DNA of 64,000 nt from Lachnospiraceae bacterium. Its GTDB lineage: Bacteria > Bacillota > Clostridia > Lachnospirales > Lachnospiraceae. The DNA lies in assembly GCA_017437065.1 (NCBI GenBank), contig JAFSBX010000132.1, forward strand, positions 1-64,000, read 5' to 3'. The position numbers and the translations under genes were made by a program. Below are positions 1-64,000 of the stretch, piece after piece. Position 1 is the first letter of the stretch. Each line of letters starts with the position of its first letter. Below the pieces are notes generated by a model, which saw nothing but the letters and a program-made list of their open reading frames with translations, made no database searches and was not told where the DNA came from.

Positions 1-70
1 ACGAAAGATGAAAGAAATTCAAAAAATTAGCAAAGGGAGATAAATTACTACATTGTAAAACGAAACCCAA

Positions 71-109
71 AATCGCTACAGACCTTGAATTTAAAGGCTT
101 GTAGCGATT
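71..109. terminator. Inverted repeat, probable bidirectional terminator
   Basis: The arms AATCGCTACA and TGTAGCGATT are perfectly complementary and extend inward through CCTT/AAGG around a GAATTT loop. On the plus strand it is followed by ATTTTGTC and on the minus strand by TTGGGTTTC. It may end a gene lying left of the window. Confidence 0.45.
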
Positions 110-261
110 ATTTTGTCTATCAAACTGTTAAAGACGGGATTTTACCTTATCGCAGTGAAAATCACAGTAATTCTTAATGATTTAGTGCGAATTATTTTTA
201 CCTTTCAAAACTGAACAAAGCAGAGGTTCGACAAACCAAAAGATTTCTTTTTAATATCACA

Positions 262-303
262 AAAGAAAAACCCCTTTCCTGCATATCTCTATACAAGAAA
301 GAG
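262..303 (-). terminator. Rho-independent terminator of the subtilase gene
   Basis: On the minus strand a 10-bp stem (CTCTTTCTTG paired with CAGGAAAGGG, two G-U pairs) closes a 12-base loop. It is followed by GTTTTTCTTTT. It lies 14 bases past the stop codon of the subtilase gene. Confidence 0.75.
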
Positions 304-316
304 ATTCTTCAATTTA

Positions 317-3300
317 TTATTTTACTTCAACTCTATAAGTTTTTTTGACATTACTTCCATCCATCGATTTTATCGTAATAGTTGTCTTTCCTTCAGCTTT
401 TGCATAAAGTGTGATATAGCCTGGGATCTGATATCCCTCACTATCTTTTGCCCATTCTGCCCAAAGAATATCAGAATTACCAACCTCAATTGCTACATCC
501 GGACATATTCTACCATAATTTTCATCAGCATAATAAGATAAACCATCATAAAGTACTGGTACAAAAGCTTCCTCTTTAAGTGCAAATGTAGTAGTATATT
601 TAATATACTTAGTATCTTCCCAGAATCCGGCTAAATTCAATTTCTTATATGCTTCTGTAACATATACAATATAACCTATTCTTAAATTACTTCCGTCCTG
701 TGCCTTTGCCGTAATTTTAACCGCTCCTGCCGAAACACCTTTAACATTTCCTTGTTGATCTACCGTTGCAATATCTTTATTCGCTGACTCCCACTTAATT
801 TTTTTGGATGCAATCGAACCATAATCCTCACCCAATGTTGCTGTTAACTTTATTTTTTTGCCACATGCAACATAACCATCATTACCACCTTGTGGTGCAA
901 TAGTAATACTGGATATCGGATTTGCAACCTTTACTGTACAAGTTGCTTTCTTTCCACTTCCATCTGTTGCAACACATGTAATCTTGACTGTTCCGGCTGC
1001 CTTTCCGGTTGCCTTAACAACTGCTGTTGTTCCATTCTGTTCTACAGTTGCAATACCCGGATTACTGCTGATAAATTCTACCTCTTTAGATGTAGTATCC
1101 TTTTTACCAACTTTTGCCTTTACTGTAGCTTTAAGAGTCACAGATGTCTTCACATTATAATCACCACTCACACGGAAAATTGTGGCATTCTTAGAATCAA
1201 GCTCAATCTTATTAATAACATTATCCGAAATAGTAATTTTCTTTTCAGCACTTACCACTACCTCTTTACCATCCATAATCGTAGCAGTAATTGTGTATGA
1301 TCCTGGTGTAGCATTTTTAGCTGCTTTTACCGTACCATTTTTAATTGTAACACCTTTGCCTTTTTCTTTGATGTCCCATACTACTTTTTTACTTACAGCA
1401 TTTGTCGGTAAAACAGTTGCTGTCATCTTTGCTGACTTACCAAGAGCAATCTGGTCTGTTCCTGTTATTTTCAATTCCGTTGCTAACTGTTTTACATTTA
1501 ATGTAATAACTGCTTTTTTAGCACTTCCATCATTCGCAGTCGCAGTAATTTTAACTGTTCCAGCAGCTTTAACCGTTACAATTCCATCTTTGACATCAGC
1601 TACTTTATTGTTGCTTGTACTCCACTTAACATCACTGGCACTTCCATCTTTTCCATCTTTCAAAGTAACCTTTAAGTAAGTTTTCAAAAGGTTATATGTT
1701 GTTGTTCCTTTTCCTAATTTAACTGTATCTGATGTAACTTTCTTACTACCATTTTTAAACTCTACTTTCGAGACTCTCGTAGTATCTTTAAATGTAATTT
1801 CAAATTCTGCTGTTTCCTTACCATTATCCTTTGCTGTTGCTTTAATTTTATAAGTTTTTCCGTCAACCGCTTTTGCTGTAGCTGTTACTTTTCCCTTTTG
1901 AGTTACATTTAATTCAGGTGATAAGGATTCCCATGTTACATTCTTCTTTTCTGCATAACTCGGTGTTACCGTTGCCTTTAATGTAACACTTTTCCCCTTA
2001 ATAATTACATTTTCACCAGTAATCTGAATATCACTAACTAAAGGTTTAAAATTATAAGTTGCTGTTACTACTTTACTTGTTTTACCACAAGCATTTACAG
2101 CAATTGCTTTAACTGTAACTTTTGCTTTACCACCTACACTAAATGCTCCTGTATATTCATATGCGTTTGCACTAGGTAAACCATTTTTAAAAGTAGGTGT
2201 TTTTCCATCAATAGAATAGTAAATTTTATCTGCTGCTGATTTTGTCTGAATAGTGACTTTTAAACTCTCTGCTTTTACAGTCTGTGATTTGGTTACAAAT
2301 ACAGGTGCCTGCGGTGCTTTTACCATCGTTGAAAGCTTAAACACTTTTGTAAGAGAAACAATACCTGCTGCTCCACCGTTTCCTGCAATCTTACCACTAT
2401 TCATTTTCTTAATCAATGCATCTACTTTGTCTTTTCCTGTCTTTTTCTGTATAGATGCGTCAGCTGCCAAAATCACTGCTGCTGTACCACTGACAACAGG
2501 TGTTGCCTGTGATGTACCACTCATTACTGTGTAGTCTCCATTATTTGCTGTAGAATAAAGCATATATCCCGGTGCACTGAATTTTACCCATGAACCGTAA
2601 TTTGAAAAATATGCTCGTCCACCATTTTCCTGTACAGCACCAACACAAATTGCTCCCTCATAGCCTGCCGGATATGCTTTTATCTTACTTCCATCATTAC
2701 CTGCTGCAACAAAAACAGCAATACCCGCATTGTAGAGTTCTGACATAACCGTTGCTTCATTATTACTGTAAAGAGCACCACCAAGACTCATGTTAACAAT
2801 ATCTACTTTTTGATTAATAGACCAATCTTTTCCTGGTACACAGGATCTCATTCCTCGCAAAACTGAAGACGAACTACCAGTTCCAGTTGAACCACCAGCA
2901 TTACTCAATACCTTCATATTTATAATATTAGCATCAGGAGCAATACCTGCACCGCCAATACCATTACCTTTTTTTGCAGCCGCAAGACCTGCAACATGCG
3001 TTCCGTGTCCATTTCCATCGCTAGAATCGCTGTCCGTAGTGAAATTATAATTTGCAATTACATTCAAATCCTTATGTGCATAAACACCAGTATCCAAAAT
3101 AGCAATGTTAACACCTTTTCCTGTAAATCCTGCATTCCATGCATAAACAGATCCTAACATCTGATGTTGCCACTGATACCGACCATTACCAGCATTTAAA
3201 AGTGGATCATTATAATTGCTCGCAGCCACTGTATACGCATCACTATCTGCCACATCTTCATCCATTACTTCTACACCTGTAGTTCTTTTTTCCGTAACAG

Positions 3301-4126
3301 AACTGGTTGTGTATATATAGTTTGGCCAAGCCGGAGGGATAACTGTTTTTTCTCCGCTAGCTGTTGTAACCTCTGACTCTACCGCTGCATTCAACGCCTG
3401 CATTACGCTAACATCTTCTGATAACTTAATAACACCAACACCGTAAGCAAAGCTACTCAGTGTACCACCATATGCTTTGGCTATCATTTCTGCTTCTTCC
3501 TGTGTTTCTGCAAGAAATACCAATTCACCAGCAGTATAATCTTTACCTTCTCTCAAATCCTTAATTTCCGAAAGATAATTTGATAATTGCTTTCTGCTTT
3601 CTAACTGTTCTTTACTTAAAGAATAGTTCTCTAATCCCGGAAATTCTGAATTGTCATCAACTTCTGTTTCCGTCTCCACTTCTGTCTCTGTTTCAACTTC
3701 CGTTTCCGTCTCTACTTCTGTTTCTGTTTCAACTTCCGTTTCCGTCTCTACTTCTGTTTCTGCTCCAACTTCCGTTTCCATCTCTACTTCTGTTTCTGTC
3801 TCAACTTCTGTTTCCGTCTCCACTTCTGCCTCTGTTTCAACTTCCGTTTCCGTCTCTACTTCTGTTTCTGCTCCAACTTCCGTTTCCGTCTCTACTTCTG
3901 TTTCTGTTTCAACTTCCGTTTCTACCTTTACTTCTGTCTCTGTTTCAACTTCCGCTTCTGTCTCCACTACAGTTGTATTTTCTATTTCATTTTCCGTACT
4001 TTCTTCCATGATAATAGTTGTTCTATCAACTGTTGCATTTCCTGCTGCTAACGCTTCCCCTGCAGTTGTAAAAGTCATTACACCAGCAAGAAATAAAGCA
4101 AGTGCACTTTTCCAAAATCTCCTCAT
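317..4126 (-). CDS. Secreted subtilisin-like (S8) serine protease with acidic repeats and Ig-like domains
   Basis: A 1269-residue exported protease. Residues 1-27 form a Sec signal peptide. Residues about 57-156 are a low-complexity tract built on E-V-E-T-E-T. About 195-255 looks like an I9-type propeptide. The S8 domain spans roughly 310-600, with catalytic Asp345 (AILDTG), His374 (GHGTHVAG), oxyanion Asn477 (AAGND) and Ser539 (SGTSQATP). About 604-695 resembles a chitobiase C-terminal-type Ig fold (YYSIDGKTPTF). Several BIG2-like Ig repeats fill the rest. No LPXTG signal is present, so any surface retention must use the Ig or acidic parts. The start is supported by AGGGA six bases upstream of ATG. 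The family assignment is firm; the substrate is unknown. The next gene upstream encodes a protein that resembles its propeptide. Confidence 0.95.
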   Translation of the reverse strand: MRRFWKSALALFLAGVMTFTTAGEALAAGNATVDRTTIIMEESTENEIENTTVVETEAEVETETEVKVETEVETETEVETETEVGAETEVETETEVETEAEVETETEVETETEVEMETEVGAETEVETETEVETETEVETETEVETETEVETETEVDDNSEFPGLENYSLSKEQLESRKQLSNYLSEIKDLREGKDYTAGELVFLAETQEEAEMIAKAYGGTLSSFAYGVGVIKLSEDVSVMQALNAAVESEVTTASGEKTVIPPAWPNYIYTTSSVTEKRTTGVEVMDEDVADSDAYTVAASNYNDPLLNAGNGRYQWQHQMLGSVYAWNAGFTGKGVNIAILDTGVYAHKDLNVIANYNFTTDSDSSDGNGHGTHVAGLAAAKKGNGIGGAGIAPDANIINMKVLSNAGGSTGTGSSSSVLRGMRSCVPGKDWSINQKVDIVNMSLGGALYSNNEATVMSELYNAGIAVFVAAGNDGSKIKAYPAGYEGAICVGAVQENGGRAYFSNYGSWVKFSAPGYMLYSTANNGDYTVMSGTSQATPVVSGTAAVILAADASIQKKTGKDKVDALIKKMNSGKIAGNGGAAGIVSLTKVFKLSTMVKAPQAPVFVTKSQTVKAESLKVTIQTKSAADKIYYSIDGKTPTFKNGLPSANAYEYTGAFSVGGKAKVTVKAIAVNACGKTSKVVTATYNFKPLVSDIQITGENVIIKGKSVTLKATVTPSYAEKKNVTWESLSPELNVTQKGKVTATAKAVDGKTYKIKATAKDNGKETAEFEITFKDTTRVSKVEFKNGSKKVTSDTVKLGKGTTTYNLLKTYLKVTLKDGKDGSASDVKWSTSNNKVADVKDGIVTVKAAGTVKITATANDGSAKKAVITLNVKQLATELKITGTDQIALGKSAKMTATVLPTNAVSKKVVWDIKEKGKGVTIKNGTVKAAKNATPGSYTITATIMDGKEVVVSAEKKITISDNVINKIELDSKNATIFRVSGDYNVKTSVTLKATVKAKVGKKDTTSKEVEFISSNPGIATVEQNGTTAVVKATGKAAGTVKITCVATDGSGKKATCTVKVANPISSITIAPQGGNDGYVACGKKIKLTATLGEDYGSIASKKIKWESANKDIATVDQQGNVKGVSAGAVKITAKAQDGSNLRIGYIVYVTEAYKKLNLAGFWEDTKYIKYTTTFALKEEAFVPVLYDGLSYYADENYGRICPDVAIEVGNSDILWAEWAKDSEGYQIPGYITLYAKAEGKTTITIKSMDGSNVKKTYRVEVK
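3655..3955 (-). repeat. In-frame tandem repeat encoding E-V-E-T-E-T
   Basis: Short 18-bp-like units alternating GAAGTT/GAAACA/GAGACG codons encode about 100 residues of acidic linker inside the subtilase gene. Units differ mostly at third positions, with a few variants (GAETEV, EMETEV, KVETEV). The length is likely to vary between strains by slippage or recombination. Confidence 0.85.
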
Positions 4127-4147
4127 ATTTTCCCTACTTTCTTAAAA

Positions 4148-4507
4148 TCAATATACTTTCCGTTTTGAATTTGTTGATAATTCTGATAGCCCCTTTGTCT
4201 TTCCGATCTCAGTAATCTCTTCGTAGGACTTATCTGTTGTGAATACAGCTATACCACAATCAAAGCTTTTTAACTCAATTCCATAATCCTCAGCCATCTT
4301 CATTGCTTCCTCTTCTGTATCCGCCAACCCAACTAATTCCAAAGGTCTTCCATCCTCTTGAATCAGCATTTCATTAAAAGAAACTGTTTCTACTTCAACA
4401 GGCATAGCTTTCTCTTCCTTTGGACGCAGTAAAAATGTTGCTGTTACTCCAATCGCAACAACAACCACTGCTCCTGCAACTATAAACGTCATTTTCTTTT
4501 TCTCCAC
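4148..4507 (-). CDS. Small membrane-anchored protein resembling an I9-type protease propeptide
   Basis: The chosen start is a GTG at 4507, preceded by AAGGGG eight bases upstream. The open frame extends further upstream but without a better ribosome site. The protein is 119 residues: a short basic N-terminus (EKKK), one membrane segment at about 7-26, then a small extracytoplasmic domain. Its core (LVGLADTEEEAMKMAEDYG) aligns with the propeptide region of the neighbouring subtilase (LVFLAETQEEAEMIAKAYG), and the following SF-G-V pattern is also shared. There is no protease domain. Related stand-alone I9 modules in other organisms act as protease inhibitors or folding helpers; that role is inferred here from similarity and adjacency. 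It lies 21 bp upstream of the subtilase gene on the same strand, so the two are probably co-transcribed. Confidence 0.75.
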   Translation of the reverse strand: MEKKKMTFIVAGAVVVVAIGVTATFLLRPKEEKAMPVEVETVSFNEMLIQEDGRPLELVGLADTEEEAMKMAEDYGIELKSFDCGIAVFTTDKSYEEITEIGKTKGLSELSTNSKRKVY

Positions 4508-4637
4508 TCTGTCGGCCCCTTTTCCTTTCCACATACACAATATCAGAAAGTTACTTCCAACACAGCTGTTCTTCGCCACGTTTTCTCACTGACTTTACTT
4601 CTTTAAACAAATTAATTCCACTGTATTCATACGCAAT

Positions 4638-4664
4638 AAGGACAATCCACCTGGGACTGTCCTT
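4638..4664 (-). terminator. Probable terminator after rplL
   Basis: A hairpin with AAGGACA/TGTCCTT arms plus an inner TCC/GGA pair lies 19 bases past the rplL stop. The following T-run is weak, so efficiency is uncertain. It separates the ribosomal operon from the propeptide-like gene. Confidence 0.5.
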
Positions 4665-4682
4665 CTGTTTAATCACACTTAA

Positions 4683-5060
4683 TTATTTAAGAGTAATCTT
4701 AGCGCCTTCTGCTTCTAAGCTAGCTTTCATAGCTTCTGCTTCTTCTTTAGAAGCGCCTTCTTTGATTGTCTTAGGAGCGGAATCTACTAAGTCTTTAGCT
4801 TCTTTTAAGCCTAAGCCTGTAGCTTCACGAACAACTTTGATAACTTTAACTTTGTTTGGTCCAACTTCTGTTAATTCAACGTCGAACTCTGTTTTTTCTT
4901 CAGCTGCTGCTGCATCACCAGCACCTGCTGCTGCAACTACAACACCTGCTGCTGCAGATACACCGAATTCTTCTTCGCATGCTTTTACTAAATCATTTAA
5001 TTCTAATACTGTTAACTCTTTGATAGCATCAATAAATTCCTGAGTAGATAATTTTGCCAT
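4683..5060 (-). CDS. rplL: 50S ribosomal protein L7/L12
   Basis: This is the 125-residue acidic stalk protein of the large ribosomal subunit, which recruits translation GTPases. The N-terminal dimerization helix region ([20 protein letters not shown]) leads into an Ala/Gly-rich hinge at about 37-55. The C-terminal domain carries the conserved factor-binding stretch ([20 protein letters not shown]). Length and sequence are typical. It follows rplJ on the minus strand after a 140-bp gap that is unusually long for this pair and contains a two-hairpin structured repeat. Confidence 0.98.
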
Positions 5061-5111
5061 TATAATTTACCTCCGATTAATATTTGTTTTCTTAACGTTA
5101 CTGTTGTTGTC

Positions 5112-5201
5112 GGAAAAATGGCTCTCCGAGACATTTTTCCACACGAAGCTTTAGTATTTCTTATGTCGCGTCCTTTGCGACATTAGAAATTCTCTTCGTG
5201 T
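5112..5201 (-). repeat. Two-hairpin structured repeat, copy A (rplJ-rplL gap)
   Basis: On the minus strand the first hairpin pairs CACGAAG with CTTCGTG, GAATTTCT with AGAAATAC-like bases, and ATGTCGC with GCGACAT around the loop AAAGGAC. A second hairpin (GGAAAAATG/CATTTTTCC) follows directly. The same architecture, with compensating changes in the stems, recurs at 46820-46903. The element starts at the rplJ stop codon. Confidence 0.8.
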
Positions 5202-5764
5202 TATTCTGCTGCAGGTGCTTCTTCAACTGCAACTTCTTCTGCCGGTGCTGCTTCAGCTACTGGTGCTTCACATGCAGATGCACCACCTTTTTCTGCTAAC
5301 TGGTTCATGACACGAGCAAAGTTTGTGATAGGAGACTGAATGCTTCCAAGGAATTTGGAAAGTAATTCTTCTCTTGAAGGGATACTTGCAATATTTGCAA
5401 TACCTTTTGCATCATATGCAATACCTTCTACCACACCGCCTTTGATTTCAAGCTTATCTGCTGTTTTAGCGAATTTAGCCAATACTCTTGCAGGTGCTGT
5501 AGCATCTGTAGTAGAAATAGCAATTGCGCTAGGTCCTTCTAAGTAAGGAGCAAGAGCTTCGAAATCAGTACCTTTGAACGCGAAGTTCATCATGGTGTTT
5601 TTGTAAACCTTGTAAGTGATTCCTTCTGCACGAAGCTGCTTACGAAGTTCTGTATCCTGTTCTACTGTAAGTCCACGGTAGTCAACAAGAACAACAGACT
5701 GAGCATCTTTGATGTATTCAGAAATCTCTGCTACGATAGGCTGTTTTAATTCAACTTTTGCCAT
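5201..5764 (-). CDS. rplJ: 50S ribosomal protein L10
   Basis: This is the 187-residue stalk base protein, which anchors L7/L12 dimers to 23S rRNA and regulates its own operon. The N-terminus (MAKVELKQPIVAEISEYIKDAQSV) and the VDYRGLTVEQ motif are typical of Firmicutes L10. The C-terminus is an Ala/Glu-rich tail (APAEEVAVEEAPAAE), slightly longer than the usual 165-175 residues. The start follows AGGAGGT. Upstream lies the L10 leader attenuator, downstream rplL. Confidence 0.98.
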   Translation of the reverse strand: MAKVELKQPIVAEISEYIKDAQSVVLVDYRGLTVEQDTELRKQLRAEGITYKVYKNTMMNFAFKGTDFEALAPYLEGPSAIAISTTDATAPARVLAKFAKTADKLEIKGGVVEGIAYDAKGIANIASIPSREELLSKFLGSIQSPITNFARVMNQLAEKGGASACEAPVAEAAPAEEVAVEEAPAAE

Positions 5765-5835
5765 TTTACGATTACCTCCTTATAGATTTTGTTGCCGAAA
5801 GGAGTTTAACAAACGCTGCGTTGCAGCTTCTTGTA

Positions 5836-5958
5836 TATAAAAAACCTCCCAAAAGACAGGGAGGTATAAAGTCACAATTAAACTCTTCTCCTCGGTAGGC
5901 GATACACTTACGCTCCGGTTTCCCTTCGCACCTACTGTCTTCGGCTGGTCAAAACGAC
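5836..5958 (-). ncRNA. Ribosomal protein L10 leader
   Basis: The minus-strand leader holds the conserved core (GGTGCGAAGGGAAACCGGAG ... CGCCTACCGAGGAGAAG) followed by a terminator hairpin, ACCTCCC/GGGAGGT at 5844-5865, and a T-run. Known members of this family bind L10 or L10-L12 and attenuate rplJL when protein is in excess. The position between promoter and rplJ is canonical. Confidence 0.92.
5844..5865 (-). terminator. L10 leader attenuator hairpin
   Basis: The perfect stem ACCTCCC/GGGAGGT has loop TGTCTTTT and is followed by TTTTTT on the minus strand. This is the terminating half of the leader. Confidence 0.88.
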
Positions 5959-5965
5959 CTTTGTT

Positions 5966-5995
5966 AGAGTAGCATAAGCAGATAACGGTTGTCAA
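5966..5995 (-). promoter_or_regulatory. Promoter of the rplJL operon
   Basis: The minus strand has TTGACA, an 18-base spacer and TACTCT preceded by TGC (extended -10). The predicted transcript starts near 5959 and enters the L10 leader directly. Confidence 0.8.
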
Positions 5996-6110
5996 GAGTT
6001 TTTTATTGCCTTTTTCATGACCTTTGCTCTTTTATTTCCCATTTTTCCGTCTTATTAATTTGTCTTAATAATTTAATAAAAGACTTTACACCTTCTACTG
6101 CTTTTAATGG

Positions 6111-6380
6111 TTATGAAATTTTTTGTTTTAATTCCCGAACATCCGTTTCCAACATTCCAACTTTAATAGCCATCATTTCCACTTCGCTGTTATGTTTTAT
6201 GATTTTCTGTATATTTCTTGATATATCAAGATATCCTTCGGCTATTCGTTGAATATTTACACAAATTTCATTCTCAAGAATTATTTTAATGTCTTTAATA
6301 TCCCTTTCCATAGTTTCAAATTTCGTATCCTGTTTTTCAAGATTTGAAAGAATCAAATCCAATTTTTCATCATTCATCAT
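6111..6380 (-). CDS. Small coiled-coil protein of unknown function
   Basis: About 89 residues, charged and strongly helical. Heptad-like spacing at about 5-40 (LDLILSNLEKQDTKFETMER) and near the end (VGMLETDVRELKQKIS) suggests a coiled-coil dimer. The middle (ENEICVNIQRIAEGYLDISR) matches a pattern I recognise as common in small Firmicutes hypothetical proteins of this type. The ATG at 6380 was preferred over the GTG nine bases earlier because AAGGGG would be too close to the latter. It has no membrane segment or cysteine cluster. The role is unknown. Confidence 0.8.
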   Translation of the reverse strand: MMNDEKLDLILSNLEKQDTKFETMERDIKDIKIILENEICVNIQRIAEGYLDISRNIQKIIKHNSEVEMMAIKVGMLETDVRELKQKIS

Positions 6381-6389
6381 GTTAACCAC

Positions 6390-6721
6390 ACCCCTTTGAT
6401 TTTATAGTATCTTAAGCAATACAGAAGCGCAAAGCCTTTTATTAAGTTCTCAAGGTACTGTTTCATCCAATTCAAAAAAAGTTGAATATTCAATAAGCAA
6501 AGAGTTCGCCTGACAACCGCTTCCATACGGTCTTAGAAATACTTAGATTAAATCATAGAATCTTTATGAATTCGTTGCTTTTCATTATAGTAGCACATTC
6601 GTTATTTTCACGCAATAAGAATTCTGCTATAATAAAAACATTTCAAAATTGCTGTTACCGCTCAGTGAACCAATATCATTTAGAAGTAACATTACTTTTC
6701 CACAACAAAAGGAGTTATAAC
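6390..6721 (+). promoter_or_regulatory. Intergenic region with extended -10 promoter (6605-6633) for the radical SAM operon
   Basis: This 332-base gap between divergent genes contains one clear promoter on the plus strand: TTTTCA at 6605-6610, a 17-base spacer and TATAAT at 6628-6633 with an upstream TGC. AAAGGAG precedes the ATG at 6722. An open frame runs upstream of that ATG but lacks a ribosome site and overlaps the promoter, so it was not used. Nothing else was seen here. Confidence 0.65.
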
Positions 6722-7603
6722 ATGAGTACACAGGAAAAAAAGAGTACTATTGAATCCGTCCGTACTGCTGAAGGATTTCTGCCGGAATATTCAGATTTTT
6801 ATTTTGAAAGAAAAAAACAGCCTTCTTTCTTTAAATATATATTAAGTTATCTGTTTATCATTTTTCTAATTTGCTTAATAGACATTGATTATAATAATAA
6901 GAAATCCCCCGGATTTTTAACAATTATCGGCATCGCTGTTCTTCTATATCAACTATTTATTAAAAAACACATTATCGACCACAAGAAACTGTATGGTGCA
7001 AAATTGGAATACCATGGCATTGTCAAAGTATCGGCTTATGGTGAACAACCTCCTGTTTCTTATCAGGAAATAGAACAGGCTGTTGCAGCCGGAGATTTCC
7101 GTTATGAAGACACAGGACTTAGAATCGGAAGCGGAACACAAAAACTGCTTTTTCATTACGAAATCGGAGATTCCATAGCCCAAAAACACGTGGAAGAATG
7201 CTATGCATTATTACAAAAGCATCTTAATATTAAACTTCCACCTTTTGAGAAGAAAGGACTGGATTTACTGGACCGCAAATATTTTTATGAAAAAAAATGT
7301 AAAACTCATACTATTTCCCTGATTTGTGCATTGATTATCTTTTTTATTTATTATAGTGCAAGTGTTCGTCACATAAGTAATATGTATTTTCTTGCATCTT
7401 TATTTTGCCCTTGGGAATGTTTTTCACTATATTGTCTTAGCAAAAACGGAAAACTGGCTGTAAGAAATCGTATGCTTTTGCAAAAAGCTTTTCAGGATTA
7501 CCCTCAGGTCAGATTCGGATGGCAATATGCCGGATATGCACATTTCCTGATTACTGCATTGCTATTAATATTGGGCAATTATTTTATTATTTCCTTTTTT
7601 TAA
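6722..7603 (+). CDS. Membrane protein of unknown function, first gene of the radical SAM operon
   Basis: 293 residues. Two membrane segments lie near 36-55 and 63-85. A soluble cytoplasmic-looking domain at about 90-190 (KLEYHGIVKVSAYGEQPPVSYQEIE...) alternates strands and ends in an amphipathic helix. Two more membrane segments lie at about 206-245, and a final one at 273-292. The layout resembles YcxB-type membrane proteins, but the match is loose. A consensus AAAGGAG stands six bases upstream of the ATG. It is 39 bp upstream of the radical SAM gene and shares its promoter. It may anchor, export or sense the modified downstream product; this is inference from position only. Confidence 0.75.
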   Translation: MSTQEKKSTIESVRTAEGFLPEYSDFYFERKKQPSFFKYILSYLFIIFLICLIDIDYNNKKSPGFLTIIGIAVLLYQLFIKKHIIDHKKLYGAKLEYHGIVKVSAYGEQPPVSYQEIEQAVAAGDFRYEDTGLRIGSGTQKLLFHYEIGDSIAQKHVEECYALLQKHLNIKLPPFEKKGLDLLDRKYFYEKKCKTHTISLICALIIFFIYYSASVRHISNMYFLASLFCPWECFSLYCLSKNGKLAVRNRMLLQKAFQDYPQVRFGWQYAGYAHFLITALLLILGNYFIISFF

Positions 7604-7642
7604 GAATATTCGCGACTATTCCATACTATACAGGAGGCTTCA

Positions 7643-9016
7643 ATGTTAAAAGAAAAACTATATGAACTAAAAAACTGGAAATCCGTCATACACACTACCT
7701 GGAATCCAAAAGGTCCCGGCGTTATCCGCATTCACATGATACCACCCAAATTTCGCCTGTTTCGTACTGCCCCTTCAATTGTTATTTTGAATGGACAGGA
7801 CATTTTACCGTTAAATGAATCCTGGGCAATTCTTTTGACAGAATTCATCCATCGTGTAAATGCTTTTGGTCCTCACGAAATGAATGAACAGGAATTACAG
7901 GGTATTTTACAGGATGTTTTCCATCAAATGCGAAAGGTTTACCCTTCCGTTTCAGACGAACAGCTGAAAGGCGACTTAGAAATTATTATAAATACTTTTG
8001 AATCCGTTATCCGCAAAGAAATTCCCGAACAGGAAATCGGTCTTTTAACCATCGGCGAATATGCCCCTTTTATGACCGCGCCTCACCGCATGGATCTGAT
8101 GATTTCCGCCATGACAAAAAACGGCGTCTGGCATTGTAATCAAAAATGCCTCCATTGCTATGCTGCAGGGCAAAGCCTCTCCGAAACTCCTGAACTTTCT
8201 ACAAAGGAATGGAAAGATATTATTGTCGCCTGCCATAAAGCCAAAATACCGCAACTCACTTTTACAGGTGGTGAACCTACGCTCAGGGACGATTTGTGCG
8301 AATTAATTGCAGAAGCAAAATGGTTTGTTACCCGCTTAAATACAAATGGTGTGCTGCTTACTTCCTCCCTCTGTGAAAAATTGATGGAAGCAGAACTGGA
8401 CAGTGTGCAGATTACGTTTTATTCTCATGACAAAACCATTCACAATGAACTGGTAGGGGCTGATAATTACGATAAAACCGTAGCCGGTATCAAAAATGCA
8501 CTGGCTGCCGGATTAAATGTCAGCATTAACACACCTTTATGCAATAAAAACAAAAATTATAAGGAAACATTAGTCTTTCTAAAAAAACTCGGTGTGGAAT
8601 ATGTCACCTGTTCCGGTCTGATTGTAACAGGCAATGCTGCAAAAGAAGCTTCCACCGCCACACAGCTTACTTCTGATGAAATTTATGAAACATTAAAAGA
8701 GGCGACTGCTTACTGCTTTGCAAACGGCATGGAAATTAATTTTACTTCTCCGGGTTGGATTTCTGAAGACAGGCTGCATGAAATGGGGCTTGACATTCCA
8801 TCCTGTGGTGCCTGCTTAAGCAATATGGCAATTACACCAAACGGTAAAGTAATCCCTTGTCAAAGCTGGCTTGGCGGCGAAGTTCTGGGGGATATGAAAA
8901 CTGACCGTTTTTCCAAAATATGGAATCATCCCGCCTGTAAAAAGCACAGAATATTCTCAGCGAAAATGGAACAGACTTGTCCTCTTCGCGGAAAGGCAGG
9001 GAATGCAAAATGTTAA
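7643..9016 (+). CDS. Radical SAM/SPASM peptide-maturase-like enzyme with N-terminal RRE-like domain
   Basis: 457 residues. The radical SAM cluster is Cys165-x3-Cys169-x2-Cys172 (CNQKCLHCY), followed by GGEP at 209-212 and a complete TIM-barrel region. The C-terminal part is SPASM-like with Cys388, 391, 406, 432, 446 and 457, enough for auxiliary Fe-S clusters. Residues about 33-125 (SIVILNGQDILPLNES...) resemble the PqqD-type recognition fold that binds precursor peptides. Such enzymes install thioether, C-C or epimer changes in peptides. AGGAGG lies seven bases before the ATG. The stop overlaps the start of the next gene (ATGTTAA), so the two are translationally coupled; the partner carries a (Cys-Ala)6 tract. 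The chemistry is not predictable from sequence. Confidence 0.9.
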   Translation: MLKEKLYELKNWKSVIHTTWNPKGPGVIRIHMIPPKFRLFRTAPSIVILNGQDILPLNESWAILLTEFIHRVNAFGPHEMNEQELQGILQDVFHQMRKVYPSVSDEQLKGDLEIIINTFESVIRKEIPEQEIGLLTIGEYAPFMTAPHRMDLMISAMTKNGVWHCNQKCLHCYAAGQSLSETPELSTKEWKDIIVACHKAKIPQLTFTGGEPTLRDDLCELIAEAKWFVTRLNTNGVLLTSSLCEKLMEAELDSVQITFYSHDKTIHNELVGADNYDKTVAGIKNALAAGLNVSINTPLCNKNKNYKETLVFLKKLGVEYVTCSGLIVTGNAAKEASTATQLTSDEIYETLKEATAYCFANGMEINFTSPGWISEDRLHEMGLDIPSCGACLSNMAITPNGKVIPCQSWLGGEVLGDMKTDRFSKIWNHPACKKHRIFSAKMEQTCPLRGKAGNAKC

Positions 9017-9963
9017 AACAACTACGAAAAATATTATTGATTCCTCTTTTTGTGGGATTACTGTTTTTCAGTAATATCACTGCCATTAAAGTAAATGCAG
9101 CGCTACCTTTGGATAGAATTCATGAGTATACAATAAATGTAACACCCTATTCCGATGGTTCACTTTATATAGAATATCATATTAAATGGGAAGTACTGGA
9201 CAGTGTTGCAGAAGGTCCCTTAAGCTGGGTTAAAATTGGTATTCCTAATAATCATGTGGAAGAAATCACCGCCCGAAGCAACAATATAGATAAAATAAGA
9301 TATTATCAGGAAGATGGCGACTATGTCCGAATTGACCTTGACCGTGAATATTATAAAGGTGCGATTATTGATATTGATTTCTCCATTCATCAGCACCACA
9401 TGTATGAGATGGACGGAACTAATCGTGTTTACACCTTTACTCCGGGTTGGTTTGATGATATTTATGTCGTTTATATGTGCATTAATTGGAATATGGAAAA
9501 TGTCACCGATGCTTCCGGCAACTATTATGAAGATGGTAACAACCTCTGTTGGACAGACGACTTATCTAAAGGCGAAAAATACACCATACAACTGACTTAT
9601 CCCGACAGTGTATTTTCCGGACCCGATGACAGTAATGTAAGTGCAAGTGATGAAGGTGACACTATTTTAATTATTGCATTGGTGTTAATTCCTGCTATAT
9701 TTGCTTTATTTGTTGTTTGCTGCACCAAAATTGGTACAAAGGATTCCTATACCAAACATAGCGGAATGGGCGCAGTGTATGCCCCAGGTACACACAGCCA
9801 TGGTGGCAGAAGCGGTGGAGGATGCGCTTGCGCCTGTGCATGTGCCTGCGCATGTGCCGGCGGAGGACGTGCAGGATGCTCTACGAAAGATTTTTATGGA
9901 ACAAAGTTAACTACGCTCAAAATTCGTAAAGCATTAAACAACACCATCGTTCCTTCCGACTAA
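9010..9963 (+). CDS. Type I membrane protein with cytosolic (Cys-Ala)6-Gly-rich tail, likely radical SAM substrate
   Basis: 317 residues from the ATG that overlaps the radical SAM stop. Residues 1-30 are a signal peptide. About 32-215 is a beta-rich extracytoplasmic domain whose opening (EYTINVTPYSDGSLYIEYHI) recalls DUF2207-like ectodomains. A membrane segment spans 218-238. The tail (239-317) is cytosolic by this topology. It holds GGRSGGG, then six Cys-Ala pairs at 272-283, GGGRAGC (Cys290) and a basic end. The pairs use mixed codons (TGC/TGT, GCT/GCC/GCA), so the repeat looks held by protein selection. The coupling to a SPASM enzyme suggests the cysteines are modified after translation; metal binding is the alternative. 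Its function is unknown. Confidence 0.88.
   Translation: MLKQLRKILLIPLFVGLLFFSNITAIKVNAALPLDRIHEYTINVTPYSDGSLYIEYHIKWEVLDSVAEGPLSWVKIGIPNNHVEEITARSNNIDKIRYYQEDGDYVRIDLDREYYKGAIIDIDFSIHQHHMYEMDGTNRVYTFTPGWFDDIYVVYMCINWNMENVTDASGNYYEDGNNLCWTDDLSKGEKYTIQLTYPDSVFSGPDDSNVSASDEGDTILIIALVLIPAIFALFVVCCTKIGTKDSYTKHSGMGAVYAPGTHSHGGRSGGGCACACACACACAGGGRAGCSTKDFYGTKLTTLKIRKALNNTIVPSD
9823..9858 (+). repeat. Six tandem Cys-Ala codon pairs
   Basis: Twelve codons encode (Cys-Ala)6 with non-identical synonymous codons, flanked on both sides by Gly-Gly-Gly. This is the proposed core of a modified peptide segment. Confidence 0.95.
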
Positions 9964-9983
9964 AACCGATAGTTCAAGCTAAA

Positions 9984-10023
9984 TAAGGCATTCATTGCGG
10001 TCATCCACCCAATGGATGCCTTA
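9984..10023. terminator. Bidirectional hairpin between convergent genes
   Basis: A 14-bp stem (TAAGGCATTCATTG with CAATGGATGCCTTA, one G-T pair) overlaps the stop codon of the MerR gene and lies 20 bases past the Cys-Ala gene. T-runs are short on both strands. Confidence 0.6.
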
Positions 10024-10701
10024 TTCTATTCCACTTCTTCTTTTTGAACAAAAAAACGTTATCAAGTGAAACAACCAAAGTCCCATGGCAAAAATAAAAC
10101 CAATTAATCCGGCTACAGATTGAATCTTAAATCCATTCATTATAAATACACACACAAATAATGCCGGAATTCCCAGCCAATAAAGTATCGTTGCCAGTGT
10201 CCGTACTACCGGATAAAATTTCCAACTACTACATGCTGATAACGTCATATTAAACGGAAAAAAAACTTCCCCTGTATAATATGACAAGTCTTCCACCAAC
10301 TCGGCTGCCTCTGAAAAACGATTGCCTTTTTTCTCTTCCTCTTCCATAAAATTTAAATATCTGTCTGCATTTAGATCCTTTAAGGAATCTTCCGATTTTA
10401 AAACGTTGCACAGTGCCACCGCACCTTCCAATTGTTTCATCTGTTCCTGTAATTCTGTTTCTTGCTTTTCCATAGTTTCCTGTAAAGAAACTTTTTCTTC
10501 CAACAGTAGACCAATTGATTCTATAGATATCCCTGCCTTACGCAGAACTACTATTTTCTTTAATCGTTCTACATCTTCTTTTGAAAATTCTCTGTACTTA
10601 CTTTCTTCTTTTCTGTCAGGTGTAAGCAACCCCTTTTTTTCATAGAAGCGGATATTACTTACCGCAAGTCCGGTCTGTTCCGCTACTTCTCCTATTTTCA
10701 T
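10021..10701 (-). CDS. MerR-family transcriptional regulator with C-terminal membrane segments
   Basis: 226 residues. Residues 1-70 are a typical MerR winged helix-turn-helix (MKIGEVAEQTGLAVSNIRFYE, then the YREFS wing). A coiled coil follows at about 75-105. The rest is unusual: about 120-150 is soluble, and two hydrophobic segments at about 165-187 and 193-215 suggest the regulator is tethered to the membrane. The effector is not apparent, and no cysteine pattern of metal sensors is seen. Its promoter has the 19-base spacer typical of MerR-activated promoters, so it is likely autoregulated. Confidence 0.88.
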   Translation of the reverse strand: MKIGEVAEQTGLAVSNIRFYEKKGLLTPDRKEESKYREFSKEDVERLKKIVVLRKAGISIESIGLLLEEKVSLQETMEKQETELQEQMKQLEGAVALCNVLKSEDSLKDLNADRYLNFMEEEEKKGNRFSEAAELVEDLSYYTGEVFFPFNMTLSACSSWKFYPVVRTLATILYWLGIPALFVCVFIMNGFKIQSVAGLIGFIFAMGLWLFHLITFFCSKRRSGIE

Positions 10702-10734
10702 AACAGACTCCTTTCTTGTGCTGAATTTACGGTA

Positions 10735-10765
10735 AATATAAAGTATGAAGTTGGTTTAGAGTCAA
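10735..10765 (-). promoter_or_regulatory. MerR-type promoter with 19-base spacer
   Basis: The minus strand has TTGACT at 10760-10765 and TATATT at 10735-10740, separated by exactly 19 bases (CTAAACCAACTTCATACTT). MerR-family activators act by untwisting such over-long spacers. This places the regulator's own gene as target. Confidence 0.7.
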
Positions 10766-10800
10766 GAGATTTGGCAAAATTTGCAAGATTTTCAATAATT

Positions 10801-11841
10801 TTATGCCAAAATAGCTTTCAGTGTTTCCGTCAGTGCCGTCACGCTCTCTGCCTGTGTCGCCCAACTGGTACAAAATCTCACCGCGCTGTGCTCCTCATCC
10901 ACTCTGTTCATATATGAAAATGTAAATTTCTCACGCAGCTTATCCAAAACACTGTCCGGCAAAATCGGAAATATCTGATTCGTCGTATTTTCTACCAGAT
11001 AAGGAATTTTGACTGCATCAAATGCTTCTCTTAATTCATCTGCCAATCGGTCAGCATGATTTGATAATTCCATATACAAATTATCTTCAAACAAAGTCAG
11101 AAACTGTATTCCAAGCAGTCGTCCTTTCGCAAGCATACCGCCCTTTTGTTTCATAACATATCGAAAATCCTCTTTAATATAATTATTTTTGATCACTACC
11201 GCCTCACCAAACAATGCTCCCACTTTGGTTCCACCGATATAAAATACATCTGTACATTCTGCTATATCCTGTAAAGTCACATCGTTGCCTTTTGCAACAA
11301 GTCCATATCCCAGTCTTGCACCATCCAAAAATAAAAATAGTCTGTTTTTTCTACATATTTCTGAAATTTCCTGCAATTCCTTTTTTGTATACAATGTTCC
11401 CAATTCTGTAGGCTGGGAGATGTATACCATTTTAGGACATACTGTGTGTTCATGACTTTCATCATTCACATGTGCCTGATAATAATCGTCAATCTGCTTT
11501 GCCGTAATTTTTCCATCGGATGAAGGTAATGTCAGTACTTTATGCCCACATGCTTCAATTGCTCCTGTTTCATGCACATTAATATGTGCTGTTTCTGCTC
11601 CGATAACTCCCTGAAATGTCCGAAGTGTTGCTGCAATAACCGTTAAATTTGTTTGTGTACCGCCAACCAGAAAATGCACATCCAAATCTTTATTGCCGCA
11701 CAGCTCTTTGATTTTTTCAGCTGCCATCACACAATACTTATCTTCTCCATATCCACTGGTCTGTTCCATATTGGTTTCTGCAAGTTTTTCCAAAATTTTA
11801 GGATGAGCACCTTCACTGTAATCGTTATTAAAATATATCAT
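10801..11841 (-). CDS. ltaE: Low-specificity L-threonine aldolase (beta-eliminating lyase family)
   Basis: 346 residues, a PLP enzyme that cleaves L-threonine or allo-threonine to glycine and acetaldehyde. Family motifs are present: NNDYSEGAHP at the start, GGTQTN near 58-64, HETGAIE, FLDGARLGYG with the PLP-ring Asp, and YIGGTKVGALFGEA with the Schiff-base lysine. Length is normal for the family. Aldolase function is known for close family members, but the family also contains related lyases, so substrate preference is inferred. It stands alone between the MerR gene and the AIM24 pair, with no amino-acid pathway genes beside it. Confidence 0.9.
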   Translation of the reverse strand: MIYFNNDYSEGAHPKILEKLAETNMEQTSGYGEDKYCVMAAEKIKELCGNKDLDVHFLVGGTQTNLTVIAATLRTFQGVIGAETAHINVHETGAIEACGHKVLTLPSSDGKITAKQIDDYYQAHVNDESHEHTVCPKMVYISQPTELGTLYTKKELQEISEICRKNRLFLFLDGARLGYGLVAKGNDVTLQDIAECTDVFYIGGTKVGALFGEAVVIKNNYIKEDFRYVMKQKGGMLAKGRLLGIQFLTLFEDNLYMELSNHADRLADELREAFDAVKIPYLVENTTNQIFPILPDSVLDKLREKFTFSYMNRVDEEHSAVRFCTSWATQAESVTALTETLKAILA

Positions 11842-11887
11842 ATCACAACTTTACCTTCCTTATTAATTTCATGCACTAAAGCAATCA

Positions 11888-11911
11888 TGCAGCAGGCTTT
11901 CACCTGCTGCA
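11888..11911. terminator. Hairpin between AIM24-like and aldolase genes
   Basis: TGCAGCAGG/CCTGCTGCA forms a perfect 9-bp stem with loop CTTTCA. No strong T-run follows on either strand, so it may be a weak terminator or a processing site. Confidence 0.4.
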
Positions 11912-11938
11912 CAATCATTCATTAACCCCTTGTTTTTG

Positions 11939-12817
11939 TTATCCAAAAATATCTAATACATCAGAGAGTACACCTAATGCTTTTCCTGCAGTTCCCGTAG
12001 CGCTTGTTTTACTCTGGCTTTCACCTGTATTACTGCTTGATGCTGCCGGATTCGCTGAAAAATTGGCTGCCGTCGGTGCCAGTAAAATCTTTCCGCTTCC
12101 ACGATATACATTTACAAAACCTTCACCGGATACAGCGGAACCAAGTAAACTCTTACCCGATTTTTCTACTGTAAAATCTAAAGAACCGGACCATGCAATC
12201 GCCATATTTCCGTCAATCTTCATAACATCATTATCCAGTACAACCTCTATTAATTCTTCGTAAGGCACATAACTTTCTAATGCAGCAATTCCGTTGCCTG
12301 ATAAGGATAAGTTAAACAACCCTTCTCCACCTAATACTGCTGAAGACAAGTTCTTTCTTGCAACTGTCTGCTGTGTCAGACTGCCATCACAAGCTAAAAA
12401 CAAGCCATCATCTAAAACGATAGTTCCCCACTGTGATACATCTACTAAAATAATATAGCGATATGTAGGCTCCAACATCATTCTACCGCTACCCTGATAA
12501 ATCGGTTTTATTGCACTTTCACTTGTCACTGCAGAGCTTACCATTTTCCCAAGAAAATCTCCTACACCCTTTACATTGGTGTTCGTATTGACATTTCCGC
12601 TCATCCACTGCATGGCTCCTGCCTGTACAATATAGCTGCTGTTTTCAAAGTCCAGCATAAGCTGTCTCTTTCTCACATTCATTTTCGATGAAAAATAATA
12701 ATCTACTGCTGAATATGCTGAAACACTTAAATCTTTTTCATGTTCAAGCACATGATAGTTACCCATTGATGCAATTTCTTTTAAATTGCGATTATTCATA
12801 ATACTGCTGTTTACCAT
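11939..12817 (-). CDS. AIM24-family protein (second of a tandem pair)
   Basis: 292 residues. The core (about 20-245) has the beta-rich AIM24/TIGR00266 fold, with repeated glycine motifs such as GAMQWMSGNV, GNGIAALES and GSAVSGEGFVNVYRGSGKILLAP. A Ser/Ala/Thr-rich tail at about 255-280 ends in a short hydrophobic helix (GKALGVLSDVLDIFG) absent from its neighbour. It shares most of its core with the gene 56 bp upstream, so the pair arose by duplication. Bacterial family members have no firmly established role. No signal peptide is seen. Confidence 0.88.
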   Translation of the reverse strand: MVNSSIMNNRNLKEIASMGNYHVLEHEKDLSVSAYSAVDYYFSSKMNVRKRQLMLDFENSSYIVQAGAMQWMSGNVNTNTNVKGVGDFLGKMVSSAVTSESAIKPIYQGSGRMMLEPTYRYIILVDVSQWGTIVLDDGLFLACDGSLTQQTVARKNLSSAVLGGEGLFNLSLSGNGIAALESYVPYEELIEVVLDNDVMKIDGNMAIAWSGSLDFTVEKSGKSLLGSAVSGEGFVNVYRGSGKILLAPTAANFSANPAASSSNTGESQSKTSATGTAGKALGVLSDVLDIFG

Positions 12818-12873
12818 CTTTGTCCTCCATTTATCCGAAACCTTCTGACTAAAAATCTCCGATTTTCAGTTCC

Positions 12874-13629
12874 TTACGCTGTAGGTGCCATTAAAATCTT
12901 ACCTGTTCCACGGTAAACATTAACAAGGCCTTCACCGGATACAGCAGAACCAAGCAGACTCTTACCTGATTTTTCTACTGTAAATTCCAGAGAACCTGAC
13001 CACGCAATCGCCATGTTACCATCAATTTTTACTACGTCATTTTCCAGATTAAACTCAATTAATTCTTCCTTCGGTACAGGACTTTCCAAAACAGCAATTC
13101 CGTTACCCATAAGTGATAAATTGAATAATCCTTCATTTCCTAATACTGCGGAAGATAAATTTGATCTTGCTACAGTCTTCTGCTGAAGTGAATCTTCACA
13201 GGCAAGGAACAGGCCGTCATCCAATACGACACTTCCCCACTCTGATACATCCATTAAAATAATATGTTTATATGTAGGCTCTAACATCATTACACCATTT
13301 CCGCGATAGATAGGTTTAATTGCAGATTCCTTTGTTACTGCTGCACTTGCCATTTTTCCAAGGAAGTTACCAACACCTTTTACACCGGTTTCCATATTTA
13401 CATTTCCAAGCATCCACTGCATAGCGCCTGCCTGTGTAATACATCCGCGATTCTGTAATTCCACAAAAACCTGACGTTTTCTGACATTCATTTCTGATGA
13501 AAAATATGCCGTAACAGCACTTGCCGGATGCACGCTCAAATCCTTTTCATGTTCAAAAACACGGAATGGTCCTTTCTGATCGATTACTTTCATGTTCTGG
13601 TTGTTTAAAAAATTGTTTAACTGAAACAT
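12874..13629 (-). CDS. AIM24-family protein (first of a tandem pair)
   Basis: 251 residues with the AIM24/TIGR00266 fold across nearly the whole length (HEKDLSVHPASAVTAYFSSEMNVRKRQ ... GAMQWMLGNV ... GSAVSGEGLVNVYRGTGKILMAPTA). It ends at the point where its paralog adds a low-complexity tail. The two are co-oriented and probably one operon, read from the promoter at 13668-13696. It is cytoplasmic by sequence. Function is unknown. Confidence 0.88.
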   Translation of the reverse strand: MFQLNNFLNNQNMKVIDQKGPFRVFEHEKDLSVHPASAVTAYFSSEMNVRKRQVFVELQNRGCITQAGAMQWMLGNVNMETGVKGVGNFLGKMASAAVTKESAIKPIYRGNGVMMLEPTYKHIILMDVSEWGSVVLDDGLFLACEDSLQQKTVARSNLSSAVLGNEGLFNLSLMGNGIAVLESPVPKEELIEFNLENDVVKIDGNMAIAWSGSLEFTVEKSGKSLLGSAVSGEGLVNVYRGTGKILMAPTA

Positions 13630-13667
13630 CGTTTTCCCCCTTCGGTTGTAATAAATTTTCCATTAGT

Positions 13668-13696
13668 AGTTTAGCATAATTTTTACATCGCCACAA
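13668..13696 (-). promoter_or_regulatory. Candidate promoter of the AIM24 pair
   Basis: The minus strand has TTGTGG, a 17-base spacer and TAAACT with TGC immediately upstream (extended -10). Hexamer matches are moderate. Confidence 0.45.
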
Positions 13697-14014
13697 CCAA
13701 AAAGACCTCTATTCCCTTCTCCTTATTATCAAAGCTAATTTAATTATAAATTCCACACTTTTTCGGCGTTTTTTAGCACGTTTTCATAAAACTGCTCTTA
13801 TATAATTTCAAAAAAATGCCGATATAAACTATAAGCGTAAATTTAAATATAAAATTTGTGTTTTTTCCTATTATAATGTACTTTTTTAACAAAAAACATT
13901 TTTCTACTTGTTACTTACAACGGATAATGCTAGAATATCAGCGGTATAATGATATTTTATTTATAAAAATATTCTGTTTGTAACGTACTTACAACACAGG
14001 AAGGAGGAATTCAT
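13697..14014 (+). promoter_or_regulatory. AT-rich intergenic region with promoter (13908-13936) of the FliD-like gene
   Basis: A sigma-A promoter is visible: TTGTTA at 13908-13913, a 17-base spacer and TAGAAT at 13931-13936 with extended TGC. Further up, GCCGATAT at 13818-13825 equals the -10 of Gram-positive sigma-D (flagellar) promoters, with only a poor TAAA-like partner about 15 bases before it. The 10-mer TACTTACAAC occurs twice, at 13912-13921 overlapping the promoter and at 13986-13995 just before the AGGAAGGAGG ribosome site. It could be an operator or a translation-control site. Confidence 0.55.
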
Positions 14015-15322
14015 ATGGCTTATTCAACTGCTCTTAATACAGTATACAATCATTACTTATCTACGTATGTCAAACCAAGAAGTTCAACACAATATGATAC
14101 TCACAAAAAAAGTGAATTACGTAATATTTATAATAGCATTGTAAAACTGCATCGTGAATCTCCTCTCTCCATTTTTGATTCAACAAAGGATACAAAAGCA
14201 TTTGCTGTTGGTATTAAAGAAAATGCCCTTTCTCTTTCCAGCACCATTGCTTCATTAGGCGGGTTAGATGAAAACACGCTTTTAAACAAAAAAATTGCCT
14301 ATTCCAGCAATGAAGATTTTGTAAGTGCAGAATATATTGGCACTTACGATGAAAACGAAACTGTTCCTTCTTTTACAATCGAAGTACAGTCACTTGCTAC
14401 ACCTCAGGTAAATGTGGGAGCATATCTTCCTGACGAAGCTACTGCGCTTCCTGCCGATACCTATTCCTTTGATTTGAATATTAATGATTTAAACTATGAA
14501 TTTCAGTTTGCTGTCCATGAAGGCGAGTCCAATTCCGTGATTCAGTCCCGTTTGGCACGCCTGATTAACAATACGGAAGTTGGCATTAAAGCAGATATTC
14601 TTACTGACGAAGAAGGTAATTATGCTTTACGCATTACTTCTGCTGCAACCGGACTTCCCGAAGGGAAAAGTTGTCTGTTTTCCATAACAGATTCACATAC
14701 AAGTAAAAAAGCCGGAGCTGTTTCCTATTTAGGTCTTAACTACATGGCGCGAAATGCTTCCAATGCTTCATTCCTTATAAATGGCGAAGAGCGAAGTGCC
14801 GGCTCCAACAACTTTACTATTGAAAAAACGTATGAAGTTACTTTAAACGGAATTCGTTCTGTGGAAGGTGAATCTGCAACTATCGGATTAAAAACCGACA
14901 CCGAGTCTTTGACAGACAATGTTACGGCATTAGTAAACGCATACAATTCCTTCATGAAAGATACTTCTTTGTATTTAGATAAACAACCAAAGAGTAACCG
15001 CCTCGTTTCCGAAATGTCCGGCGTAGTTTCTTTGTATAAAAATGAATTAGATGCCGTTGGTCTCTCATTAAATAAAGACGGCTACATAGATATTGACAAA
15101 AACGCTCTTTGCCAGTCAGCACTGGAAGATAACGCAAAAGAGTCTTTCCACTCTGTTAAAGAGCTTGCGAACTCCCTTGTTCGAAAATCTCAGCAGATTA
15201 CACTTGATCCTATGCATTACGCTTCCAGCAAAATCGTAGCATACAAAAACCCGGGCAAGAATTTCACCCAGGCTTATATTACAAGTGCATATAGTGGTAT
15301 GTTATTTAACAGTTATTGTTAA
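14015..15322 (+). CDS. Orphan FliD-like (flagellar filament cap) protein
   Basis: 435 residues. Residues about 105-150 (FVSAEYIGTYDENETVPSFTIEVQSLATPQ) match the FliD N-terminal domain pattern, in which a sequence rich in T-I-x-V-x-x-L-A precedes the D2/D3 insert. Residues about 295-380 match the FliD C-terminal domain (DNVTALVNAYNSFM, then VGLSLNKDGYIDIDKNAL). The first ~90 residues are poorly conserved compared with true FliD, and no flagellar gene lies in the window. It could be a filament-cap relative with another secreted role. AGGAAGGAGG six bases before the ATG predicts strong translation. It is monocistronic, closed by the hairpin at 15333-15373. Confidence 0.72.
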   Translation: MAYSTALNTVYNHYLSTYVKPRSSTQYDTHKKSELRNIYNSIVKLHRESPLSIFDSTKDTKAFAVGIKENALSLSSTIASLGGLDENTLLNKKIAYSSNEDFVSAEYIGTYDENETVPSFTIEVQSLATPQVNVGAYLPDEATALPADTYSFDLNINDLNYEFQFAVHEGESNSVIQSRLARLINNTEVGIKADILTDEEGNYALRITSAATGLPEGKSCLFSITDSHTSKKAGAVSYLGLNYMARNASNASFLINGEERSAGSNNFTIEKTYEVTLNGIRSVEGESATIGLKTDTESLTDNVTALVNAYNSFMKDTSLYLDKQPKSNRLVSEMSGVVSLYKNELDAVGLSLNKDGYIDIDKNALCQSALEDNAKESFHSVKELANSLVRKSQQITLDPMHYASSKIVAYKNPGKNFTQAYITSAYSGMLFNSYC

Positions 15323-15332
15323 TTTCTTATAG

Positions 15333-15373
15333 AAAAAACGTGTCAAACAGCTCTTCTGTCTGACACGTTTTTT
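15333..15373. terminator. Bidirectional rho-independent terminator
   Basis: AAAAAACGTGTCA and TGACACGTTTTTT form a long stem extended by CAG/CTG around a small loop. It has A-runs and T-runs on both flanks and serves the convergent FliD-like and carboxyltransferase genes. Confidence 0.9.
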
Positions 15374-15385
15374 GCAACCTTTTTC

Positions 15386-17020
15386 TTACAACGGAATATT
15401 TCCATGCTTCTTCGCAGGTCCATCCACTTTTTTACTGCGGAGGGCTCTTAATGCCTTCAACAGACACATTCTTGTTTCCTCCGGTTTAATTACTTCATTT
15501 ACATATCCTCTGGATGCTGCAACATAAGGATTTAAGAAACGTTCCTCATATTCCTTCTTGCACTGCTCACGCATTGCCGCCGGGTCTTCTGCAGCCTTAA
15601 TCTTTCTCTTGAATGCAATGTTTACTGCACCTTCTGCTCCCATAACCGCGATTTCCGCTATCGGCCATGCAAATACCATATCTGCACCCATTTCTTTAGA
15701 GTTCATGGCAATGTAAGCACCACCGTATGCTTTACGCATAATAACCGTAATCTTCGGTACCGTTGCTTCGGAATAAGCATACAATACTTTGGCACCATGA
15801 CGGATAATACCACTATGCTCCTGTGCTGTACCCGGCAAGAATGCAGGTACGTCAACTAATGTAACCAGCGGAATATTGTAACAGTCACAGAATCTGATAA
15901 AACGAGCCATCTTATCGGATGCATTCACATCCAGTGATCCACCCATAACTGCCGGCTGGTTCGCTACCACGCCAACTACTTCACCATCCATACGCGCAAA
16001 GCCTACTACTACATTCTGGGCAAAATCCTGTTGTACTTCAAAGAAACTGTTCTCATCTACAACACAATCAATTACTTCCTTTACATCATATGCTTTTCTG
16101 GAATTATCCGGAACAATTTCACAAAGCTTTTCACATCTTCCATCGTCTTCTTTTGCAAACATACTTCTTCTAATCTGACCTACTTTATGAAGTACTCTGC
16201 CCGTACCTTTTCCGGAACTGAGCATCTGTTTGCCCTGAGATGAAATAATCACAGGTGTTCTTTCTTCAAAATTGCTTGGTAAATATGTTAAAAGCTTACG
16301 TACGCCCATTAAACACTCGCCTTCTGAATCATAGGTAAAATGGGAAACACCACTTTTCTTTCCATGTACGTCTGCACCACCAAGTTCCTCTACGGATACT
16401 TCTTCATTAATAACCGTTTTTACTACATTTGGTCCGGTAATAAACATCTTGGAAGTTTCTCTTACCATAAAAATAAAATCGCAGATTGCCGGTGCATAAC
16501 ATGCTCCACCGGAACAAGGTCCTAAAATAACTGCAATCTGCGGAATCATTCCTGAGGCCTGTGTATGTCTTAAAAACATACCACTGTATCCGCTCAAAGA
16601 AGAGATTCCTTCTTCAATTCTCGCTCCGCCACTGTCGTTGATACAAATAAGCGGTGCTTTCATCTGCATTGCCATATCCTGAATACGACAAATTTTGAGA
16701 GAATGATATTCTCCTAATGTACCACCGATTACCGTAAAATCCTCACTTGCCACAAATACAAGGCGTCCACCGATTTCGCCATATCCGGTTACAACACCGT
16801 CTCCCAATGCTCTTCTTTTATCTAAATCAAAATCATCAATACGTGACTCAATGAAACCGTCAACTTCTACGAAGCTTCCTTCATCCAAAAGAACCTCAAT
16901 ACGTTCCCTTGCTGTCATTTTCCCTGATTCATGCTGCTTATTAATACGGGACTGACCACCACCAAGAGCCGCTTTTCTTCTTCTTTCCTCTAAATCTTTA
17001 ATCGCATCATTCCAATTCAT
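15386..17020 (-). CDS. Acyl-CoA carboxylase/decarboxylase carboxyltransferase subunit
   Basis: 544 residues with the two-half crotonase-like carboxyltransferase fold. The N-half includes RERIEVLLDEGSFVE, the oxyanion-type GGTLGEYHS region, INDSGGARIEEG and GPCSGGACYAPAICDF. The C-half includes GVVANQPAVMGGSLDVNASDK, VDVPAFLPGTAQEHSG and YGGAYIAMNSKEMGAD. This is the PccB/MmdA family, which moves CO2 between carboxybiotin and propionyl-/methylmalonyl-CoA or related thioesters. No biotin carrier, biotin carboxylase or sodium-pump subunit is adjacent, so its partners must be elsewhere. The acyl substrate cannot be told from sequence. Confidence 0.92.
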   Translation of the reverse strand: MNWNDAIKDLEERRRKAALGGGQSRINKQHESGKMTARERIEVLLDEGSFVEVDGFIESRIDDFDLDKRRALGDGVVTGYGEIGGRLVFVASEDFTVIGGTLGEYHSLKICRIQDMAMQMKAPLICINDSGGARIEEGISSLSGYSGMFLRHTQASGMIPQIAVILGPCSGGACYAPAICDFIFMVRETSKMFITGPNVVKTVINEEVSVEELGGADVHGKKSGVSHFTYDSEGECLMGVRKLLTYLPSNFEERTPVIISSQGKQMLSSGKGTGRVLHKVGQIRRSMFAKEDDGRCEKLCEIVPDNSRKAYDVKEVIDCVVDENSFFEVQQDFAQNVVVGFARMDGEVVGVVANQPAVMGGSLDVNASDKMARFIRFCDCYNIPLVTLVDVPAFLPGTAQEHSGIIRHGAKVLYAYSEATVPKITVIMRKAYGGAYIAMNSKEMGADMVFAWPIAEIAVMGAEGAVNIAFKRKIKAAEDPAAMREQCKKEYEERFLNPYVAASRGYVNEVIKPEETRMCLLKALRALRSKKVDGPAKKHGNIPL

Positions 17021-17178
17021 ATTTTCCTCATTTCTGTGCAGTTTCCCGTTTTATTTTTATCTGCAGTTTCCCATCTGCATAAACAAACTTTTACTGTGTT
17101 CTGCACTACCACAGTTTATTATCTTTTGATGCCATTATTATTTGACCTTTTAATAATTTGATACTCAAACTATTTTGT

Positions 17179-17207
17179 ATTATAGCACAGCAATATTGAT
17201 GTTGCAA
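17179..17207 (-). promoter_or_regulatory. Promoter of the carboxyltransferase gene
   Basis: The minus strand has TTGCAA, a 17-base spacer and a perfect TATAAT with an upstream TGC. The predicted start is about 150 bases before the coding region. The -35 abuts the terminator of the upstream gene. Confidence 0.8.
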
Positions 17208-17210
17208 GAA

Positions 17211-17244
17211 AAACCTGTATAGCCATTTTCGTCCATACAGGTTT
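17211..17244 (-). terminator. Terminator of the DD-carboxypeptidase gene
   Basis: A 10-bp perfect stem, AAACCTGTAT/ATACAGGTTT, is followed on the minus strand by TTTTTC. Confidence 0.82.
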
Positions 17245-17267
17245 CTTTTTTATTCATCTAATTCAAT

Positions 17268-18515
17268 TCAGCCACTCTCTCCACTGCTTTCCATATATTT
17301 CTTGTAGATATCCACATGGTCATAAATGCAGGTCCAGCTGCTTGTCGCATCTGCAGTAACACAAATATATCCGTTTCCGTTTTCGCTTTCGCCGTAACTT
17401 GCCGCACAGCTTCCTGATTCTACTACATATCCTGTCTTTCCACAAAGGACTTCTCCGCCGGCATCTTTATCCTCAATTCTGCGTAAAAACCAATTGGAAA
17501 TCAATAAGCCTTCCGGATGCTCTGCCGTAGCAGAAGTAGTATAAGTTCGTGCCGACATCACTTCACGACAAAGTTCATTATCCATTGCTGCTTTCATAAT
17601 CACTGCCATATCATAAACAGAACAATAATGCTCTTCATCATACAATCCTACACAATTCGTAACATGCGCTGTATCTGCTAAACCAAGCTCCTCCAGTTTT
17701 TCATTCATCAGCTTTACAAATTCTTCATGCGATCCCGCTACATAAGTGGCAAGTCCCACTGCCGCATCTGCTCCCGACGGCAAAATGGTTCCGTAAAACA
17801 AATCTCTGACAGTCACTGTTTCATCTTTAGAAAATCCTACATTACTGCAATCATTCACATAACTGTAATCAGTAATATCCAAAGTAATGGTAAAGGTATC
17901 ATCCAAATCCGTCACATGCTCTGCCGCAACAAGAACTGTCAGTACTTTTGTCATGGAAGCCGGACTAATTATTTCTGTTTCCGCCTTCCGGGCTAAAATG
18001 CTGTCTGTACTTAAATCAATCAATACCGCATTACTGCTTACTATGTCATCTCCAAGCTGTACCGTATCCTCCGTTACCTCTGCAGAATATGGACTTACTG
18101 CCCCGTTCGTACTTGCCTGTGCTGCAGAATCTTTTTCTGCATCTTCTTCTGCATTTTCTGCTCTTTTTCTGTTAACAGACGACACACCCTCTACCATAAC
18201 ATATTCCATTCCATTGCCTGCGGTCTCATCACTTGTTTCGGACTCCAAAACCGTGGACGCTTCCTGCCTCGCTTCACTTTCCACTTGTGTTTCTACTTCC
18301 ACTCTGTCCTTGGAATCCGCATGTGAAAAACTTCCTATCGTCAGAAATATTGCCAGTACACATATTCCTCCCAATGCAAAAGGGGCTGTCTTTTTTATCA
18401 TTATCCTTCTCTTTTGCTGTTGCTCCTTAAGACGTTTCATCTCCGCTACACGTGCCGCACGCCTAGCTCTACGTTCTTCTTCTTCATTTTCAGACATTAA
18501 ATTTATATCCGCCAC
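17268..18515 (-). CDS. Membrane-anchored D-alanyl-D-alanine carboxypeptidase (peptidase S11)
   Basis: About 415 residues. The start is ambiguous: GTG at 18515 has AAGGA eight bases upstream, TTG at 18521 and ATG at 18497 are alternatives. A charged cytoplasmic N-terminus (EEEERRARRAARVAEMKR) leads to one membrane anchor near 45-65, then an acidic Ser/Thr-rich linker to about 155. The S11 domain has the active-site tetrad SMTK (Ser about 187), an SGA triad where most relatives have SGN, and KTG near 362 (initiator-independent numbers vary by two). It trims the terminal D-Ala of peptidoglycan stem peptides. It lacks the usual C-terminal PBP5 domain; the N-terminal anchor replaces a cleaved signal. 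Confidence 0.9.
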   Translation of the reverse strand: MADINLMSENEEEERRARRAARVAEMKRLKEQQQKRRIMIKKTAPFALGGICVLAIFLTIGSFSHADSKDRVEVETQVESEARQEASTVLESETSDETAGNGMEYVMVEGVSSVNRKRAENAEEDAEKDSAAQASTNGAVSPYSAEVTEDTVQLGDDIVSSNAVLIDLSTDSILARKAETEIISPASMTKVLTVLVAAEHVTDLDDTFTITLDITDYSYVNDCSNVGFSKDETVTVRDLFYGTILPSGADAAVGLATYVAGSHEEFVKLMNEKLEELGLADTAHVTNCVGLYDEEHYCSVYDMAVIMKAAMDNELCREVMSARTYTTSATAEHPEGLLISNWFLRRIEDKDAGGEVLCGKTGYVVESGSCAASYGESENGNGYICVTADATSSWTCIYDHVDIYKKYMESSGESG

Positions 18516-18657
18516 ACCCAAATCCTTGCCTTTCTCATAACCTAATATCTATTGTACCATAATCGCTCTTTTTGCAAACAATTATTTTTTAAATATAATC
18601 CTTATTTTTTTCTTAAATTTTACATTTTTCATACATTTTTTGACAATAATTCTTTTA

Positions 18658-18686
18658 TGTACAAACCTTTTTTATTTTGATATACT
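18658..18686 (+). promoter_or_regulatory. Promoter of the carbamate kinase gene
   Basis: TGTACA at 18658-18663, a 17-base spacer and TATACT at 18681-18686, with TGA before the -10 (extended -10). A second TTGACA at 18640 lacks a suitable partner. Confidence 0.55.
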
Positions 18687-18732
18687 TTACATATGTTTTC
18701 TTGAAAAAAAATAAAATAAAGAGGGCAATCAT

Positions 18733-19668
18733 ATGAGTAGAAAAAAAGTAGTTGTTTCTTTAGGTCATGAAGCACTCGGTCACACAACTTCCGAGCAAAA
18801 AGATGCCGTAGGAATCACCGCCAAAGCATTGGCAGACTTAATCGAAGAAGACTGGCAGTTGACCATCACCCATGGTAACGGTCCACAGGTCAGCATGATA
18901 CATAAGGCAATGACAGAGCTCAGACGAATTTATATTGATTATACTCCCGCACCTATGTGTGTGTGTAGCGCTATGAGCCAGGGCTATGTAGGCTTTGACA
19001 TTCAGAATGCTCTTCGCTCGGAATTACTCAGCCGTGGTATTTCCAAATCAGTGAGTACCATTCTGACACAAGTAACCGTAGACCCTTATGATGTTGCATT
19101 TTACGAACCGAAAAAAGTTATCGGCAGATATATGTCCAAAGAAGATGCCGAAATCGAAATAAAAAAAGGAAACTATGTAGTCGAAGAACCGGGAAAAGGC
19201 TTTCTCCGTGTAGTTGCCACTCCTCAACCGATTGATATTGTAGAAATTGATGCCATCAAAGCATTAACCGATGCCGATCAGGTTGTTATTGCCTGCGGTG
19301 GTGGAGGTATTCCGGTAATTGAACAGCACCACTCCTTAAAAGGTGCTTCCGCTGTTATCGAAAAAGACAGTGTAGCCGGCAAACTGGCTTCTGATTTAAA
19401 ATCTGACCAGCTTATTATTTTAACAGGCGTAGAACAGGTTTACTTAAACTACGGTAAGGAAAACCAGGAAGCCATTTCTTCCATGACTGTCTCCGAAGCC
19501 GAAGCGTATATTACAGAAGGTCACTTTGAAGAAGGTACCATGCTTCCCAAAATCGAAGCAGCAATTACTTACTTGAAAAAGGTTCCGAATGGCAGCGTAC
19601 TAATTACTTCCATAAACAGTGTAAAAGATGCCATAAAAGGAAAGAATGGTACTTTTATAACCGCATGA
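18733..19668 (+). CDS. arcC: Carbamate kinase
   Basis: 311 residues, normal family length. It belongs to the amino-acid kinase fold (KKVVVSLGHEALG at the start, GNGPQVSMIHKAM near 53, CGGGGIPVI near 196, IEKDSVAGKLASDL near 214). It catalyses carbamoyl phosphate + ADP to carbamate + ATP, the energy-yielding last step of arginine or purine/agmatine catabolism. Neither arcA nor arcB nor a transporter is adjacent, so the source of carbamoyl phosphate is outside the window. The start follows GAGGGCA. A strong terminator ends the gene. Confidence 0.95.
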   Translation: MSRKKVVVSLGHEALGHTTSEQKDAVGITAKALADLIEEDWQLTITHGNGPQVSMIHKAMTELRRIYIDYTPAPMCVCSAMSQGYVGFDIQNALRSELLSRGISKSVSTILTQVTVDPYDVAFYEPKKVIGRYMSKEDAEIEIKKGNYVVEEPGKGFLRVVATPQPIDIVEIDAIKALTDADQVVIACGGGGIPVIEQHHSLKGASAVIEKDSVAGKLASDLKSDQLIILTGVEQVYLNYGKENQEAISSMTVSEAEAYITEGHFEEGTMLPKIEAAITYLKKVPNGSVLITSINSVKDAIKGKNGTFITA

Positions 19669-19672
19669 TATT

Positions 19673-19730
19673 AAAAAGCCGTCTCATTACTGTTCCAAAA
19701 ACAGAAGAACAGTAGTAAGACGGCTTTTTT
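19673..19730. terminator. Strong bidirectional terminator
   Basis: AAAAAGCCGTCT and AGACGGCTTTTTT form the lower stem, extended by ACTGTTC/GAACAGT with small internal differences. It serves arcC on the plus strand and the LspA-like gene on the minus strand. Confidence 0.92.
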
Positions 19731-20181
19731 AATGCCAGATTACTATAATCATTGCACCAATCATAATACAAAAATCCGCAATATTAAATATAACTGTGGA
19801 TAACTTTCGAAACGGTCCCTTAGGGATGTGGATACTAAAATAATCTACCACGTATTTTCTTCGCAATCTGTCATAGGTATTGCTGTAGGCACCGCCCAAT
19901 AAAAGTGCCAGCCCCGTCTTTAACAACGGCTTTCCCTTATTTCCCAGAGTCATGACAAAAAGAACGGTCAGTATCGCAGAAAGTACTATGGAAACTACCG
20001 CCACCGCAGGTCTGTTTTTTTCCATGAAGTTCAAAAATGCACCTTTATTATGGTATTTTCTTATCCATAAAAATCCGCCACACTTTTTTTCTATTTTTTC
20101 TTCGGTCTTTTTCTCTTCAATATATCCTTTTATCAGATATTCCAAAACAAAAATCCCTACTGCAATTCCTATGTATATCAT
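19729..20181 (-). CDS. Signal peptidase II (LspA)-like membrane protein
   Basis: 150 residues. The LspA signature blocks are all present: NKGAFLNF at 45-52 (usual NxGAAF), GGAYSNTYDRLRRKYVVDYF at 96-115, and FNIADFCI at 132-139. Asp113 and Asp136 correspond to the catalytic aspartate pair. Four hydrophobic segments are visible. It has an unusual charged loop (EEKKTEEKIEKK at 22-33) where standard LspA is hydrophobic, and it is followed by no lipoprotein or rluD genes. It is probably a paralog rather than the housekeeping enzyme. It lies 13 bp downstream of the Csp-like protease, suggesting one operon and possibly joint processing of an envelope target. Confidence 0.82.
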   Translation of the reverse strand: MIYIGIAVGIFVLEYLIKGYIEEKKTEEKIEKKCGGFLWIRKYHNKGAFLNFMEKNRPAVAVVSIVLSAILTVLFVMTLGNKGKPLLKTGLALLLGGAYSNTYDRLRRKYVVDYFSIHIPKGPFRKLSTVIFNIADFCIMIGAMIIVIWH

Positions 20182-20194
20182 CTTTTTTCCTCAC

Positions 20195-21922
20195 TCAATC
20201 TATTCCCGCAAGCTGTTCAAAAGTGCCGTTGATATTCATTCTGCCATACCCCCATTCTCTGTTTGGATATGTCAGATAGTCTTCTCGTTCGGCGCCACGT
20301 ATAAAATAATTTTTTACCTGTTTTCCTTCTGCCAGACGATCATTTTCTCTTACCACAGCCCACTCCATAAACTGTGCCACTGCTCCCGCCGTCAACGCTG
20401 CTCCCATACTTGAACCTGTTCGGGTTCCCCGAATGGTGGGAATCAGAACTCCCGGTGCCGCTACATCCGGCTTTATGGTATTATCTCTGGAATAACCTCT
20501 TCCGGAGTTTACATAAAAACTGTTGTTACTACTATCATAAGTGGATGTAGTCAATACATTTTTAGTCAGCGATGGCTCCGTCAATGTTGTATACGGCGAA
20601 GAATTTAAAAAATAAGTATCACTTGTCAGAAAATCTGTAATCGGCAACCACATATGAAATACAGCATTATGAGGTCTTCCATCAACCGATACCCTGATGT
20701 TCCACACTCCCGGTGTAGGTGCATCAAATCGGAAAGTAATCAATTCATCCCCCGACCCCTGCTCCACTATTACACTGTCAATGGTAATTCGTGTTCTCTC
20801 ATACACAAAGGAATACGTAAGACTCTGTCCCAACCCAAGCCGAAACTCCGGTATCACTTCTCCACCCGGAGAACGTATGCTTGCACTAAAAATATTAGGA
20901 GTATTTCCCCACATTTCAAGTATGAATCCCTTTTCACCTTCACCTACCCGAATTTCCACATTTTCATAAGGTTCTTCTTCTACATAAGTGTTTTGGGACA
21001 AAAGCTGACTGAAATGGTGTGCCGCATTCCCTTCATTTCCTCCACATACTACTACTGCCTGCCCACGTCTTGCCGAAGTCTGGTTTAAATAAGTATCCAA
21101 TGCAGAATTACCTGCATGGTCTCCCATATTTGTACCAATTCCAAGGCACATGACTACCGGACGCTCAATAGGAATATTAAAGGACTGGGCATACTTTATT
21201 CCAAACATAATATCATTTTCCTGAAAGGCAACTGCTCCATCGCGAATCAGATAATAATCCCGCAAATACTGTTTGGCTTCCTTTAGCTTTATAACTACGA
21301 TATCACATTCCGGTGCTGCTCCCAAAAACTCTAACCCATTTCCCAGACTGCTTCCTGCTGCCACACTTGCCATTGCTGTTCCATGTCCATTCTGATCTTT
21401 GGTAGGAAGTGGCTCTGTTTCTCCTCTAAGGGCTCTATTGATATCTTCTCTTGTAAATTCAAGCCCATAGGGAATGTCTTCCGGTGTACTATACCCGGGA
21501 TAATCACTACTGTTTAATGTCTGATCCCAAATTGCTAAAATTCGGGTAGAACCGTCCGGATTCCTAAAAACCGGCTCTGTATAATCAATTCCCGTATCAA
21601 TAATCGCCACAACTGTTCCTCTGCCGGTTAAACTCAATGGCGGTCTCTGCACTCTGAGAATTCCGGTATCCGACAGGTTCCGGCTGTTAAAAGGCTCCTG
21701 CATCAGCCCATAGAGCTTCGGAACATACTGATATACATACCGTGAAATACTGATTGGTGCTACTGCTGCTCTCTCTATATACAAAACACGATATTGCTCA
21801 TCCACCGGTACTTTACATGCATCCACATCTTCTATTTCCATATAAGCATCAGATATATCATAATCTATAATCAGGTCCAGATAATCATTGGACTGAATCC
21901 GTTCTTCACAAGATAGCGGCAC
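20195..21922 (-). CDS. Csp-like subtilisin family (S8) protease
   Basis: 575 residues starting at GTG with GGAG seven bases upstream. The layout is that of clostridial CspA/B/C germination-type proteases: a short propeptide (about 1-95), a subtilase domain with an inserted beta domain (about 330-430), and no signal peptide. The triad is intact: Asp109 (AIIDTGIDY), His180 (GHGTAMA) and Ser505 (GSSMGAA), with oxyanion Asn near 296 (GGNEGN). In spore formers Csp proteases cleave pro-SleC; relatives occur in non-sporulating Lachnospiraceae with unknown targets. No germination genes are adjacent here. Confidence 0.88.
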   Translation of the reverse strand: MPLSCEERIQSNDYLDLIIDYDISDAYMEIEDVDACKVPVDEQYRVLYIERAAVAPISISRYVYQYVPKLYGLMQEPFNSRNLSDTGILRVQRPPLSLTGRGTVVAIIDTGIDYTEPVFRNPDGSTRILAIWDQTLNSSDYPGYSTPEDIPYGLEFTREDINRALRGETEPLPTKDQNGHGTAMASVAAGSSLGNGLEFLGAAPECDIVVIKLKEAKQYLRDYYLIRDGAVAFQENDIMFGIKYAQSFNIPIERPVVMCLGIGTNMGDHAGNSALDTYLNQTSARRGQAVVVCGGNEGNAAHHFSQLLSQNTYVEEEPYENVEIRVGEGEKGFILEMWGNTPNIFSASIRSPGGEVIPEFRLGLGQSLTYSFVYERTRITIDSVIVEQGSGDELITFRFDAPTPGVWNIRVSVDGRPHNAVFHMWLPITDFLTSDTYFLNSSPYTTLTEPSLTKNVLTTSTYDSSNNSFYVNSGRGYSRDNTIKPDVAAPGVLIPTIRGTRTGSSMGAALTAGAVAQFMEWAVVRENDRLAEGKQVKNYFIRGAEREDYLTYPNREWGYGRMNINGTFEQLAGID

Positions 21923-21980
21923 AGTATCTCTCCAAAATTTCTTTGTATTATACTATGCCGCTCAATATTTTTGTTTCCTT

Positions 21981-23525
21981 TTATTCCGCCTCAGCCTGTG
22001 TATAAGTATCCAAAGAAGCCAGACTGTTATTTCTGATATCAATTATCGGACCGCCTGTCCCCTCAATATATTCTCTTGTAATTGTCACCCTTCCGATATT
22101 ATCATCCTTCGGAATTTCGTACATAATATCCAACATAAATTCTTCAATAATTGCACGAAGTGCTCTGGCACCGGTATCTTTTTTCATCGCTTTTTCTGCA
22201 ATTGCTTCCAGTGCTCCATCGTCAAATTCAAGCTTCACCTCATCAAGCTCCAATAACTTCTGATATTGTTTTAAAATCGCATTTTTGGGCTCTCTTAAAA
22301 TCTTCACCATCATTTCTTTGGACAGTCCCTCTAATGTATAAACAATCGGAAGACGTCCTATAAACTCAGGAATCATACCAAATTTCTTAATATCCTCTAT
22401 CGTAACCTTGCTGAGAATATTTTTCTCTTTATCAAATTTATCTTTTAAATCCGCACTAAATCCAATGGAAGTCTGCTTGCTCAAACGTTGCTTAATAATC
22501 TCTTCCAAGTCCGGGAATGCACCACCACAAATAAACAGAATATTTTTTGTATTAATGGTTGTCAGAGGCACCATGGCATTCTTGCTGTTAGCTCCCACCG
22601 GAACTTCTACCTCTGCACCCTCTAACAATTTCAACATTCCCTGCTGAACGGATTCTCCACTTACATCTCTGGAAGTTGTATTCTTTTTCTTTGCAATCTT
22701 ATCAATTTCATCGATAAAAATAATTCCCTGTTCTGCGCGTTCCACATCATTATCTGCCGCTGCCAGAAGCTTTGATACAACGCTCTCGATATCATCGCCA
22801 ATATATCCCGCCTCTGTCAGTGTGGTAGCATCCGTAATGGCAAGAGGCACGTCCAAAAGTCTTGCCAATGTTTTTACCAGATATGTTTTACCGCATCCTG
22901 TGGGACCAATCATCAGCATATTGGATTTTTCAATTTCAATTTCATCCATAGTTCCGGTGGCAACACGTTTATAGTGATTGTAAACAGCCACAGAAATCAC
23001 TTTCTTTGCATGCTCCTGACCTACAATATATTCATCCAGCTGTGCTTTGATTTTGTGCGGTGCAGGAATATTTTTAATGTCTAATACCGGCTTACTGTTG
23101 CCTTTTTTCTTTTTCTTTAGGCGTTGTCTGTTCGGTACCATTCCGTCCCCCTGCAAATCAGAAAGATTTACAAAGCTGATATTTGGAAATCCACCCATAT
23201 AAGGTCTTTGCTTTTTCGGTTTATTTTCCTCTTCTTCGTCCTCTGACTGTTCATTATTTTCTGTTCTCTCCGGCATCTGTGTTTTACCACTGCCATTCAT
23301 ACCGGTCATACGCATCCATTGCTCTGCCATTGCAGGATCATTCAACATCCCGTTTGTATCCAACTGACTTACCGTTTCCATAGTTTTGTGCATACAATCA
23401 TTACACACACATATATTTTGTGGAAGATGAAACATTTTTCCGGCCTTACTTTCCGGTCTTCTGCATATAAAACAGACATCTTCGTATTCATTCTCTTCAA
23501 ATTCGTTCTTTTCTATATCTGACAT
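21981..23525 (-). CDS. clpX: ATP-dependent Clp protease ATP-binding subunit ClpX, long-linker form
   Basis: About 514 residues from ATG at 23525 (AGGAG four bases upstream); an in-frame ATG 12 bases earlier is possible. It is an AAA+ unfoldase. The N-terminal C4 zinc finger (CFICRRP ... CVCNDC) is followed by an extra ~70-residue charged linker (QSEDEEEENKPKKQR). The AAA+ module has GPTGCGKT, GIIFIDEIDKIA, pore loop GYIG (usually GYVG) and the ClpP-docking IGFSA loop, so partnership with ClpP is expected. The usual family length is about 420. The typical neighbours tig, clpP and lon are absent; it may be a second ClpX. Confidence 0.92.
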   Translation of the reverse strand: MSDIEKNEFEENEYEDVCFICRRPESKAGKMFHLPQNICVCNDCMHKTMETVSQLDTNGMLNDPAMAEQWMRMTGMNGSGKTQMPERTENNEQSEDEEEENKPKKQRPYMGGFPNISFVNLSDLQGDGMVPNRQRLKKKKKGNSKPVLDIKNIPAPHKIKAQLDEYIVGQEHAKKVISVAVYNHYKRVATGTMDEIEIEKSNMLMIGPTGCGKTYLVKTLARLLDVPLAITDATTLTEAGYIGDDIESVVSKLLAAADNDVERAEQGIIFIDEIDKIAKKKNTTSRDVSGESVQQGMLKLLEGAEVEVPVGANSKNAMVPLTTINTKNILFICGGAFPDLEEIIKQRLSKQTSIGFSADLKDKFDKEKNILSKVTIEDIKKFGMIPEFIGRLPIVYTLEGLSKEMMVKILREPKNAILKQYQKLLELDEVKLEFDDGALEAIAEKAMKKDTGARALRAIIEEFMLDIMYEIPKDDNIGRVTITREYIEGTGGPIIDIRNNSLASLDTYTQAEAE

Positions 23526-23641
23526 AATTCTCCTCATTTCCCTTTCAACATTCCGACATGTAGTCTCTGTTCACATTATACGGCAAAGTGGCGTAAGTGT
23601 ACAAGTTAAGTTTTCTAAACTATTTAAAAACAATTTCTAAA

Positions 23642-23680
23642 AGGACATTTACTTTCCTGTATTTCCAAAGTAAATGTCCT
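23642..23680 (-). terminator. Terminator of the HtrA gene
   Basis: A perfect 14-bp stem (AGGACATTTACTTT/AAAGTAAATGTCCT) has an 11-base loop and is followed on the minus strand by TTTTAG. Confidence 0.85.
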
Positions 23681-23706
23681 CCGTTATTCTTACAATATGT
23701 TATGCT

Positions 23707-25362
23707 TTATTCTATTCTTTCACTTAATACAACAGAAACTGTTTTCTCTTCATAACCATCTATATTGCTCTGCATAATCGTTACTTCCACGGTATCTCCT
23801 ACCGCATAGTACTGCAAACTTTCTTTCAGCTCATCCATACTGGAGATACTGATACCATCTAATTTAATAATAATGCTTCCTTTCGTAATTCCGGCCTGCT
23901 CTGCTCCGGTTCCTCTGTATACCTGCGTTACATAAACCCCTTCCGGCATACCATAAACAGAAGCTACATCCTTAGTAACTGTCACACCGGTAATTCCCAG
24001 ATACCCCATATTGGCTTCATCAACTTTTGTTTTAGTCTCTCTGCTCATCAAGTCTTCAATAATCGGCTTTGCAGAAGAAATCGGAATGGCATAACCCATG
24101 CCTTCTATCGCACTTCCACCAATTTTATTAGAATTAATACCGATAACTTCTCCATTGATGTTTAATAATGCACCGCCTGAATTTCCCGGATTGATTGCTG
24201 CATTCGTCTGAATAAAAGTTCCACTGCTTGAATCTGACACCGCAATTTCTCTGTCAAGAGCACTGATAACACCTGTGGTAACAGACTGACCATATCCCAA
24301 TGCATTACCGATAGCAATTGCCGGCTCGCCAAGCTTTAATTTATCTGAATCTCCTAACTGTGCTACTGCAATGTTATTCAGAGTCTCTTCTTCCAAATCT
24401 TCTAATGGAATGGCGATTACAGCCAAATCCATCCCTGCATCCGTTCCTTTTACCTGTGCCGTGGCAACCGAATCATCCACAAAGGATACAGCCAGTTTAT
24501 CTGCACCCTGTATTACATGATAATTGGTTACAATTAGAAGTTCCTCTTCACTCTGCCCTACGATAATACCGGAACCACTGGCACTCTCTTCCTGACTGTA
24601 ATTCTGTCCAAAATAAGAAATGCTTTCTGTATAAGTATTTACTATGGAAACCATGGAAGGCATGACTCTGTCTACCATTTCACTGACGTCAGAAACTACG
24701 GTATTCGTAGTTCCGGAAGTCGTAGTTACCGTCTTTACCTCGTCTGCCATACTTTCAACTTCTGCCTTCTGCTCAGCTTCTGTTGGGTTCATTGCTATGG
24801 CAGTCTGCGTTGTATCATTATTGTTTCCAGTCAGCATATCTACTGTATAAAAGCTTAAACCGGCACATACACCAAAACAGATTCCAAGTCCCGCACTAAT
24901 AAAAACCTTCTTAAATCCACCCTTTTTCTTCTTTTTACTTCGAGTCTGTGCCGGTGGCTGTTGAAAACTCTGCCCACCCCCTGCTGTTCCTCCGTAATTT
25001 TGCGTATTATCGGAAGCAGAAGTAAAATTATTGGGGTAGCGACTGCTGTAGTTGTATGTTCTGTTGTGACTCTGTGTTCCGTTAGACATGTTGCTCTGTA
25101 ACCCGGTCCGTGCGTTGTTATACATATTCCCTACCGGCTGATTGGGCATATTATTCTGAGCATTCGCTGAACTATAATGTCCGCCCTGATATACCTGATT
25201 ATTCACAGACGCCTGATTATTTAAAGATGTCTGATTATTAGAATTCATCTGACTATTCAAACTTATATGGTTATTCATATTGTTATCATTATTTATATTA
25301 TTTTGATTATTTGAAATATTAGAATTATTCGAATTATTTCCATTCATAAAATCATCATACAT
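23707..25362 (-). CDS. HtrA/DegP-like membrane-anchored serine protease with PDZ domain
   Basis: 551 residues from the ATG at 25362, which has AGAGGT seven bases upstream; a longer frame upstream lacks a site. Residues about 5-140 are an Asn/Gln/Ser-rich cytoplasmic region. A basic stretch (RSKKKKKGGFKK) precedes one membrane segment at about 153-175. The trypsin-like domain has His282 (TNYHVIQ), Asp312 (GMDLAVI) and Ser395 (GNSGGA). A C-terminal PDZ domain follows at about 450-540 (YLGITGVTV ... GAEQAGITKGSIIIKLDG). HtrA enzymes degrade or refold misfolded envelope proteins. The Asn-rich cytoplasmic tail is a common variation in this group of bacteria. Confidence 0.92.
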   Translation of the reverse strand: MYDDFMNGNNSNNSNISNNQNNINNDNNMNNHISLNSQMNSNNQTSLNNQASVNNQVYQGGHYSSANAQNNMPNQPVGNMYNNARTGLQSNMSNGTQSHNRTYNYSSRYPNNFTSASDNTQNYGGTAGGGQSFQQPPAQTRSKKKKKGGFKKVFISAGLGICFGVCAGLSFYTVDMLTGNNNDTTQTAIAMNPTEAEQKAEVESMADEVKTVTTTSGTTNTVVSDVSEMVDRVMPSMVSIVNTYTESISYFGQNYSQEESASGSGIIVGQSEEELLIVTNYHVIQGADKLAVSFVDDSVATAQVKGTDAGMDLAVIAIPLEDLEEETLNNIAVAQLGDSDKLKLGEPAIAIGNALGYGQSVTTGVISALDREIAVSDSSSGTFIQTNAAINPGNSGGALLNINGEVIGINSNKIGGSAIEGMGYAIPISSAKPIIEDLMSRETKTKVDEANMGYLGITGVTVTKDVASVYGMPEGVYVTQVYRGTGAEQAGITKGSIIIKLDGISISSMDELKESLQYYAVGDTVEVTIMQSNIDGYEEKTVSVVLSERIE

Positions 25363-25502
25363 ACTTTTACCTCTTTTCCATACTAAGCATTCTTTTGAAA
25401 GCAATGTATCAGTATCCGTTATTTTCCTTTGTTTATGAGCTTAGTATAGCCGTCATTTGTGTTCTTTCTGTGATAAAATAGTGAAACATTGTTCAAAAAC
25501 GT

Positions 25503-25577
25503 AAACCGCGTAAACCTACTTACCTCTTTCTGCTACTTTTCTAACAGTAACATGAAGCAAGTTAGTTTACGCGGTTT
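25503..25577 (-). terminator. Hairpin terminator after glmS
   Basis: A perfect 13-bp stem (AAACCGCGTAAAC/GTTTACGCGGTTT) closes a long loop and is followed on the minus strand by ACGTTTTTG. The loop is longer than usual, so efficiency is uncertain. Confidence 0.65.
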
Positions 25578-25599
25578 TAAATATCAACATTAACTTATT

Positions 25600-27426
25600 T
25601 TATTCAACTGTTACGGATTTCGCCAGATTTCTCGGCTTATCTACATCGCATCCCTTTCCGACAGCTACATAATAACCAAAAAGCTGTAATGGAATAATTG
25701 CAAGTGAGTTTGCAAAATATGGATTTGTTTCCGGAATATAAATTACATAATCTGCCGCTTTTTCAATTTCTTTATTTCCCTCACAGGTTACGGCAAGGAC
25801 AAAAGCTCCTCTTGCCTTTACCTCTACCATGTTACTGATCGTCTTCTGGAACAATGCAGGCTGTGTAGACACGGCAGCAACCAACGTTCCTTCTTCAATC
25901 AGAGAAATCGTTCCATGCTTTAATTCTCCGGCTGCATACGCCTCGGAGTGGATATAAGAAATTTCTTTTAATTTCAAAGAGCCTTCCATGGAAATAGCAT
26001 AATCAATACCTCTTCCGATAAAGAAAACGTCCTTCGCACCCACATAACGGTTAGCAAAACGCTGAATTCTTTCTTTATTTCCTAAAAGTAATTCAATCTG
26101 ATCCGGCAGACATTTCAAATCATTCAACATTTCTTTGAACTCAGCATCGGAAATTTTGCCTCTTACCTTTCCAAATTTCATGGCAAGCAGATATAATGCA
26201 ACCAACTGTGCACTATATGCTTTCGTTGTTGCCACGGCAATTTCAGGACCTGCCCATGTATACATGACATTGTCAGCTTCTCTGGCAATAGAGCTTCCAA
26301 CTACGTTTACGATACCCAGTACTTTGAAACCTCTCGCCTGTGACTCTCTGAGTGCCGCAAGGGTATCGGCTGTTTCACCGGACTGGCTGATAACGACTAC
26401 AAGTGCACCTTCCTCCAAAATCGGGTTACGATAACGGAATTCGGATGCCACATCTACTTCTACCGGAATACGTGCCAGACCTTCAATTACATATTTCGCC
26501 GTCACACCTGTATGATAGGCAGAACCACATGCCACAATATGAATCTTTTTCACGGCAAGGATATCCTCATCAGACATATTTAATTCTTCAATAACAATAT
26601 CATTCTCTTTAATTCTTGGAGAAATCGTATCATTTACCGTTTTCGGCTGTTCATACATTTCTTTTAACATGAAATGCTCATAACCGCCTTTTTCTGCCGC
26701 ATTGGCATCCCAATCAATAGTAACCGGTGTTTTCTGGATTTCTTCTTCATCCACTGTATAGAAATGCATGTGGTCATCACGCAGTCTTACGATTTCCTGA
26801 TTCTCCACATAAGTAACTGTACGGGTATATTTTAATACCGCCGGTACATCTGATGCAATAAAGCAGCCGTCATCATTCTGTCCTACGATTAACGGACTGT
26901 CTTTTCTTACAGCAAAAATTTCATCCGGATGCTCTGCAAACATAATTCCTAATGCATAAGAACCTTCTACTCGGTGAAGTACCTTTGTAATTGCTTCTAA
27001 AGGATTTCCCTTATAGTAATAATCCAACAGATGTGCTAAAACTTCCGTATCTGTTTCTGAACGGAACTCATAGCCTTTATCCATCATTTTTTTCTTTAAC
27101 GGAAGGTAATTTTCAATAATACCATTGTGTACAACAGCAATTGTTTCATCCTTATTGAAATGAGGATGGGAATTTTCATCACTTGGTGCACCATGGGTTG
27201 CCCATCTGGTATGACCGATTCCCAAAACTCCCGGCATAGTCTCGCCGCCATGAGTCAGATTTTCCAATACATTCAGCCTTCCTACTGATTTTTTAATATT
27301 GATCTTCTCTCCGTCATAAATTGCCATTCCGGCAGAGTCATATCCTCTGTATTCCAGTTTTGCAAGTCCGTCCAGAATAATCGGCGCTGCCTGCTTTTTA
27401 CCTATATATCCAACAATACCACACAT
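25600..27426 (-). CDS. glmS: Glutamine--fructose-6-phosphate aminotransferase
   Basis: 608 residues. The start is set at the ATG giving MCGIVGYIG, because Cys must follow the initiator Met to act as N-terminal nucleophile; a longer frame adds seven residues that would block this. The glutaminase domain includes GHTRWATHG and the NGIIENY loop. Two SIS domains follow (VACGSAYHTG, SQSGETADT, the isomerase EALKHGxxxL-like AAGELKHGTISL), ending in DKPRNLAKSVTVE. It makes glucosamine-6-phosphate, entry point to UDP-GlcNAc and peptidoglycan. Only about 70 bases separate it from the upstream gene and no glmS ribozyme is seen, so its control differs from that of Bacillus. Confidence 0.97.
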   Translation of the reverse strand: MCGIVGYIGKKQAAPIILDGLAKLEYRGYDSAGMAIYDGEKINIKKSVGRLNVLENLTHGGETMPGVLGIGHTRWATHGAPSDENSHPHFNKDETIAVVHNGIIENYLPLKKKMMDKGYEFRSETDTEVLAHLLDYYYKGNPLEAITKVLHRVEGSYALGIMFAEHPDEIFAVRKDSPLIVGQNDDGCFIASDVPAVLKYTRTVTYVENQEIVRLRDDHMHFYTVDEEEIQKTPVTIDWDANAAEKGGYEHFMLKEMYEQPKTVNDTISPRIKENDIVIEELNMSDEDILAVKKIHIVACGSAYHTGVTAKYVIEGLARIPVEVDVASEFRYRNPILEEGALVVVISQSGETADTLAALRESQARGFKVLGIVNVVGSSIAREADNVMYTWAGPEIAVATTKAYSAQLVALYLLAMKFGKVRGKISDAEFKEMLNDLKCLPDQIELLLGNKERIQRFANRYVGAKDVFFIGRGIDYAISMEGSLKLKEISYIHSEAYAAGELKHGTISLIEEGTLVAAVSTQPALFQKTISNMVEVKARGAFVLAVTCEGNKEIEKAADYVIYIPETNPYFANSLAIIPLQLFGYYVAVGKGCDVDKPRNLAKSVTVE

Positions 27427-27493
27427 AATAATCCGTACCCTTTCCATAGTCTGCGCTTATCAGTTGCCAGTATCCTATTATCTTATATCCTTT

Positions 27494-28429
27494 TTATCTG
27501 TCATTATCCCAAAATGTCTTATTACTTGTCAAGCTCTGAACCATCTTTTTCGGTAGCTTTTTATAATTTTTCCCTAAAAGGTATCCTAAATATTTACATC
27601 CGCTCTGCATAACCAATTTCACCAGATACTTAGAATTACCGCTTTTACGCAAATAATCTGCCGTTTGCTTTACCAGCTTCTTTCCTTCCTGCCCTGAAGA
27701 AATTTCTGCGAATATTTCCGGATGCTCTGCCTGCGAAACACCCAGGTCAAAATTTCTCTTCAACTGTTCTTTATTAGTATAATTATGAGAATGAATAACC
27801 TGTGCTTCCGGTTTATAGACAATCTTGTACCCTGCCTTAATTGCCCCTGCCGCAAAAATCATATCCTCATTAAAAATAGTATGCCGCACAAAGCCTCCCA
27901 GTTCATCATATACGGACTTTTTATACATGGCACACACATTAGAACAAAAATATGTTTTAATTCCAAGTTTCTCAATATCACGTGCAGATTTTACCATTCC
28001 CTGCTCCGGATAGTTAAACTGTCTTGTATAACTTTCAATTACACCGCAGTTTTTATCAGGCAACTGTCTCGCGTAAGCTACTGCTACGTTTTTTTCCTGA
28101 ACTGCCAAAAGCAGTTGTTCCACCAGCTTACCATCTGCAGGAACTGCATCCTGTGTCATAAAAAGTACATACTCACTGTCTGCTTTCTGCATTCCAATAT
28201 GTCTCGTCCGTCCGTGATCAAACTCTCTTTTGGAAATATGATGTGTTTCTACTGTTTTATGTTTTTCCAAAAAATGTGTACCATAAATCAGCCGGTCAAA
28301 ATATTTCTGCTCCGTATTCATCACAATAATTCGTTCCGGTTTTACTGTCTGTTTTTCCAACCTGTCTATTAATTTTATAAATTTCTCATCCGGTTTATAG
28401 GTAGGAATAATTACATTTACTCTGCTCAT
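27494..28429 (-). CDS. Family 2 glycosyltransferase (rhamnosyltransferase-like)
   Basis: 311 residues from the ATG at 28429 (AGGGAG six bases upstream). The GT-A core (VNVIIPTYKPDEKFIKLIDRLEKQ) carries a FMTQDA motif in the position of the metal-binding D-x-D and an NEDMIFAAGAIKAGYKI acceptor-side block, typical of bacterial rhamnosyltransferases. It has no membrane segment. It is the last gene of the polysaccharide locus, next to glmS; a hairpin in the 58-base gap after the LCP gene may reduce read-through. Donor and acceptor are not known. Confidence 0.85.
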   Translation of the reverse strand: MSRVNVIIPTYKPDEKFIKLIDRLEKQTVKPERIIVMNTEQKYFDRLIYGTHFLEKHKTVETHHISKREFDHGRTRHIGMQKADSEYVLFMTQDAVPADGKLVEQLLLAVQEKNVAVAYARQLPDKNCGVIESYTRQFNYPEQGMVKSARDIEKLGIKTYFCSNVCAMYKKSVYDELGGFVRHTIFNEDMIFAAGAIKAGYKIVYKPEAQVIHSHNYTNKEQLKRNFDLGVSQAEHPEIFAEISSGQEGKKLVKQTADYLRKSGNSKYLVKLVMQSGCKYLGYLLGKNYKKLPKKMVQSLTSNKTFWDNDR

Positions 28430-28487
28430 CTCTACTCCCTGACTAAGAGAAAGGGACCTTGAACCAGGCCCCTTCCTTTTTTGCAAT

Positions 28488-29612
28488 TTATTTCACATAC
28501 GATGCCGTATCACTATAAATTTTTTCGCTTATTTTCTGTACATCCGTAGATACTTCATATCCTGTCTCATTAAATAAAAACTCATGCAGCCATTTTACAT
28601 TGTCTGTCAAAGATACCGGAACAACACAGCTTCCTGATGAACCCACATTGCCTGTTGCACGCATATCTTCTCTAGGGAAACCATCCTCCGCAACAATACT
28701 GTATTTTGTAATGCTACCTAAAAGCTCCACAATTTCAGACAAATCTAAAGAAGTATAAACTTCATCAAATACATTATTTGCAATAGATGTCAGGGAAGAA
28801 ACATTCGCTTTCTTTGCCACATCTGCAACTGCCTGTAAAACTTCTCTCTGACGTTCTGCACGTTTAAAATCATTTCCTGCTGTGTAACGAATACGGCAGT
28901 ATGCTGTTGCCTGAAGTCCGTCAAGAAGCTGATATCCTGTTTCAGTAACCTCTGTATAGGAACGTTTCAAGTCTTCTGCCATACAATACTGGTAGTTATT
29001 AATATGCTTCAATTCTTCTTCATCTACATCAATATAAACACCGCCCAAGGCATCAATCGTATCTGTCAGACCTGCAAAACCAACAGTTACGAAATCTGTA
29101 ATGTTAAGATCAAGGTTCATATTCAGCATATTAATTGCCATTTCCGGACCACCTTTTCTATATGCCGCATTACACTTTGTGTAAGTATCATTACTTAAAT
29201 TCAAATAAGTATCACGGTATAAAGAAACCAGTTTTACTTCTCCTGTATCCTGATTAATGGAAGCAATCATAATTGTATCAGTTCTTGTATTTTTACGAAT
29301 CTCTCCTGCTGTGGAGTCAACACCAAATAAAGCAATATTACGATAACCTTTTAAGGATTCATTTTCAGCGACCTTTTCATTCATAATAATATCGCTTTCT
29401 TTAATTTCAACTCTTCCAACTTTTTCACCCTGCAATACACCGTACAATACAAACAAAGCAACTAAAAGTACCACAATCTCTGCCGCAAAAATAAAAATCT
29501 TTCTGCGTTTTTTCTGTGCACGTTGTTTTGCACTCATCTTCGAACTGCCGTTACCCTTTCTATTTGTGTTGCCCTGTCCGGCACTGTTTTTCCCTTTTGT
29601 TTCTGCTGCCAT
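28488..29612 (-). CDS. LytR-CpsA-Psr (LCP) family cell-wall polymer ligase
   Basis: 374 residues. A basic cytoplasmic N-terminus (residues 1-35, rich in Lys/Arg) leads to one membrane anchor at about 37-58. The extracellular LCP domain (about 90-330) has the conserved ALFGVDS, NTRTDTIMIASIN with the key Arg-x-Asp, SLYRDTYLNL and YRKGGPEMAINMLN, and a late CRIRYTAGNDFKRAERQREVL block. LCP enzymes move undecaprenyl-linked glycans onto peptidoglycan or surface proteins. Its place directly after the initiating transferase fits this final attachment step. Confidence 0.93.
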   Translation of the reverse strand: MAAETKGKNSAGQGNTNRKGNGSSKMSAKQRAQKKRRKIFIFAAEIVVLLVALFVLYGVLQGEKVGRVEIKESDIIMNEKVAENESLKGYRNIALFGVDSTAGEIRKNTRTDTIMIASINQDTGEVKLVSLYRDTYLNLSNDTYTKCNAAYRKGGPEMAINMLNMNLDLNITDFVTVGFAGLTDTIDALGGVYIDVDEEELKHINNYQYCMAEDLKRSYTEVTETGYQLLDGLQATAYCRIRYTAGNDFKRAERQREVLQAVADVAKKANVSSLTSIANNVFDEVYTSLDLSEIVELLGSITKYSIVAEDGFPREDMRATGNVGSSGSCVVPVSLTDNVKWLHEFLFNETGYEVSTDVQKISEKIYSDTASYVK

Positions 29613-29646
29613 TTCTTTTCTCCTTCTAACATATTAGATTTTCAAT

Positions 29647-31062
29647 CTAGTAAGCATTTTTGTTTATAAAACCTCTGAAAATTGTCAAAAACATAATCTT
29701 AATATCTAATGACATCGTCCAGTTTTCAATATAATATATATCATACTCAATACGTTTACGAATTGAGGTATCCCCTCTATATCCGTTTACCTGTGCCCAC
29801 CCGGTCAGTCCCGGACGCACCTGATGTTTTACCATATAGCGTGGAATTTCTTCTTTAAACTGTTCTACAAACTGAGGTCTTTCCGGTCTTGGACCTACAA
29901 GACTCATATTTCCAATTAATATATTAAACAACTGCGGGATTTCATCCAAACTGGTCTTCCTTAAAAATCTGCCCACTTTTGTAACTCTTGGGTCACCCTT
30001 TACCGTCCATCCCTTTTTTTCTTCCTCAGGAGCCTGCTGTCTCATAGTGCGAAACTTATACATTTGAAACGTTTTATTATGAAGTCCTACCCGCTCCTGC
30101 TTAAAGATGATTGGTCCGGGACCGGAGCATTTTATCAATATCGCCGATACAAGCATAATCGGAGAAAAAACCACGATTCCGCACAAAGAACCAACAATAT
30201 CAATCAATCTCTTTGCCACCAGATTCAATGTGTTGGTAAGCGGAACATAACGGATATTGATGACCGGAAGTCCGTTTAAATCCTCTGTATATGGTCTGCT
30301 CGGTATTAAACTGCTGTAATCCGGAATAAACTTTGTATGCACACCGGACTTTTCACACATTGCCACCAGTTCTTCCAAATGATCATAATCGGCAAGTGCC
30401 AGTGTAATTGCAATTTCATCCAGTTTGTTTTCCGGCAGAATAATTTCCAGATTTTCAATTCTGCCTAACACCTTAATCCCTTTGTACAAAGTACCTGCCG
30501 GTATATGATTATCCAGTACCCCGCAAATATGATAACCCCATTGCGGATTACTTACTATCCTGTCAATATATGCCTCTGTTGCCCTTGAATAACCTACAAG
30601 CAAAATATGTTTAATATTATACCCTTTTTTACGGAACAAGCGCAATAGTTTTCTGATAAACAATCTTGCCAATATGGTAAGAAAAATATTTATCACAAAA
30701 AACATTACAATCATGGAACGCGAAAAATCCCGTTCCTTCAACATATACAGCGTTCCGATAAAGCATATAAAGCCAACCGTATTTGCTTTTAATATATTCA
30801 CAACCTCAAACTGTCTGCCGGTAGCTCTCTTTGGCTTGTACATATTAAATGAATAATAAAGTATCAGATATCCCGGCACAAGCAGCCACATGGCTTCAAA
30901 ATACCGTTCCATATCCAGATAGCCTTCACCCGGCTCTACAAAGTAAGCGGAAAATACACTTTCAAAGTGTATAAACCATGCCAACATATAGGAACACGCT
31001 ACAATTATGGCATCTATTAATACATGTAATCTGTTAAAAATTTTCTGATTATCTTTAATCAT
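29647..31062 (-). CDS. Polyprenyl glycosylphosphotransferase (WcaJ/CpsE type), initiating transferase
   Basis: 471 residues. Four N-terminal membrane segments (within about 10-135), a Rossmann-like CoA-binding/regulatory domain (about 150-260) and a further hydrophobic hairpin (about 285-310). The C-terminal catalytic domain has KFRTMR, DEIPQLFNILIGNMSLVGPRPE and RPGLTGWAQVNGYRG. This family transfers a sugar-1-phosphate from a UDP-sugar to undecaprenyl phosphate on the inner membrane face, starting repeat-unit assembly. Glucose or galactose phosphate is usual, but the donor cannot be fixed from sequence. Confidence 0.93.
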   Translation of the reverse strand: MIKDNQKIFNRLHVLIDAIIVACSYMLAWFIHFESVFSAYFVEPGEGYLDMERYFEAMWLLVPGYLILYYSFNMYKPKRATGRQFEVVNILKANTVGFICFIGTLYMLKERDFSRSMIVMFFVINIFLTILARLFIRKLLRLFRKKGYNIKHILLVGYSRATEAYIDRIVSNPQWGYHICGVLDNHIPAGTLYKGIKVLGRIENLEIILPENKLDEIAITLALADYDHLEELVAMCEKSGVHTKFIPDYSSLIPSRPYTEDLNGLPVINIRYVPLTNTLNLVAKRLIDIVGSLCGIVVFSPIMLVSAILIKCSGPGPIIFKQERVGLHNKTFQMYKFRTMRQQAPEEEKKGWTVKGDPRVTKVGRFLRKTSLDEIPQLFNILIGNMSLVGPRPERPQFVEQFKEEIPRYMVKHQVRPGLTGWAQVNGYRGDTSIRKRIEYDIYYIENWTMSLDIKIMFLTIFRGFINKNAY

Positions 31063-31131
31063 CTTATTTCTCCATATCCGAAGATATTCTACAATAATCT
31101 GCCAAAAAGTACAACTTAAATTTCTCTTAAG

Positions 31132-32109
31132 TTATTTTCCGCTAATAAACCTTCTGAAAATATTGCCCCAGAGTTCCCATTGGATGACCAAATAATTTTT
31201 CAAATGTTCCCCTCGAAATTTTACCTTTTTTTCACATCCTTCCACAGAACGGCTTAAAACATATCCTTTCCAAAGCCCCTGTATATAAATTTTCCCATAC
31301 CCTTTTTTCGCAAAAAACAGCGTTTTTATCATAAATCCTGCCACAAAAAAAGGCAAATTAATTATACGCTGTATAAGCGGCATGTTCTTTCTAATTATAT
31401 AGATGCTGTTTCTCGAGGAAAAGTTTACTTTAAATTCATTATATTTTGAACCGCTTGTCGCACTCCCTGCATGCCATACCAATGCGGAAGGTTCAAAAAC
31501 GTTGTAATATCCATAAATTCTGGCTCTATAGCCCACATCAATATCTTCTAAATACGCAAAATGATTTTCATCAAAATATCCGATTTCTTCAAAAATTTCT
31601 TTCCGATATATGGCAGCACCTGCACACGACGCAAAAATTTTTCTTGTATGGGAATAAGCTTCACTGTCTTTTTTCCCTTTTCCTAACGCGTATGCCCAGC
31701 CAAGTGCACAATAATAGTCACCTGCATCATCCACTGTTTCCGGATGGTGCAGTGACATCATTTTGGCGGATACGGAAAAAAATTTTTCAGACTTACCGAT
31801 TCTTTCTTCCAGCCGGTGCACAAAATACTTATCTGCTTTTGTGTCATTATTCAGTAAAATTACATACTCCGTCTTCGCTGCCTTTATTCCCGCATTTACA
31901 GCTTTACAAAATCCCATATTTTCCTGAAATTCTATCACTGAAACAGACGGATAATATTCCTTTATAAACGAAACACTTCCATCCCCGGAACCATTATCCA
32001 CAAGAATAATATCCGGTGCTCCACCTTCCTGCTCCAAAAGAGAATCCAGACATTCTTTCAAAAATTTCTTACCGTTCCAATTTGGAATAATTACTGTAGA
32101 CTTCTTCAT
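31132..32109 (-). CDS. Family 2 glycosyltransferase (rhamnosyltransferase-like)
   Basis: 325 residues from ATG at 32109 (GGAGTGG upstream, M-K-K-S-T-V-I-I-P-N-W-N-G). The GT-A domain has LLNNDT as the metal-binding motif, then a downstream block FAYLEDIDVGYRARIYGY. A hydrophobic stretch near 255-275 may be a membrane-associated helix. The sequence is closest in style to the WbbL/RfbF rhamnosyltransferases. It follows the 457-residue GT with 27 bp between them, and a similar one lies downstream, so the cluster may build successive rhamnose linkages. Confidence 0.87.
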   Translation of the reverse strand: MKKSTVIIPNWNGKKFLKECLDSLLEQEGGAPDIILVDNGSGDGSVSFIKEYYPSVSVIEFQENMGFCKAVNAGIKAAKTEYVILLNNDTKADKYFVHRLEERIGKSEKFFSVSAKMMSLHHPETVDDAGDYYCALGWAYALGKGKKDSEAYSHTRKIFASCAGAAIYRKEIFEEIGYFDENHFAYLEDIDVGYRARIYGYYNVFEPSALVWHAGSATSGSKYNEFKVNFSSRNSIYIIRKNMPLIQRIINLPFFVAGFMIKTLFFAKKGYGKIYIQGLWKGYVLSRSVEGCEKKVKFRGEHLKNYLVIQWELWGNIFRRFISGK

Positions 32110-32136
32110 GGGTTTCCACTCCATATATACTAAAGA

Positions 32137-33510
32137 TTATTTTTTTCTAATTTTGTAAACATACTTTGGATAAAAAATTAATCTATATCCTCTTTTTTTC
32201 ACTTCTTCACAAAAAGCATTGCTTAAAATGCTCCATTCTTCCTCACTTTTTTTATATTTTTCCCCGAAAAACATTTTGTTTTTCTCATTTTCTGTATATC
32301 CCATACCGGTAATTTCTTCAAATAATCCACGTAAATCAGGATGAACACGTATACACCTTAAATCCAGTGTATCCATGGTCTGCCATAAGGATGCTCTATG
32401 CATGTATCCGCTAAAATGCACATAAAGTCCTTCAAAAGGCTTTTTCCCCTCCAACTGCAGATTTCCTGTGACTCTGTTTTTTCTATCCAGTACTTTTCCG
32501 CCTATCGCACCGACATTTCCCAAATCACTAAAAATATCCTGTTCCTCTATCCGGTAAAAGCCAACATGACAGGTATCCTCTACTTTGGCATGCCAACCCA
32601 TTCTTTCCACAAAATCAGTAACTGCTCTTTTTCCTGCGTCATACGCATATTTCTTGCTCTCCGGATTTTCTGCTGTTGAGGCTTCGTGACAACGCCAGTG
32701 ATACAGCACTTGTGGCACATGTCCTATCTGTCCGTTTTTTGTCTTTTCATAGCCGTTTTCTTTCAACAAACACTCTACCGCACGCAGAATAATATCATAA
32801 TCCTGTGCCCCATCATATTCCTTACGAAATCCCAGTTCTTTCATAAGCTCTGTTTTCATTACCAGAAAATGACAGATGTAATTATTTGACAAAAGCAAAT
32901 CTAAATTAAAATCCGTTTTGATATGCGGATCAAAAAATTGTTTACCTTCTCCGTCACATTTATCTTCATCAGAATAGAGCATGTGATAATCCCTACCTGT
33001 TTCTTGTCCTTTTTCTATTTTCTTTGCCATTTCAAAGAGTGCATTCCCTGTCAGAATGTCATCGTGATCTAAAAGTCCCACATAATCTCCCGTGGCTAAT
33101 TTTAATCCTTCATTAGTATTCTCTGAAATGCCGCCGTTTTCTTTTAATTTTATATATTTTATACGACGGTCATCGTATGATTTTACTACTTGTTCCACAT
33201 GATTACTTTTACCTGCATCTGCAATAATCAGCTCAAAGTTTGTATATGTCTGTTTTAAAACGGATTCTATCAACTCACGCAAATAGACTTCCTTTGTTTC
33301 GTACGCAGGCACTAAAATACTAAACTTATACAGTTTTTTAAATGAATATTTTCGCTGTTCATCCAACACAGCTTCTTCCGGCTCAAAAAAACTGTACTCT
33401 GTTTTCTCGCCGATACACCTTTCCCAAACTGCATAAAAAGTATTCATAATTCCGTTTCTTTTAAAATAATATATAGTTTTTTTTATATTTGCAATCTTAA
33501 AAAAACGCAC
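32137..33510 (-). CDS. Family 2 glycosyltransferase, single-domain with C-terminal extension
   Basis: 457 residues starting at GTG (GGAG eight bases upstream). The GT-A domain spans about 60-300 (KFSILVPAYETKEVYLRELIESVLKQTYTN, metal motif GLLDHDDILTG, FDPHIKTDFNLDLLLSNNYICHF, GAQDYDIILRAVE). The same arrangement occurs in the first domain of the 662-residue enzyme. The last ~150 residues look like a degenerate second GT domain lacking its D-x-D. It follows a terminator, but no strong promoter is seen in the short gap. Confidence 0.87.
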   Translation of the reverse strand: MRFFKIANIKKTIYYFKRNGIMNTFYAVWERCIGEKTEYSFFEPEEAVLDEQRKYSFKKLYKFSILVPAYETKEVYLRELIESVLKQTYTNFELIIADAGKSNHVEQVVKSYDDRRIKYIKLKENGGISENTNEGLKLATGDYVGLLDHDDILTGNALFEMAKKIEKGQETGRDYHMLYSDEDKCDGEGKQFFDPHIKTDFNLDLLLSNNYICHFLVMKTELMKELGFRKEYDGAQDYDIILRAVECLLKENGYEKTKNGQIGHVPQVLYHWRCHEASTAENPESKKYAYDAGKRAVTDFVERMGWHAKVEDTCHVGFYRIEEQDIFSDLGNVGAIGGKVLDRKNRVTGNLQLEGKKPFEGLYVHFSGYMHRASLWQTMDTLDLRCIRVHPDLRGLFEEITGMGYTENEKNKMFFGEKYKKSEEEWSILSNAFCEEVKKRGYRLIFYPKYVYKIRKK

Positions 33511-33539
33511 ACCATTTTCTCCACTTTTTATTTATCAGA

Positions 33540-33569
33540 AAAAGCTGCCACAAAAAAGCGGCAGCTTTT
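33540..33569 (-). terminator. Terminator after pgcA
   Basis: A perfect 10-bp stem, AAAAGCTGCC/GGCAGCTTTT, has an A-rich loop on the plus strand. It is followed on the minus strand by TTTTTCTG. It splits the glycan locus into separate transcripts. Confidence 0.85.
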
Positions 33570-33613
33570 CATTTCTATTTTATCAGCCCTGCATAATACT
33601 TTGCAAATTTATT

Positions 33614-35335
<1,722 letters not shown>

Positions 35336-35378
35336 TTTTTTACCTCCATATTTAAACATTTAAACTACTTTTTAAGTA

Positions 35379-35407
35379 ATTTTAACACAAGTTTTCACGT
35401 TACACAA
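35379..35407 (-). promoter_or_regulatory. Candidate promoter of pgcA
   Basis: The minus strand has TTGTGT, a 17-base spacer and TAAAAT preceded by TGT. The -35 match is weak. Confidence 0.4.
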
Positions 35408-35451
35408 GCAAAGTATTATAATCTATTCTTGCAATTATATCTCACAATTTT

Positions 35452-37440
35452 CTACATTTTTAATGTATAGTCGCTATGGTCGAGTGAGAAGTTCGGATTG
35501 TAATACGGGTCTCCCTTTTGAAGTTCTTCCTTCCACCTGTTACGGAACCGTTCTGCCTCTTCGTCATAACGTTTCGCATTTTCACCACTCATGTCCGAAC
35601 CTCTGGACGCAGATTCATAATGGTATAACTCTGCAAACGGTGTAAAGATATTAAGCAGACCTTTCTTTCTCAATTTCAGACAAAAATCCACATCATTCAG
35701 TGCCACCGCAAACTCTTCATCCAGACCGCCCACTTCATCGAACAGTGCTTTTTTCACAAGGAGGCATGCTCCGGTAACTGCCGACGCATTCTGTGCGTAG
35801 CAAAGTCTTCCCATATATCCGAAATTGCTCTTATCAATCATATAATGTGTATGGCCTGCTGTTCTGTGTGCTCCTAAACCTATGACAATACCTGCATGCT
35901 GAATCGTATCATTTTCATAGTAAAGTTTGGCACCTACCGCACCTACGTCTTCTCTCTGACCGTACATTAACAATTCTTCCATCCAGTTAATTGTAATGAC
36001 TTCCGTATCATTATTTAATAAAAGAAGGTAATCGCCATCTGCTTTTGATGCCCCAAAATTATTTACTTTTGAATAATTAAATTCACCTTCATAAACTACT
36101 ACTTTTACTTTACTATTTTTTTTCAATTCTTCGTAATATTCAAAAATTTCCGGTTCTGTACTGTTGTTTTCAATAACAATAATCTCATAATTTTCATAAG
36201 TACTCTTCTCCCGGATAGACGAAATACAACGTTTCAAATCGGTAACATGATTTCTGTTCGGAATCAGAATGGATATTTTCGGATTGGATAACAGGCGGTA
36301 TTTTATTCTGAATATTGTTTCACATGCTCTTGTACTTGTAATTTCAAAGCTGTCCATACCACAATCTGTTAAATGAGCACCGATTGCTCCCTTTGCCGCA
36401 TCAATGGCATAGCTTTTTGCACTAATGTCCGCTGCCACACTTCCTTTGTGGGAACGCCAGTAATATAACAATTTAGGTACATGTACTACATTTTTTGCCC
36501 TCTTTGTCAGACGCAGAATCATATCATGGTCCTGACTTCCGTCAAACTGCGTGCGGAATAATTCCATTCCTTCCAACAGCTTTCTGTCAAACACACTAAA
36601 ATGGCAGATATAATTGTTTGCCCTCAAATTGTCAATCGCAAAATCCGGCTTAAAATGCAACGTAATCATATCATCAATGCTGTTTCCCTGAAAGGTTGCT
36701 TCATCACAATAAATATAGTCTGCATCCTTTTCACATATCGCTTTCATATACTCAAAAAGCACACTTGGATGTAAAATATCGTCATGGTCAAATAATCCGA
36801 TATAGTCTCCTGTTGCCATTTCGTAGCATCTGTTCGTATTACCCGAAATTCCCTCATTCTTTTCCAGCTTTTTATAGCAGATACGTTTATCCTTTTCTCT
36901 GTAAGACTGACAAATTTCTCCTACATAAGCATGTTCTGCATCTGAACCGTCTGCCAGGCATAATTCCCAGTTTCCATACGTCTGTTTTCTTACCGAATCA
37001 ATCACATCTCTCAAAAACTTTTCCGGTGTATTATAAAGGGGTACTAAAATACTGAACTTAATGTCCTTTGAAAATTTTGTTTCTTCTTCTGCCTTACGTC
37101 TCTGCGCATTTGGAAAACTAGCCGTACCATGCTGTAATTTTGCCCGCTTTTCAATACTTTTACTTTTCAGCTTACGCAAAATTCCTTTCACATTTCCATA
37201 ACGTCTCACTCTGTCCCTTGTCCGGATGAGAAAATGAATACAAACTCGTGCAGGCTTAGAAAGCTTCCAGAACTTACTGCCTTTGATACGGTTAATCTCC
37301 TCCAGCAGTCTTCTTTCTTCTTCCACTGCGGCAGCCAGCTTCCCTGACAGCACTTGCGTTTTCTTTTTTTCTTCTTCGTATGCTTCTCTGTAATATTCCA
37401 GTTCTTCTGATTCTCTTTCTATATTTTTCTGCTGTTCCAT
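35452..37440 (-). CDS. Two-domain family 2 glycosyltransferase
   Basis: 662 residues. A coiled coil at about 1-50 (EEKKKTQVLSGKLAAAVEEE) is followed by two GT-A domains. The first, about 130-370, has KFSILVPLYNTPEKFLRDV and GLFDHDDILHP. The second, about 395-640, has KISILIPNRNHVTDLKRCI, LLLNNDTEVI and the acceptor-side block VALNDVDFCLKLRKKG. Two intact D-x-D motifs suggest it adds two sugars, as described for bifunctional polymerizing GTs of O-antigen or rhamnan synthesis. It lies 23 bp downstream of the 750-residue GT gene. Confidence 0.9.
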   Translation of the reverse strand: MEQQKNIERESEELEYYREAYEEEKKKTQVLSGKLAAAVEEERRLLEEINRIKGSKFWKLSKPARVCIHFLIRTRDRVRRYGNVKGILRKLKSKSIEKRAKLQHGTASFPNAQRRKAEEETKFSKDIKFSILVPLYNTPEKFLRDVIDSVRKQTYGNWELCLADGSDAEHAYVGEICQSYREKDKRICYKKLEKNEGISGNTNRCYEMATGDYIGLFDHDDILHPSVLFEYMKAICEKDADYIYCDEATFQGNSIDDMITLHFKPDFAIDNLRANNYICHFSVFDRKLLEGMELFRTQFDGSQDHDMILRLTKRAKNVVHVPKLLYYWRSHKGSVAADISAKSYAIDAAKGAIGAHLTDCGMDSFEITSTRACETIFRIKYRLLSNPKISILIPNRNHVTDLKRCISSIREKSTYENYEIIVIENNSTEPEIFEYYEELKKNSKVKVVVYEGEFNYSKVNNFGASKADGDYLLLLNNDTEVITINWMEELLMYGQREDVGAVGAKLYYENDTIQHAGIVIGLGAHRTAGHTHYMIDKSNFGYMGRLCYAQNASAVTGACLLVKKALFDEVGGLDEEFAVALNDVDFCLKLRKKGLLNIFTPFAELYHYESASRGSDMSGENAKRYDEEAERFRNRWKEELQKGDPYYNPNFSLDHSDYTLKM

Positions 37441-37463
37441 AACAAATTATCTTGCCTTTCCCG

Positions 37464-39716
37464 TTATATTTCCAAATAATGCTCCGTCATCCGATAATAT
37501 ACATTATCAGAAAGCATATCTTCATACAAAATGCCTATTTTATATTGTCCGTGTTCCAGATTTTTTACGGAAAATCGGGCATATATTCCGGCCAACTTCG
37601 CACGTATCTCCTGTGCATATGCCTTCTGTACATCTATACGCAAACAGGACTTGATTTCACTCGTATAAACTTTTTTACCTGCGACACTTTCTAAAATCAG
37701 GCTTCTCTTATAATGGCAGTTATCCGTTCCTCTGAGTATCGACCAACCCAGTATTGTTGCCTTATCCTCAGCCACAGAGGCACTCTCAATGTTACTTATC
37801 AGTTCTTCCTCTTCCGTTGCAACGGCCTTCTTCATCATATTGCTTTCTGTAAGCGGCTTCATCCAAGTTTCTTCTGTCCTGCTTCCTGCACAATCATACT
37901 CTGCCGCATCCTGTACAAGCCACGGGCTGTAATATTCATCTGTCCCGGCATAAGCAGGATACTTCTCATAAAGTCGTTTTCTTTCCTCTGACAGGCGCAT
38001 TGCTTTTTCTTCATTTTCTTCATCCAAACCTCTGCTTAGCGATTCGTGATGATACAAAATACAATCGTTCCGCAACACATTCCGATATCCGTTTTTATGC
38101 AGACGGAAGCAAAATTCCACATCATTATACGCAACCGGCATAGATTCGTCCAAACCACCCATTTGTTCATACAAATCTTTTTGAATCATCAGACACGCTC
38201 CGGTTACCGCCAGATAATTAAATGTAAAGTAGTTTCTTCCGTCATAATACATTTTATTATCCTCTGCCTTAACCAGTTTATGTGCCGGACCAATAGCCAG
38301 ATTTGTAATTCCTGCGTGTTGTATTTTAAAGCTGTCAGGATACCATAATTTTGCACCTACAGCACCTACGCCCTTTACAGAAGCCTGCCCTGCCATTTTC
38401 TTAAGCCATCCGCTCTCAAACACTTCTATATCATCATTCAGCAATAACAGATACTTTCCCGTGGCAGCTCTTGCACCAATATTACACATGGCTGAAAAAT
38501 TAAAGTCCATAGGCTCACATATAAAAGTAAAATCGTATTTTCGACTTAATTCTTCTGATTTCAGACGATTCGTTTCATAGCTTCCGTTATCTACTACGAT
38601 AATTTCCATATTCTCATAATCTGTTCTCTCTCTTATGGAACGGACGCACTGCTCCAGCACTTCCTGATTATCCTTGGATAAAATAATAATGGAAACTTTT
38701 TCTGTTTCTTCCATGCACACACTATACACACCGGGCACATTGCTTTGTGCAACGTAACCTTTACTTCCGCGCCTTTTTAAAGCCTCCAGTTTTACGCCTT
38801 CAAACTCTTTTTCATAGCCCCAGAGAACTGTTATGGCATTCTCATCAAAAGACCATGATTTCTTTATCACCTGTTCCTTATCATCTGACATTTCTTCATT
38901 TGCATGAAATAACACTTTATCCGTTGCTGAAATTCCTGTCTTTGCACTGTTTCCCAGCAGTTCTTCTGCCTTAAGTACAAAATCATACACATTTTCCTTC
39001 CAGTTGTCTGCTCCCAACCAGGATATAGACTGAAATTTCTCTTTTCTGATGGCAAAAACATTCCCGAAATAAAAAAAAGACAACAATGTTTCCGGTGAAT
39101 ATGCGGGTTTGAACCACGGATTTTTTCTTACTTTTTCCCCTGCTTCATCCTGTCTGTAAATGTCTTCCGCACCATAAAGAATATGTACTTCTTTATGACA
39201 TTCAAAATACTCTTCCACTATTTTTTCTGCCTGTGTATTCAGCACACCTTTTTTGGATGCAAACAGAATATACGTTTTTTTCGTTTTTCCGATAGAAAAA
39301 TTTTTATTACAGTCTTCCAAAAATATAATTTCTGTCTTACTTTCTGTTTCCTTTTGAATTTCACTTTCAGGCAAAAGAGCTTCTCCCGCCTGTATTTCCC
39401 GCTCATGTTCCATAATCCAGCGGGCATACAGATTTCTCTGATATGCCACTTCTTTTTTGTACTGTTTTACACTTACGGAATCCTCATCACATATAAATGC
39501 TTTTACTTTCGACTCTGTATTTGGCTGTTCCTTTGGTTTGCCTTCCATACAAGTCAAAAGGCGTATCACAGGATTTCCCGCAATACGCTCGTATTTTTGG
39601 CGTAGCTCAATCAATGCCTGCTCTTTAGAAGCAGCCTCGTTTGCTAACTGCATATTTTTATTCTTTTCTTTTAAATACACCTGTTTATAGTGGTTTATAA
39701 AATTGTATTTTGCCAA
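37464..39716 (-). CDS. Large family 2 glycosyltransferase with degenerate first domain
   Basis: 750 residues starting at TTG (GGCGG six bases upstream; the first internal ATG is residue 22). An N-terminal coiled coil spans about 10-45. The region about 120-330 follows the order of the GT domain in its neighbours (ILFASKKGVL ... FKPAYSPETLLSFFYFGNVFAIRKEKF) but has lost the D-x-D, so it is probably inactive. The intact GT-A domain, about 340-600, has SIIILSKDNQEVLEQCV, LLLNDDIEVF and VAYNDVEFCFRLHKNG. The last ~120 residues form a beta-rich tail (SVAEDKATILGWSIL). It probably adds one sugar in the glycan repeat. Confidence 0.87.
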   Translation of the reverse strand: MAKYNFINHYKQVYLKEKNKNMQLANEAASKEQALIELRQKYERIAGNPVIRLLTCMEGKPKEQPNTESKVKAFICDEDSVSVKQYKKEVAYQRNLYARWIMEHEREIQAGEALLPESEIQKETESKTEIIFLEDCNKNFSIGKTKKTYILFASKKGVLNTQAEKIVEEYFECHKEVHILYGAEDIYRQDEAGEKVRKNPWFKPAYSPETLLSFFYFGNVFAIRKEKFQSISWLGADNWKENVYDFVLKAEELLGNSAKTGISATDKVLFHANEEMSDDKEQVIKKSWSFDENAITVLWGYEKEFEGVKLEALKRRGSKGYVAQSNVPGVYSVCMEETEKVSIIILSKDNQEVLEQCVRSIRERTDYENMEIIVVDNGSYETNRLKSEELSRKYDFTFICEPMDFNFSAMCNIGARAATGKYLLLLNDDIEVFESGWLKKMAGQASVKGVGAVGAKLWYPDSFKIQHAGITNLAIGPAHKLVKAEDNKMYYDGRNYFTFNYLAVTGACLMIQKDLYEQMGGLDESMPVAYNDVEFCFRLHKNGYRNVLRNDCILYHHESLSRGLDEENEEKAMRLSEERKRLYEKYPAYAGTDEYYSPWLVQDAAEYDCAGSRTEETWMKPLTESNMMKKAVATEEEELISNIESASVAEDKATILGWSILRGTDNCHYKRSLILESVAGKKVYTSEIKSCLRIDVQKAYAQEIRAKLAGIYARFSVKNLEHGQYKIGILYEDMLSDNVYYRMTEHYLEI

Positions 39717-39750
39717 ATTTTCCGCCTTTCTCTCCCTGCAAGGACTTACA

Positions 39751-41862
39751 TCAATTTACCAGTCTGCCCAGCACACTCTTTGGAAGTTTTACTACATTCA
39801 TCGAAATTTCTAACATGTTATCCTCTTTTTTTGAAATATGTTCCAGTGAAAAAGTAAAGTTAGGGTCTTCCTTCTCAAAAACAAGTACACCATTTTTTAT
39901 ACTTATGCCGTTTGTGGAAAAACAGTTTTTTCTTCTCACCGACTGCAAAGGTAAGGGCTTTCCATTCCAAACTGCTTTTTCAATGGTTACCATACACGGC
40001 TCATGATCCGGATCAATTCGCACTGCTTTAATGTCTACTCCAAAATGCAGAACAAAGCTGACATTTTCCTTTCCTGCCCCTTCTTCTTTCTGTAACGCTC
40101 TCCGTTTGTCTGCCAGCATAAAAGAATTTTCCTCAGAAAATCCGGTTCCGTTATCTGTATAAATCTGTACAAGATTCGGTTCTGCACTTTCTGCCTCTCC
40201 CATTTCCACTCCAAGCGGATTGTAAATCGGATTGCCGATGAGATTTCGAATCATTCCCACACTCATACGCTCTCCTGCAATTTTCTTTTGGATTTCTTTT
40301 TCCTGTTCTACTACCTGTTTTATCGTCTCTTCCTGCAACTGCAATACATTGTCCACCATCTGCTTTACAATCTTCTGTCTCTTTGCAGCTCCCAGCTGAT
40401 AGCAGTAAAGCGCACGGTAAGCCACCTCTTTTGCAGGAATCACTTTTTCAAAAGTCCATTCATAATCAATGGCTGTCCAGTCTTCTCCATCGACTAATAT
40501 ATTAGCAAAAATCAAATCATAATTCGTAATTTCCACTCCGGCGTTATAGCTGATTCTATCCACATATTCTTTAAACAACACTTCAAATCCGGCAAAGTCC
40601 TGCTTATCCAAAAGCTCGTCAAACATCTCTTCCAGACTTCTTCCTTTTACAAATTCAAAAACCGGAGTACCCTGCGGACTTAATGTACAGTGATTGATAT
40701 GAAGCTTACCGCCCTGATAACGTTTGGTCAGTTTTTCATAAGCTGTTTTCATTTCCTGTACGTGCTTTTTCGCCTGCATTGTTGTATTGCGTTTCTCTAC
40801 AATAAAGTTTGCTTCTTTTCGATTATTCCCTGCAAATACTGAAACTTCTGCATCACTTCCGGGTTTTCTGATATCCGTACAGATAGCATACTCTGCCGCC
40901 CTGTCATTAGAATATTTGGAATATTTTACAGGAAGTTCTTTTCCCACTACAAGAAAATAAGAATTCGAATAAAGCGGGAATAATCCTTCTCTTATAATCG
41001 TATCAAACACATTTTTCTCATCAAACAAAAGCATACGGCTTCTGTCAAAATTACGAATGTTCGTGCACAATTCACCTACATGCGGCAGATACTCATCAGA
41101 ATAAATGCTTGTCATGAATTTGTAGTCAGGATAAGGATAATAGAAGCTGTACTCGTTACAATTGTTGACTTCACATATTTTTTTCAGTCCGTCTCTTGTA
41201 AAAGTACGCACGCCTGTATCCTGCGGATAATCTTCCAATCCGCTAAAATACAGTCCCTGATGGTCTTCCCTGCATCCTGCCCAATATTTCAGTCCAAATT
41301 TATTTTCAATGGCAATAATCAGACGACCTTCCTGACCGTTTCCTTTCAGGTGTCTGCGGAGAATTTCCATAAATCTTTCATAAGGTCTGTCCGTTCCGAT
41401 ATACCCCTGTGCATATTCGAATACACCGATTAAGAAAATAAAATCATAATCGTTATCCAGATTTTTCTCTATATCCTGAAAATTTCCTACTTTAATCGTT
41501 ACGTTATCACAATCCCTGTGACGATAAGCATTAATCATACTGCGTCTTTTCGATAACTCAATGCAAGTTACACTTCCTGCTTTTTTCGCAAGTGCACCTG
41601 TAATGGCACCACAGCCGCTTCCTACCTCTAATACTTTCATGCTCTTATCAAGAGGCACCCATTCAATAATGTTTTCCCGAAGAGGAGATAAATGATAGAA
41701 TATCGGCCAGCTTCCGCGTTCTTCAATTATCTTTGGAAATTCATCTTCTGTATGATTTCCGGCGATTTCCAGCATTTCCTCTTCCACGTCGCCGTCACTG
41801 TATAAATCTTCTCCCGGATAAAACTCGTAATCCAGTGTTATATTTCCGATTTTTTCCGTCAT
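39751..41862 (-). CDS. Methyltransferase-kinase fusion, WbdD-like chain-terminator candidate
   Basis: 703 residues in three parts. Residues about 50-250 are a class I SAM methyltransferase (motif I VLEVGSGCGAITG at 77-89, acidic CIEL at strand 2). About 320-500 is a small kinase-like fold: VEKRN as a possible ATP lysine, NYDLIFAN with Asp449 and Asn454, and IDYE with Asp466, matching the HxDxxxxN ... D-x-E pattern of aminoglycoside/lipid kinases. About 505-530 is a coiled coil, and the rest is beta-rich. Order and motifs match E. coli WbdD, which caps O-antigen with methyl phosphate. It sits directly downstream of the Wzt-like ATPase. The capping role is inferred; no Gram-positive equivalent is known to me. 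Confidence 0.82.
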   Translation of the reverse strand: MTEKIGNITLDYEFYPGEDLYSDGDVEEEMLEIAGNHTEDEFPKIIEERGSWPIFYHLSPLRENIIEWVPLDKSMKVLEVGSGCGAITGALAKKAGSVTCIELSKRRSMINAYRHRDCDNVTIKVGNFQDIEKNLDNDYDFIFLIGVFEYAQGYIGTDRPYERFMEILRRHLKGNGQEGRLIIAIENKFGLKYWAGCREDHQGLYFSGLEDYPQDTGVRTFTRDGLKKICEVNNCNEYSFYYPYPDYKFMTSIYSDEYLPHVGELCTNIRNFDRSRMLLFDEKNVFDTIIREGLFPLYSNSYFLVVGKELPVKYSKYSNDRAAEYAICTDIRKPGSDAEVSVFAGNNRKEANFIVEKRNTTMQAKKHVQEMKTAYEKLTKRYQGGKLHINHCTLSPQGTPVFEFVKGRSLEEMFDELLDKQDFAGFEVLFKEYVDRISYNAGVEITNYDLIFANILVDGEDWTAIDYEWTFEKVIPAKEVAYRALYCYQLGAAKRQKIVKQMVDNVLQLQEETIKQVVEQEKEIQKKIAGERMSVGMIRNLIGNPIYNPLGVEMGEAESAEPNLVQIYTDNGTGFSEENSFMLADKRRALQKEEGAGKENVSFVLHFGVDIKAVRIDPDHEPCMVTIEKAVWNGKPLPLQSVRRKNCFSTNGISIKNGVLVFEKEDPNFTFSLEHISKKEDNMLEISMNVVKLPKSVLGRLVN

Positions 41863-41936
41863 ACTTATCTTTTCCTCTCTTCATTTCTTGTAACTTCCAA
41901 CAAAAAACACCTGAAATTTCTGCACTCCAAACGATT

Positions 41937-43229
41937 CTACTTTGAAACTTTCACAATCTCTACTTTGGAATTCATATCAAAATAACCTACCGTATCTTTA
42001 TCTGAAATCACGGTAATATTCAATGCATCATACAATCTGTGATATACGGTAAATTCATCCCCTTCATAACCTGTCAGACCAAAGGAGACCAGATATTCCC
42101 CACTCTGTAAATCCATTTTCTGGGTAAAGGAAATATCCATTTCTTCGCCTGCTTTTACCGACTCTAAAAAGGCTTTTTCTACCATGGAGTTCGTACCCGT
42201 AATCTCCACACCTTTAATGTTTTTAATCGTAAAGGCAAAAATCGGCGACGGTAAATCCACTTCAAACCTTACTTTCATATGAATGGTAAACTTACTGCCT
42301 TTCATTACTGCCGTAGTTCTTAAGCCTTTTTCATCACACATATAAATTTCGGTAATTTCCGCCTTTTTATTACCATACTCTAACAGGTTTGGATTTACCC
42401 CCTGATTTGCAGCAGTATCTTCCACAGCTTCCTGTGTCTGTTCCTCCTCTGCCGGATTGCTTTCTTCTGTTTCCGGCACTTCATACTGTCCTACAAGAAC
42501 TCTCTTATAGGCATCAATCATTTCCTTCGGTTCGCCTTCACCTAATTTATTTCCCTGATTTAAAAGAATGACTCTGTCACAATATTTACTGATGCTGCTT
42601 AAATCGTGGCTTACAAAAACAATGGTTTTTCCCTGCTCTTTAAATTCTTCAAACTTATGATAACATTTTGCCTGAAAGAATACATCTCCCACGGATAGAG
42701 CTTCATCTACAATCAGAATTTCCGGTTCAATATTAATGGCAACCGCAAAGGCAAGACGGACAAACATACCGCTGGAATAAGTTTTACACGGCTGGTACAC
42801 ATAATCACCAATATCTGCAAAATCAAGAATATCCTGCAATTTTTCATCTATTTCCTGCTTGGAGAAACCTATCATCGTACCATTCAGATATATATTTTCA
42901 ATACCGTTATATTCCATGTTAAATCCGGCTCCCAGCTCGAGAAGTGCAGAAATTCTTCCGTTTACTTCCACTTCTCCTGCCGTAGGATTTACTACCCCTG
43001 TAATAATCTTTAAAATCGTAGACTTTCCTGAACCGTTTGTACCGATAATTCCTACGGATTCTCCCTGATAAACCGTTAAGTCCACACCATTTAAAGCATA
43101 ATGCTCTTTGTGTTTTTTCTGTTTCCCACAAAGTCCTAATGCTTCCTTTAACCGGTCTGACGGCTTATCATATAATTTATATACTTTTTTTACATCTTTT
43201 ACCCGGATGGCAACTTGTCTTTCTTCCAT
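41937..43229 (-). CDS. ABC transporter ATPase, Wzt/TagH type with C-terminal glycan-binding-like domain
   Basis: 430 residues. The ATPase domain (about 1-245) has Walker A GTNGSGKST at 63-71, signature YSSGM at 151-155, Walker B ILIVDE at 171-176 and the HDLSS switch. A charged linker (about 255-280, Glu/Gln/Ala-rich) leads to a C-terminal beta domain at about 285-430 (FTIHMKVRFEVDLPSPIFAFTIKNIKGVEITGTNS). This is the arrangement of Wzt proteins whose C-terminal domain reads the capped end of the O-antigen. It is paired with the permease 18 bp upstream and drives export of undecaprenyl-linked polysaccharide. Confidence 0.92.
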   Translation of the reverse strand: MEERQVAIRVKDVKKVYKLYDKPSDRLKEALGLCGKQKKHKEHYALNGVDLTVYQGESVGIIGTNGSGKSTILKIITGVVNPTAGEVEVNGRISALLELGAGFNMEYNGIENIYLNGTMIGFSKQEIDEKLQDILDFADIGDYVYQPCKTYSSGMFVRLAFAVAINIEPEILIVDEALSVGDVFFQAKCYHKFEEFKEQGKTIVFVSHDLSSISKYCDRVILLNQGNKLGEGEPKEMIDAYKRVLVGQYEVPETEESNPAEEEQTQEAVEDTAANQGVNPNLLEYGNKKAEITEIYMCDEKGLRTTAVMKGSKFTIHMKVRFEVDLPSPIFAFTIKNIKGVEITGTNSMVEKAFLESVKAGEEMDISFTQKMDLQSGEYLVSFGLTGYEGDEFTVYHRLYDALNITVISDKDTVGYFDMNSKVEIVKVSK

Positions 43230-43247
43230 TCCAGTCTCCTTAACATT

Positions 43248-44075
43248 TTATAGTACATCTGCAAAATGTACTTTTAAGCGTTTAAACAAAGCAGCTCCGA
43301 TCACAAACAACACTATCGTAACACCCCAGAAATAAGCCATGGAAGCGAACTGCTCGAAAAACCACTCTTTTTCAAAAATTGCACTGCGGTAACCGTTCAC
43401 AATATAAGTCACCGGATTCAGCTCAAAAAATTTTCCATACTTTCCTGCTTTATCAATATTCCACATAATCGGTGTTGCCCACATTCCAATCTGCAATGCA
43501 ATATTAATAATCTGCTGTAAATCTCGGAAAAATACAACAACTGCACAGGTAGTATAACTGATGGCAAGCACCAGTGCAAACGCACAAAAACTGTAATACA
43601 ACAGTTGTAACGTATAAAGCGTCGGATAATATCCGTAAGCAAAGGATAGCAGCAACAATACACCCATAAAAAATACATGAATAAAAATTGCACCAATTAC
43701 CTTAATAATCGGCAATATGCTGATTTTAAATACTATCTTTTTTACAAGGTAATTGTATTCCAAAAGCGCTATGGTTCCATTATTCAAACCTTCCGAAAAG
43801 AAGAACCACGGAACCAGTCCTGCTGTCAGATACAATACGTACGGTACCTCTAAATTTCCGGCTACCATTTCACTTCTGTTGCCAAATATTTTTTCAAATA
43901 CAAGCCAGTACATCACTACAGTCACTACCGGCTGTGCCATTGCCCAGAGAATTCCCATATAGGAGCCGGCATAGCGTTTTTTGAAATCATCTTTGGAAAG
44001 CTTCCATATCAGTTTTCTGTTTTCAAAAAGCTCTGCCGGAAGTGCCATAATTTTGCCGTTACTTTTTTTATTCAT
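43248..44075 (-). CDS. ABC-2 type polysaccharide export permease (Wzm/TagG type)
   Basis: 275 residues. The start is the ATG at 44075, which overlaps the rfbC stop (ATGAATAA) and has GGAG ten bases upstream; a longer frame is possible. Six membrane segments are visible (about 45-65, 75-100, 125-150, 155-180, 185-205 and 250-270) with the family motif KDDFKKRYAGSYMGILWAM near the start. With the Wzt-like ATPase it forms the exporter of the finished glycan. Translational coupling to rfbC points to one operon. Confidence 0.92.
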   Translation of the reverse strand: MNKKSNGKIMALPAELFENRKLIWKLSKDDFKKRYAGSYMGILWAMAQPVVTVVMYWLVFEKIFGNRSEMVAGNLEVPYVLYLTAGLVPWFFFSEGLNNGTIALLEYNYLVKKIVFKISILPIIKVIGAIFIHVFFMGVLLLLSFAYGYYPTLYTLQLLYYSFCAFALVLAISYTTCAVVVFFRDLQQIINIALQIGMWATPIMWNIDKAGKYGKFFELNPVTYIVNGYRSAIFEKEWFFEQFASMAYFWGVTIVLFVIGAALFKRLKVHFADVL

Positions 44076-44625
44076 TCTTAAGGTACTCCTTAATACCGCC
44101 CCACTTTGCATCTTTTTCAGATAAAATCAGTTCCATTCCTTCCGGAATCGGCCATTCTACGCCGATTTCAGGATCAGCATAGTACAATCCGCCTTCATCA
44201 TTCGGATGATAAAAGTCTGTACATTTATAAGCAAATTCTGCATAATCGGATAACACTAAAAATCCATGTGCAAAGTTTTTCGGAATGAAAAACTGTTTCT
44301 TGTTTTCCTCTGACAATAACACACCAAACCATTTTCCAAAAGTCTTGGAATCTTTTCTTAAATCCACCGCCACATCATAAACTTCTCCACGGATTACTCT
44401 CACCAGCTTGTCCTGTGGGAACTCTTTCTGGAAATGTAAACCTCTGAGTACGCCTTTTTTAGATGCTGACTGGTTGTCCTGTACGAAAACCTGGTCAATT
44501 CCTGCTTCTTTATAATCATTGTAATTGTATGTCTCCATAAAGTAACCTCTTTCGTCACCGAAAACGGTAGGAGTAATTACTTTAAGTCCTTCTATTTCAC
44601 ATGTTTCTACTGTAATTTTACCCAT
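44068..44625 (-). CDS. rfbC: dTDP-4-dehydrorhamnose 3,5-epimerase
   Basis: 185 residues from ATG at 44625 (AAAGGAGAG upstream). It is a cupin enzyme with the expected DERGYFMETYN, QDNQSASKKGVLRGLHFQ (catalytic His), RGEVYDVAVDLRKDSKTFGKW and FIPKNFAHGFLVLSD blocks. It converts dTDP-4-keto-6-deoxyglucose to dTDP-4-keto-rhamnose. rfbA and rfbB are in the same operon; rfbD, the final reductase, is not in the window. Confidence 0.97.
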   Translation of the reverse strand: MGKITVETCEIEGLKVITPTVFGDERGYFMETYNYNDYKEAGIDQVFVQDNQSASKKGVLRGLHFQKEFPQDKLVRVIRGEVYDVAVDLRKDSKTFGKWFGVLLSEENKKQFFIPKNFAHGFLVLSDYAEFAYKCTDFYHPNDEGGLYYADPEIGVEWPIPEGMELILSEKDAKWGGIKEYLKNE

Positions 44626-44638
44626 TTTTCTCTCTCCT

Positions 44639-45922
44639 TTATTCCTCAATATAACTGAGGTTCAAATCTACTCTTCCTTCGATTCCATCAATGCTTCCGT
44701 TAGAACTGTACTGCCACATCTGGTAATATCCCTGATATAAAGGTGCCTCCCTGTATTCTGCAAGCCAGATGATATGTTCCTCCAATTCTTTTGAAATCAG
44801 ATGCTCATTCAGCCAGTTACGACTTGCATATACACCGGCGTCAAAACCTGCATTCTTGATTGTTGTACAAAATGCATCGCAGACAAGCGTTCTTGTTTCT
44901 GCATCCAATCTGTCAGCTCTGCCGTCCCCACCGGCACTTTCCGTATCAATAAATACCGGATAGTCCAGTTTATAATTCTGGCAAAGCTTAATTACCATAC
45001 TCGCTTCCTCTACAGCCTCTACTTCATTCGTCGCCTGTGTAAAGAAATAGACTCCCACCGGAACATCTGATGCAATCGCACCCCTGATATTTTTCTCAAA
45101 ATAAGGATCTTCAACCAATGCACCTGTAGAAGAACCCCGGTATCCTACACGGATAATTGCATATTCCACACCGGCTTTCTTTACCTTATCCCAGTCAATT
45201 TCTTTATTCCATTTAGAAACATCAATACCGAATCTGGCACTTCCATCCTTGCGTATTGCTGTCTGTTCCGTATCATCTGCATCCTCTACAGCACCATTTA
45301 CGGCAGTATCTTCCAATTCTGCATCAATTTCTTCTTCCGTCTTTATCAGTAAGGAAATATCATTGATTGCCACATATTCAACCTTATCTTTTACCCTTAC
45401 TTTTGTTGGATTATCCGGCACCTTATAGCCACTGATTTTGTTTAAGGAAACATAATAATCTCCGGGCTTCAAATCCGCAATGTAAACGATTCCGTCCTGA
45501 TCAAGATCCTTATACTCTCCGTTATCTTCTACCGTAATGAAAAAGCTCTGTCCTGTTACAGGTTCTCCTTCATTGTCTACAATCTGCACACGCAAATCCT
45601 GCTCGATACTTGTTACTACAATAGACAGTTTGTTTGCCATTCCTGTTGATTTGTACTTATCAAGCGTAGACTTGGAATTAAAAAAAGTTTCATCCTGCAT
45701 AAACCCTGACAAATCATCTCCAACCTGCCCATTGGCACGTTTGATATTTGTCCCGTCATTCTCTTGTCCTGTTTCCAACTCTTCCATTGCCGATTGCGCG
45801 GATTCTTCACTGAAAAAACGTCTTTCCACCACATCCCAATTGGCATACAGAACAATTCCTAATATCATTAGAACCATCACTGTCATAAACAGGACAGCTG
45901 TCTGCCTTACCTTAGAGTCCAT
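44639..45922 (-). CDS. GH25 lysozyme, membrane anchored, in the glycan operon
   Basis: 427 residues from ATG at 45922, inside the rfbA stop region (11-bp overlap), with TTGAGG upstream. A membrane anchor at about 9-30 precedes an acidic linker and a beta domain (about 95-195: [25 protein letters not shown] ... [18 protein letters not shown]). This domain is shared with the 1031-residue lysozyme. The GH25 domain (about 230-427) has GIDVSKWN and FIDTES, supplying the catalytic Asp/Glu, and ends in VDLNLSYIE. It cleaves the MurNAc-GlcNAc bond; in this setting it may open the wall for the exported glycan, which is inferred. Confidence 0.9.
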
Positions 45923-46781
45923 TTGCAACCTCAACTAAATATTTACCGTAATTTGTTTTCATAAGAGGCTCCGCGAGTTTCAAAAGCTGCTCTTTTGTAA
46001 TAAATCCTCTCTTGTATGCAATTTCCTCGATACAGGAAATATATAATCCCTGTCTCTTCTGGAATGCCGCCACGAAATCTGCTGCATCCAAAAGTGCATC
46101 GTGATTTCCTGTATCCAGCCATGCAAAACCTCTTCCCAAGGTTTCTACCTGTAATGTGCCGCGTTTTAAGTATTCATTGTTAATGCTTGTAATTTCGATT
46201 TCACCTCTTGCAGAAGGTTTCACATTTTTAGCAATTTCAACTACATCATTGTCATAGAAATACAGACCCGGTACCGCATAGTTACTCTTTGGATTTTCCG
46301 GTTTCTCTTCAATGGAAAGAGCCTTACCGTTTTCATCAAATTCTACTACTCCGTATTCTCTCGGATCTCTTACATAATAACCGAAAATAGTTGCTCCTTC
46401 TGTTCTGGATGCCACATTTCTTAATACTTTTGAAAAACTCTGTCCATAAAAGATATTGTCTCCCAACACAAGAGCCACACTGTCATCACCAATAAAATCT
46501 GCACCGATAATAAATGCATCAGCAAGACCTCTTGGCTGTTCCTGCACCGCATACTGGAAACGAAGTCCCAACTGTTCTCCTGTACCGAATAATTCTTCAA
46601 ACACCGGTAAATCCCTTGGTGTTGAAATAATCAAAATATCCTGAATTCCTGCCAACATTAAAATGGAAAGCGGATAATAAATCATCGGTTTGTCATAAAC
46701 CGGCATAATCTGCTTTGAAATCGCTTTTGTAAGCGGATATAATCTTGTTCCTGAACCACCTGCTAAAATTATACCTTTCAT
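45912..46781 (-). CDS. rfbA: Glucose-1-phosphate thymidylyltransferase
   Basis: 289 residues, normal length. The signature motif [24 protein letters not shown] opens the protein, followed by [20 protein letters not shown] and [12 protein letters not shown]. It makes dTDP-glucose, first step of dTDP-rhamnose synthesis. Its 3' end overlaps the following GH25 lysozyme start. It follows rfbB after a 170-base gap that holds several hairpins. Confidence 0.98.
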
Positions 46782-46819
46782 ATTCTTTCCCTCACTTTTA
46801 TGTTTACTTTCATACTTTT

Positions 46820-46903
46820 GAAGAATGGCTTGCCATTCTTCTTACATGAGACTTAGAATTTCTTGGATGATGTCTTTTATCATCCTAGAAATTCTTCTCA
46901 TGT
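46820..46903 (-). repeat. Two-hairpin structured repeat, copy B (rfbB-rfbA gap)
   Basis: On the minus strand, hairpin 1 (46844-46903) pairs CATGAGA with TCTCATG, GAATTTCT with AGAAATTC, and GGATGAT with ATCATCC, loop AAAAGAC. Hairpin 2 (46820-46841) is GAAGAATGGC/GCCATTCTTC. It has the same plan as the copy after rplJ, with coordinated changes in both arms of each stem, so the structure is conserved more than the sequence. Confidence 0.8.
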
Positions 46904-46915
46904 TATTACACACCG

Positions 46916-46947
46916 AATGGGAACAACCTAAAAAGGCTGTCCCCATT
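46916..46947 (-). terminator. Hairpin just after rfbB
   Basis: AATGGGGACAGCC pairs with GGTTGTTCCCATT (two mismatch or wobble positions) around TTTTTA. No T-run follows, so it may act as an intra-operon attenuator or processing site and not as a full stop. Confidence 0.45.
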
Positions 46948-46951
46948 TCAA

Positions 46952-48028
46952 TTATTTATACATCTCAGCGTAGTATTTCTGATAATCTCCGCTTGTTACA
47001 TTTTTCATCCATTCTTCATTTTCGAAGAACCATTTAATGGTAAGTTTAATACCGTCTTTAAACATTGTCTCCGGCTCCCATCCAATTTCCGCTTTTATCT
47101 TATCAGGAGCAATTGCATATCTTCTGTCATGACCTTTTCTGTCTTCTACATAAGTAATCAAATCTTTGCTTACCAGTGCTTTTCTAGGATCATTTTCAGG
47201 CAACATCTCCTGCAATGTTTCTATAATAATATTGATAATTTCAATATTCTGTTTTTCATTGTGTCCGCCGATATTATAAGTTTCGAAAAGTCTGCCCTTT
47301 TCCTGTACCATATCAATCGCCTTGGCATGGTCTTCCACATATAACCAGTCACGCACATTTTTGCCGTCACCGTAAACCGGAAGTTTCTTTCCCTGAAGTG
47401 CATTATTAATAATAAGCGGAATCAGTTTTTCCGGGAACTGATACGGTCCATAGTTGTTGGAGCAGTTTGTAATATTCGCCGGGAACTTATAAGTATCCAT
47501 ATAAGATTTTACCAGCATATCGGAACTTGCCTTGCTTGCAGAATATGGACTGTGCGGATCATATGGTGTAGTCTCGTAAAAATATTCTCCGTCATTTTCC
47601 AAAGAACCATATACTTCATCTGTAGATACATGAAGGAATTTCTTTCCTTCCTTAAAACTTCCGTCAGGAAGCTCCCATGCAGCTTTTGCACAGTTTAACA
47701 TAACTGCTGTTCCTAACACATTTGTCTGTACAAAAATCTCAGGGTTACGGATACTTCTGTCTACATGACTTTCTGCTGCAAAATGAACTACTCTGTCAAT
47801 ATCATTTTCTGCAAAGATTTTGCTGATTGCTTCCTTATCACAGATGTCTGCTTTCACAAAAGTATAGTTTTCTCTGCCTTCTACATCTTTTAAGTTTTCG
47901 AGATTTCCTGCATAAGTAAGTGCATCCACATTGATAATACGAATTTCCTCACCATATTTCTTAAACATATAATGAATATAATTTGAACCGATAAATCCGG
48001 CTCCTCCGGTAACTAAATAAGTTTTCAT
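46952..48028 (-). CDS. rfbB: dTDP-glucose 4,6-dehydratase
   Basis: 358 residues, an extended SDR enzyme. It has the NAD-binding motif GGAGFIGSNYIHY at 7-19, HFAAESHVDRSI, STDEVYGSLE with the catalytic Thr-Asp-Glu, and YSASKASSD with Tyr-x3-Lys. NNYGPYQFPEKLIP and the GDGKNVRDWLYVEDH block fit the subfamily. It makes dTDP-4-keto-6-deoxyglucose, which feeds RfbC for rhamnose and could also feed the aminotransferase at the right end of the window. Confidence 0.98.
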   Translation of the reverse strand: MKTYLVTGGAGFIGSNYIHYMFKKYGEEIRIINVDALTYAGNLENLKDVEGRENYTFVKADICDKEAISKIFAENDIDRVVHFAAESHVDRSIRNPEIFVQTNVLGTAVMLNCAKAAWELPDGSFKEGKKFLHVSTDEVYGSLENDGEYFYETTPYDPHSPYSASKASSDMLVKSYMDTYKFPANITNCSNNYGPYQFPEKLIPLIINNALQGKKLPVYGDGKNVRDWLYVEDHAKAIDMVQEKGRLFETYNIGGHNEKQNIEIINIIIETLQEMLPENDPRKALVSKDLITYVEDRKGHDRRYAIAPDKIKAEIGWEPETMFKDGIKLTIKWFFENEEWMKNVTSGDYQKYYAEMYK

Positions 48029-48046
48029 ATTTTCCCTCCATTTGAT

Positions 48047-51000
48047 CTAATATCCGAGATAACTCAAATTCATATCTACATCGCCCTTAATACCGCTGAC
48101 TTTACCCTTTGAAGTGTACTGCCACATATTGTATTTTCCGCCATAGGTAGGTTTTGCCGCGTATTGTGCCAGCCAGATTTTACAGGAAGAAGTAAGGCTT
48201 CCCGTATTAAATTTGCTTTCCAGCCACGTCTTATTTGCATACACACCGGATGCATACCCTGAGTTTGAAATAGTCTGGCAGAATGCATTAATAACAGCGG
48301 TTCTGGCTTCCTTGCTGATGGAATCTCCACGTCCGCCACTTGGTTCCACATCTAAAAATACAGGATAAGAAATATTATATCCCTTTATCAGACTTAATAC
48401 CATCGATGCTTCTTCTACTGCTTCAACCTCGTTTGTTGCCTGAGAGAAGAAGTATACGCCTACTTTTAATCCTGCAGAAGATGCTCCCTTAATATTTGTC
48501 CTGAATTTTGGATCCTCAATCAATGCCCCTGTCGTCGAACCACGGTATCCGCAACGAATGATAACATAATTAACACCGGAATTTTTTACCGCATTCCAGT
48601 CAATATCACCATTCCATTTAGATACGTCAATTCCTAAAACACCGGAAGTCGTTACTAATGCTCCGGTTGTAGCATCGAAATTATAAGTCGCACCCTGAAT
48701 GACCTGTGTGCCTTTTACAACATTTCCATCTGCATCATAATAGTATACACTACCATCAAGCGTCTGCCAACCAGTATATTTAAATGCCGGCTGCTTAATA
48801 TAAAATTTATCATATTTGTAATAATCTGCATATACTGCCGCAACATATTCACCGGCTTCGTTTTTAACATAAACCTGCTTGCCGTTATTATCCTTTAATG
48901 CGGTTTCTGTATCCGCAGATTCTTCGTTCTCTGTTGACGGCTCATCTGATGTGACCGTTACAGTGCAACTTGCACCAACACCATTGGCTGTAGCAGTTAT
49001 GGTTGCTGTTCCGGCTTTTACTCCGGTTACAGTTCCATTCATTTCTACTGTGGCTACTGATGTATCAGAGCTTGTCCATGCCACACTTTTATCTTCACCT
49101 ATTACAGTAGCTTTCAGTGTAGCAGTCTCTCCTACTTTAATAGATAAAGTAGAAGCCGAAATAGTTGTACTGGATTCAAAAACTGTTACAAGACAGGTTG
49201 CTGCAACTCCATCCGCTTCTGCAGTAATTGCCGCCGTTCCGGCTTTTATTCCGGTTACCACACCATTTTCATCTACTGTTGCAATAGATGTATCGGAACT
49301 TTTCCACGTTGCAGTTGCAGATGCATTGATTGTTATTGTCTGTCCCACCTGAACGGAAGCAGTCTGCTTATCAATCGTTATCTGACTTTCGGTTACTGTT
49401 ACCTGAAATGTCTCCGTGTCTGTTCCATTACTTGCAGTAACAATTGCTGTTCCAACAGCATTTCCTGTAATGGTATTTGTATTTCCGCTCTGTCCTCCAT
49501 CAATGGTAACAATACTTTCATCTTCACTTAACCATGTGATAAAATCGCCGGTCAGACTCGTAGTAACGGATGTACTTTCCTCTTTTTTAATAATGATTGT
49601 ATTCGTTGCTATATTGCTCAGTCTCTGAAAGTTTCCTGTCTGCAGTCTGGCTGTAGTTGCCGGATCTGTAATGGTTGCTTTGCTAATCTCTGTATAGCCT
49701 TCACCAATTTCCGTTTTTGTACTTTCTACAAAAGGAACCGTATCTGTATTGGCGGACTCCACCTGTTCCTGTACCTTTGTATCTTCTACTGCTGCATTTA
49801 CTTCTGACTCTGTTTTAATTTCATCTTCCACATCTACCTTTTTATATTCAATCTTATCTTTTACCGTTACTTTCTGTGTTTCTGTGGAAATGTCATATTC
49901 TACATATTTTTCATCAAGTTTCTGCATGGTAACTTTATACTCTCCGGGAACAATTCCTTTCTGATAAATAATACCATCCATATCTTCGTCAATAAGTGTA
50001 TATGTCTTCTTATCTGCATCTGTTACTTCTACTTCAAAAGGTACACTTGCAATCAGTTTTGAAGATTTCTTATTAATAAATTTGATTTTCAAATCCTGCT
50101 GAATCGAAGAAAGATTCATTGCTACTTTTATTTCGCCTACCCGGGCCGCCTGTGCTTCTTCCTCGGCTTTCGCTGCTGCTTCTGCCTCTGCCAGTTCTGC
50201 CGCCTCCTGCTTTGCAAGCTTCGCATCGGACAATGCCATCAGACCACTTTCACCAATAATCTCTATATCTTCCACTTCTGTTCCAAGTTCGGCAAATGCA
50301 GCTACCTGATTTTCACCTGCTTTGGCACTGATAAATAAACTTCCGGTTATAAGTGCAAATACCAGTACAAGAGCACCCGTTGCAGCAATCAGACGGTCCA
50401 TTCCGTTCATATTAGTTAAAAACGAAACTATTCTGCTTATTATATTTCCGGCTCCGTCACGTTCTTCTTCATAATCTTCATAATAATACTCGTTTTCGTC
50501 ACCGTATTCGTCCATTTCATAATACTCTCCGTCGTCCTCTTCCGATTCTTCCGCATAGTATTCGTCCTCTGCATCATCTGCCTCGTAGTAATCTACAGAA
50601 TCATCTGCTTCTTCATATTCATAGTACTCTTCATCTTCTTCTGTTTCTTCTAATTCATAGTACTCTTCGTCTTCTTCCGACTCTTCTAATTCATAGTACT
50701 CTTCGTCTTCCTCCGACTCTTCTAATTCATAGTACTCTTCGTCTTCCTCCGACTCTTCTAATTCATAGTACTCTTCGTCTTCTTCCGACTCTTCTAATTC
50801 ATAGTATTCGTCATCTTCTCCAAACTCTTCTGACTCATAGTATTCTTCGTCCAACTCCTCTGATTCGTAATACTCTTCGTCCTCTAAATCCTCTTCCATT
50901 TCGTAATATTCTATATCTTCTTCTGATTCAAAATATTCTGTTTTGTCTTCTGGCTCATCAAAACTAATGTATTCCACTCCATCCTGTGCTTCTTCAAATT

Positions 51001-51142
51001 CATAATATTCGTCATCATCTGTATCATCTATTTCTTCATAATATTCTTCTTCATCGTATTCTTCGTCAAGATTTATAACCTCGAAATCGTCATCTGTATA
51101 ATTTTCCAGCTCTTCTTTGTTTCTGTTAAAAAATCTTTTCAC
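48047..51142 (-). CDS. Large GH25 lysozyme with acidic Tyr-rich cytoplasmic repeats and Ig-like domains
   Basis: 1031 residues starting at GTG. Residues about 1-240 are extremely acidic and Tyr-rich, with about six 12-residue units (ELEESEEDEEYY type). One membrane segment lies at about 256-276, so this part is cytoplasmic. Outside come a beta domain shared with the shorter lysozyme (about 340-440), at least three BIG2-like Ig repeats (about 520-770), and a short choline-binding-like turn (GWQTLDGSVYYYDADGNV). The GH25 domain spans about 840-1031 ([17 protein letters not shown]). The long acidic tail is unusual for a lysozyme and suggests interaction with a basic partner or phosphorylation on Tyr. 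It leads the rfb operon. Confidence 0.92.
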   Translation of the reverse strand: MKRFFNRNKEELENYTDDDFEVINLDEEYDEEEYYEEIDDTDDDEYYEFEEAQDGVEYISFDEPEDKTEYFESEEDIEYYEMEEDLEDEEYYESEELDEEYYESEEFGEDDEYYELEESEEDEEYYELEESEEDEEYYELEESEEDEEYYELEESEEDEEYYELEETEEDEEYYEYEEADDSVDYYEADDAEDEYYAEESEEDDGEYYEMDEYGDENEYYYEDYEEERDGAGNIISRIVSFLTNMNGMDRLIAATGALVLVFALITGSLFISAKAGENQVAAFAELGTEVEDIEIIGESGLMALSDAKLAKQEAAELAEAEAAAKAEEEAQAARVGEIKVAMNLSSIQQDLKIKFINKKSSKLIASVPFEVEVTDADKKTYTLIDEDMDGIIYQKGIVPGEYKVTMQKLDEKYVEYDISTETQKVTVKDKIEYKKVDVEDEIKTESEVNAAVEDTKVQEQVESANTDTVPFVESTKTEIGEGYTEISKATITDPATTARLQTGNFQRLSNIATNTIIIKKEESTSVTTSLTGDFITWLSEDESIVTIDGGQSGNTNTITGNAVGTAIVTASNGTDTETFQVTVTESQITIDKQTASVQVGQTITINASATATWKSSDTSIATVDENGVVTGIKAGTAAITAEADGVAATCLVTVFESSTTISASTLSIKVGETATLKATVIGEDKSVAWTSSDTSVATVEMNGTVTGVKAGTATITATANGVGASCTVTVTSDEPSTENEESADTETALKDNNGKQVYVKNEAGEYVAAVYADYYKYDKFYIKQPAFKYTGWQTLDGSVYYYDADGNVVKGTQVIQGATYNFDATTGALVTTSGVLGIDVSKWNGDIDWNAVKNSGVNYVIIRCGYRGSTTGALIEDPKFRTNIKGASSAGLKVGVYFFSQATNEVEAVEEASMVLSLIKGYNISYPVFLDVEPSGGRGDSISKEARTAVINAFCQTISNSGYASGVYANKTWLESKFNTGSLTSSCKIWLAQYAAKPTYGGKYNMWQYTSKGKVSGIKGDVDMNLSYLGY
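50590..50870 (-). repeat. In-frame 36-bp tandem repeats in the lysozyme gene
   Basis: The unit encodes E-L-E-E-S-E-E-D-E-E-Y-Y with near-identical codons in the central copies and more divergent ones at the edges, consistent with recent expansion. It is coding and periodic without spacers, so it is not a CRISPR array. Confidence 0.9.
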
Positions 51143-51182
51143 TTCTTATGTCAACCTTTCTTTGATTTAACATTTTTGTAAC

Positions 51183-51211
51183 ATTATATCATCAATACCA
51201 ACATCATTCAA
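51183..51211 (-). promoter_or_regulatory. Promoter of the GH25-rfb-wzm/wzt operon
   Basis: The minus strand has TTGAAT, a 17-base spacer and a perfect TATAAT preceded by TGA (extended -10), about 45 bases before the GTG start of the large lysozyme. It is the clearest promoter found in the glycan locus. Confidence 0.78.
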
Positions 51212-51383
51212 GAAATTTCGCCCTTTCCCATATGATTCCATGTTGCTTCACATTGGTTTACCGCAAAGTTTGTCAACTTTTGTCGAACATTTAATTCATC
51301 AGTATATTGACTTTTTTCGCTACAAATGCAACAATTTATATGCTTTAGCTACAGTATTATGTTAATAGTAAAGGGGTAATTCT

Positions 51384-51668
51384 ATGATGTATATGCACTA
51401 TTGCAGAGGCTGTCATCGGACACATCTGCTAAACGGTCACAAACAGTTTTGTCCAAAATGCAGTGAACCGCTGACAGAACTTCGCATTTCCTATATGGAC
51501 TATGTAAATATGGATATGGAAGAACGAGAGGCATTTAAAGAACGTTGCGCAGATGAACAACAGCTTGCAGAACTCAGTACTACATACCGTATGTTCAAGT
51601 ACAGCAAATGGTATAAAGAATCTTTAAAAAATGAGCATTCCGAACGGATAAATGCTGTCAATTCTTAA
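51384..51668 (+). CDS. Small zinc-ribbon-like protein
   Basis: 94 residues (the second codon is also ATG). AAGGGG stands seven bases upstream. Residues 7-29 hold CRGC and CPKC separated by 15 residues, a four-cysteine zinc-ribbon pattern. The rest is charged and helical, ending without a membrane segment. Function is unknown; such short ribbons often bind nucleic acid or a protein partner. It is divergent from the large lysozyme and lies 80 bp upstream of the SGNH-like gene on the same strand. Confidence 0.72.
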   Translation: MMYMHYCRGCHRTHLLNGHKQFCPKCSEPLTELRISYMDYVNMDMEEREAFKERCADEQQLAELSTTYRMFKYSKWYKESLKNEHSERINAVNS

Positions 51669-51748
51669 AAAATAATGAATCTGTGGATTTTTTATTATTT
51701 TTTTAGTAAAATAACCCATATACATTTTTGTTATATGGAGGCTTAAAT

Positions 51749-52702
51749 ATGAAAAAAAATCTGAAAATAAATCCTCATGCTGTTATATGGATTATCATTG
51801 GAATTATACTAATTGTCAGTATTGTAAAACTTATTATCTGGAACATCGGTACAAAGTCCGATTTTGACCCAAATAATATTACTGATGACTTCGATACGGA
51901 AGCATTGGATGTCACCTACAAAATAAATACCGCAAAGATTGAAGGCTTTGTAGATGATGGTGTTACTACTGTACTGATGATTGGAAATAATCCCATCTCA
52001 GACTGTCCCGGCGAAAACGGAATTCCTGCACTTGTCGCAGATGCTACCAAGGCACAAGTATATAGCGCAGGTTTTGCAGACACCTGCCTTACCGCAACAA
52101 ACAGCACTTATTCCGCTGATTACGCTCCGGATGCTTTTAGTCTTTCTTATTTAACGAAAGCCATGTGTGACGGTGATTACTCTCTTCAGGATGATGCGTT
52201 AAACAACGGTACTGTAAATCAAGACTATGCTGCGTCTCTTGATGTTTTAAAAAATGCAGACTATTCCAAAGTTGACGTTCTTGTTTTTATGTACGATGCA
52301 AATGATTATTTACAAAGACGTAACCTTTATGATGAAAACGATGCCTATAATATAGGCACCTATACCGGTGCATTACGTGCATCTGCCACTCAGATTGCAG
52401 AGACATATCCGCATATTCGTATTATTTTTATGACACCTTCTTTTGCCAGTGTTGTAAATGAAGATGGCAGCTATTCCAGCGGTGACACTACGAACTTAGG
52501 ATGCGGTACAATTCCAAATTATTTACTGTTTTCTATTGACGTAGCGAATGAATGTATGTTTACAGTAGTAGATAATTATTATGGAACCATTTGGGAGGAT
52601 ATCGCTTCCAATTACCTGACAGACCATATACATTTGAATGATCAGGGAAGACAGAAGATGGCTGGCAGACTTGCTGAGGCAATTGGGCTTCCGGAGGAGT
52701 AG
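51749..52702 (+). CDS. Membrane-anchored SGNH/GDSL-hydrolase-like protein
   Basis: 317 residues from ATG at 51749 (GGAGG nine bases upstream). One membrane segment at about 9-32 anchors it facing outward. The extracellular part follows the SGNH plan: VLMIGNNPISD in block I (the nucleophile serine is not in its usual place), VLVFMYDANDYLQRR in the block III position, and DHIHLNDQGRQKMAGRL with the Asp-x-x-His of block V. It could be an acyl- or glycan-modifying hydrolase that has diverged, or a binding protein. It is an island of plus-strand transcription inside the minus-strand glycan locus. Confidence 0.75.
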   Translation: MKKNLKINPHAVIWIIIGIILIVSIVKLIIWNIGTKSDFDPNNITDDFDTEALDVTYKINTAKIEGFVDDGVTTVLMIGNNPISDCPGENGIPALVADATKAQVYSAGFADTCLTATNSTYSADYAPDAFSLSYLTKAMCDGDYSLQDDALNNGTVNQDYAASLDVLKNADYSKVDVLVFMYDANDYLQRRNLYDENDAYNIGTYTGALRASATQIAETYPHIRIIFMTPSFASVVNEDGSYSSGDTTNLGCGTIPNYLLFSIDVANECMFTVVDNYYGTIWEDIASNYLTDHIHLNDQGRQKMAGRLAEAIGLPEE

Positions 52703-52707
52703 GTGTG

Positions 52708-52967
52708 AATAACGTAGCGGGGTTATAAAAAAGCAATGTCTGCCTTGTCCCGATGTAAAAATTTAAGAACTTCTAAGTATCTCTGGCGAATCAATGACCA
52801 TTTACGCAACCGGCTTACATTCGCCATCCATGGCTCAAGTAAGCCTTAATTGGACATCGTGTCCAATTATTGCTGGGTTATAAGAGAGATACTAAGAAGT
52901 TCTAATCTTTTTACTAAGGCACAAGGCAGACATTGCTTTTTTATAACCTGCTTCCCACTACGTTATT
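52708..52967 (+). repeat. Cloverleaf-like inverted repeat, copy 1
   Basis: The outermost arms AATAACGTAG/CTACGTTATT and a perfect 28-bp arm pair (52721-52748 with 52921-52948) enclose a second stem (AAGAACTTCTAAGTATCTC with GAGATACTAAGAAGTTCT). They also enclose hairpin 1 (GGCTTAC ... GTAAGCC, nested GCCAT/ATGGC) and hairpin 2 (TTGGACA-TCG-TGTCCAA at 52850-52866). Confidence 0.92.
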
Positions 52968-53080
52968 ACTTAGAGTATATAAAATTTGTTACACCTGCTA
53001 TTCATACTTCCATTATTTTAATTTCATATCAATCACATAACAATATTCACTCCATCTCATCCCTCCGTATGTCAGTAAAG

Positions 53081-53306
53081 CATACTATAAAAGGAACAGT
53101 CTGCTTGTGACTTGTAAAAAATTTAGAACTTCTTAGTATCTCTTTCACCACTCAGCAATACTTGGACACGATGTCCAAGTAAGGCTTACTTGAGCCACGA
53201 TGGCGAATGTAAGCCGGTTGCGTAACCAGTCATTACCTCTCCGGAGATACTTAGAAGTTCTTAATTTTTTACATCGGAACAAACTGACTGTTCCTTTTAT
53301 AGTATG
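53081..53306 (-). repeat. Cloverleaf-like inverted repeat, copy 2 (opposite orientation)
   Basis: A perfect 21-bp outer arm pair (53081-53101 with 53286-53306) differs fully in sequence from that of copy 1. The inner ~150 bases are nearly the reverse complement of copy 1, including the AGAACTTCTAAGTATCTC stem and the hairpins GGCTTAC/GTAAGCC and TTGGACA/TGTCCAA. The core is conserved in sequence and the outer arm only in pairing. Confidence 0.92.
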
Positions 53307-53328
53307 CCGCACTACCTACAATACGCCA

Positions 53329-54327
53329 CTACCCAATACAATAATACCCTTTAAACCACTCCACAAATTTAGCCAGCCCCTCTTCAATAGGAGTACTCGG
53401 CTTAAAATCAAAATCCCGCATTAATTCAGACACATCCGCATAAGTCTGATACACATCTCCCGGCTGCATTGGCAAATATTCCTTCTTAGCCTCTTTTCCA
53501 AGCTGTTTCTCCAACTCAGAAATAAAATCCAAAAGTCTCACCGGCGTATTGTTTCCTATATTATATATTTTATATCTGACTCCATCTTTGTTTTCCACCG
53601 GCGGATTGCACAGCACATTTACAATACCTTTTACTACATCATCAACGTATGTAAAATCACGCTGCATATCTCCATTATTATAAATCTGAATCTTTTCACC
53701 ATTCATAATTTTCAAGGCAAACTTAAAATATGCCATATCCGGCCTTCCGTAAGGACCATACACTGTAAAGAAGCGAAGTCCCGTTACCGGAATACCATAC
53801 AGTTTGCTATAGGCATGTGCCATTAACTCATTCGATTTTTTGGTTGCCGCATAAAGGCTGACTGGACCGTCTACTTTGTCCTCTGTGGAAAACGGCACTT
53901 TTTCATTTCCTCCATAAACAGAACTGGAGGAAGCAAAAACCAAATGCTCTACCGGATATTTTCTGCATGCCTCTAATACATTAAAAAATCCCATAATATT
54001 AGACTGCATATACGTATCCGGATTATCAATACTGTAACGCACACCGGCCTGTGCACCGAGATTTATTACCACATCCGGCTGATACTTCTCAAACAATGCA
54101 AAAACCTGTTCTTTATCCGAAAGATCCGCCTTTTCAAAACTATAATTTTCCTGTTTCTCCAAGATGTCCAGTCTTGCTTTTTTCAGCTCTACATCATAGT
54201 AATCATTCAAATTATCAAAACCGGTTACCACTGCTCCTCTTTCCAATAAAGCAAGTGAAAGATGGAATCCAATAAATCCGGCTCCTCCGGTTATCATATA
54301 TCGTTTCTGATTATCAAACTGTTTCAT
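53329..54327 (-). CDS. NAD-dependent nucleotide-sugar epimerase, UDP-glucuronate 4-epimerase type
   Basis: 332 residues, extended SDR fold. GGAGFIGFHLSLALLERGA binds NAD. GAQAGVRYSIDNPDTYMQSNI and SSSSVYGGNEKVPFS (catalytic Ser) lead to SLYAATKKSNE with Tyr-x3-Lys, and TVYGPYGRPDMAYFKFA closes the substrate pocket. These blocks are typical of UDP-glucuronate 4-epimerases (LpsL/Cap1J group), which give UDP-galacturonate. No UDP-glucose dehydrogenase lies in the window. It is the last gene of the right-hand block, 15 bp after the preceding gene. Confidence 0.9.
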   Translation of the reverse strand: MKQFDNQKRYMITGGAGFIGFHLSLALLERGAVVTGFDNLNDYYDVELKKARLDILEKQENYSFEKADLSDKEQVFALFEKYQPDVVINLGAQAGVRYSIDNPDTYMQSNIMGFFNVLEACRKYPVEHLVFASSSSVYGGNEKVPFSTEDKVDGPVSLYAATKKSNELMAHAYSKLYGIPVTGLRFFTVYGPYGRPDMAYFKFALKIMNGEKIQIYNNGDMQRDFTYVDDVVKGIVNVLCNPPVENKDGVRYKIYNIGNNTPVRLLDFISELEKQLGKEAKKEYLPMQPGDVYQTYADVSELMRDFDFKPSTPIEEGLAKFVEWFKGYYCIG

Positions 54328-54341
54328 ATACTCTCCTATTG

Positions 54342-55115
54342 TTACTCTATTTCCGTATCCCTGTAAATATTATATTCATTTACAGTATTAATCAGTTCAA
54401 AACCATAATTTTCTAACGGCTCACTGAAATTTTTGTGTTCAGACAGAATAACATATTCACACCAGCAGTTTCTCACTTCCTCTGCCAGCTCATCCGACTG
54501 TATTTCCTCTGCTTCCATCAAATCTTTCAGATGATATTCAAATCCCCATCGGTCCACTAATGCCTCTCTTCCGTAAGGCATGCAGATAACATCTGTATAT
54601 TGCCGAACATAATGAATAAACTCCGAAGGAAATACCACCCATACTCTGGACTCATCTTCGTCCGCATCCATCAGAACTGCATCACACAGATTAATAACTA
54701 TCTGTGGAATGTGATGTCCATTTTCGGCTTTGGTAATATTGGGGTTATCATATACATAATTTCCGGTATAAATAACCAATGCACACATAACTGCCAATCC
54801 AACCCAGATATATTTTTCGAACAATTTCACACCGGCATATGCAATCGTAATTCCCATTGGTATCAGCCATAAAATACGATAATACGTTTCACTGTCCAGT
54901 CCGATTACGTCAAATAACATCTTAAACGGCGGAAACGAAAAACATGCAAGCATAATCACAGGTGCAATAATTAAAATTGTTTTAATTTGTTTTTTCTTTT
55001 CTGTAAAAATCAAAAATACCAGTGATGCTACATATACATAAAAGCTATAGCCGTCTCCGATATAATTTTCATAAAACTGAAGAATTGTATTCCAAGTATC
55101 CATAAAAAATTCCAT
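54342..55115 (-). CDS. Membrane protein of unknown function with extracytoplasmic C-terminal domain
   Basis: 257 residues. GGGAGAG precedes the first ATG. Four to five membrane segments lie in residues 20-125 (FYVYVASLVFLIF, LIIAPVIMLACF, ILWLIPMGITIAYA, YIWVGLAVMCALVIY). The last ~130 residues are soluble (DESRVWVVFPSEFIHYVRQYTDVICMPYG). It reads like the C-terminal half of a polytopic protein whose N-terminal half is encoded by the gene 16 bp upstream; together they may form one GT-C-like unit. No sequencing or frameshift proof can be drawn from the window, so split gene versus two subunits is open. Confidence 0.7.
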   Translation of the reverse strand: MEFFMDTWNTILQFYENYIGDGYSFYVYVASLVFLIFTEKKKQIKTILIIAPVIMLACFSFPPFKMLFDVIGLDSETYYRILWLIPMGITIAYAGVKLFEKYIWVGLAVMCALVIYTGNYVYDNPNITKAENGHHIPQIVINLCDAVLMDADEDESRVWVVFPSEFIHYVRQYTDVICMPYGREALVDRWGFEYHLKDLMEAEEIQSDELAEEVRNCWCEYVILSEHKNFSEPLENYGFELINTVNEYNIYRDTEIE

Positions 55116-55131
55116 GTAACTCTCCCTGTTT

Positions 55132-56229
55132 CTACTTCATTCCAAGATAAAGAACGGTAAACACAATGCAGGGAATGCAGGAAATAACAAATTTCCATAA
55201 GATTCTTGCACTTTTATTTCTCACTGCCAGACAGGTTCCCGTTATTCCAATCAAAATTGCCATAAGGAATACTCCCATTGTTGTAGCAAATGCTGCAGCT
55301 ATATTGGTGCAGAACAACAATATCCACAGCCCTTGATTTTTCTTTTCTGTTTCCTCTTTATACTCCGAAAACAGCCACAACATTATGGCAATTGCCATCG
55401 TCAGTATAAAATTGGCAAACAGCGACTTACCCTGCCACGTTCTCATCACAAAAAAAGTTTCTTTCGTGTAAATAGAAACATTTCCGAATATTTGCAGCAC
55501 TCCGATTATTGTAAGAAATGCCGGAATCATCTGCTTCTTTTCTGAGAATAGCCTTTTTGCAACAAGGTAATAACTCAAGTAAGTAATCGGCACAAATACA
55601 AACGGCAATATGGTATGTGAAAGAATGTTTGCATGAATCCCACTCTGTTTTGCCACAAAAGCAATCCATAAAGGCAATACAGCCATTGCATGTCTGATAT
55701 CCAAATCCGTTCCGAAGCCATTATACGGAATATAACCATACATAGAATCTCTATTTACCGCCGTCACTGACTGCGCCACATAATACGCATCGTCACCGTC
55801 AAACACAGCCAGGCTGAATGCCTGATACAACTGAAATCCCACCAATACCAAGAACAAAATCCACATCAACACTGTCTGTATTTTCGGCTTCTCTTCCGGC
55901 ACTCGAACACCAACAGCTTCCATCAGTGCCGGCACAATCTTTTTCTGTTCCATTGTAGTTTTTACTGCCAGCCCGACTCCAACTGCCGCTGTCAGAATAA
56001 GAACAAGTGAAGCCCACTTTACTGCTGTTGTAAATTCAGCCTTTGCCAATACCATCGGCACAACAAGAACTTCAAAAACTGCAAACATTGTAATATATCC
56101 TGCCACCATAAGCATTGCAAAGCTTCTTGTTTTTTTCTGTACAAACGCACAAGGTATCCACCCAATAGCAAATGGAACTATTATAAACCACAAAAGCAGC
56201 TGTAAAAATTCTAAAATTAATTCCAGCAC
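55132..56229 (-). CDS. Polytopic membrane protein (DUF6077-like), GT-C-type candidate
   Basis: 365 residues from GTG that shares one base with the GtrA stop. About ten membrane segments are visible. The first large outer loop carries FDGDDAYYVAQS, an acidic motif in the place where GT-C glycosyltransferases keep their catalytic acidic residue. It ends on a hydrophobic helix with no soluble tail, which supports a link with the downstream gene. Context (GtrA, GtrB and flippase genes next door) favours a role in extracellular decoration of the glycan. Confidence 0.72.
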   Translation of the reverse strand: MLELILEFLQLLLWFIIVPFAIGWIPCAFVQKKTRSFAMLMVAGYITMFAVFEVLVVPMVLAKAEFTTAVKWASLVLILTAAVGVGLAVKTTMEQKKIVPALMEAVGVRVPEEKPKIQTVLMWILFLVLVGFQLYQAFSLAVFDGDDAYYVAQSVTAVNRDSMYGYIPYNGFGTDLDIRHAMAVLPLWIAFVAKQSGIHANILSHTILPFVFVPITYLSYYLVAKRLFSEKKQMIPAFLTIIGVLQIFGNVSIYTKETFFVMRTWQGKSLFANFILTMAIAIMLWLFSEYKEETEKKNQGLWILLFCTNIAAAFATTMGVFLMAILIGITGTCLAVRNKSARILWKFVISCIPCIVFTVLYLGMK

Positions 56230-56672
56230 TACTTCCTGTCTCCTTTCGAAATACCTTCAATAAAGATTTTTCTTGAAATAAAATTATATACCATTACAAC
56301 ACCGGTAGCAATGATTTTGCCTGCCTGTTTTGCAAGATCAATATCAAATTTCTCCTGCAAAAATGCATTATTCAGATAAATTCCATCCACACATCCCAAA
56401 ATAATTAACTCTTGTATTCCGAGTCCGATAACACTCAAAATAGTAAAAGTAACAAATTCTTTTCTTTTATCTGTATTTTCTTTCCTTTCAAATACAAATT
56501 TCATACTCATCAGGTAATTAAAAATGAGCGAAAGTGTAAAACTGAAAATGTTGGCAATCAGATAATTTATTTCTAGCTTATTGGCAAGTAATACGAAAAC
56601 GCCATAATCAATTAAAAATGCAAGACCTCCGACTACTCCGAATTTCATAATCTGGTTTATTAATTTTTTCAT
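56229..56672 (-). CDS. GtrA-family membrane protein
   Basis: 147 residues with four membrane segments (about 12-30, 36-57, 78-100, 118-138) and the family pattern KFGVVGGLAFLIDYGVFVLLANKLEINYLIAN. GtrA proteins are proposed to flip or present undecaprenyl-phosphate-linked sugars. It is directly after the large polytopic protein and before the DUF6077-like one, in an operon with the GtrB-like transferase. Confidence 0.9.
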   Translation of the reverse strand: MKKLINQIMKFGVVGGLAFLIDYGVFVLLANKLEINYLIANIFSFTLSLIFNYLMSMKFVFERKENTDKRKEFVTFTILSVIGLGIQELIILGCVDGIYLNNAFLQEKFDIDLAKQAGKIIATGVVMVYNFISRKIFIEGISKGDRK

Positions 56673-56680
56673 TTATGCTC

Positions 56681-58084
56681 CTATCTGCACCTTTCAGGTG
56701 CGTTCTCCACTTCTGTTTCTTTACGCTTTCCTCTCAGTTCCCATGCTGCCCTAAGCAAAAGCCAGCCACACATATAAAACAACGGCATGTTATATATCAT
56801 ATATCTTGTCTGACAGAAAATTACCGCTGATACTGCCGCTACGTTCAGCAGTACGGAAACTGCGGTATACAGTGCCAAAATGTTCTCTCTGCTTCTAAAC
56901 CCGCGTTTTTTCCAGTTCCAAGCCCAAAGCAATACCATACTACTATACGCAATTATCGCGTAAATTACAAGAATCTTTCTCTGTTTCGCCACAGTCACCA
57001 CCAGACCGGCAAACACATTATCCACAAATACTCTTAAAATTCCTATCGCTTCTTTTCCAATAAGACTCTTTGTTATCACGTCCATAATCCGGTCTATTTC
57101 GGCTTCCAGTTCTACTTCACTTCCGGTCATGTTTGCATTCACATACTCCCTAATCATAGGCCACATGGTATCTATCTGAATTTTATCATAGTGATTCGTA
57201 AAATGGTCTACCCGGTTGTACCAGCCGTCTCCTGCACTGTTTCCCAAATAGCCGCTTTCGTCACACACATCATAAATTTCTAAAAACAGCTCCCGAATTT
57301 CCGAATCTTCTATTTCATCTGCATGCTCACGTTCGGCTTCATAAAATACCACCGTCAAAAGAAATCTGTCACCACTGGAATGTCTGACACCTTCTCCTCT
57401 TAATGCAAAATTATATCCCCGGTCAATGCCGGACACACATAAGAATATAATTACTCCGTAAATACATGCCTTTCCCAGAGTCTTCAACCAATTCTTTTTC
57501 TTTAACTCAGAAAACAAAACAGCAAGCACCAGAAGAACTACTGTTACAAGCATCTGTTTTCTTGCAGAAATCATTATTACCGACAAAATTGCCGATATAA
57601 TAAGTGCTTTTTCATTTTTACGGAAACAATATTCCAACAGCCACCTTGCAAAAATCAAAAATAACGGAATACAAATACCTTCCGACATTATACTGTTGGA
57701 ATACATCACGGCTCTTTTTGCCGCAAACTTACACAATAGAGATACCAAGAGCGGCACTGCAAGCAATATCATATTATCTATTCTTGTCCGTTTAAACTCT
57801 TTTGTTAAAAAGCCTGACAGACTCCATGCTGCAAACGCACTGATCAGCCCTTGTACAAAAACAGCCGCAAAAAGATATCTTTCTCCATCTCCAAACACTA
57901 GGCGAAAAAAAGCTAAATACAACGGATAAACCGGCTCTCTTGCAAGGCTCATACTGATATAAGTAGGCGAATCCACACAAATTACCGCTCCATCAAGCAC
58001 TGTAAAAAAAACATAAAACAATATGCTGACCATTAGTAACAGTCCCTGAAAAACCCGATCTGACAAATTGAATTTTTTGTTCAT
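56681..58084 (-). CDS. Polytopic membrane protein, probable GT-C-type glycosyltransferase
   Basis: 467 residues with about ten to twelve membrane segments. The first outer loop has VDSPTYISMSLAREPVYPLYLAFF, an Asp followed by a Pro-rich block as in GT-C enzymes that use lipid-linked sugars. A long extracytoplasmic loop at about 225-325 is soluble and charged. It sits between the flippase pair and GtrA, so it is the best candidate for the enzyme that moves the lipid-linked sugar onto the exported chain. The family is inferred from topology; no signature is decisive. Confidence 0.7.
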   Translation of the reverse strand: MNKKFNLSDRVFQGLLLMVSILFYVFFTVLDGAVICVDSPTYISMSLAREPVYPLYLAFFRLVFGDGERYLFAAVFVQGLISAFAAWSLSGFLTKEFKRTRIDNMILLAVPLLVSLLCKFAAKRAVMYSNSIMSEGICIPLFLIFARWLLEYCFRKNEKALIISAILSVIMISARKQMLVTVVLLVLAVLFSELKKKNWLKTLGKACIYGVIIFLCVSGIDRGYNFALRGEGVRHSSGDRFLLTVVFYEAEREHADEIEDSEIRELFLEIYDVCDESGYLGNSAGDGWYNRVDHFTNHYDKIQIDTMWPMIREYVNANMTGSEVELEAEIDRIMDVITKSLIGKEAIGILRVFVDNVFAGLVVTVAKQRKILVIYAIIAYSSMVLLWAWNWKKRGFRSRENILALYTAVSVLLNVAAVSAVIFCQTRYMIYNMPLFYMCGWLLLRAAWELRGKRKETEVENAPERCR

Positions 58085-58102
58085 CCAAATACCATACCTT
58101 TC

Positions 58103-58444
58103 CTATAGGTAATACACAAATATCCCCGCAAGGATAAGCAGCGTTCCAATACACTTTCTCTTTGTAAGCTTTTCCCTGAATACAAAAATACCAAAAAACA
58201 TTACTAAAATATACCCCAACGATTCAATAATCGGTCCGTTTTTATATTCCATCCCCCGAAATGCCAGCACCGTTAAAAGCATGGAAATTCCGGTTAATGC
58301 ATACCCCCCGATTACATAGGGATTTACATATTCTTTCAAAAATCCGTCATGTTCTTTCAATGCACTCTTTTTCAGCAAAATCTGTGAAACTGCTGCCAGT
58401 ACAACAGAACAGATATAAAATAGAAAATAAACATTCAACTCCAT
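58103..58444 (-). CDS. SMR/EamA-type small membrane protein, flippase half 2
   Basis: 113 residues from ATG at 58444 (GGGAG five bases upstream). Four membrane helices with SMR-like features: LAAVSQILLKKSAL in helix 1 and GPIIESLGYILVMFFGIFVFREKLTKRKCIG in helices 3-4. The pattern matches the ArnE/ArnF group, which moves undecaprenyl-phosphate-aminosugars across the membrane. A second, different SMR gene is just upstream, fitting a heterodimer. Confidence 0.82.
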   Translation of the reverse strand: MELNVYFLFYICSVVLAAVSQILLKKSALKEHDGFLKEYVNPYVIGGYALTGISMLLTVLAFRGMEYKNGPIIESLGYILVMFFGIFVFREKLTKRKCIGTLLILAGIFVYYL

Positions 58445-58509
58445 CTTTGCTCCCATCTGACTGCTTTCACAAGCACATACATCTCAAAGCTTAGTCTCTT
58501 TCAATCCAA

Positions 58510-58866
58510 TCAGCTTTCTTCGCCTTCTCCTGTAATCACAAATGTTCCCACTATCACAAGCAGACACCCTATGACATTTGCAACAGTAATTTCATTATGA
58601 AAAAATACCACTGCCCACAAAAGAGACCATAAAAGATACATTTCCCTATTGGCATATGCAACCGACAGCTCCGTCTTTTTAATTACCTGCTGCCATAACA
58701 ATGCATAGAAAAAAAGTACAACAAACTCAAGTCCTAAAAAAATAATAAACCGCACACTTAAGAATTGTTCACCTGAAGCCAGCTTCGAAAAAATACTGGC
58801 AAAGGTATACACCACTACCACTGCCTGCAGCTTAAGAATTATTTTCAGCTTTTCCATCTTCTGCAT
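58510..58866 (-). CDS. SMR/EamA-type small membrane protein, flippase half 1
   Basis: 118 residues with four membrane helices (about 12-30, 35-60, 70-90, 95-112), a Glu in helix 1-2 context (KLASGEQF), and EMYLLWSLLWAVVFFHNEITVANVIG. The start ATG has GGAG seven bases upstream and overlaps the end of the GtrB-like gene by about 35 bases, so the two are coupled. With its downstream neighbour it probably forms a lipid-linked sugar flippase. Confidence 0.8.
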   Translation of the reverse strand: MQKMEKLKIILKLQAVVVVYTFASIFSKLASGEQFLSVRFIIFLGLEFVVLFFYALLWQQVIKKTELSVAYANREMYLLWSLLWAVVFFHNEITVANVIGCLLVIVGTFVITGEGEES

Positions 58867-59779
58867 TCAGTTTCTCCTTAATCACATACTGAGGACTGTT
58901 ATTCATACATATATAAATACGTCCGATATATTCTCCAATCAATCCAAGCATCAGCATAATCATACCACCGATAAACACAATGAGCGCTACCAATGAACTC
59001 CAGCCAAGCATCATATTCGGATTTATAAATTTGCGAATAATCGTAACAAAGCCAAACACAAAGCCTGCTATTGCACAAATACAGCCTGCTGCCGTAGCAA
59101 CTCGTAAGGGCTTAATGGAAAATGCCGTAAATCCGTTAAACCAAAGCCCCAACAATTTTCCTAAAGTATATCCTGAATGACCGGATTCCCTCTCTTTATG
59201 ATCAATTGCTACATTCTTTATATTCTTGGTTGTTCTGCAAATTAATCCCGGAATGTACGGATACGCATTGGTATAACGAAGCATTTCTTTCACAACAAAA
59301 CGATGCATACAGAAATAACTTGTATTAATAATGTCTTTTGGCATCCCCACTAATTGTACTGCCATAATCTGATTAATTTTACTGCCAATATTACGAAATT
59401 TATTGTGCATTTTATTAGGGTAATATGCCATTGCCACATCAGCACCCGCAGCCGCCACATCAATCAGGCGGTATACTTCATCCACCGGCGTCTGCCCGTC
59501 ATCATCAAGAGACACTATTAAATCTCCGTCGCACTGCTTATATCCTGCAAGTAACGCCGCATGCTGTCCGAAATTTTTAGAAAGGCAGATACCTTTTACT
59601 TTTGGATTTCTTTTACAAAGCATCTGAATAACTTCCCACACATTATCCGGGGAACAGTCGTTGACCAAAATTACCTCGTAATCATCCTCTTTTCTGACAA
59701 TCTGTTCAATTCCGCTTACTACATGCTCTATCGTATGTTCCGAACCATAACATGGAATCACAAATGATATTTTCCGCAT
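58832..59779 (-). CDS. GtrB/ArnC-like polyprenyl-phosphate glycosyltransferase
   Basis: 315 residues. The GT2 domain (about 1-220) has SFVIPCYGSEHTIEHVV, VNDCSPDN and SLDDDGQTP as the metal site. Two C-terminal membrane helices span about 230-255 and 265-292. This DPM1-like group transfers a sugar from a nucleotide donor to undecaprenyl phosphate. With the SMR pair, GtrA and polytopic transferases it makes a complete extracellular decoration module. The donor could be an amino sugar, given the aminotransferase upstream, but this is inferred. Confidence 0.93.
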   Translation of the reverse strand: MRKISFVIPCYGSEHTIEHVVSGIEQIVRKEDDYEVILVNDCSPDNVWEVIQMLCKRNPKVKGICLSKNFGQHAALLAGYKQCDGDLIVSLDDDGQTPVDEVYRLIDVAAAGADVAMAYYPNKMHNKFRNIGSKINQIMAVQLVGMPKDIINTSYFCMHRFVVKEMLRYTNAYPYIPGLICRTTKNIKNVAIDHKERESGHSGYTLGKLLGLWFNGFTAFSIKPLRVATAAGCICAIAGFVFGFVTIIRKFINPNMMLGWSSLVALIVFIGGMIMLMLGLIGEYIGRIYICMNNSPQYVIKEKLNAEDGKAENNS

Positions 59780-59850
59780 AACTCCGTATTTCCTGTCCTT
59801 CCTGCCACTCAGGCACTCTCTGTCATCGTAATTACTATCCGCTTACACTC

Positions 59851-60582
59851 TTATTCTATATCAATTGCCGCCTGACGCCGCAATACTTCCTTCAACCTTT
59901 TTTTCCTGTCCTCGTGCTCTCCCTCAAGCCTGTCCACATCCTGCTCCAGACTTTCCACATCATAAGGGAACGCACAAATCTCCCACACTCTCAGACCTGT
60001 ATCAAACAGCACATAGGAAGTGCCTTTTCCATCTCTCTGCTGCCCTGCACTGCCGGGATTAATCAATATCGTTTTTCCAAACTGTTTTACCAGCTTGTGA
60101 TGGGTATGCCCGGAAAACACATAATCATATTTTTCAAACAAAGCAAGCTCTGCACTGTCTGTAATCTCTGTATCAGGGTAAATCCTGTCATTTTGGTAAT
60201 CTCTTGGAGAACCATGAAAAAATCCCAGTTTCACCCCGTCTGCTTCCATTTCGTAAAACAGCGGAAGCTGCCGCAAAAACTGTTCATTTTCTTTTTGAAT
60301 ATTACATGCAAGCCTTTCATATGAACTGCCATAACGCTCTATAAGCGGCTCTGCCTTCCGTTCTCCGTCCAGCAGCTCCAAAAGAATTTTATCATGATTT
60401 CCCAAAACGCAGGTAAACCGCAGTTCTCTCATTTTTGAGATAATGCGGTCGGCATCATAATAATATCCGGCAAAATCGCCACCAAAAATAATTTTATCCG
60501 GCTTACACCTTTCCATCTCCTTTAAAAAGGCATCAAAGGCATATCCGTTTCCATGAATATCTGAAAAAAAACAAATTTTCAT
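59851..60582 (-). CDS. Metallophosphoesterase (YfcE/MJ0936 type)
   Basis: 243 residues from ATG at 60582, chosen because MKICFFSDIHGN begins the fold. It has all metal ligand motifs: SDIHGN, GGDFAGY, GNHD, FHGSP and SGHTHH. It is a small calcineurin-like phosphodiesterase or phosphatase; the C-terminal ~45 residues are a charged helix (LEQDVDRLEGEHEDRKKRLKE). It lies between the ATP-grasp and GtrB-like genes. The natural substrate is unknown. Confidence 0.9.
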   Translation of the reverse strand: MKICFFSDIHGNGYAFDAFLKEMERCKPDKIIFGGDFAGYYYDADRIISKMRELRFTCVLGNHDKILLELLDGERKAEPLIERYGSSYERLACNIQKENEQFLRQLPLFYEMEADGVKLGFFHGSPRDYQNDRIYPDTEITDSAELALFEKYDYVFSGHTHHKLVKQFGKTILINPGSAGQQRDGKGTSYVLFDTGLRVWEICAFPYDVESLEQDVDRLEGEHEDRKKRLKEVLRRQAAIDIE

Positions 60583-60658
60583 AGTCTTTTCTATCCTTAA
60601 AAACATGCACTTTCTTAGTTCCAAAATTTAACCCTGGACATAATCTGACAAACTACTC

Positions 60659-61723
60659 TCATCTTCCCATGTTCTCTGTTTCAAAAGAATATGGCTTCAT
60701 GTTGCTCAGGAATCCTTCTTTTTCTAAGATTTCCATCGGATTTCCGGTAAGGTAAAACTCGTTCGTATACCTGCATGCAATTCCTTCTCTTACCTGAAAA
60801 CAATCATCAATGGCTTCTTCCAATAAATATTCTTTTACCATGGCTTCCACATCTTTAAAGCCAAAATGTGTCCTCATTGGTGTCGTACCGGAAAATCTTA
60901 CATTTAACTCAAAGCATACCGCTTCGCCTGCGTCATTTTTACGCATCTGTATATTCAACGGACCTCGAGGCTTAAAGCATTCACAGATTCGTTCTGCTTC
61001 CCGTCTGACCGCTTCGTCCTTTACTACCTGTGCCATGGCTGTAGAACCATGCTCCAGTTTACGGTGCATCACTATCGTTTCTCTTAGTATACCCGATTTA
61101 TCTACATAACAGCCCACCGTATACTCTTTTGTTTCATCACCGATGCACTCCTGCAAAACATAATCCTTACATCCAATCAATGGTTCCAATCCGGCTCTGT
61201 CATTGATTTTCTGTACACCGTTTGAGCCTTTTCCTACCCTCGGCTTTGCTATCAATGGAAAACCGCAGGTTTTAACCAGCTCTTCTACCGCTTCTTTATC
61301 TTCTAACAGACAATATTTAGGGAAATTCAGCCCGTTTTCCGAAAGCCATTCGCAAGTCAGATACTTATCCTGTCCTATTTTCAGCTTGTCCAAATCTGTT
61401 GCAATAAATATCGCATCTGTCTCACGCTCAAACTGCTCCTGCTTACTGCTGATTGCCATAATATTTTCTTCCACACCGGTTAACACCATCTGAATCTGTT
61501 CCCGATTGCAAATTTCAATCAGCCACGGAAGGAAGCTTTCTTCATTGGCATAAGGCGAAACTGCCGCTTTATCACACATAAAAAGTCCTAAGGATTCCGG
61601 GCTGATACAGGCACCTGTTATATTTAATTTTGTTTTACCAAAATCAGAATTTTTGAGCGCTTTTATAATGCCCTGACTGACATTTCCTCCGGCACCCAAA
61701 ACCAAAATTTTTATCTCGTTCAT
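60659..61723 (-). CDS. ATP-grasp family ligase (CarB-like)
   Basis: 354 residues. An N-terminal Rossmann-like part (ILVLGAGGNVSQGIIKAL) precedes the ATP-grasp domain at about 120-310: PLIAKPRVGKGSNGV (P-loop-like lid), YVLQECIGDETKEYTVGCYVD, and NIQMRKND ... FELNVRFSGTTPM, with the metal-binding Glu and Asn. ATP-grasp enzymes join a carboxylate to an amine or thiol via an acyl phosphate. Placed directly after a sugar 4-aminotransferase, it may attach an amino acid or other acid to that amino sugar. That role is inferred. Confidence 0.85.
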   Translation of the reverse strand: MNEIKILVLGAGGNVSQGIIKALKNSDFGKTKLNITGACISPESLGLFMCDKAAVSPYANEESFLPWLIEICNREQIQMVLTGVEENIMAISSKQEQFERETDAIFIATDLDKLKIGQDKYLTCEWLSENGLNFPKYCLLEDKEAVEELVKTCGFPLIAKPRVGKGSNGVQKINDRAGLEPLIGCKDYVLQECIGDETKEYTVGCYVDKSGILRETIVMHRKLEHGSTAMAQVVKDEAVRREAERICECFKPRGPLNIQMRKNDAGEAVCFELNVRFSGTTPMRTHFGFKDVEAMVKEYLLEEAIDDCFQVREGIACRYTNEFYLTGNPMEILEKEGFLSNMKPYSFETENMGR

Positions 61724-61832
61724 ACTTAATCACGTATCTTTCTCATAATCTTCGATTATAAATCGCAAGGCATCGTATTACTCAATATTTGTTACTGTTT
61801 ACTCCGTAATCAGTAACTTTTGTTTCTGCATG

Positions 61833-62966
61833 CTAATTAGCTCCATAGAAGTTTTTTATTGTCTTTGCTACATATTGTACGTCCGTTTCTTTTAATCCGT
61901 AATACATCGGAAGACGTAAAAGTCGTTCACTTTCCCTCGTTGTATACTTATCTTCTCCATGGAATCTGCCGAATTTCTTTCCTGCCTGTGAACTATGGAG
62001 AGGAATATAATGGAACACCGCCATAATGTCTTGCTCTTCCAAGTACGTCTTCAACGCAGTCCGCTCTTCAATATCCTTTGTTTTAATATAAAACATATGT
62101 GCATTGTGAACGCATTCTTCCGGCACATACGGAAGCTCGATTTTTCCTGCTTCTTTCAACGGAGTCAGAAGCTCATAATACAATCTCCAGCTTTTCAGAC
62201 GATCCTCATTCACTTCTTCTGCCATATCAAGTTGTGCTGCAAGATATGCCGCATTCAGCTCGCTCGGCAAATAAGAAGAACCATAATTTACCCATGTATA
62301 CTTATCAATCTGCCCTCTGTAATATTTACTTCTGTTTGTTCCTTTTTCCCGGATGATTTCTGCCTCTTCCGCATACTTTTCATCACGTATCAGAAGCGCA
62401 CCGCCTTCGCCCATACTGTAATTTTTCGTTTCATGAAAGCTGTAGCAGCCGAAATCACCGATAGTTCCCAGTGCTTTGCCTTTATAGGATGCCATCATTC
62501 CCTGCGCTGCGTCCTCTATTACCACTAAATTATATTTCTCTGCAATTTCTAAAATCTTATCCATCTCACAGGAAACTCCCGCATAATGTACCGGTACAAT
62601 TGCTTTCGTTTTCTCTGTAATTGCTGCCTCAATCAAATTTTCATCTATATTCATCGTGTCCGGCCGGATGTCCACAAAAACCGGAATCGCTCCACGAAGT
62701 ACAAAGGCATTTGCCGTAGACACAAATGTATAAGAGGGCATAATTACTTCGTCCCCCGGCTTAATATCTGCAAGTAACGCTGCAAGCTCCGTTGCATGAG
62801 TGCATGACGTTGTAAGCAGACACTTTTTTGTCCCCGTCTGTTTCTCAAACCACGCATTGCATCGCTTGGTAAATTCTCCGTCACCGCAGATTTTATGTTT
62901 TTCTACTGCTTCTTTTATATAATCCAATTCCCGTCCCACATGAGGCGGCACATTAAAATACAACAT
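61833..62966 (-). CDS. rffA: dTDP-4-amino-4,6-dideoxygalactose transaminase-like (DegT/DnrJ/EryC1 family)
   Basis: 377 residues, PLP-dependent sugar aminotransferase. It has LTTSCTHATELAALL, MPSYTFVSTANAFVLRGAIPVFVDI, EDAAQGM with the ring-binding Asp, and SFHETKNYSMGEGGAL with the Schiff-base lysine. The sequence resembles RffA/WecE closely. Its substrate, dTDP-4-keto-6-deoxyglucose, is supplied by rfbB in the same locus. No acetyltransferase partner (RffC) is seen, leaving the amine free for another acylation. Confidence 0.9.
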   Translation of the reverse strand: MLYFNVPPHVGRELDYIKEAVEKHKICGDGEFTKRCNAWFEKQTGTKKCLLTTSCTHATELAALLADIKPGDEVIMPSYTFVSTANAFVLRGAIPVFVDIRPDTMNIDENLIEAAITEKTKAIVPVHYAGVSCEMDKILEIAEKYNLVVIEDAAQGMMASYKGKALGTIGDFGCYSFHETKNYSMGEGGALLIRDEKYAEEAEIIREKGTNRSKYYRGQIDKYTWVNYGSSYLPSELNAAYLAAQLDMAEEVNEDRLKSWRLYYELLTPLKEAGKIELPYVPEECVHNAHMFYIKTKDIEERTALKTYLEEQDIMAVFHYIPLHSSQAGKKFGRFHGEDKYTTRESERLLRLPMYYGLKETDVQYVAKTIKNFYGAN

Positions 62967-63002
62967 TTCGTTCCTCCATACTGATTTTTCTATTATAACA
63001 TA

Positions 63003-64000
63003 CTACTCGCTTATTTGCACAAAATTTGTAGTTTCTGCCTCTCCTTCCGGTCTGGCTTCAATAAACAATGTCCCAAACCCTTTCGGCACAAACACTTCAA
63101 CACTATCCACAGTGTCTCCCTTTGACAGAAATGACCATTCTGCCATTGTCATTTTTTCTCCACTTTCATCCAAAGAATGTATGTAATATTCCACATCCTT
63201 ATCCTTTAAATTGTGGACGGGTGTTATCACATAGCAGATATTTTCTCCCTCATTTTCCTGTTCTTCTACTACAAGGCCTAATATCCGCTCTTTGCCGTTT
63301 TTGATTTTTTCTTTATAGGATGCATGGAAACACTGCTCATAGCTGAAAGTTCCTTCCGGAAGTCCCATAAAAAATTCTGCAAAAAAGTTCGTAAAAATTT
63401 CAGCACCCCAGATATTCAAATGTCCTTTATCACGAAACAATGCATCATCTGTCAAATCCAGATATTCTTCTCTGCATAAATTAAAATCATAATAGGAAAG
63501 TCCATACTCTGCTGCAATGTCATTTATATGCTCTGCGTAGCGGTCATATTCTCCATAAAGGGATGCCTGATAATCCGTTACCGGCGCAGAATACAGTGTC
63601 AATTCAATATTTTTCTTCTCGCAATACTCGATGATTTTACGCAAATACAGCTCCGCTTCCTCTGTCATCGGCTTTTCCGTAAAAGGCTTCGGCATAATTA
63701 TATCATACAACACGCCACCTTCCGCCTTATGTTCGGAATAGTAAAAGCCGTCTTTTGCATACGTTTCCACCACACCATTCAACACATTTTCCACATAATA
63801 ATCCGCATAGGCAGCAGTTCTCTTTTGCCGTATTGTTTCTTTTATTTTCTCCGGTTCAAAGCTATCCGTCCAGTAACGTCTTGCAGGAAGGAAAGTCATA
63901 TACGCAAGAGAAGGCTCACTCATCGAAATCATGTAAGACAGCTTATTAAGTGAGGGCTTCATATAATTGGTATTCCGCCAGTTTCTCGGAAGCTGATCAG
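63003..64000 (-). CDS. SGNH-like (AlgX/DltD-type) protein, 5' end outside the window
   Basis: The frame stays open to the window edge beyond the apparent ATG at 63962 (residues reading NWRNTNY continue upstream), so the true start lies past 64000. Visible features are an SGNH-type core with TLYSAPVTDYQASLYGEYDRY and DKGHLNIWGAEIFTNFF, whose Asp-x-x-His-like DKGHLN fits block V. A C-terminal beta domain (about the last 90 residues) follows. Proteins of this type help O-acetylate exported polysaccharides. It is immediately upstream of the aminotransferase, probably in the same operon. Confidence 0.72.
   Translation of the reverse strand, partial: DQLPRNWRNTNYMKPSLNKLSYMISMSEPSLAYMTFLPARRYWTDSFEPEKIKETIRQKRTAAYADYYVENVLNGVVETYAKDGFYYSEHKAEGGVLYDIIMPKPFTEKPMTEEAELYLRKIIEYCEKKNIELTLYSAPVTDYQASLYGEYDRYAEHINDIAAEYGLSYYDFNLCREEYLDLTDDALFRDKGHLNIWGAEIFTNFFAEFFMGLPEGTFSYEQCFHASYKEKIKNGKERILGLVVEEQENEGENICYVITPVHNLKDKDVEYYIHSLDESGEKMTMAEWSFLSKGDTVDSVEVFVPKGFGTLFIEARPEGEAETTNFVQISE

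Follow-up and report, generated by a model that had tools for sequence, protein, structure and literature searches.

The window, which is the whole stretch of 64,000 nucleotides of DNA analysed here, contains a gene pair made up of a radical SAM enzyme and a single-pass membrane protein with a C-terminal tail of Cys-Ala repeats. The strongly supported result of this analysis is that the pair is a conserved unit. It is widespread in gut and rumen Clostridia, and the probable target of the enzyme is a tail that is retained on the membrane protein, not a released peptide. Small secreted peptides and cofactors are, to our knowledge, the products with which radical SAM peptide maturases are chiefly associated. 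The parts of the pair, together with an optional neighbour, are located in the window as follows.

6722..7603, forward strand: upstream membrane protein, an optional neighbour (no Pfam match)
7643..9016, forward strand: radical SAM enzyme, 457 aa, with an RRE-like N-terminal domain and a SPASM/Twitch-type C-terminal domain
7643..8047, forward strand: RRE-like N-terminal region of the enzyme, residues 1-135 (AlphaFold2 model; no sequence match)
8135..8158, forward strand: CNQKCLHC, the CX3CX2C motif for the SAM-binding [4Fe-4S] cluster (Cys conservation)
8804..8980, forward strand: SPASM/Twitch-like auxiliary cluster region with Cys 388, 391, 406, 432 and 446 (Pfam SPASM, conservation)
9010..9963, forward strand: tail protein, 317 aa, a single-pass membrane protein with a C-terminal Cys-Ala tail
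9010..9105, forward strand: signal-peptide-like hydrophobic N-terminus (model helix 2-23)
9106..9624, forward strand: predicted extracellular beta-sandwich, residues 33-205, ribophorin-I-like fold, remote DUF2207 relative
9658..9726, forward strand: transmembrane helix, residues 217-239 (about)
9823..9858, forward strand: (Cys-Ala)6 repeat, residues 272-283, with a Gly triplet on each side
9868..9897, forward strand: RAGCSTKDFY motif, C290 invariant (invariant columns)

A SPASM-type enzyme gene overlapping a membrane-protein gene by 7 bases had been claimed in a preliminary description of this DNA, and the ORF coordinates bear this out (overlap at 9010-9016). The same 7-base overlap is seen in the nearest relative, L071, where the enzyme stops at 7389 and the tail gene starts at 7383. 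This relative also backs the ATG at 9010 as the start of the tail protein, for which the automatic ORF list began at the TTG at 8977. Elsewhere in the window, the reverse strand at 317-4126 encodes a large protein that, as judged by eye, presumably resembles a subtilisin-type protease; it seems to have Ig-like repeats and, towards its N-terminus, a long repeat of Thr-Glu-Val of low complexity. Two related proteins in tandem, of 292 and 251 aa, putatively AIM24-like, are encoded on the reverse strand at 11939-13629.

The enzyme is assigned to the radical SAM superfamily by its cluster motif (C165-x3-C169-x2-C172, whose three Cys do not vary across 51 sequences), its Pfam Radical_SAM score (71.5 bits, cut-off 29.5) and a model that aligns with many radical SAM structures. 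Its SPASM label in the preliminary description stands insofar as Pfam SPASM is matched above cut-off (38.8 bits, cut-off 21.5). A SPASM domain has seven Cys for two auxiliary clusters; however, only five well-conserved Cys (388, 391, 406, 432, 446) are present in the C-terminal iron-sulphur region of the enzyme, and in this the region is nearer to the Twitch domain of SkfB, which has a single cluster, than to a complete SPASM domain. The best structural fits of the AlphaFold2 model (pLDDT 90.5) are the peptide maturases SkfB and SuiB. SkfB is the top match by both sequence profile and structure, and ties with SuiB in VIA-align. Residues 1-135 of the model form a helix, four strands and three helices, and the structural alignments with SuiB and SkfB extend into this N-terminal region. 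The RRE-like N-terminus described previously is supported by the structure model, as an RRE-type fold, but no RRE match was obtained by sequence for this region. Above the Pfam cut-off, the enzyme matches Radical_SAM, SPASM and Fer4_12 only, none of which names its subgroup, and none of the best 25 of 58 NCBIfam rows reaches its cut-off. As the preliminary description had recognised no named family, so none of the NCBIfam and Pfam matches listed names the enzyme subgroup or the tail. A separate 268-aa protein (L015:80-886) has 25% identity to the N-terminal part of the enzyme (residues 7-164) and is without CX3CX2C; genes beside it look SufB/SufC-like by eye.

The tail protein has the order hydrophobic N-terminal segment, ectodomain, transmembrane helix, GGG, (CA)6, GGG and R287-A-G-C290-S-T-K-D-F-Y. 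This agrees with the six Cys-Ala pairs between Gly triplets, plus Cys290, that had been described earlier, the tail reading GGG-(CA)6-GGG-RAGCSTKDFY. The N-terminus is hydrophobic in 99 of 100 members. Topology signals in the sequence indicate that the Cys-Ala tail is most likely on the cytosolic side, which is the side of the enzyme, as previously suggested. According to the model, the ectodomain would be a ribophorin-I-like sandwich and a remote relative of DUF2207. No Pfam or NCBIfam family, DUF2207 (PF09972) included, scores above cut-off for the tail protein of the window, and weak DUF2207 matches are seen in 7 of 27 and, at E <= 0.01, in 11 of 51 tail-protein relatives (best E 3.8e-05). 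Many longer members contain a zinc-ribbon-like segment between the membrane and the tail; the commonest Pfam zinc-ribbon model matches 6 of the 51 relatives, weakly. Complete partners span roughly 300-490 aa and are not short precursor peptides with a leader.

As regards the association of the two genes, a family set of 397 genomes of the family of the window was searched for the enzyme (E <= 1e-30) and the tail protein (E 0.001). The enzyme was found in 27 genomes, and the tail-protein gene adjoins it in all 27; in G379 the enzyme is split across two contigs. Tail-protein matches at E 0.001 occur in 29 of the 397 genomes, G013 and G107 being left out as weak matches. The match in G013, which has no counted enzyme, sits in a 1194-aa frame. 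G107 has a tail-protein homologue of 26% identity without the Cys tail, and no enzyme was found in this genome at E 1e-30, nor in the surrounding 12 kb. The (CA)4GG DNA pattern is present in 20 of the 397 family genomes, all of them among the 27 with the enzyme, and a backwards control pattern gave no match among the matches listed for the family genomes. The occurrence of (CA)n tails on many protein types was rejected, since (CA)4GG is confined to enzyme genomes in the family set (20/20).

A class-level set of 341 genomes was searched with a 51-sequence enzyme profile, the genome of the window being counted in both sets. The profile matches 14 genomes at E 1e-40, eight of them at <= 1e-155, and these eight, which hold a close enzyme, all have the tail-protein gene. 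It is whole and adjoins the enzyme in G000, G544, G654, G708 and G719, is cut by a contig end in G610 and G648, and is split in G727. In G610, the tail gene by the enzyme is the one cut, and a second, whole one is found on another short contig; in G648, the cut falls in the Gly-rich part, and a matching tail end starts another contig. It was also observed that the enzyme frame of G648 has one internal stop (L192:5963-7345), that the tail gene of G727 is in two pieces with ORFs between them that look transposase-like by eye (L193:3660-6592), and that G654 has two Cys-Ala tail proteins in tandem ahead of one enzyme (L188:3782-5709). The (CA)4 pattern occurs in 11 of the 341 genomes, compared to 1 for the backwards control, and 8 of the 11 are the close-enzyme genomes. 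The enzyme profile does not match the other three, G434, G476 and G502, at E 1e-40; as judged by eye, their patterns lie in a 23-aa frame, a low-complexity contig-end frame and a frame entering a DnaE-like protein, and they were rejected as tail proteins.

Named loci were taken as the best 80 of at least 505 relatives (from at least 587 stretches; tblastn, E 1e-3), with 55-85% identity, and overlap the genome sets in at least three cases (L098 = G002, L146 = G025, L171 = G610). Their titles assign most of them to Lachnospiraceae and further Clostridia from the rumen and gut, among them the cultured strains Roseburia inulinivorans DSM 16841 and Butyrivibrio hungatei XBD2006. Spirochaetes, Saccharibacteria and Eggerthellaceae appear as labels of single records, which may reflect errors in binning. 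A complete RAGC tail gene is present in 73 of the 80 loci, in the order enzyme-tail in 64, tail-enzyme in 8 and divergent in 1. Among the other 7, a contig end truncates the tail gene in 4 (L128, L136, L155 and L171, with the Cys-Ala part visible only in L136), and L113 has only the tail end within the stretch, ahead of the enzyme. In L147 (5365-6350), the tail repeat and the ectodomain are in different frames, from either an assembly error or a frameshift, and the locus was left out of the complete count. In L130, a 3.2 kb contig, no tail gene was seen. The tail gene is therefore seen in 79 of the 80 loci, and the Cys-Ala tail itself in 76.

The co-occurrence that the preliminary description had proposed as a check thus holds in 27/27 family genomes, 8/8 class-level genomes and 79/80 named loci. 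Tail homologues commonly lacking the enzyme were not found, and the sole clear one, in G107, also lacks the Cys tail. Unrelated genes may share operons, and the two genes could be operon neighbours only, with the enzyme acting elsewhere; the persistence of the pairing through reversed and divergent orders and varied surroundings makes this reading very improbable. The tail is very likely the substrate of the enzyme, because the pairing is two-way and survives changes in gene order and surroundings.

The 97 distinct RAGC tails (both sets) have 4-10 Cys ahead of RAGC, with a median of 7. The spacing between these Cys is mostly 2 (461 cases), followed by 4 (62), 5 (59) and 3 (7), with spacers of mainly Ser and His. 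The residue after the repeat Cys is Ala in 666 of 686 cases, Val in 19 and Gly in 1. The motif occurs as GGGRAGC in 82 tails, SSGRAGC in 10 and GSGRAGC in 5, and a divergent branch (G719, G727, G648) has RVGCSERGY in its place. Among 27 tail proteins, C276-A283, G286-R-A-G-C290, K293 and F295 are invariant, and RAGCSTKDFY is likely part of a recognition or modified segment. The earlier proposal that the repeat is kept at the protein level is backed by synonymous differences and by mixed codons. Over 20 codons from the first CA, the window and L098 differ in 10 of 60 bases and in 0 of 20 residues, and over the 97 tails Cys is encoded by both TGT (395) and TGC (291) and Ala by all four codons.

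The surroundings of the pair bear on the fate of the tail. Neighbouring ORFs of 28 loci from 27 genomes, some of which end near the pair, were clustered by BLAST. The upstream membrane protein (6722-7603 in the window) is present at 7 of the 28 loci and at 7 of the best 80. No other neighbour family occurs at more than 4 of the 28 loci, as counted in unnamed BLAST clusters that miss remote kinship and with ORFs overlapping the pair set aside. Another possibility is a cryptic RiPP, in which the tail is a core peptide on a membrane anchor that is later cut and released or exported. The conserved precursor, the RRE-like enzyme and the Gly-rich stretch ahead of the repeat in many members are compatible with it. 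RiPP clusters usually, though not universally, include a protease or exporter for release. However, among the clustered neighbours of the 28 loci, no family is as frequent as would be expected of a dedicated protease or exporter; the most conserved segment of the tail, RAGC-x-x-KDF, is on the C-terminal side of the repeat; and the carrier ectodomain is itself conserved across members and confidently folded in the model. The cryptic RiPP is therefore considered improbable. With no conspicuous protease or exporter dedicated to the pair, and with the conserved motif C-terminal to the repeat, the tail is likely not released and the product probably remains attached to the protein.

A mobile-element origin of the pair was also considered and is unsupported. 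No plasmid record matched at E 1e-20, and 1 of 50,697 phage records did: MT837216.1 (L222), titled "Bacteriophage sp.", from human feces, unverified and unannotated. Both genes of the pair, for the enzyme and for the Cys-Ala tail protein, are complete in this record, which is probably a bacterial contig. The counts from promoter and terminator scans were near those of shuffled sequences (18 compared to 13.7, sd 3.5, and 4 compared to 3.9).

The remaining six class-level enzyme matches (G518, G627, G635, G713, G730, G738) represent a second radical SAM family. In all six, the enzyme is directly after a protein of 564-579 aa that ends in 8-9 CH[SD]A repeats and CVSGGAR. Family scans covered one of the six, G635. 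Pfam finds Radical_SAM and SPASM in its enzyme and, at E 0.0012 and under the gathering score, DUF2207 in its tail protein; none of the best 25 of 79 NCBIfam rows for the enzyme reaches its cut-off. In the tree, the (CA)n enzymes and the divergent branch form one clade (99/99) and the CHSA enzymes another (100/100), with two very long outgroup branches falling among them. The second-family loci are L194, L195, L196, L217, L218 and L219, with a membrane protein as partner, DUF2207-like where tested (L196). The pair is followed in L194-L196 by a third protein, which has 324-341 aa and by eye looks membrane-like.

CXC and Cys/His-rich sequences bind metals, and the tails could also be unmodified Cys arrays that bind metal or sense redox or zinc, with an enzyme that uses or reads the array and makes no cross-links. 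The zinc-ribbon-like segment in many long members and the Cys-His repeats in the second family fit this explanation. It leaves the pairing with a peptide-binding-type radical enzyme unexplained, and metal binding does not require Ala to follow Cys with such near-complete regularity. An unmodified array is considered improbable. Slightly better than even, in our estimate, is the chance that Clostridia hold a general class of membrane-tethered RiPP-like systems. Two radical SAM families, (CA)n-GGG-RAGC and (CH[SD]A)n, would in this case cross-link the cytosolic Cys-repeat tails of ribophorin-fold/DUF2207-like surface proteins, giving a permanent modified domain and no released peptide.

For the pair in the window, the reading that we favour, with somewhat more than an even chance of being right, is a self-contained two-gene modification unit in which the tail is cross-linked by the enzyme, most likely through thioethers, and stays anchored in the membrane. 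The membrane protein would be exported by its signal peptide and anchored by one helix, with the ribophorin-like domain outside and the flexible Gly/His/Ser-rich tail inside. The cytosolic enzyme would grip the tail via its RRE-like domain, probably at G-R-A-G-C-[ST]-x-K-D-F, and several cross-links would be formed in the Cys-Ala array by SAM radical chemistry; thioethers that join Cys sulphur to a carbon of a small residue are the most likely kind. The membrane protein would keep the modified tail as a cytosolic part that is rigid, multi-ring or metal-ready. Thioether chemistry is likely, because the nearest structure is a sactisynthase, Cys is present in every repeat and the next residue is always small. 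SuiB-like or other chemistry may take its place; modification by other radical reactions, such as epimerisation of the alternating Ala residues, C-C bonds, Cys oxidation or methylthiolation, is given a lesser but appreciable chance, about one in five.

If the favoured reading is true, radical SAM chemistry would be extended to permanent parts of membrane proteins, and DUF2207-like proteins would gain a testable molecular feature. Direct tests are feasible, since the carriers of the unit include named gut bacteria that are in culture, Roseburia inulinivorans DSM 16841 and Butyrivibrio hungatei XBD2006. The physiological role of the unit is perhaps in envelope stress or sensing.

In the open PMC literature, most subscription papers and preprints being outside this scope, searches for the pair or its parts, and passages of PMC12631010, gave no account of the pair. 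Asp-Cys repeats are listed in the passages of PMC9062424, in which no Cys-Ala repeat is named, and a word search of PMC8326336 gave no match. The DUF2207 (PF09972) membrane proteins are remote relatives of the tail-protein ectodomain, and the Pfam title and the literature passages available for them do not mention a Cys-Ala tail or a partner enzyme. A mutant of a DUF2207 protein in S. mutans has stress-tolerance and biofilm defects, according to the available part of PMC10457818; by analogy, this phenotype may give a hint, and only a hint, as to function.

The enzyme resembles SkfB in its predicted three-domain layout of RRE-like, radical SAM and Twitch-like domains. NCBIfam rSAM_skfB (TIGR04403) scores it at 46.2 bits against a cut-off of 300, which places it outside that family. 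SkfA, the substrate of SkfB (sporulation killing factor sactisynthase), is a small released peptide, whereas the candidate substrate here is the tail of a membrane protein. CteB, the SCIFF ranthipeptide maturase, is likewise a thioether maturase with a Cys-containing substrate and is among the structures nearest to the enzyme; however, CteB is described as acting on a peptide and as having a full SPASM domain that holds two auxiliary clusters, whereas the enzyme here has five conserved Cys at its C-terminal side and is partnered by a membrane protein. TIGR04133/TIGR04134 is a radical SAM/SPASM family named for a membrane-attached partner, a lipoprotein. The enzyme scores 70.4 bits with TIGR04133 (cut-off 425) and falls outside it, and 1 of 27 tail proteins matches in this comparison, at chance level (E 0.043). 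By its name, this family is a precedent for a radical SAM enzyme with a membrane-attached partner. QhpD, according to the available passages of PMC7876137, is a radical SAM enzyme that forms three Cys thioethers in the cytoplasm within QhpC, a subunit of quinohemoprotein amine dehydrogenase. The leader of QhpC is cleaved, the subunit is exported, and its links are to Asp/Glu; unlike this system, no dedicated protease is seen near the pair described here, and the repeat holds Ala, Ser and His and no Asp/Glu. On the same passages, QhpD is a precedent for the formation of several thioethers within a protein subunit.
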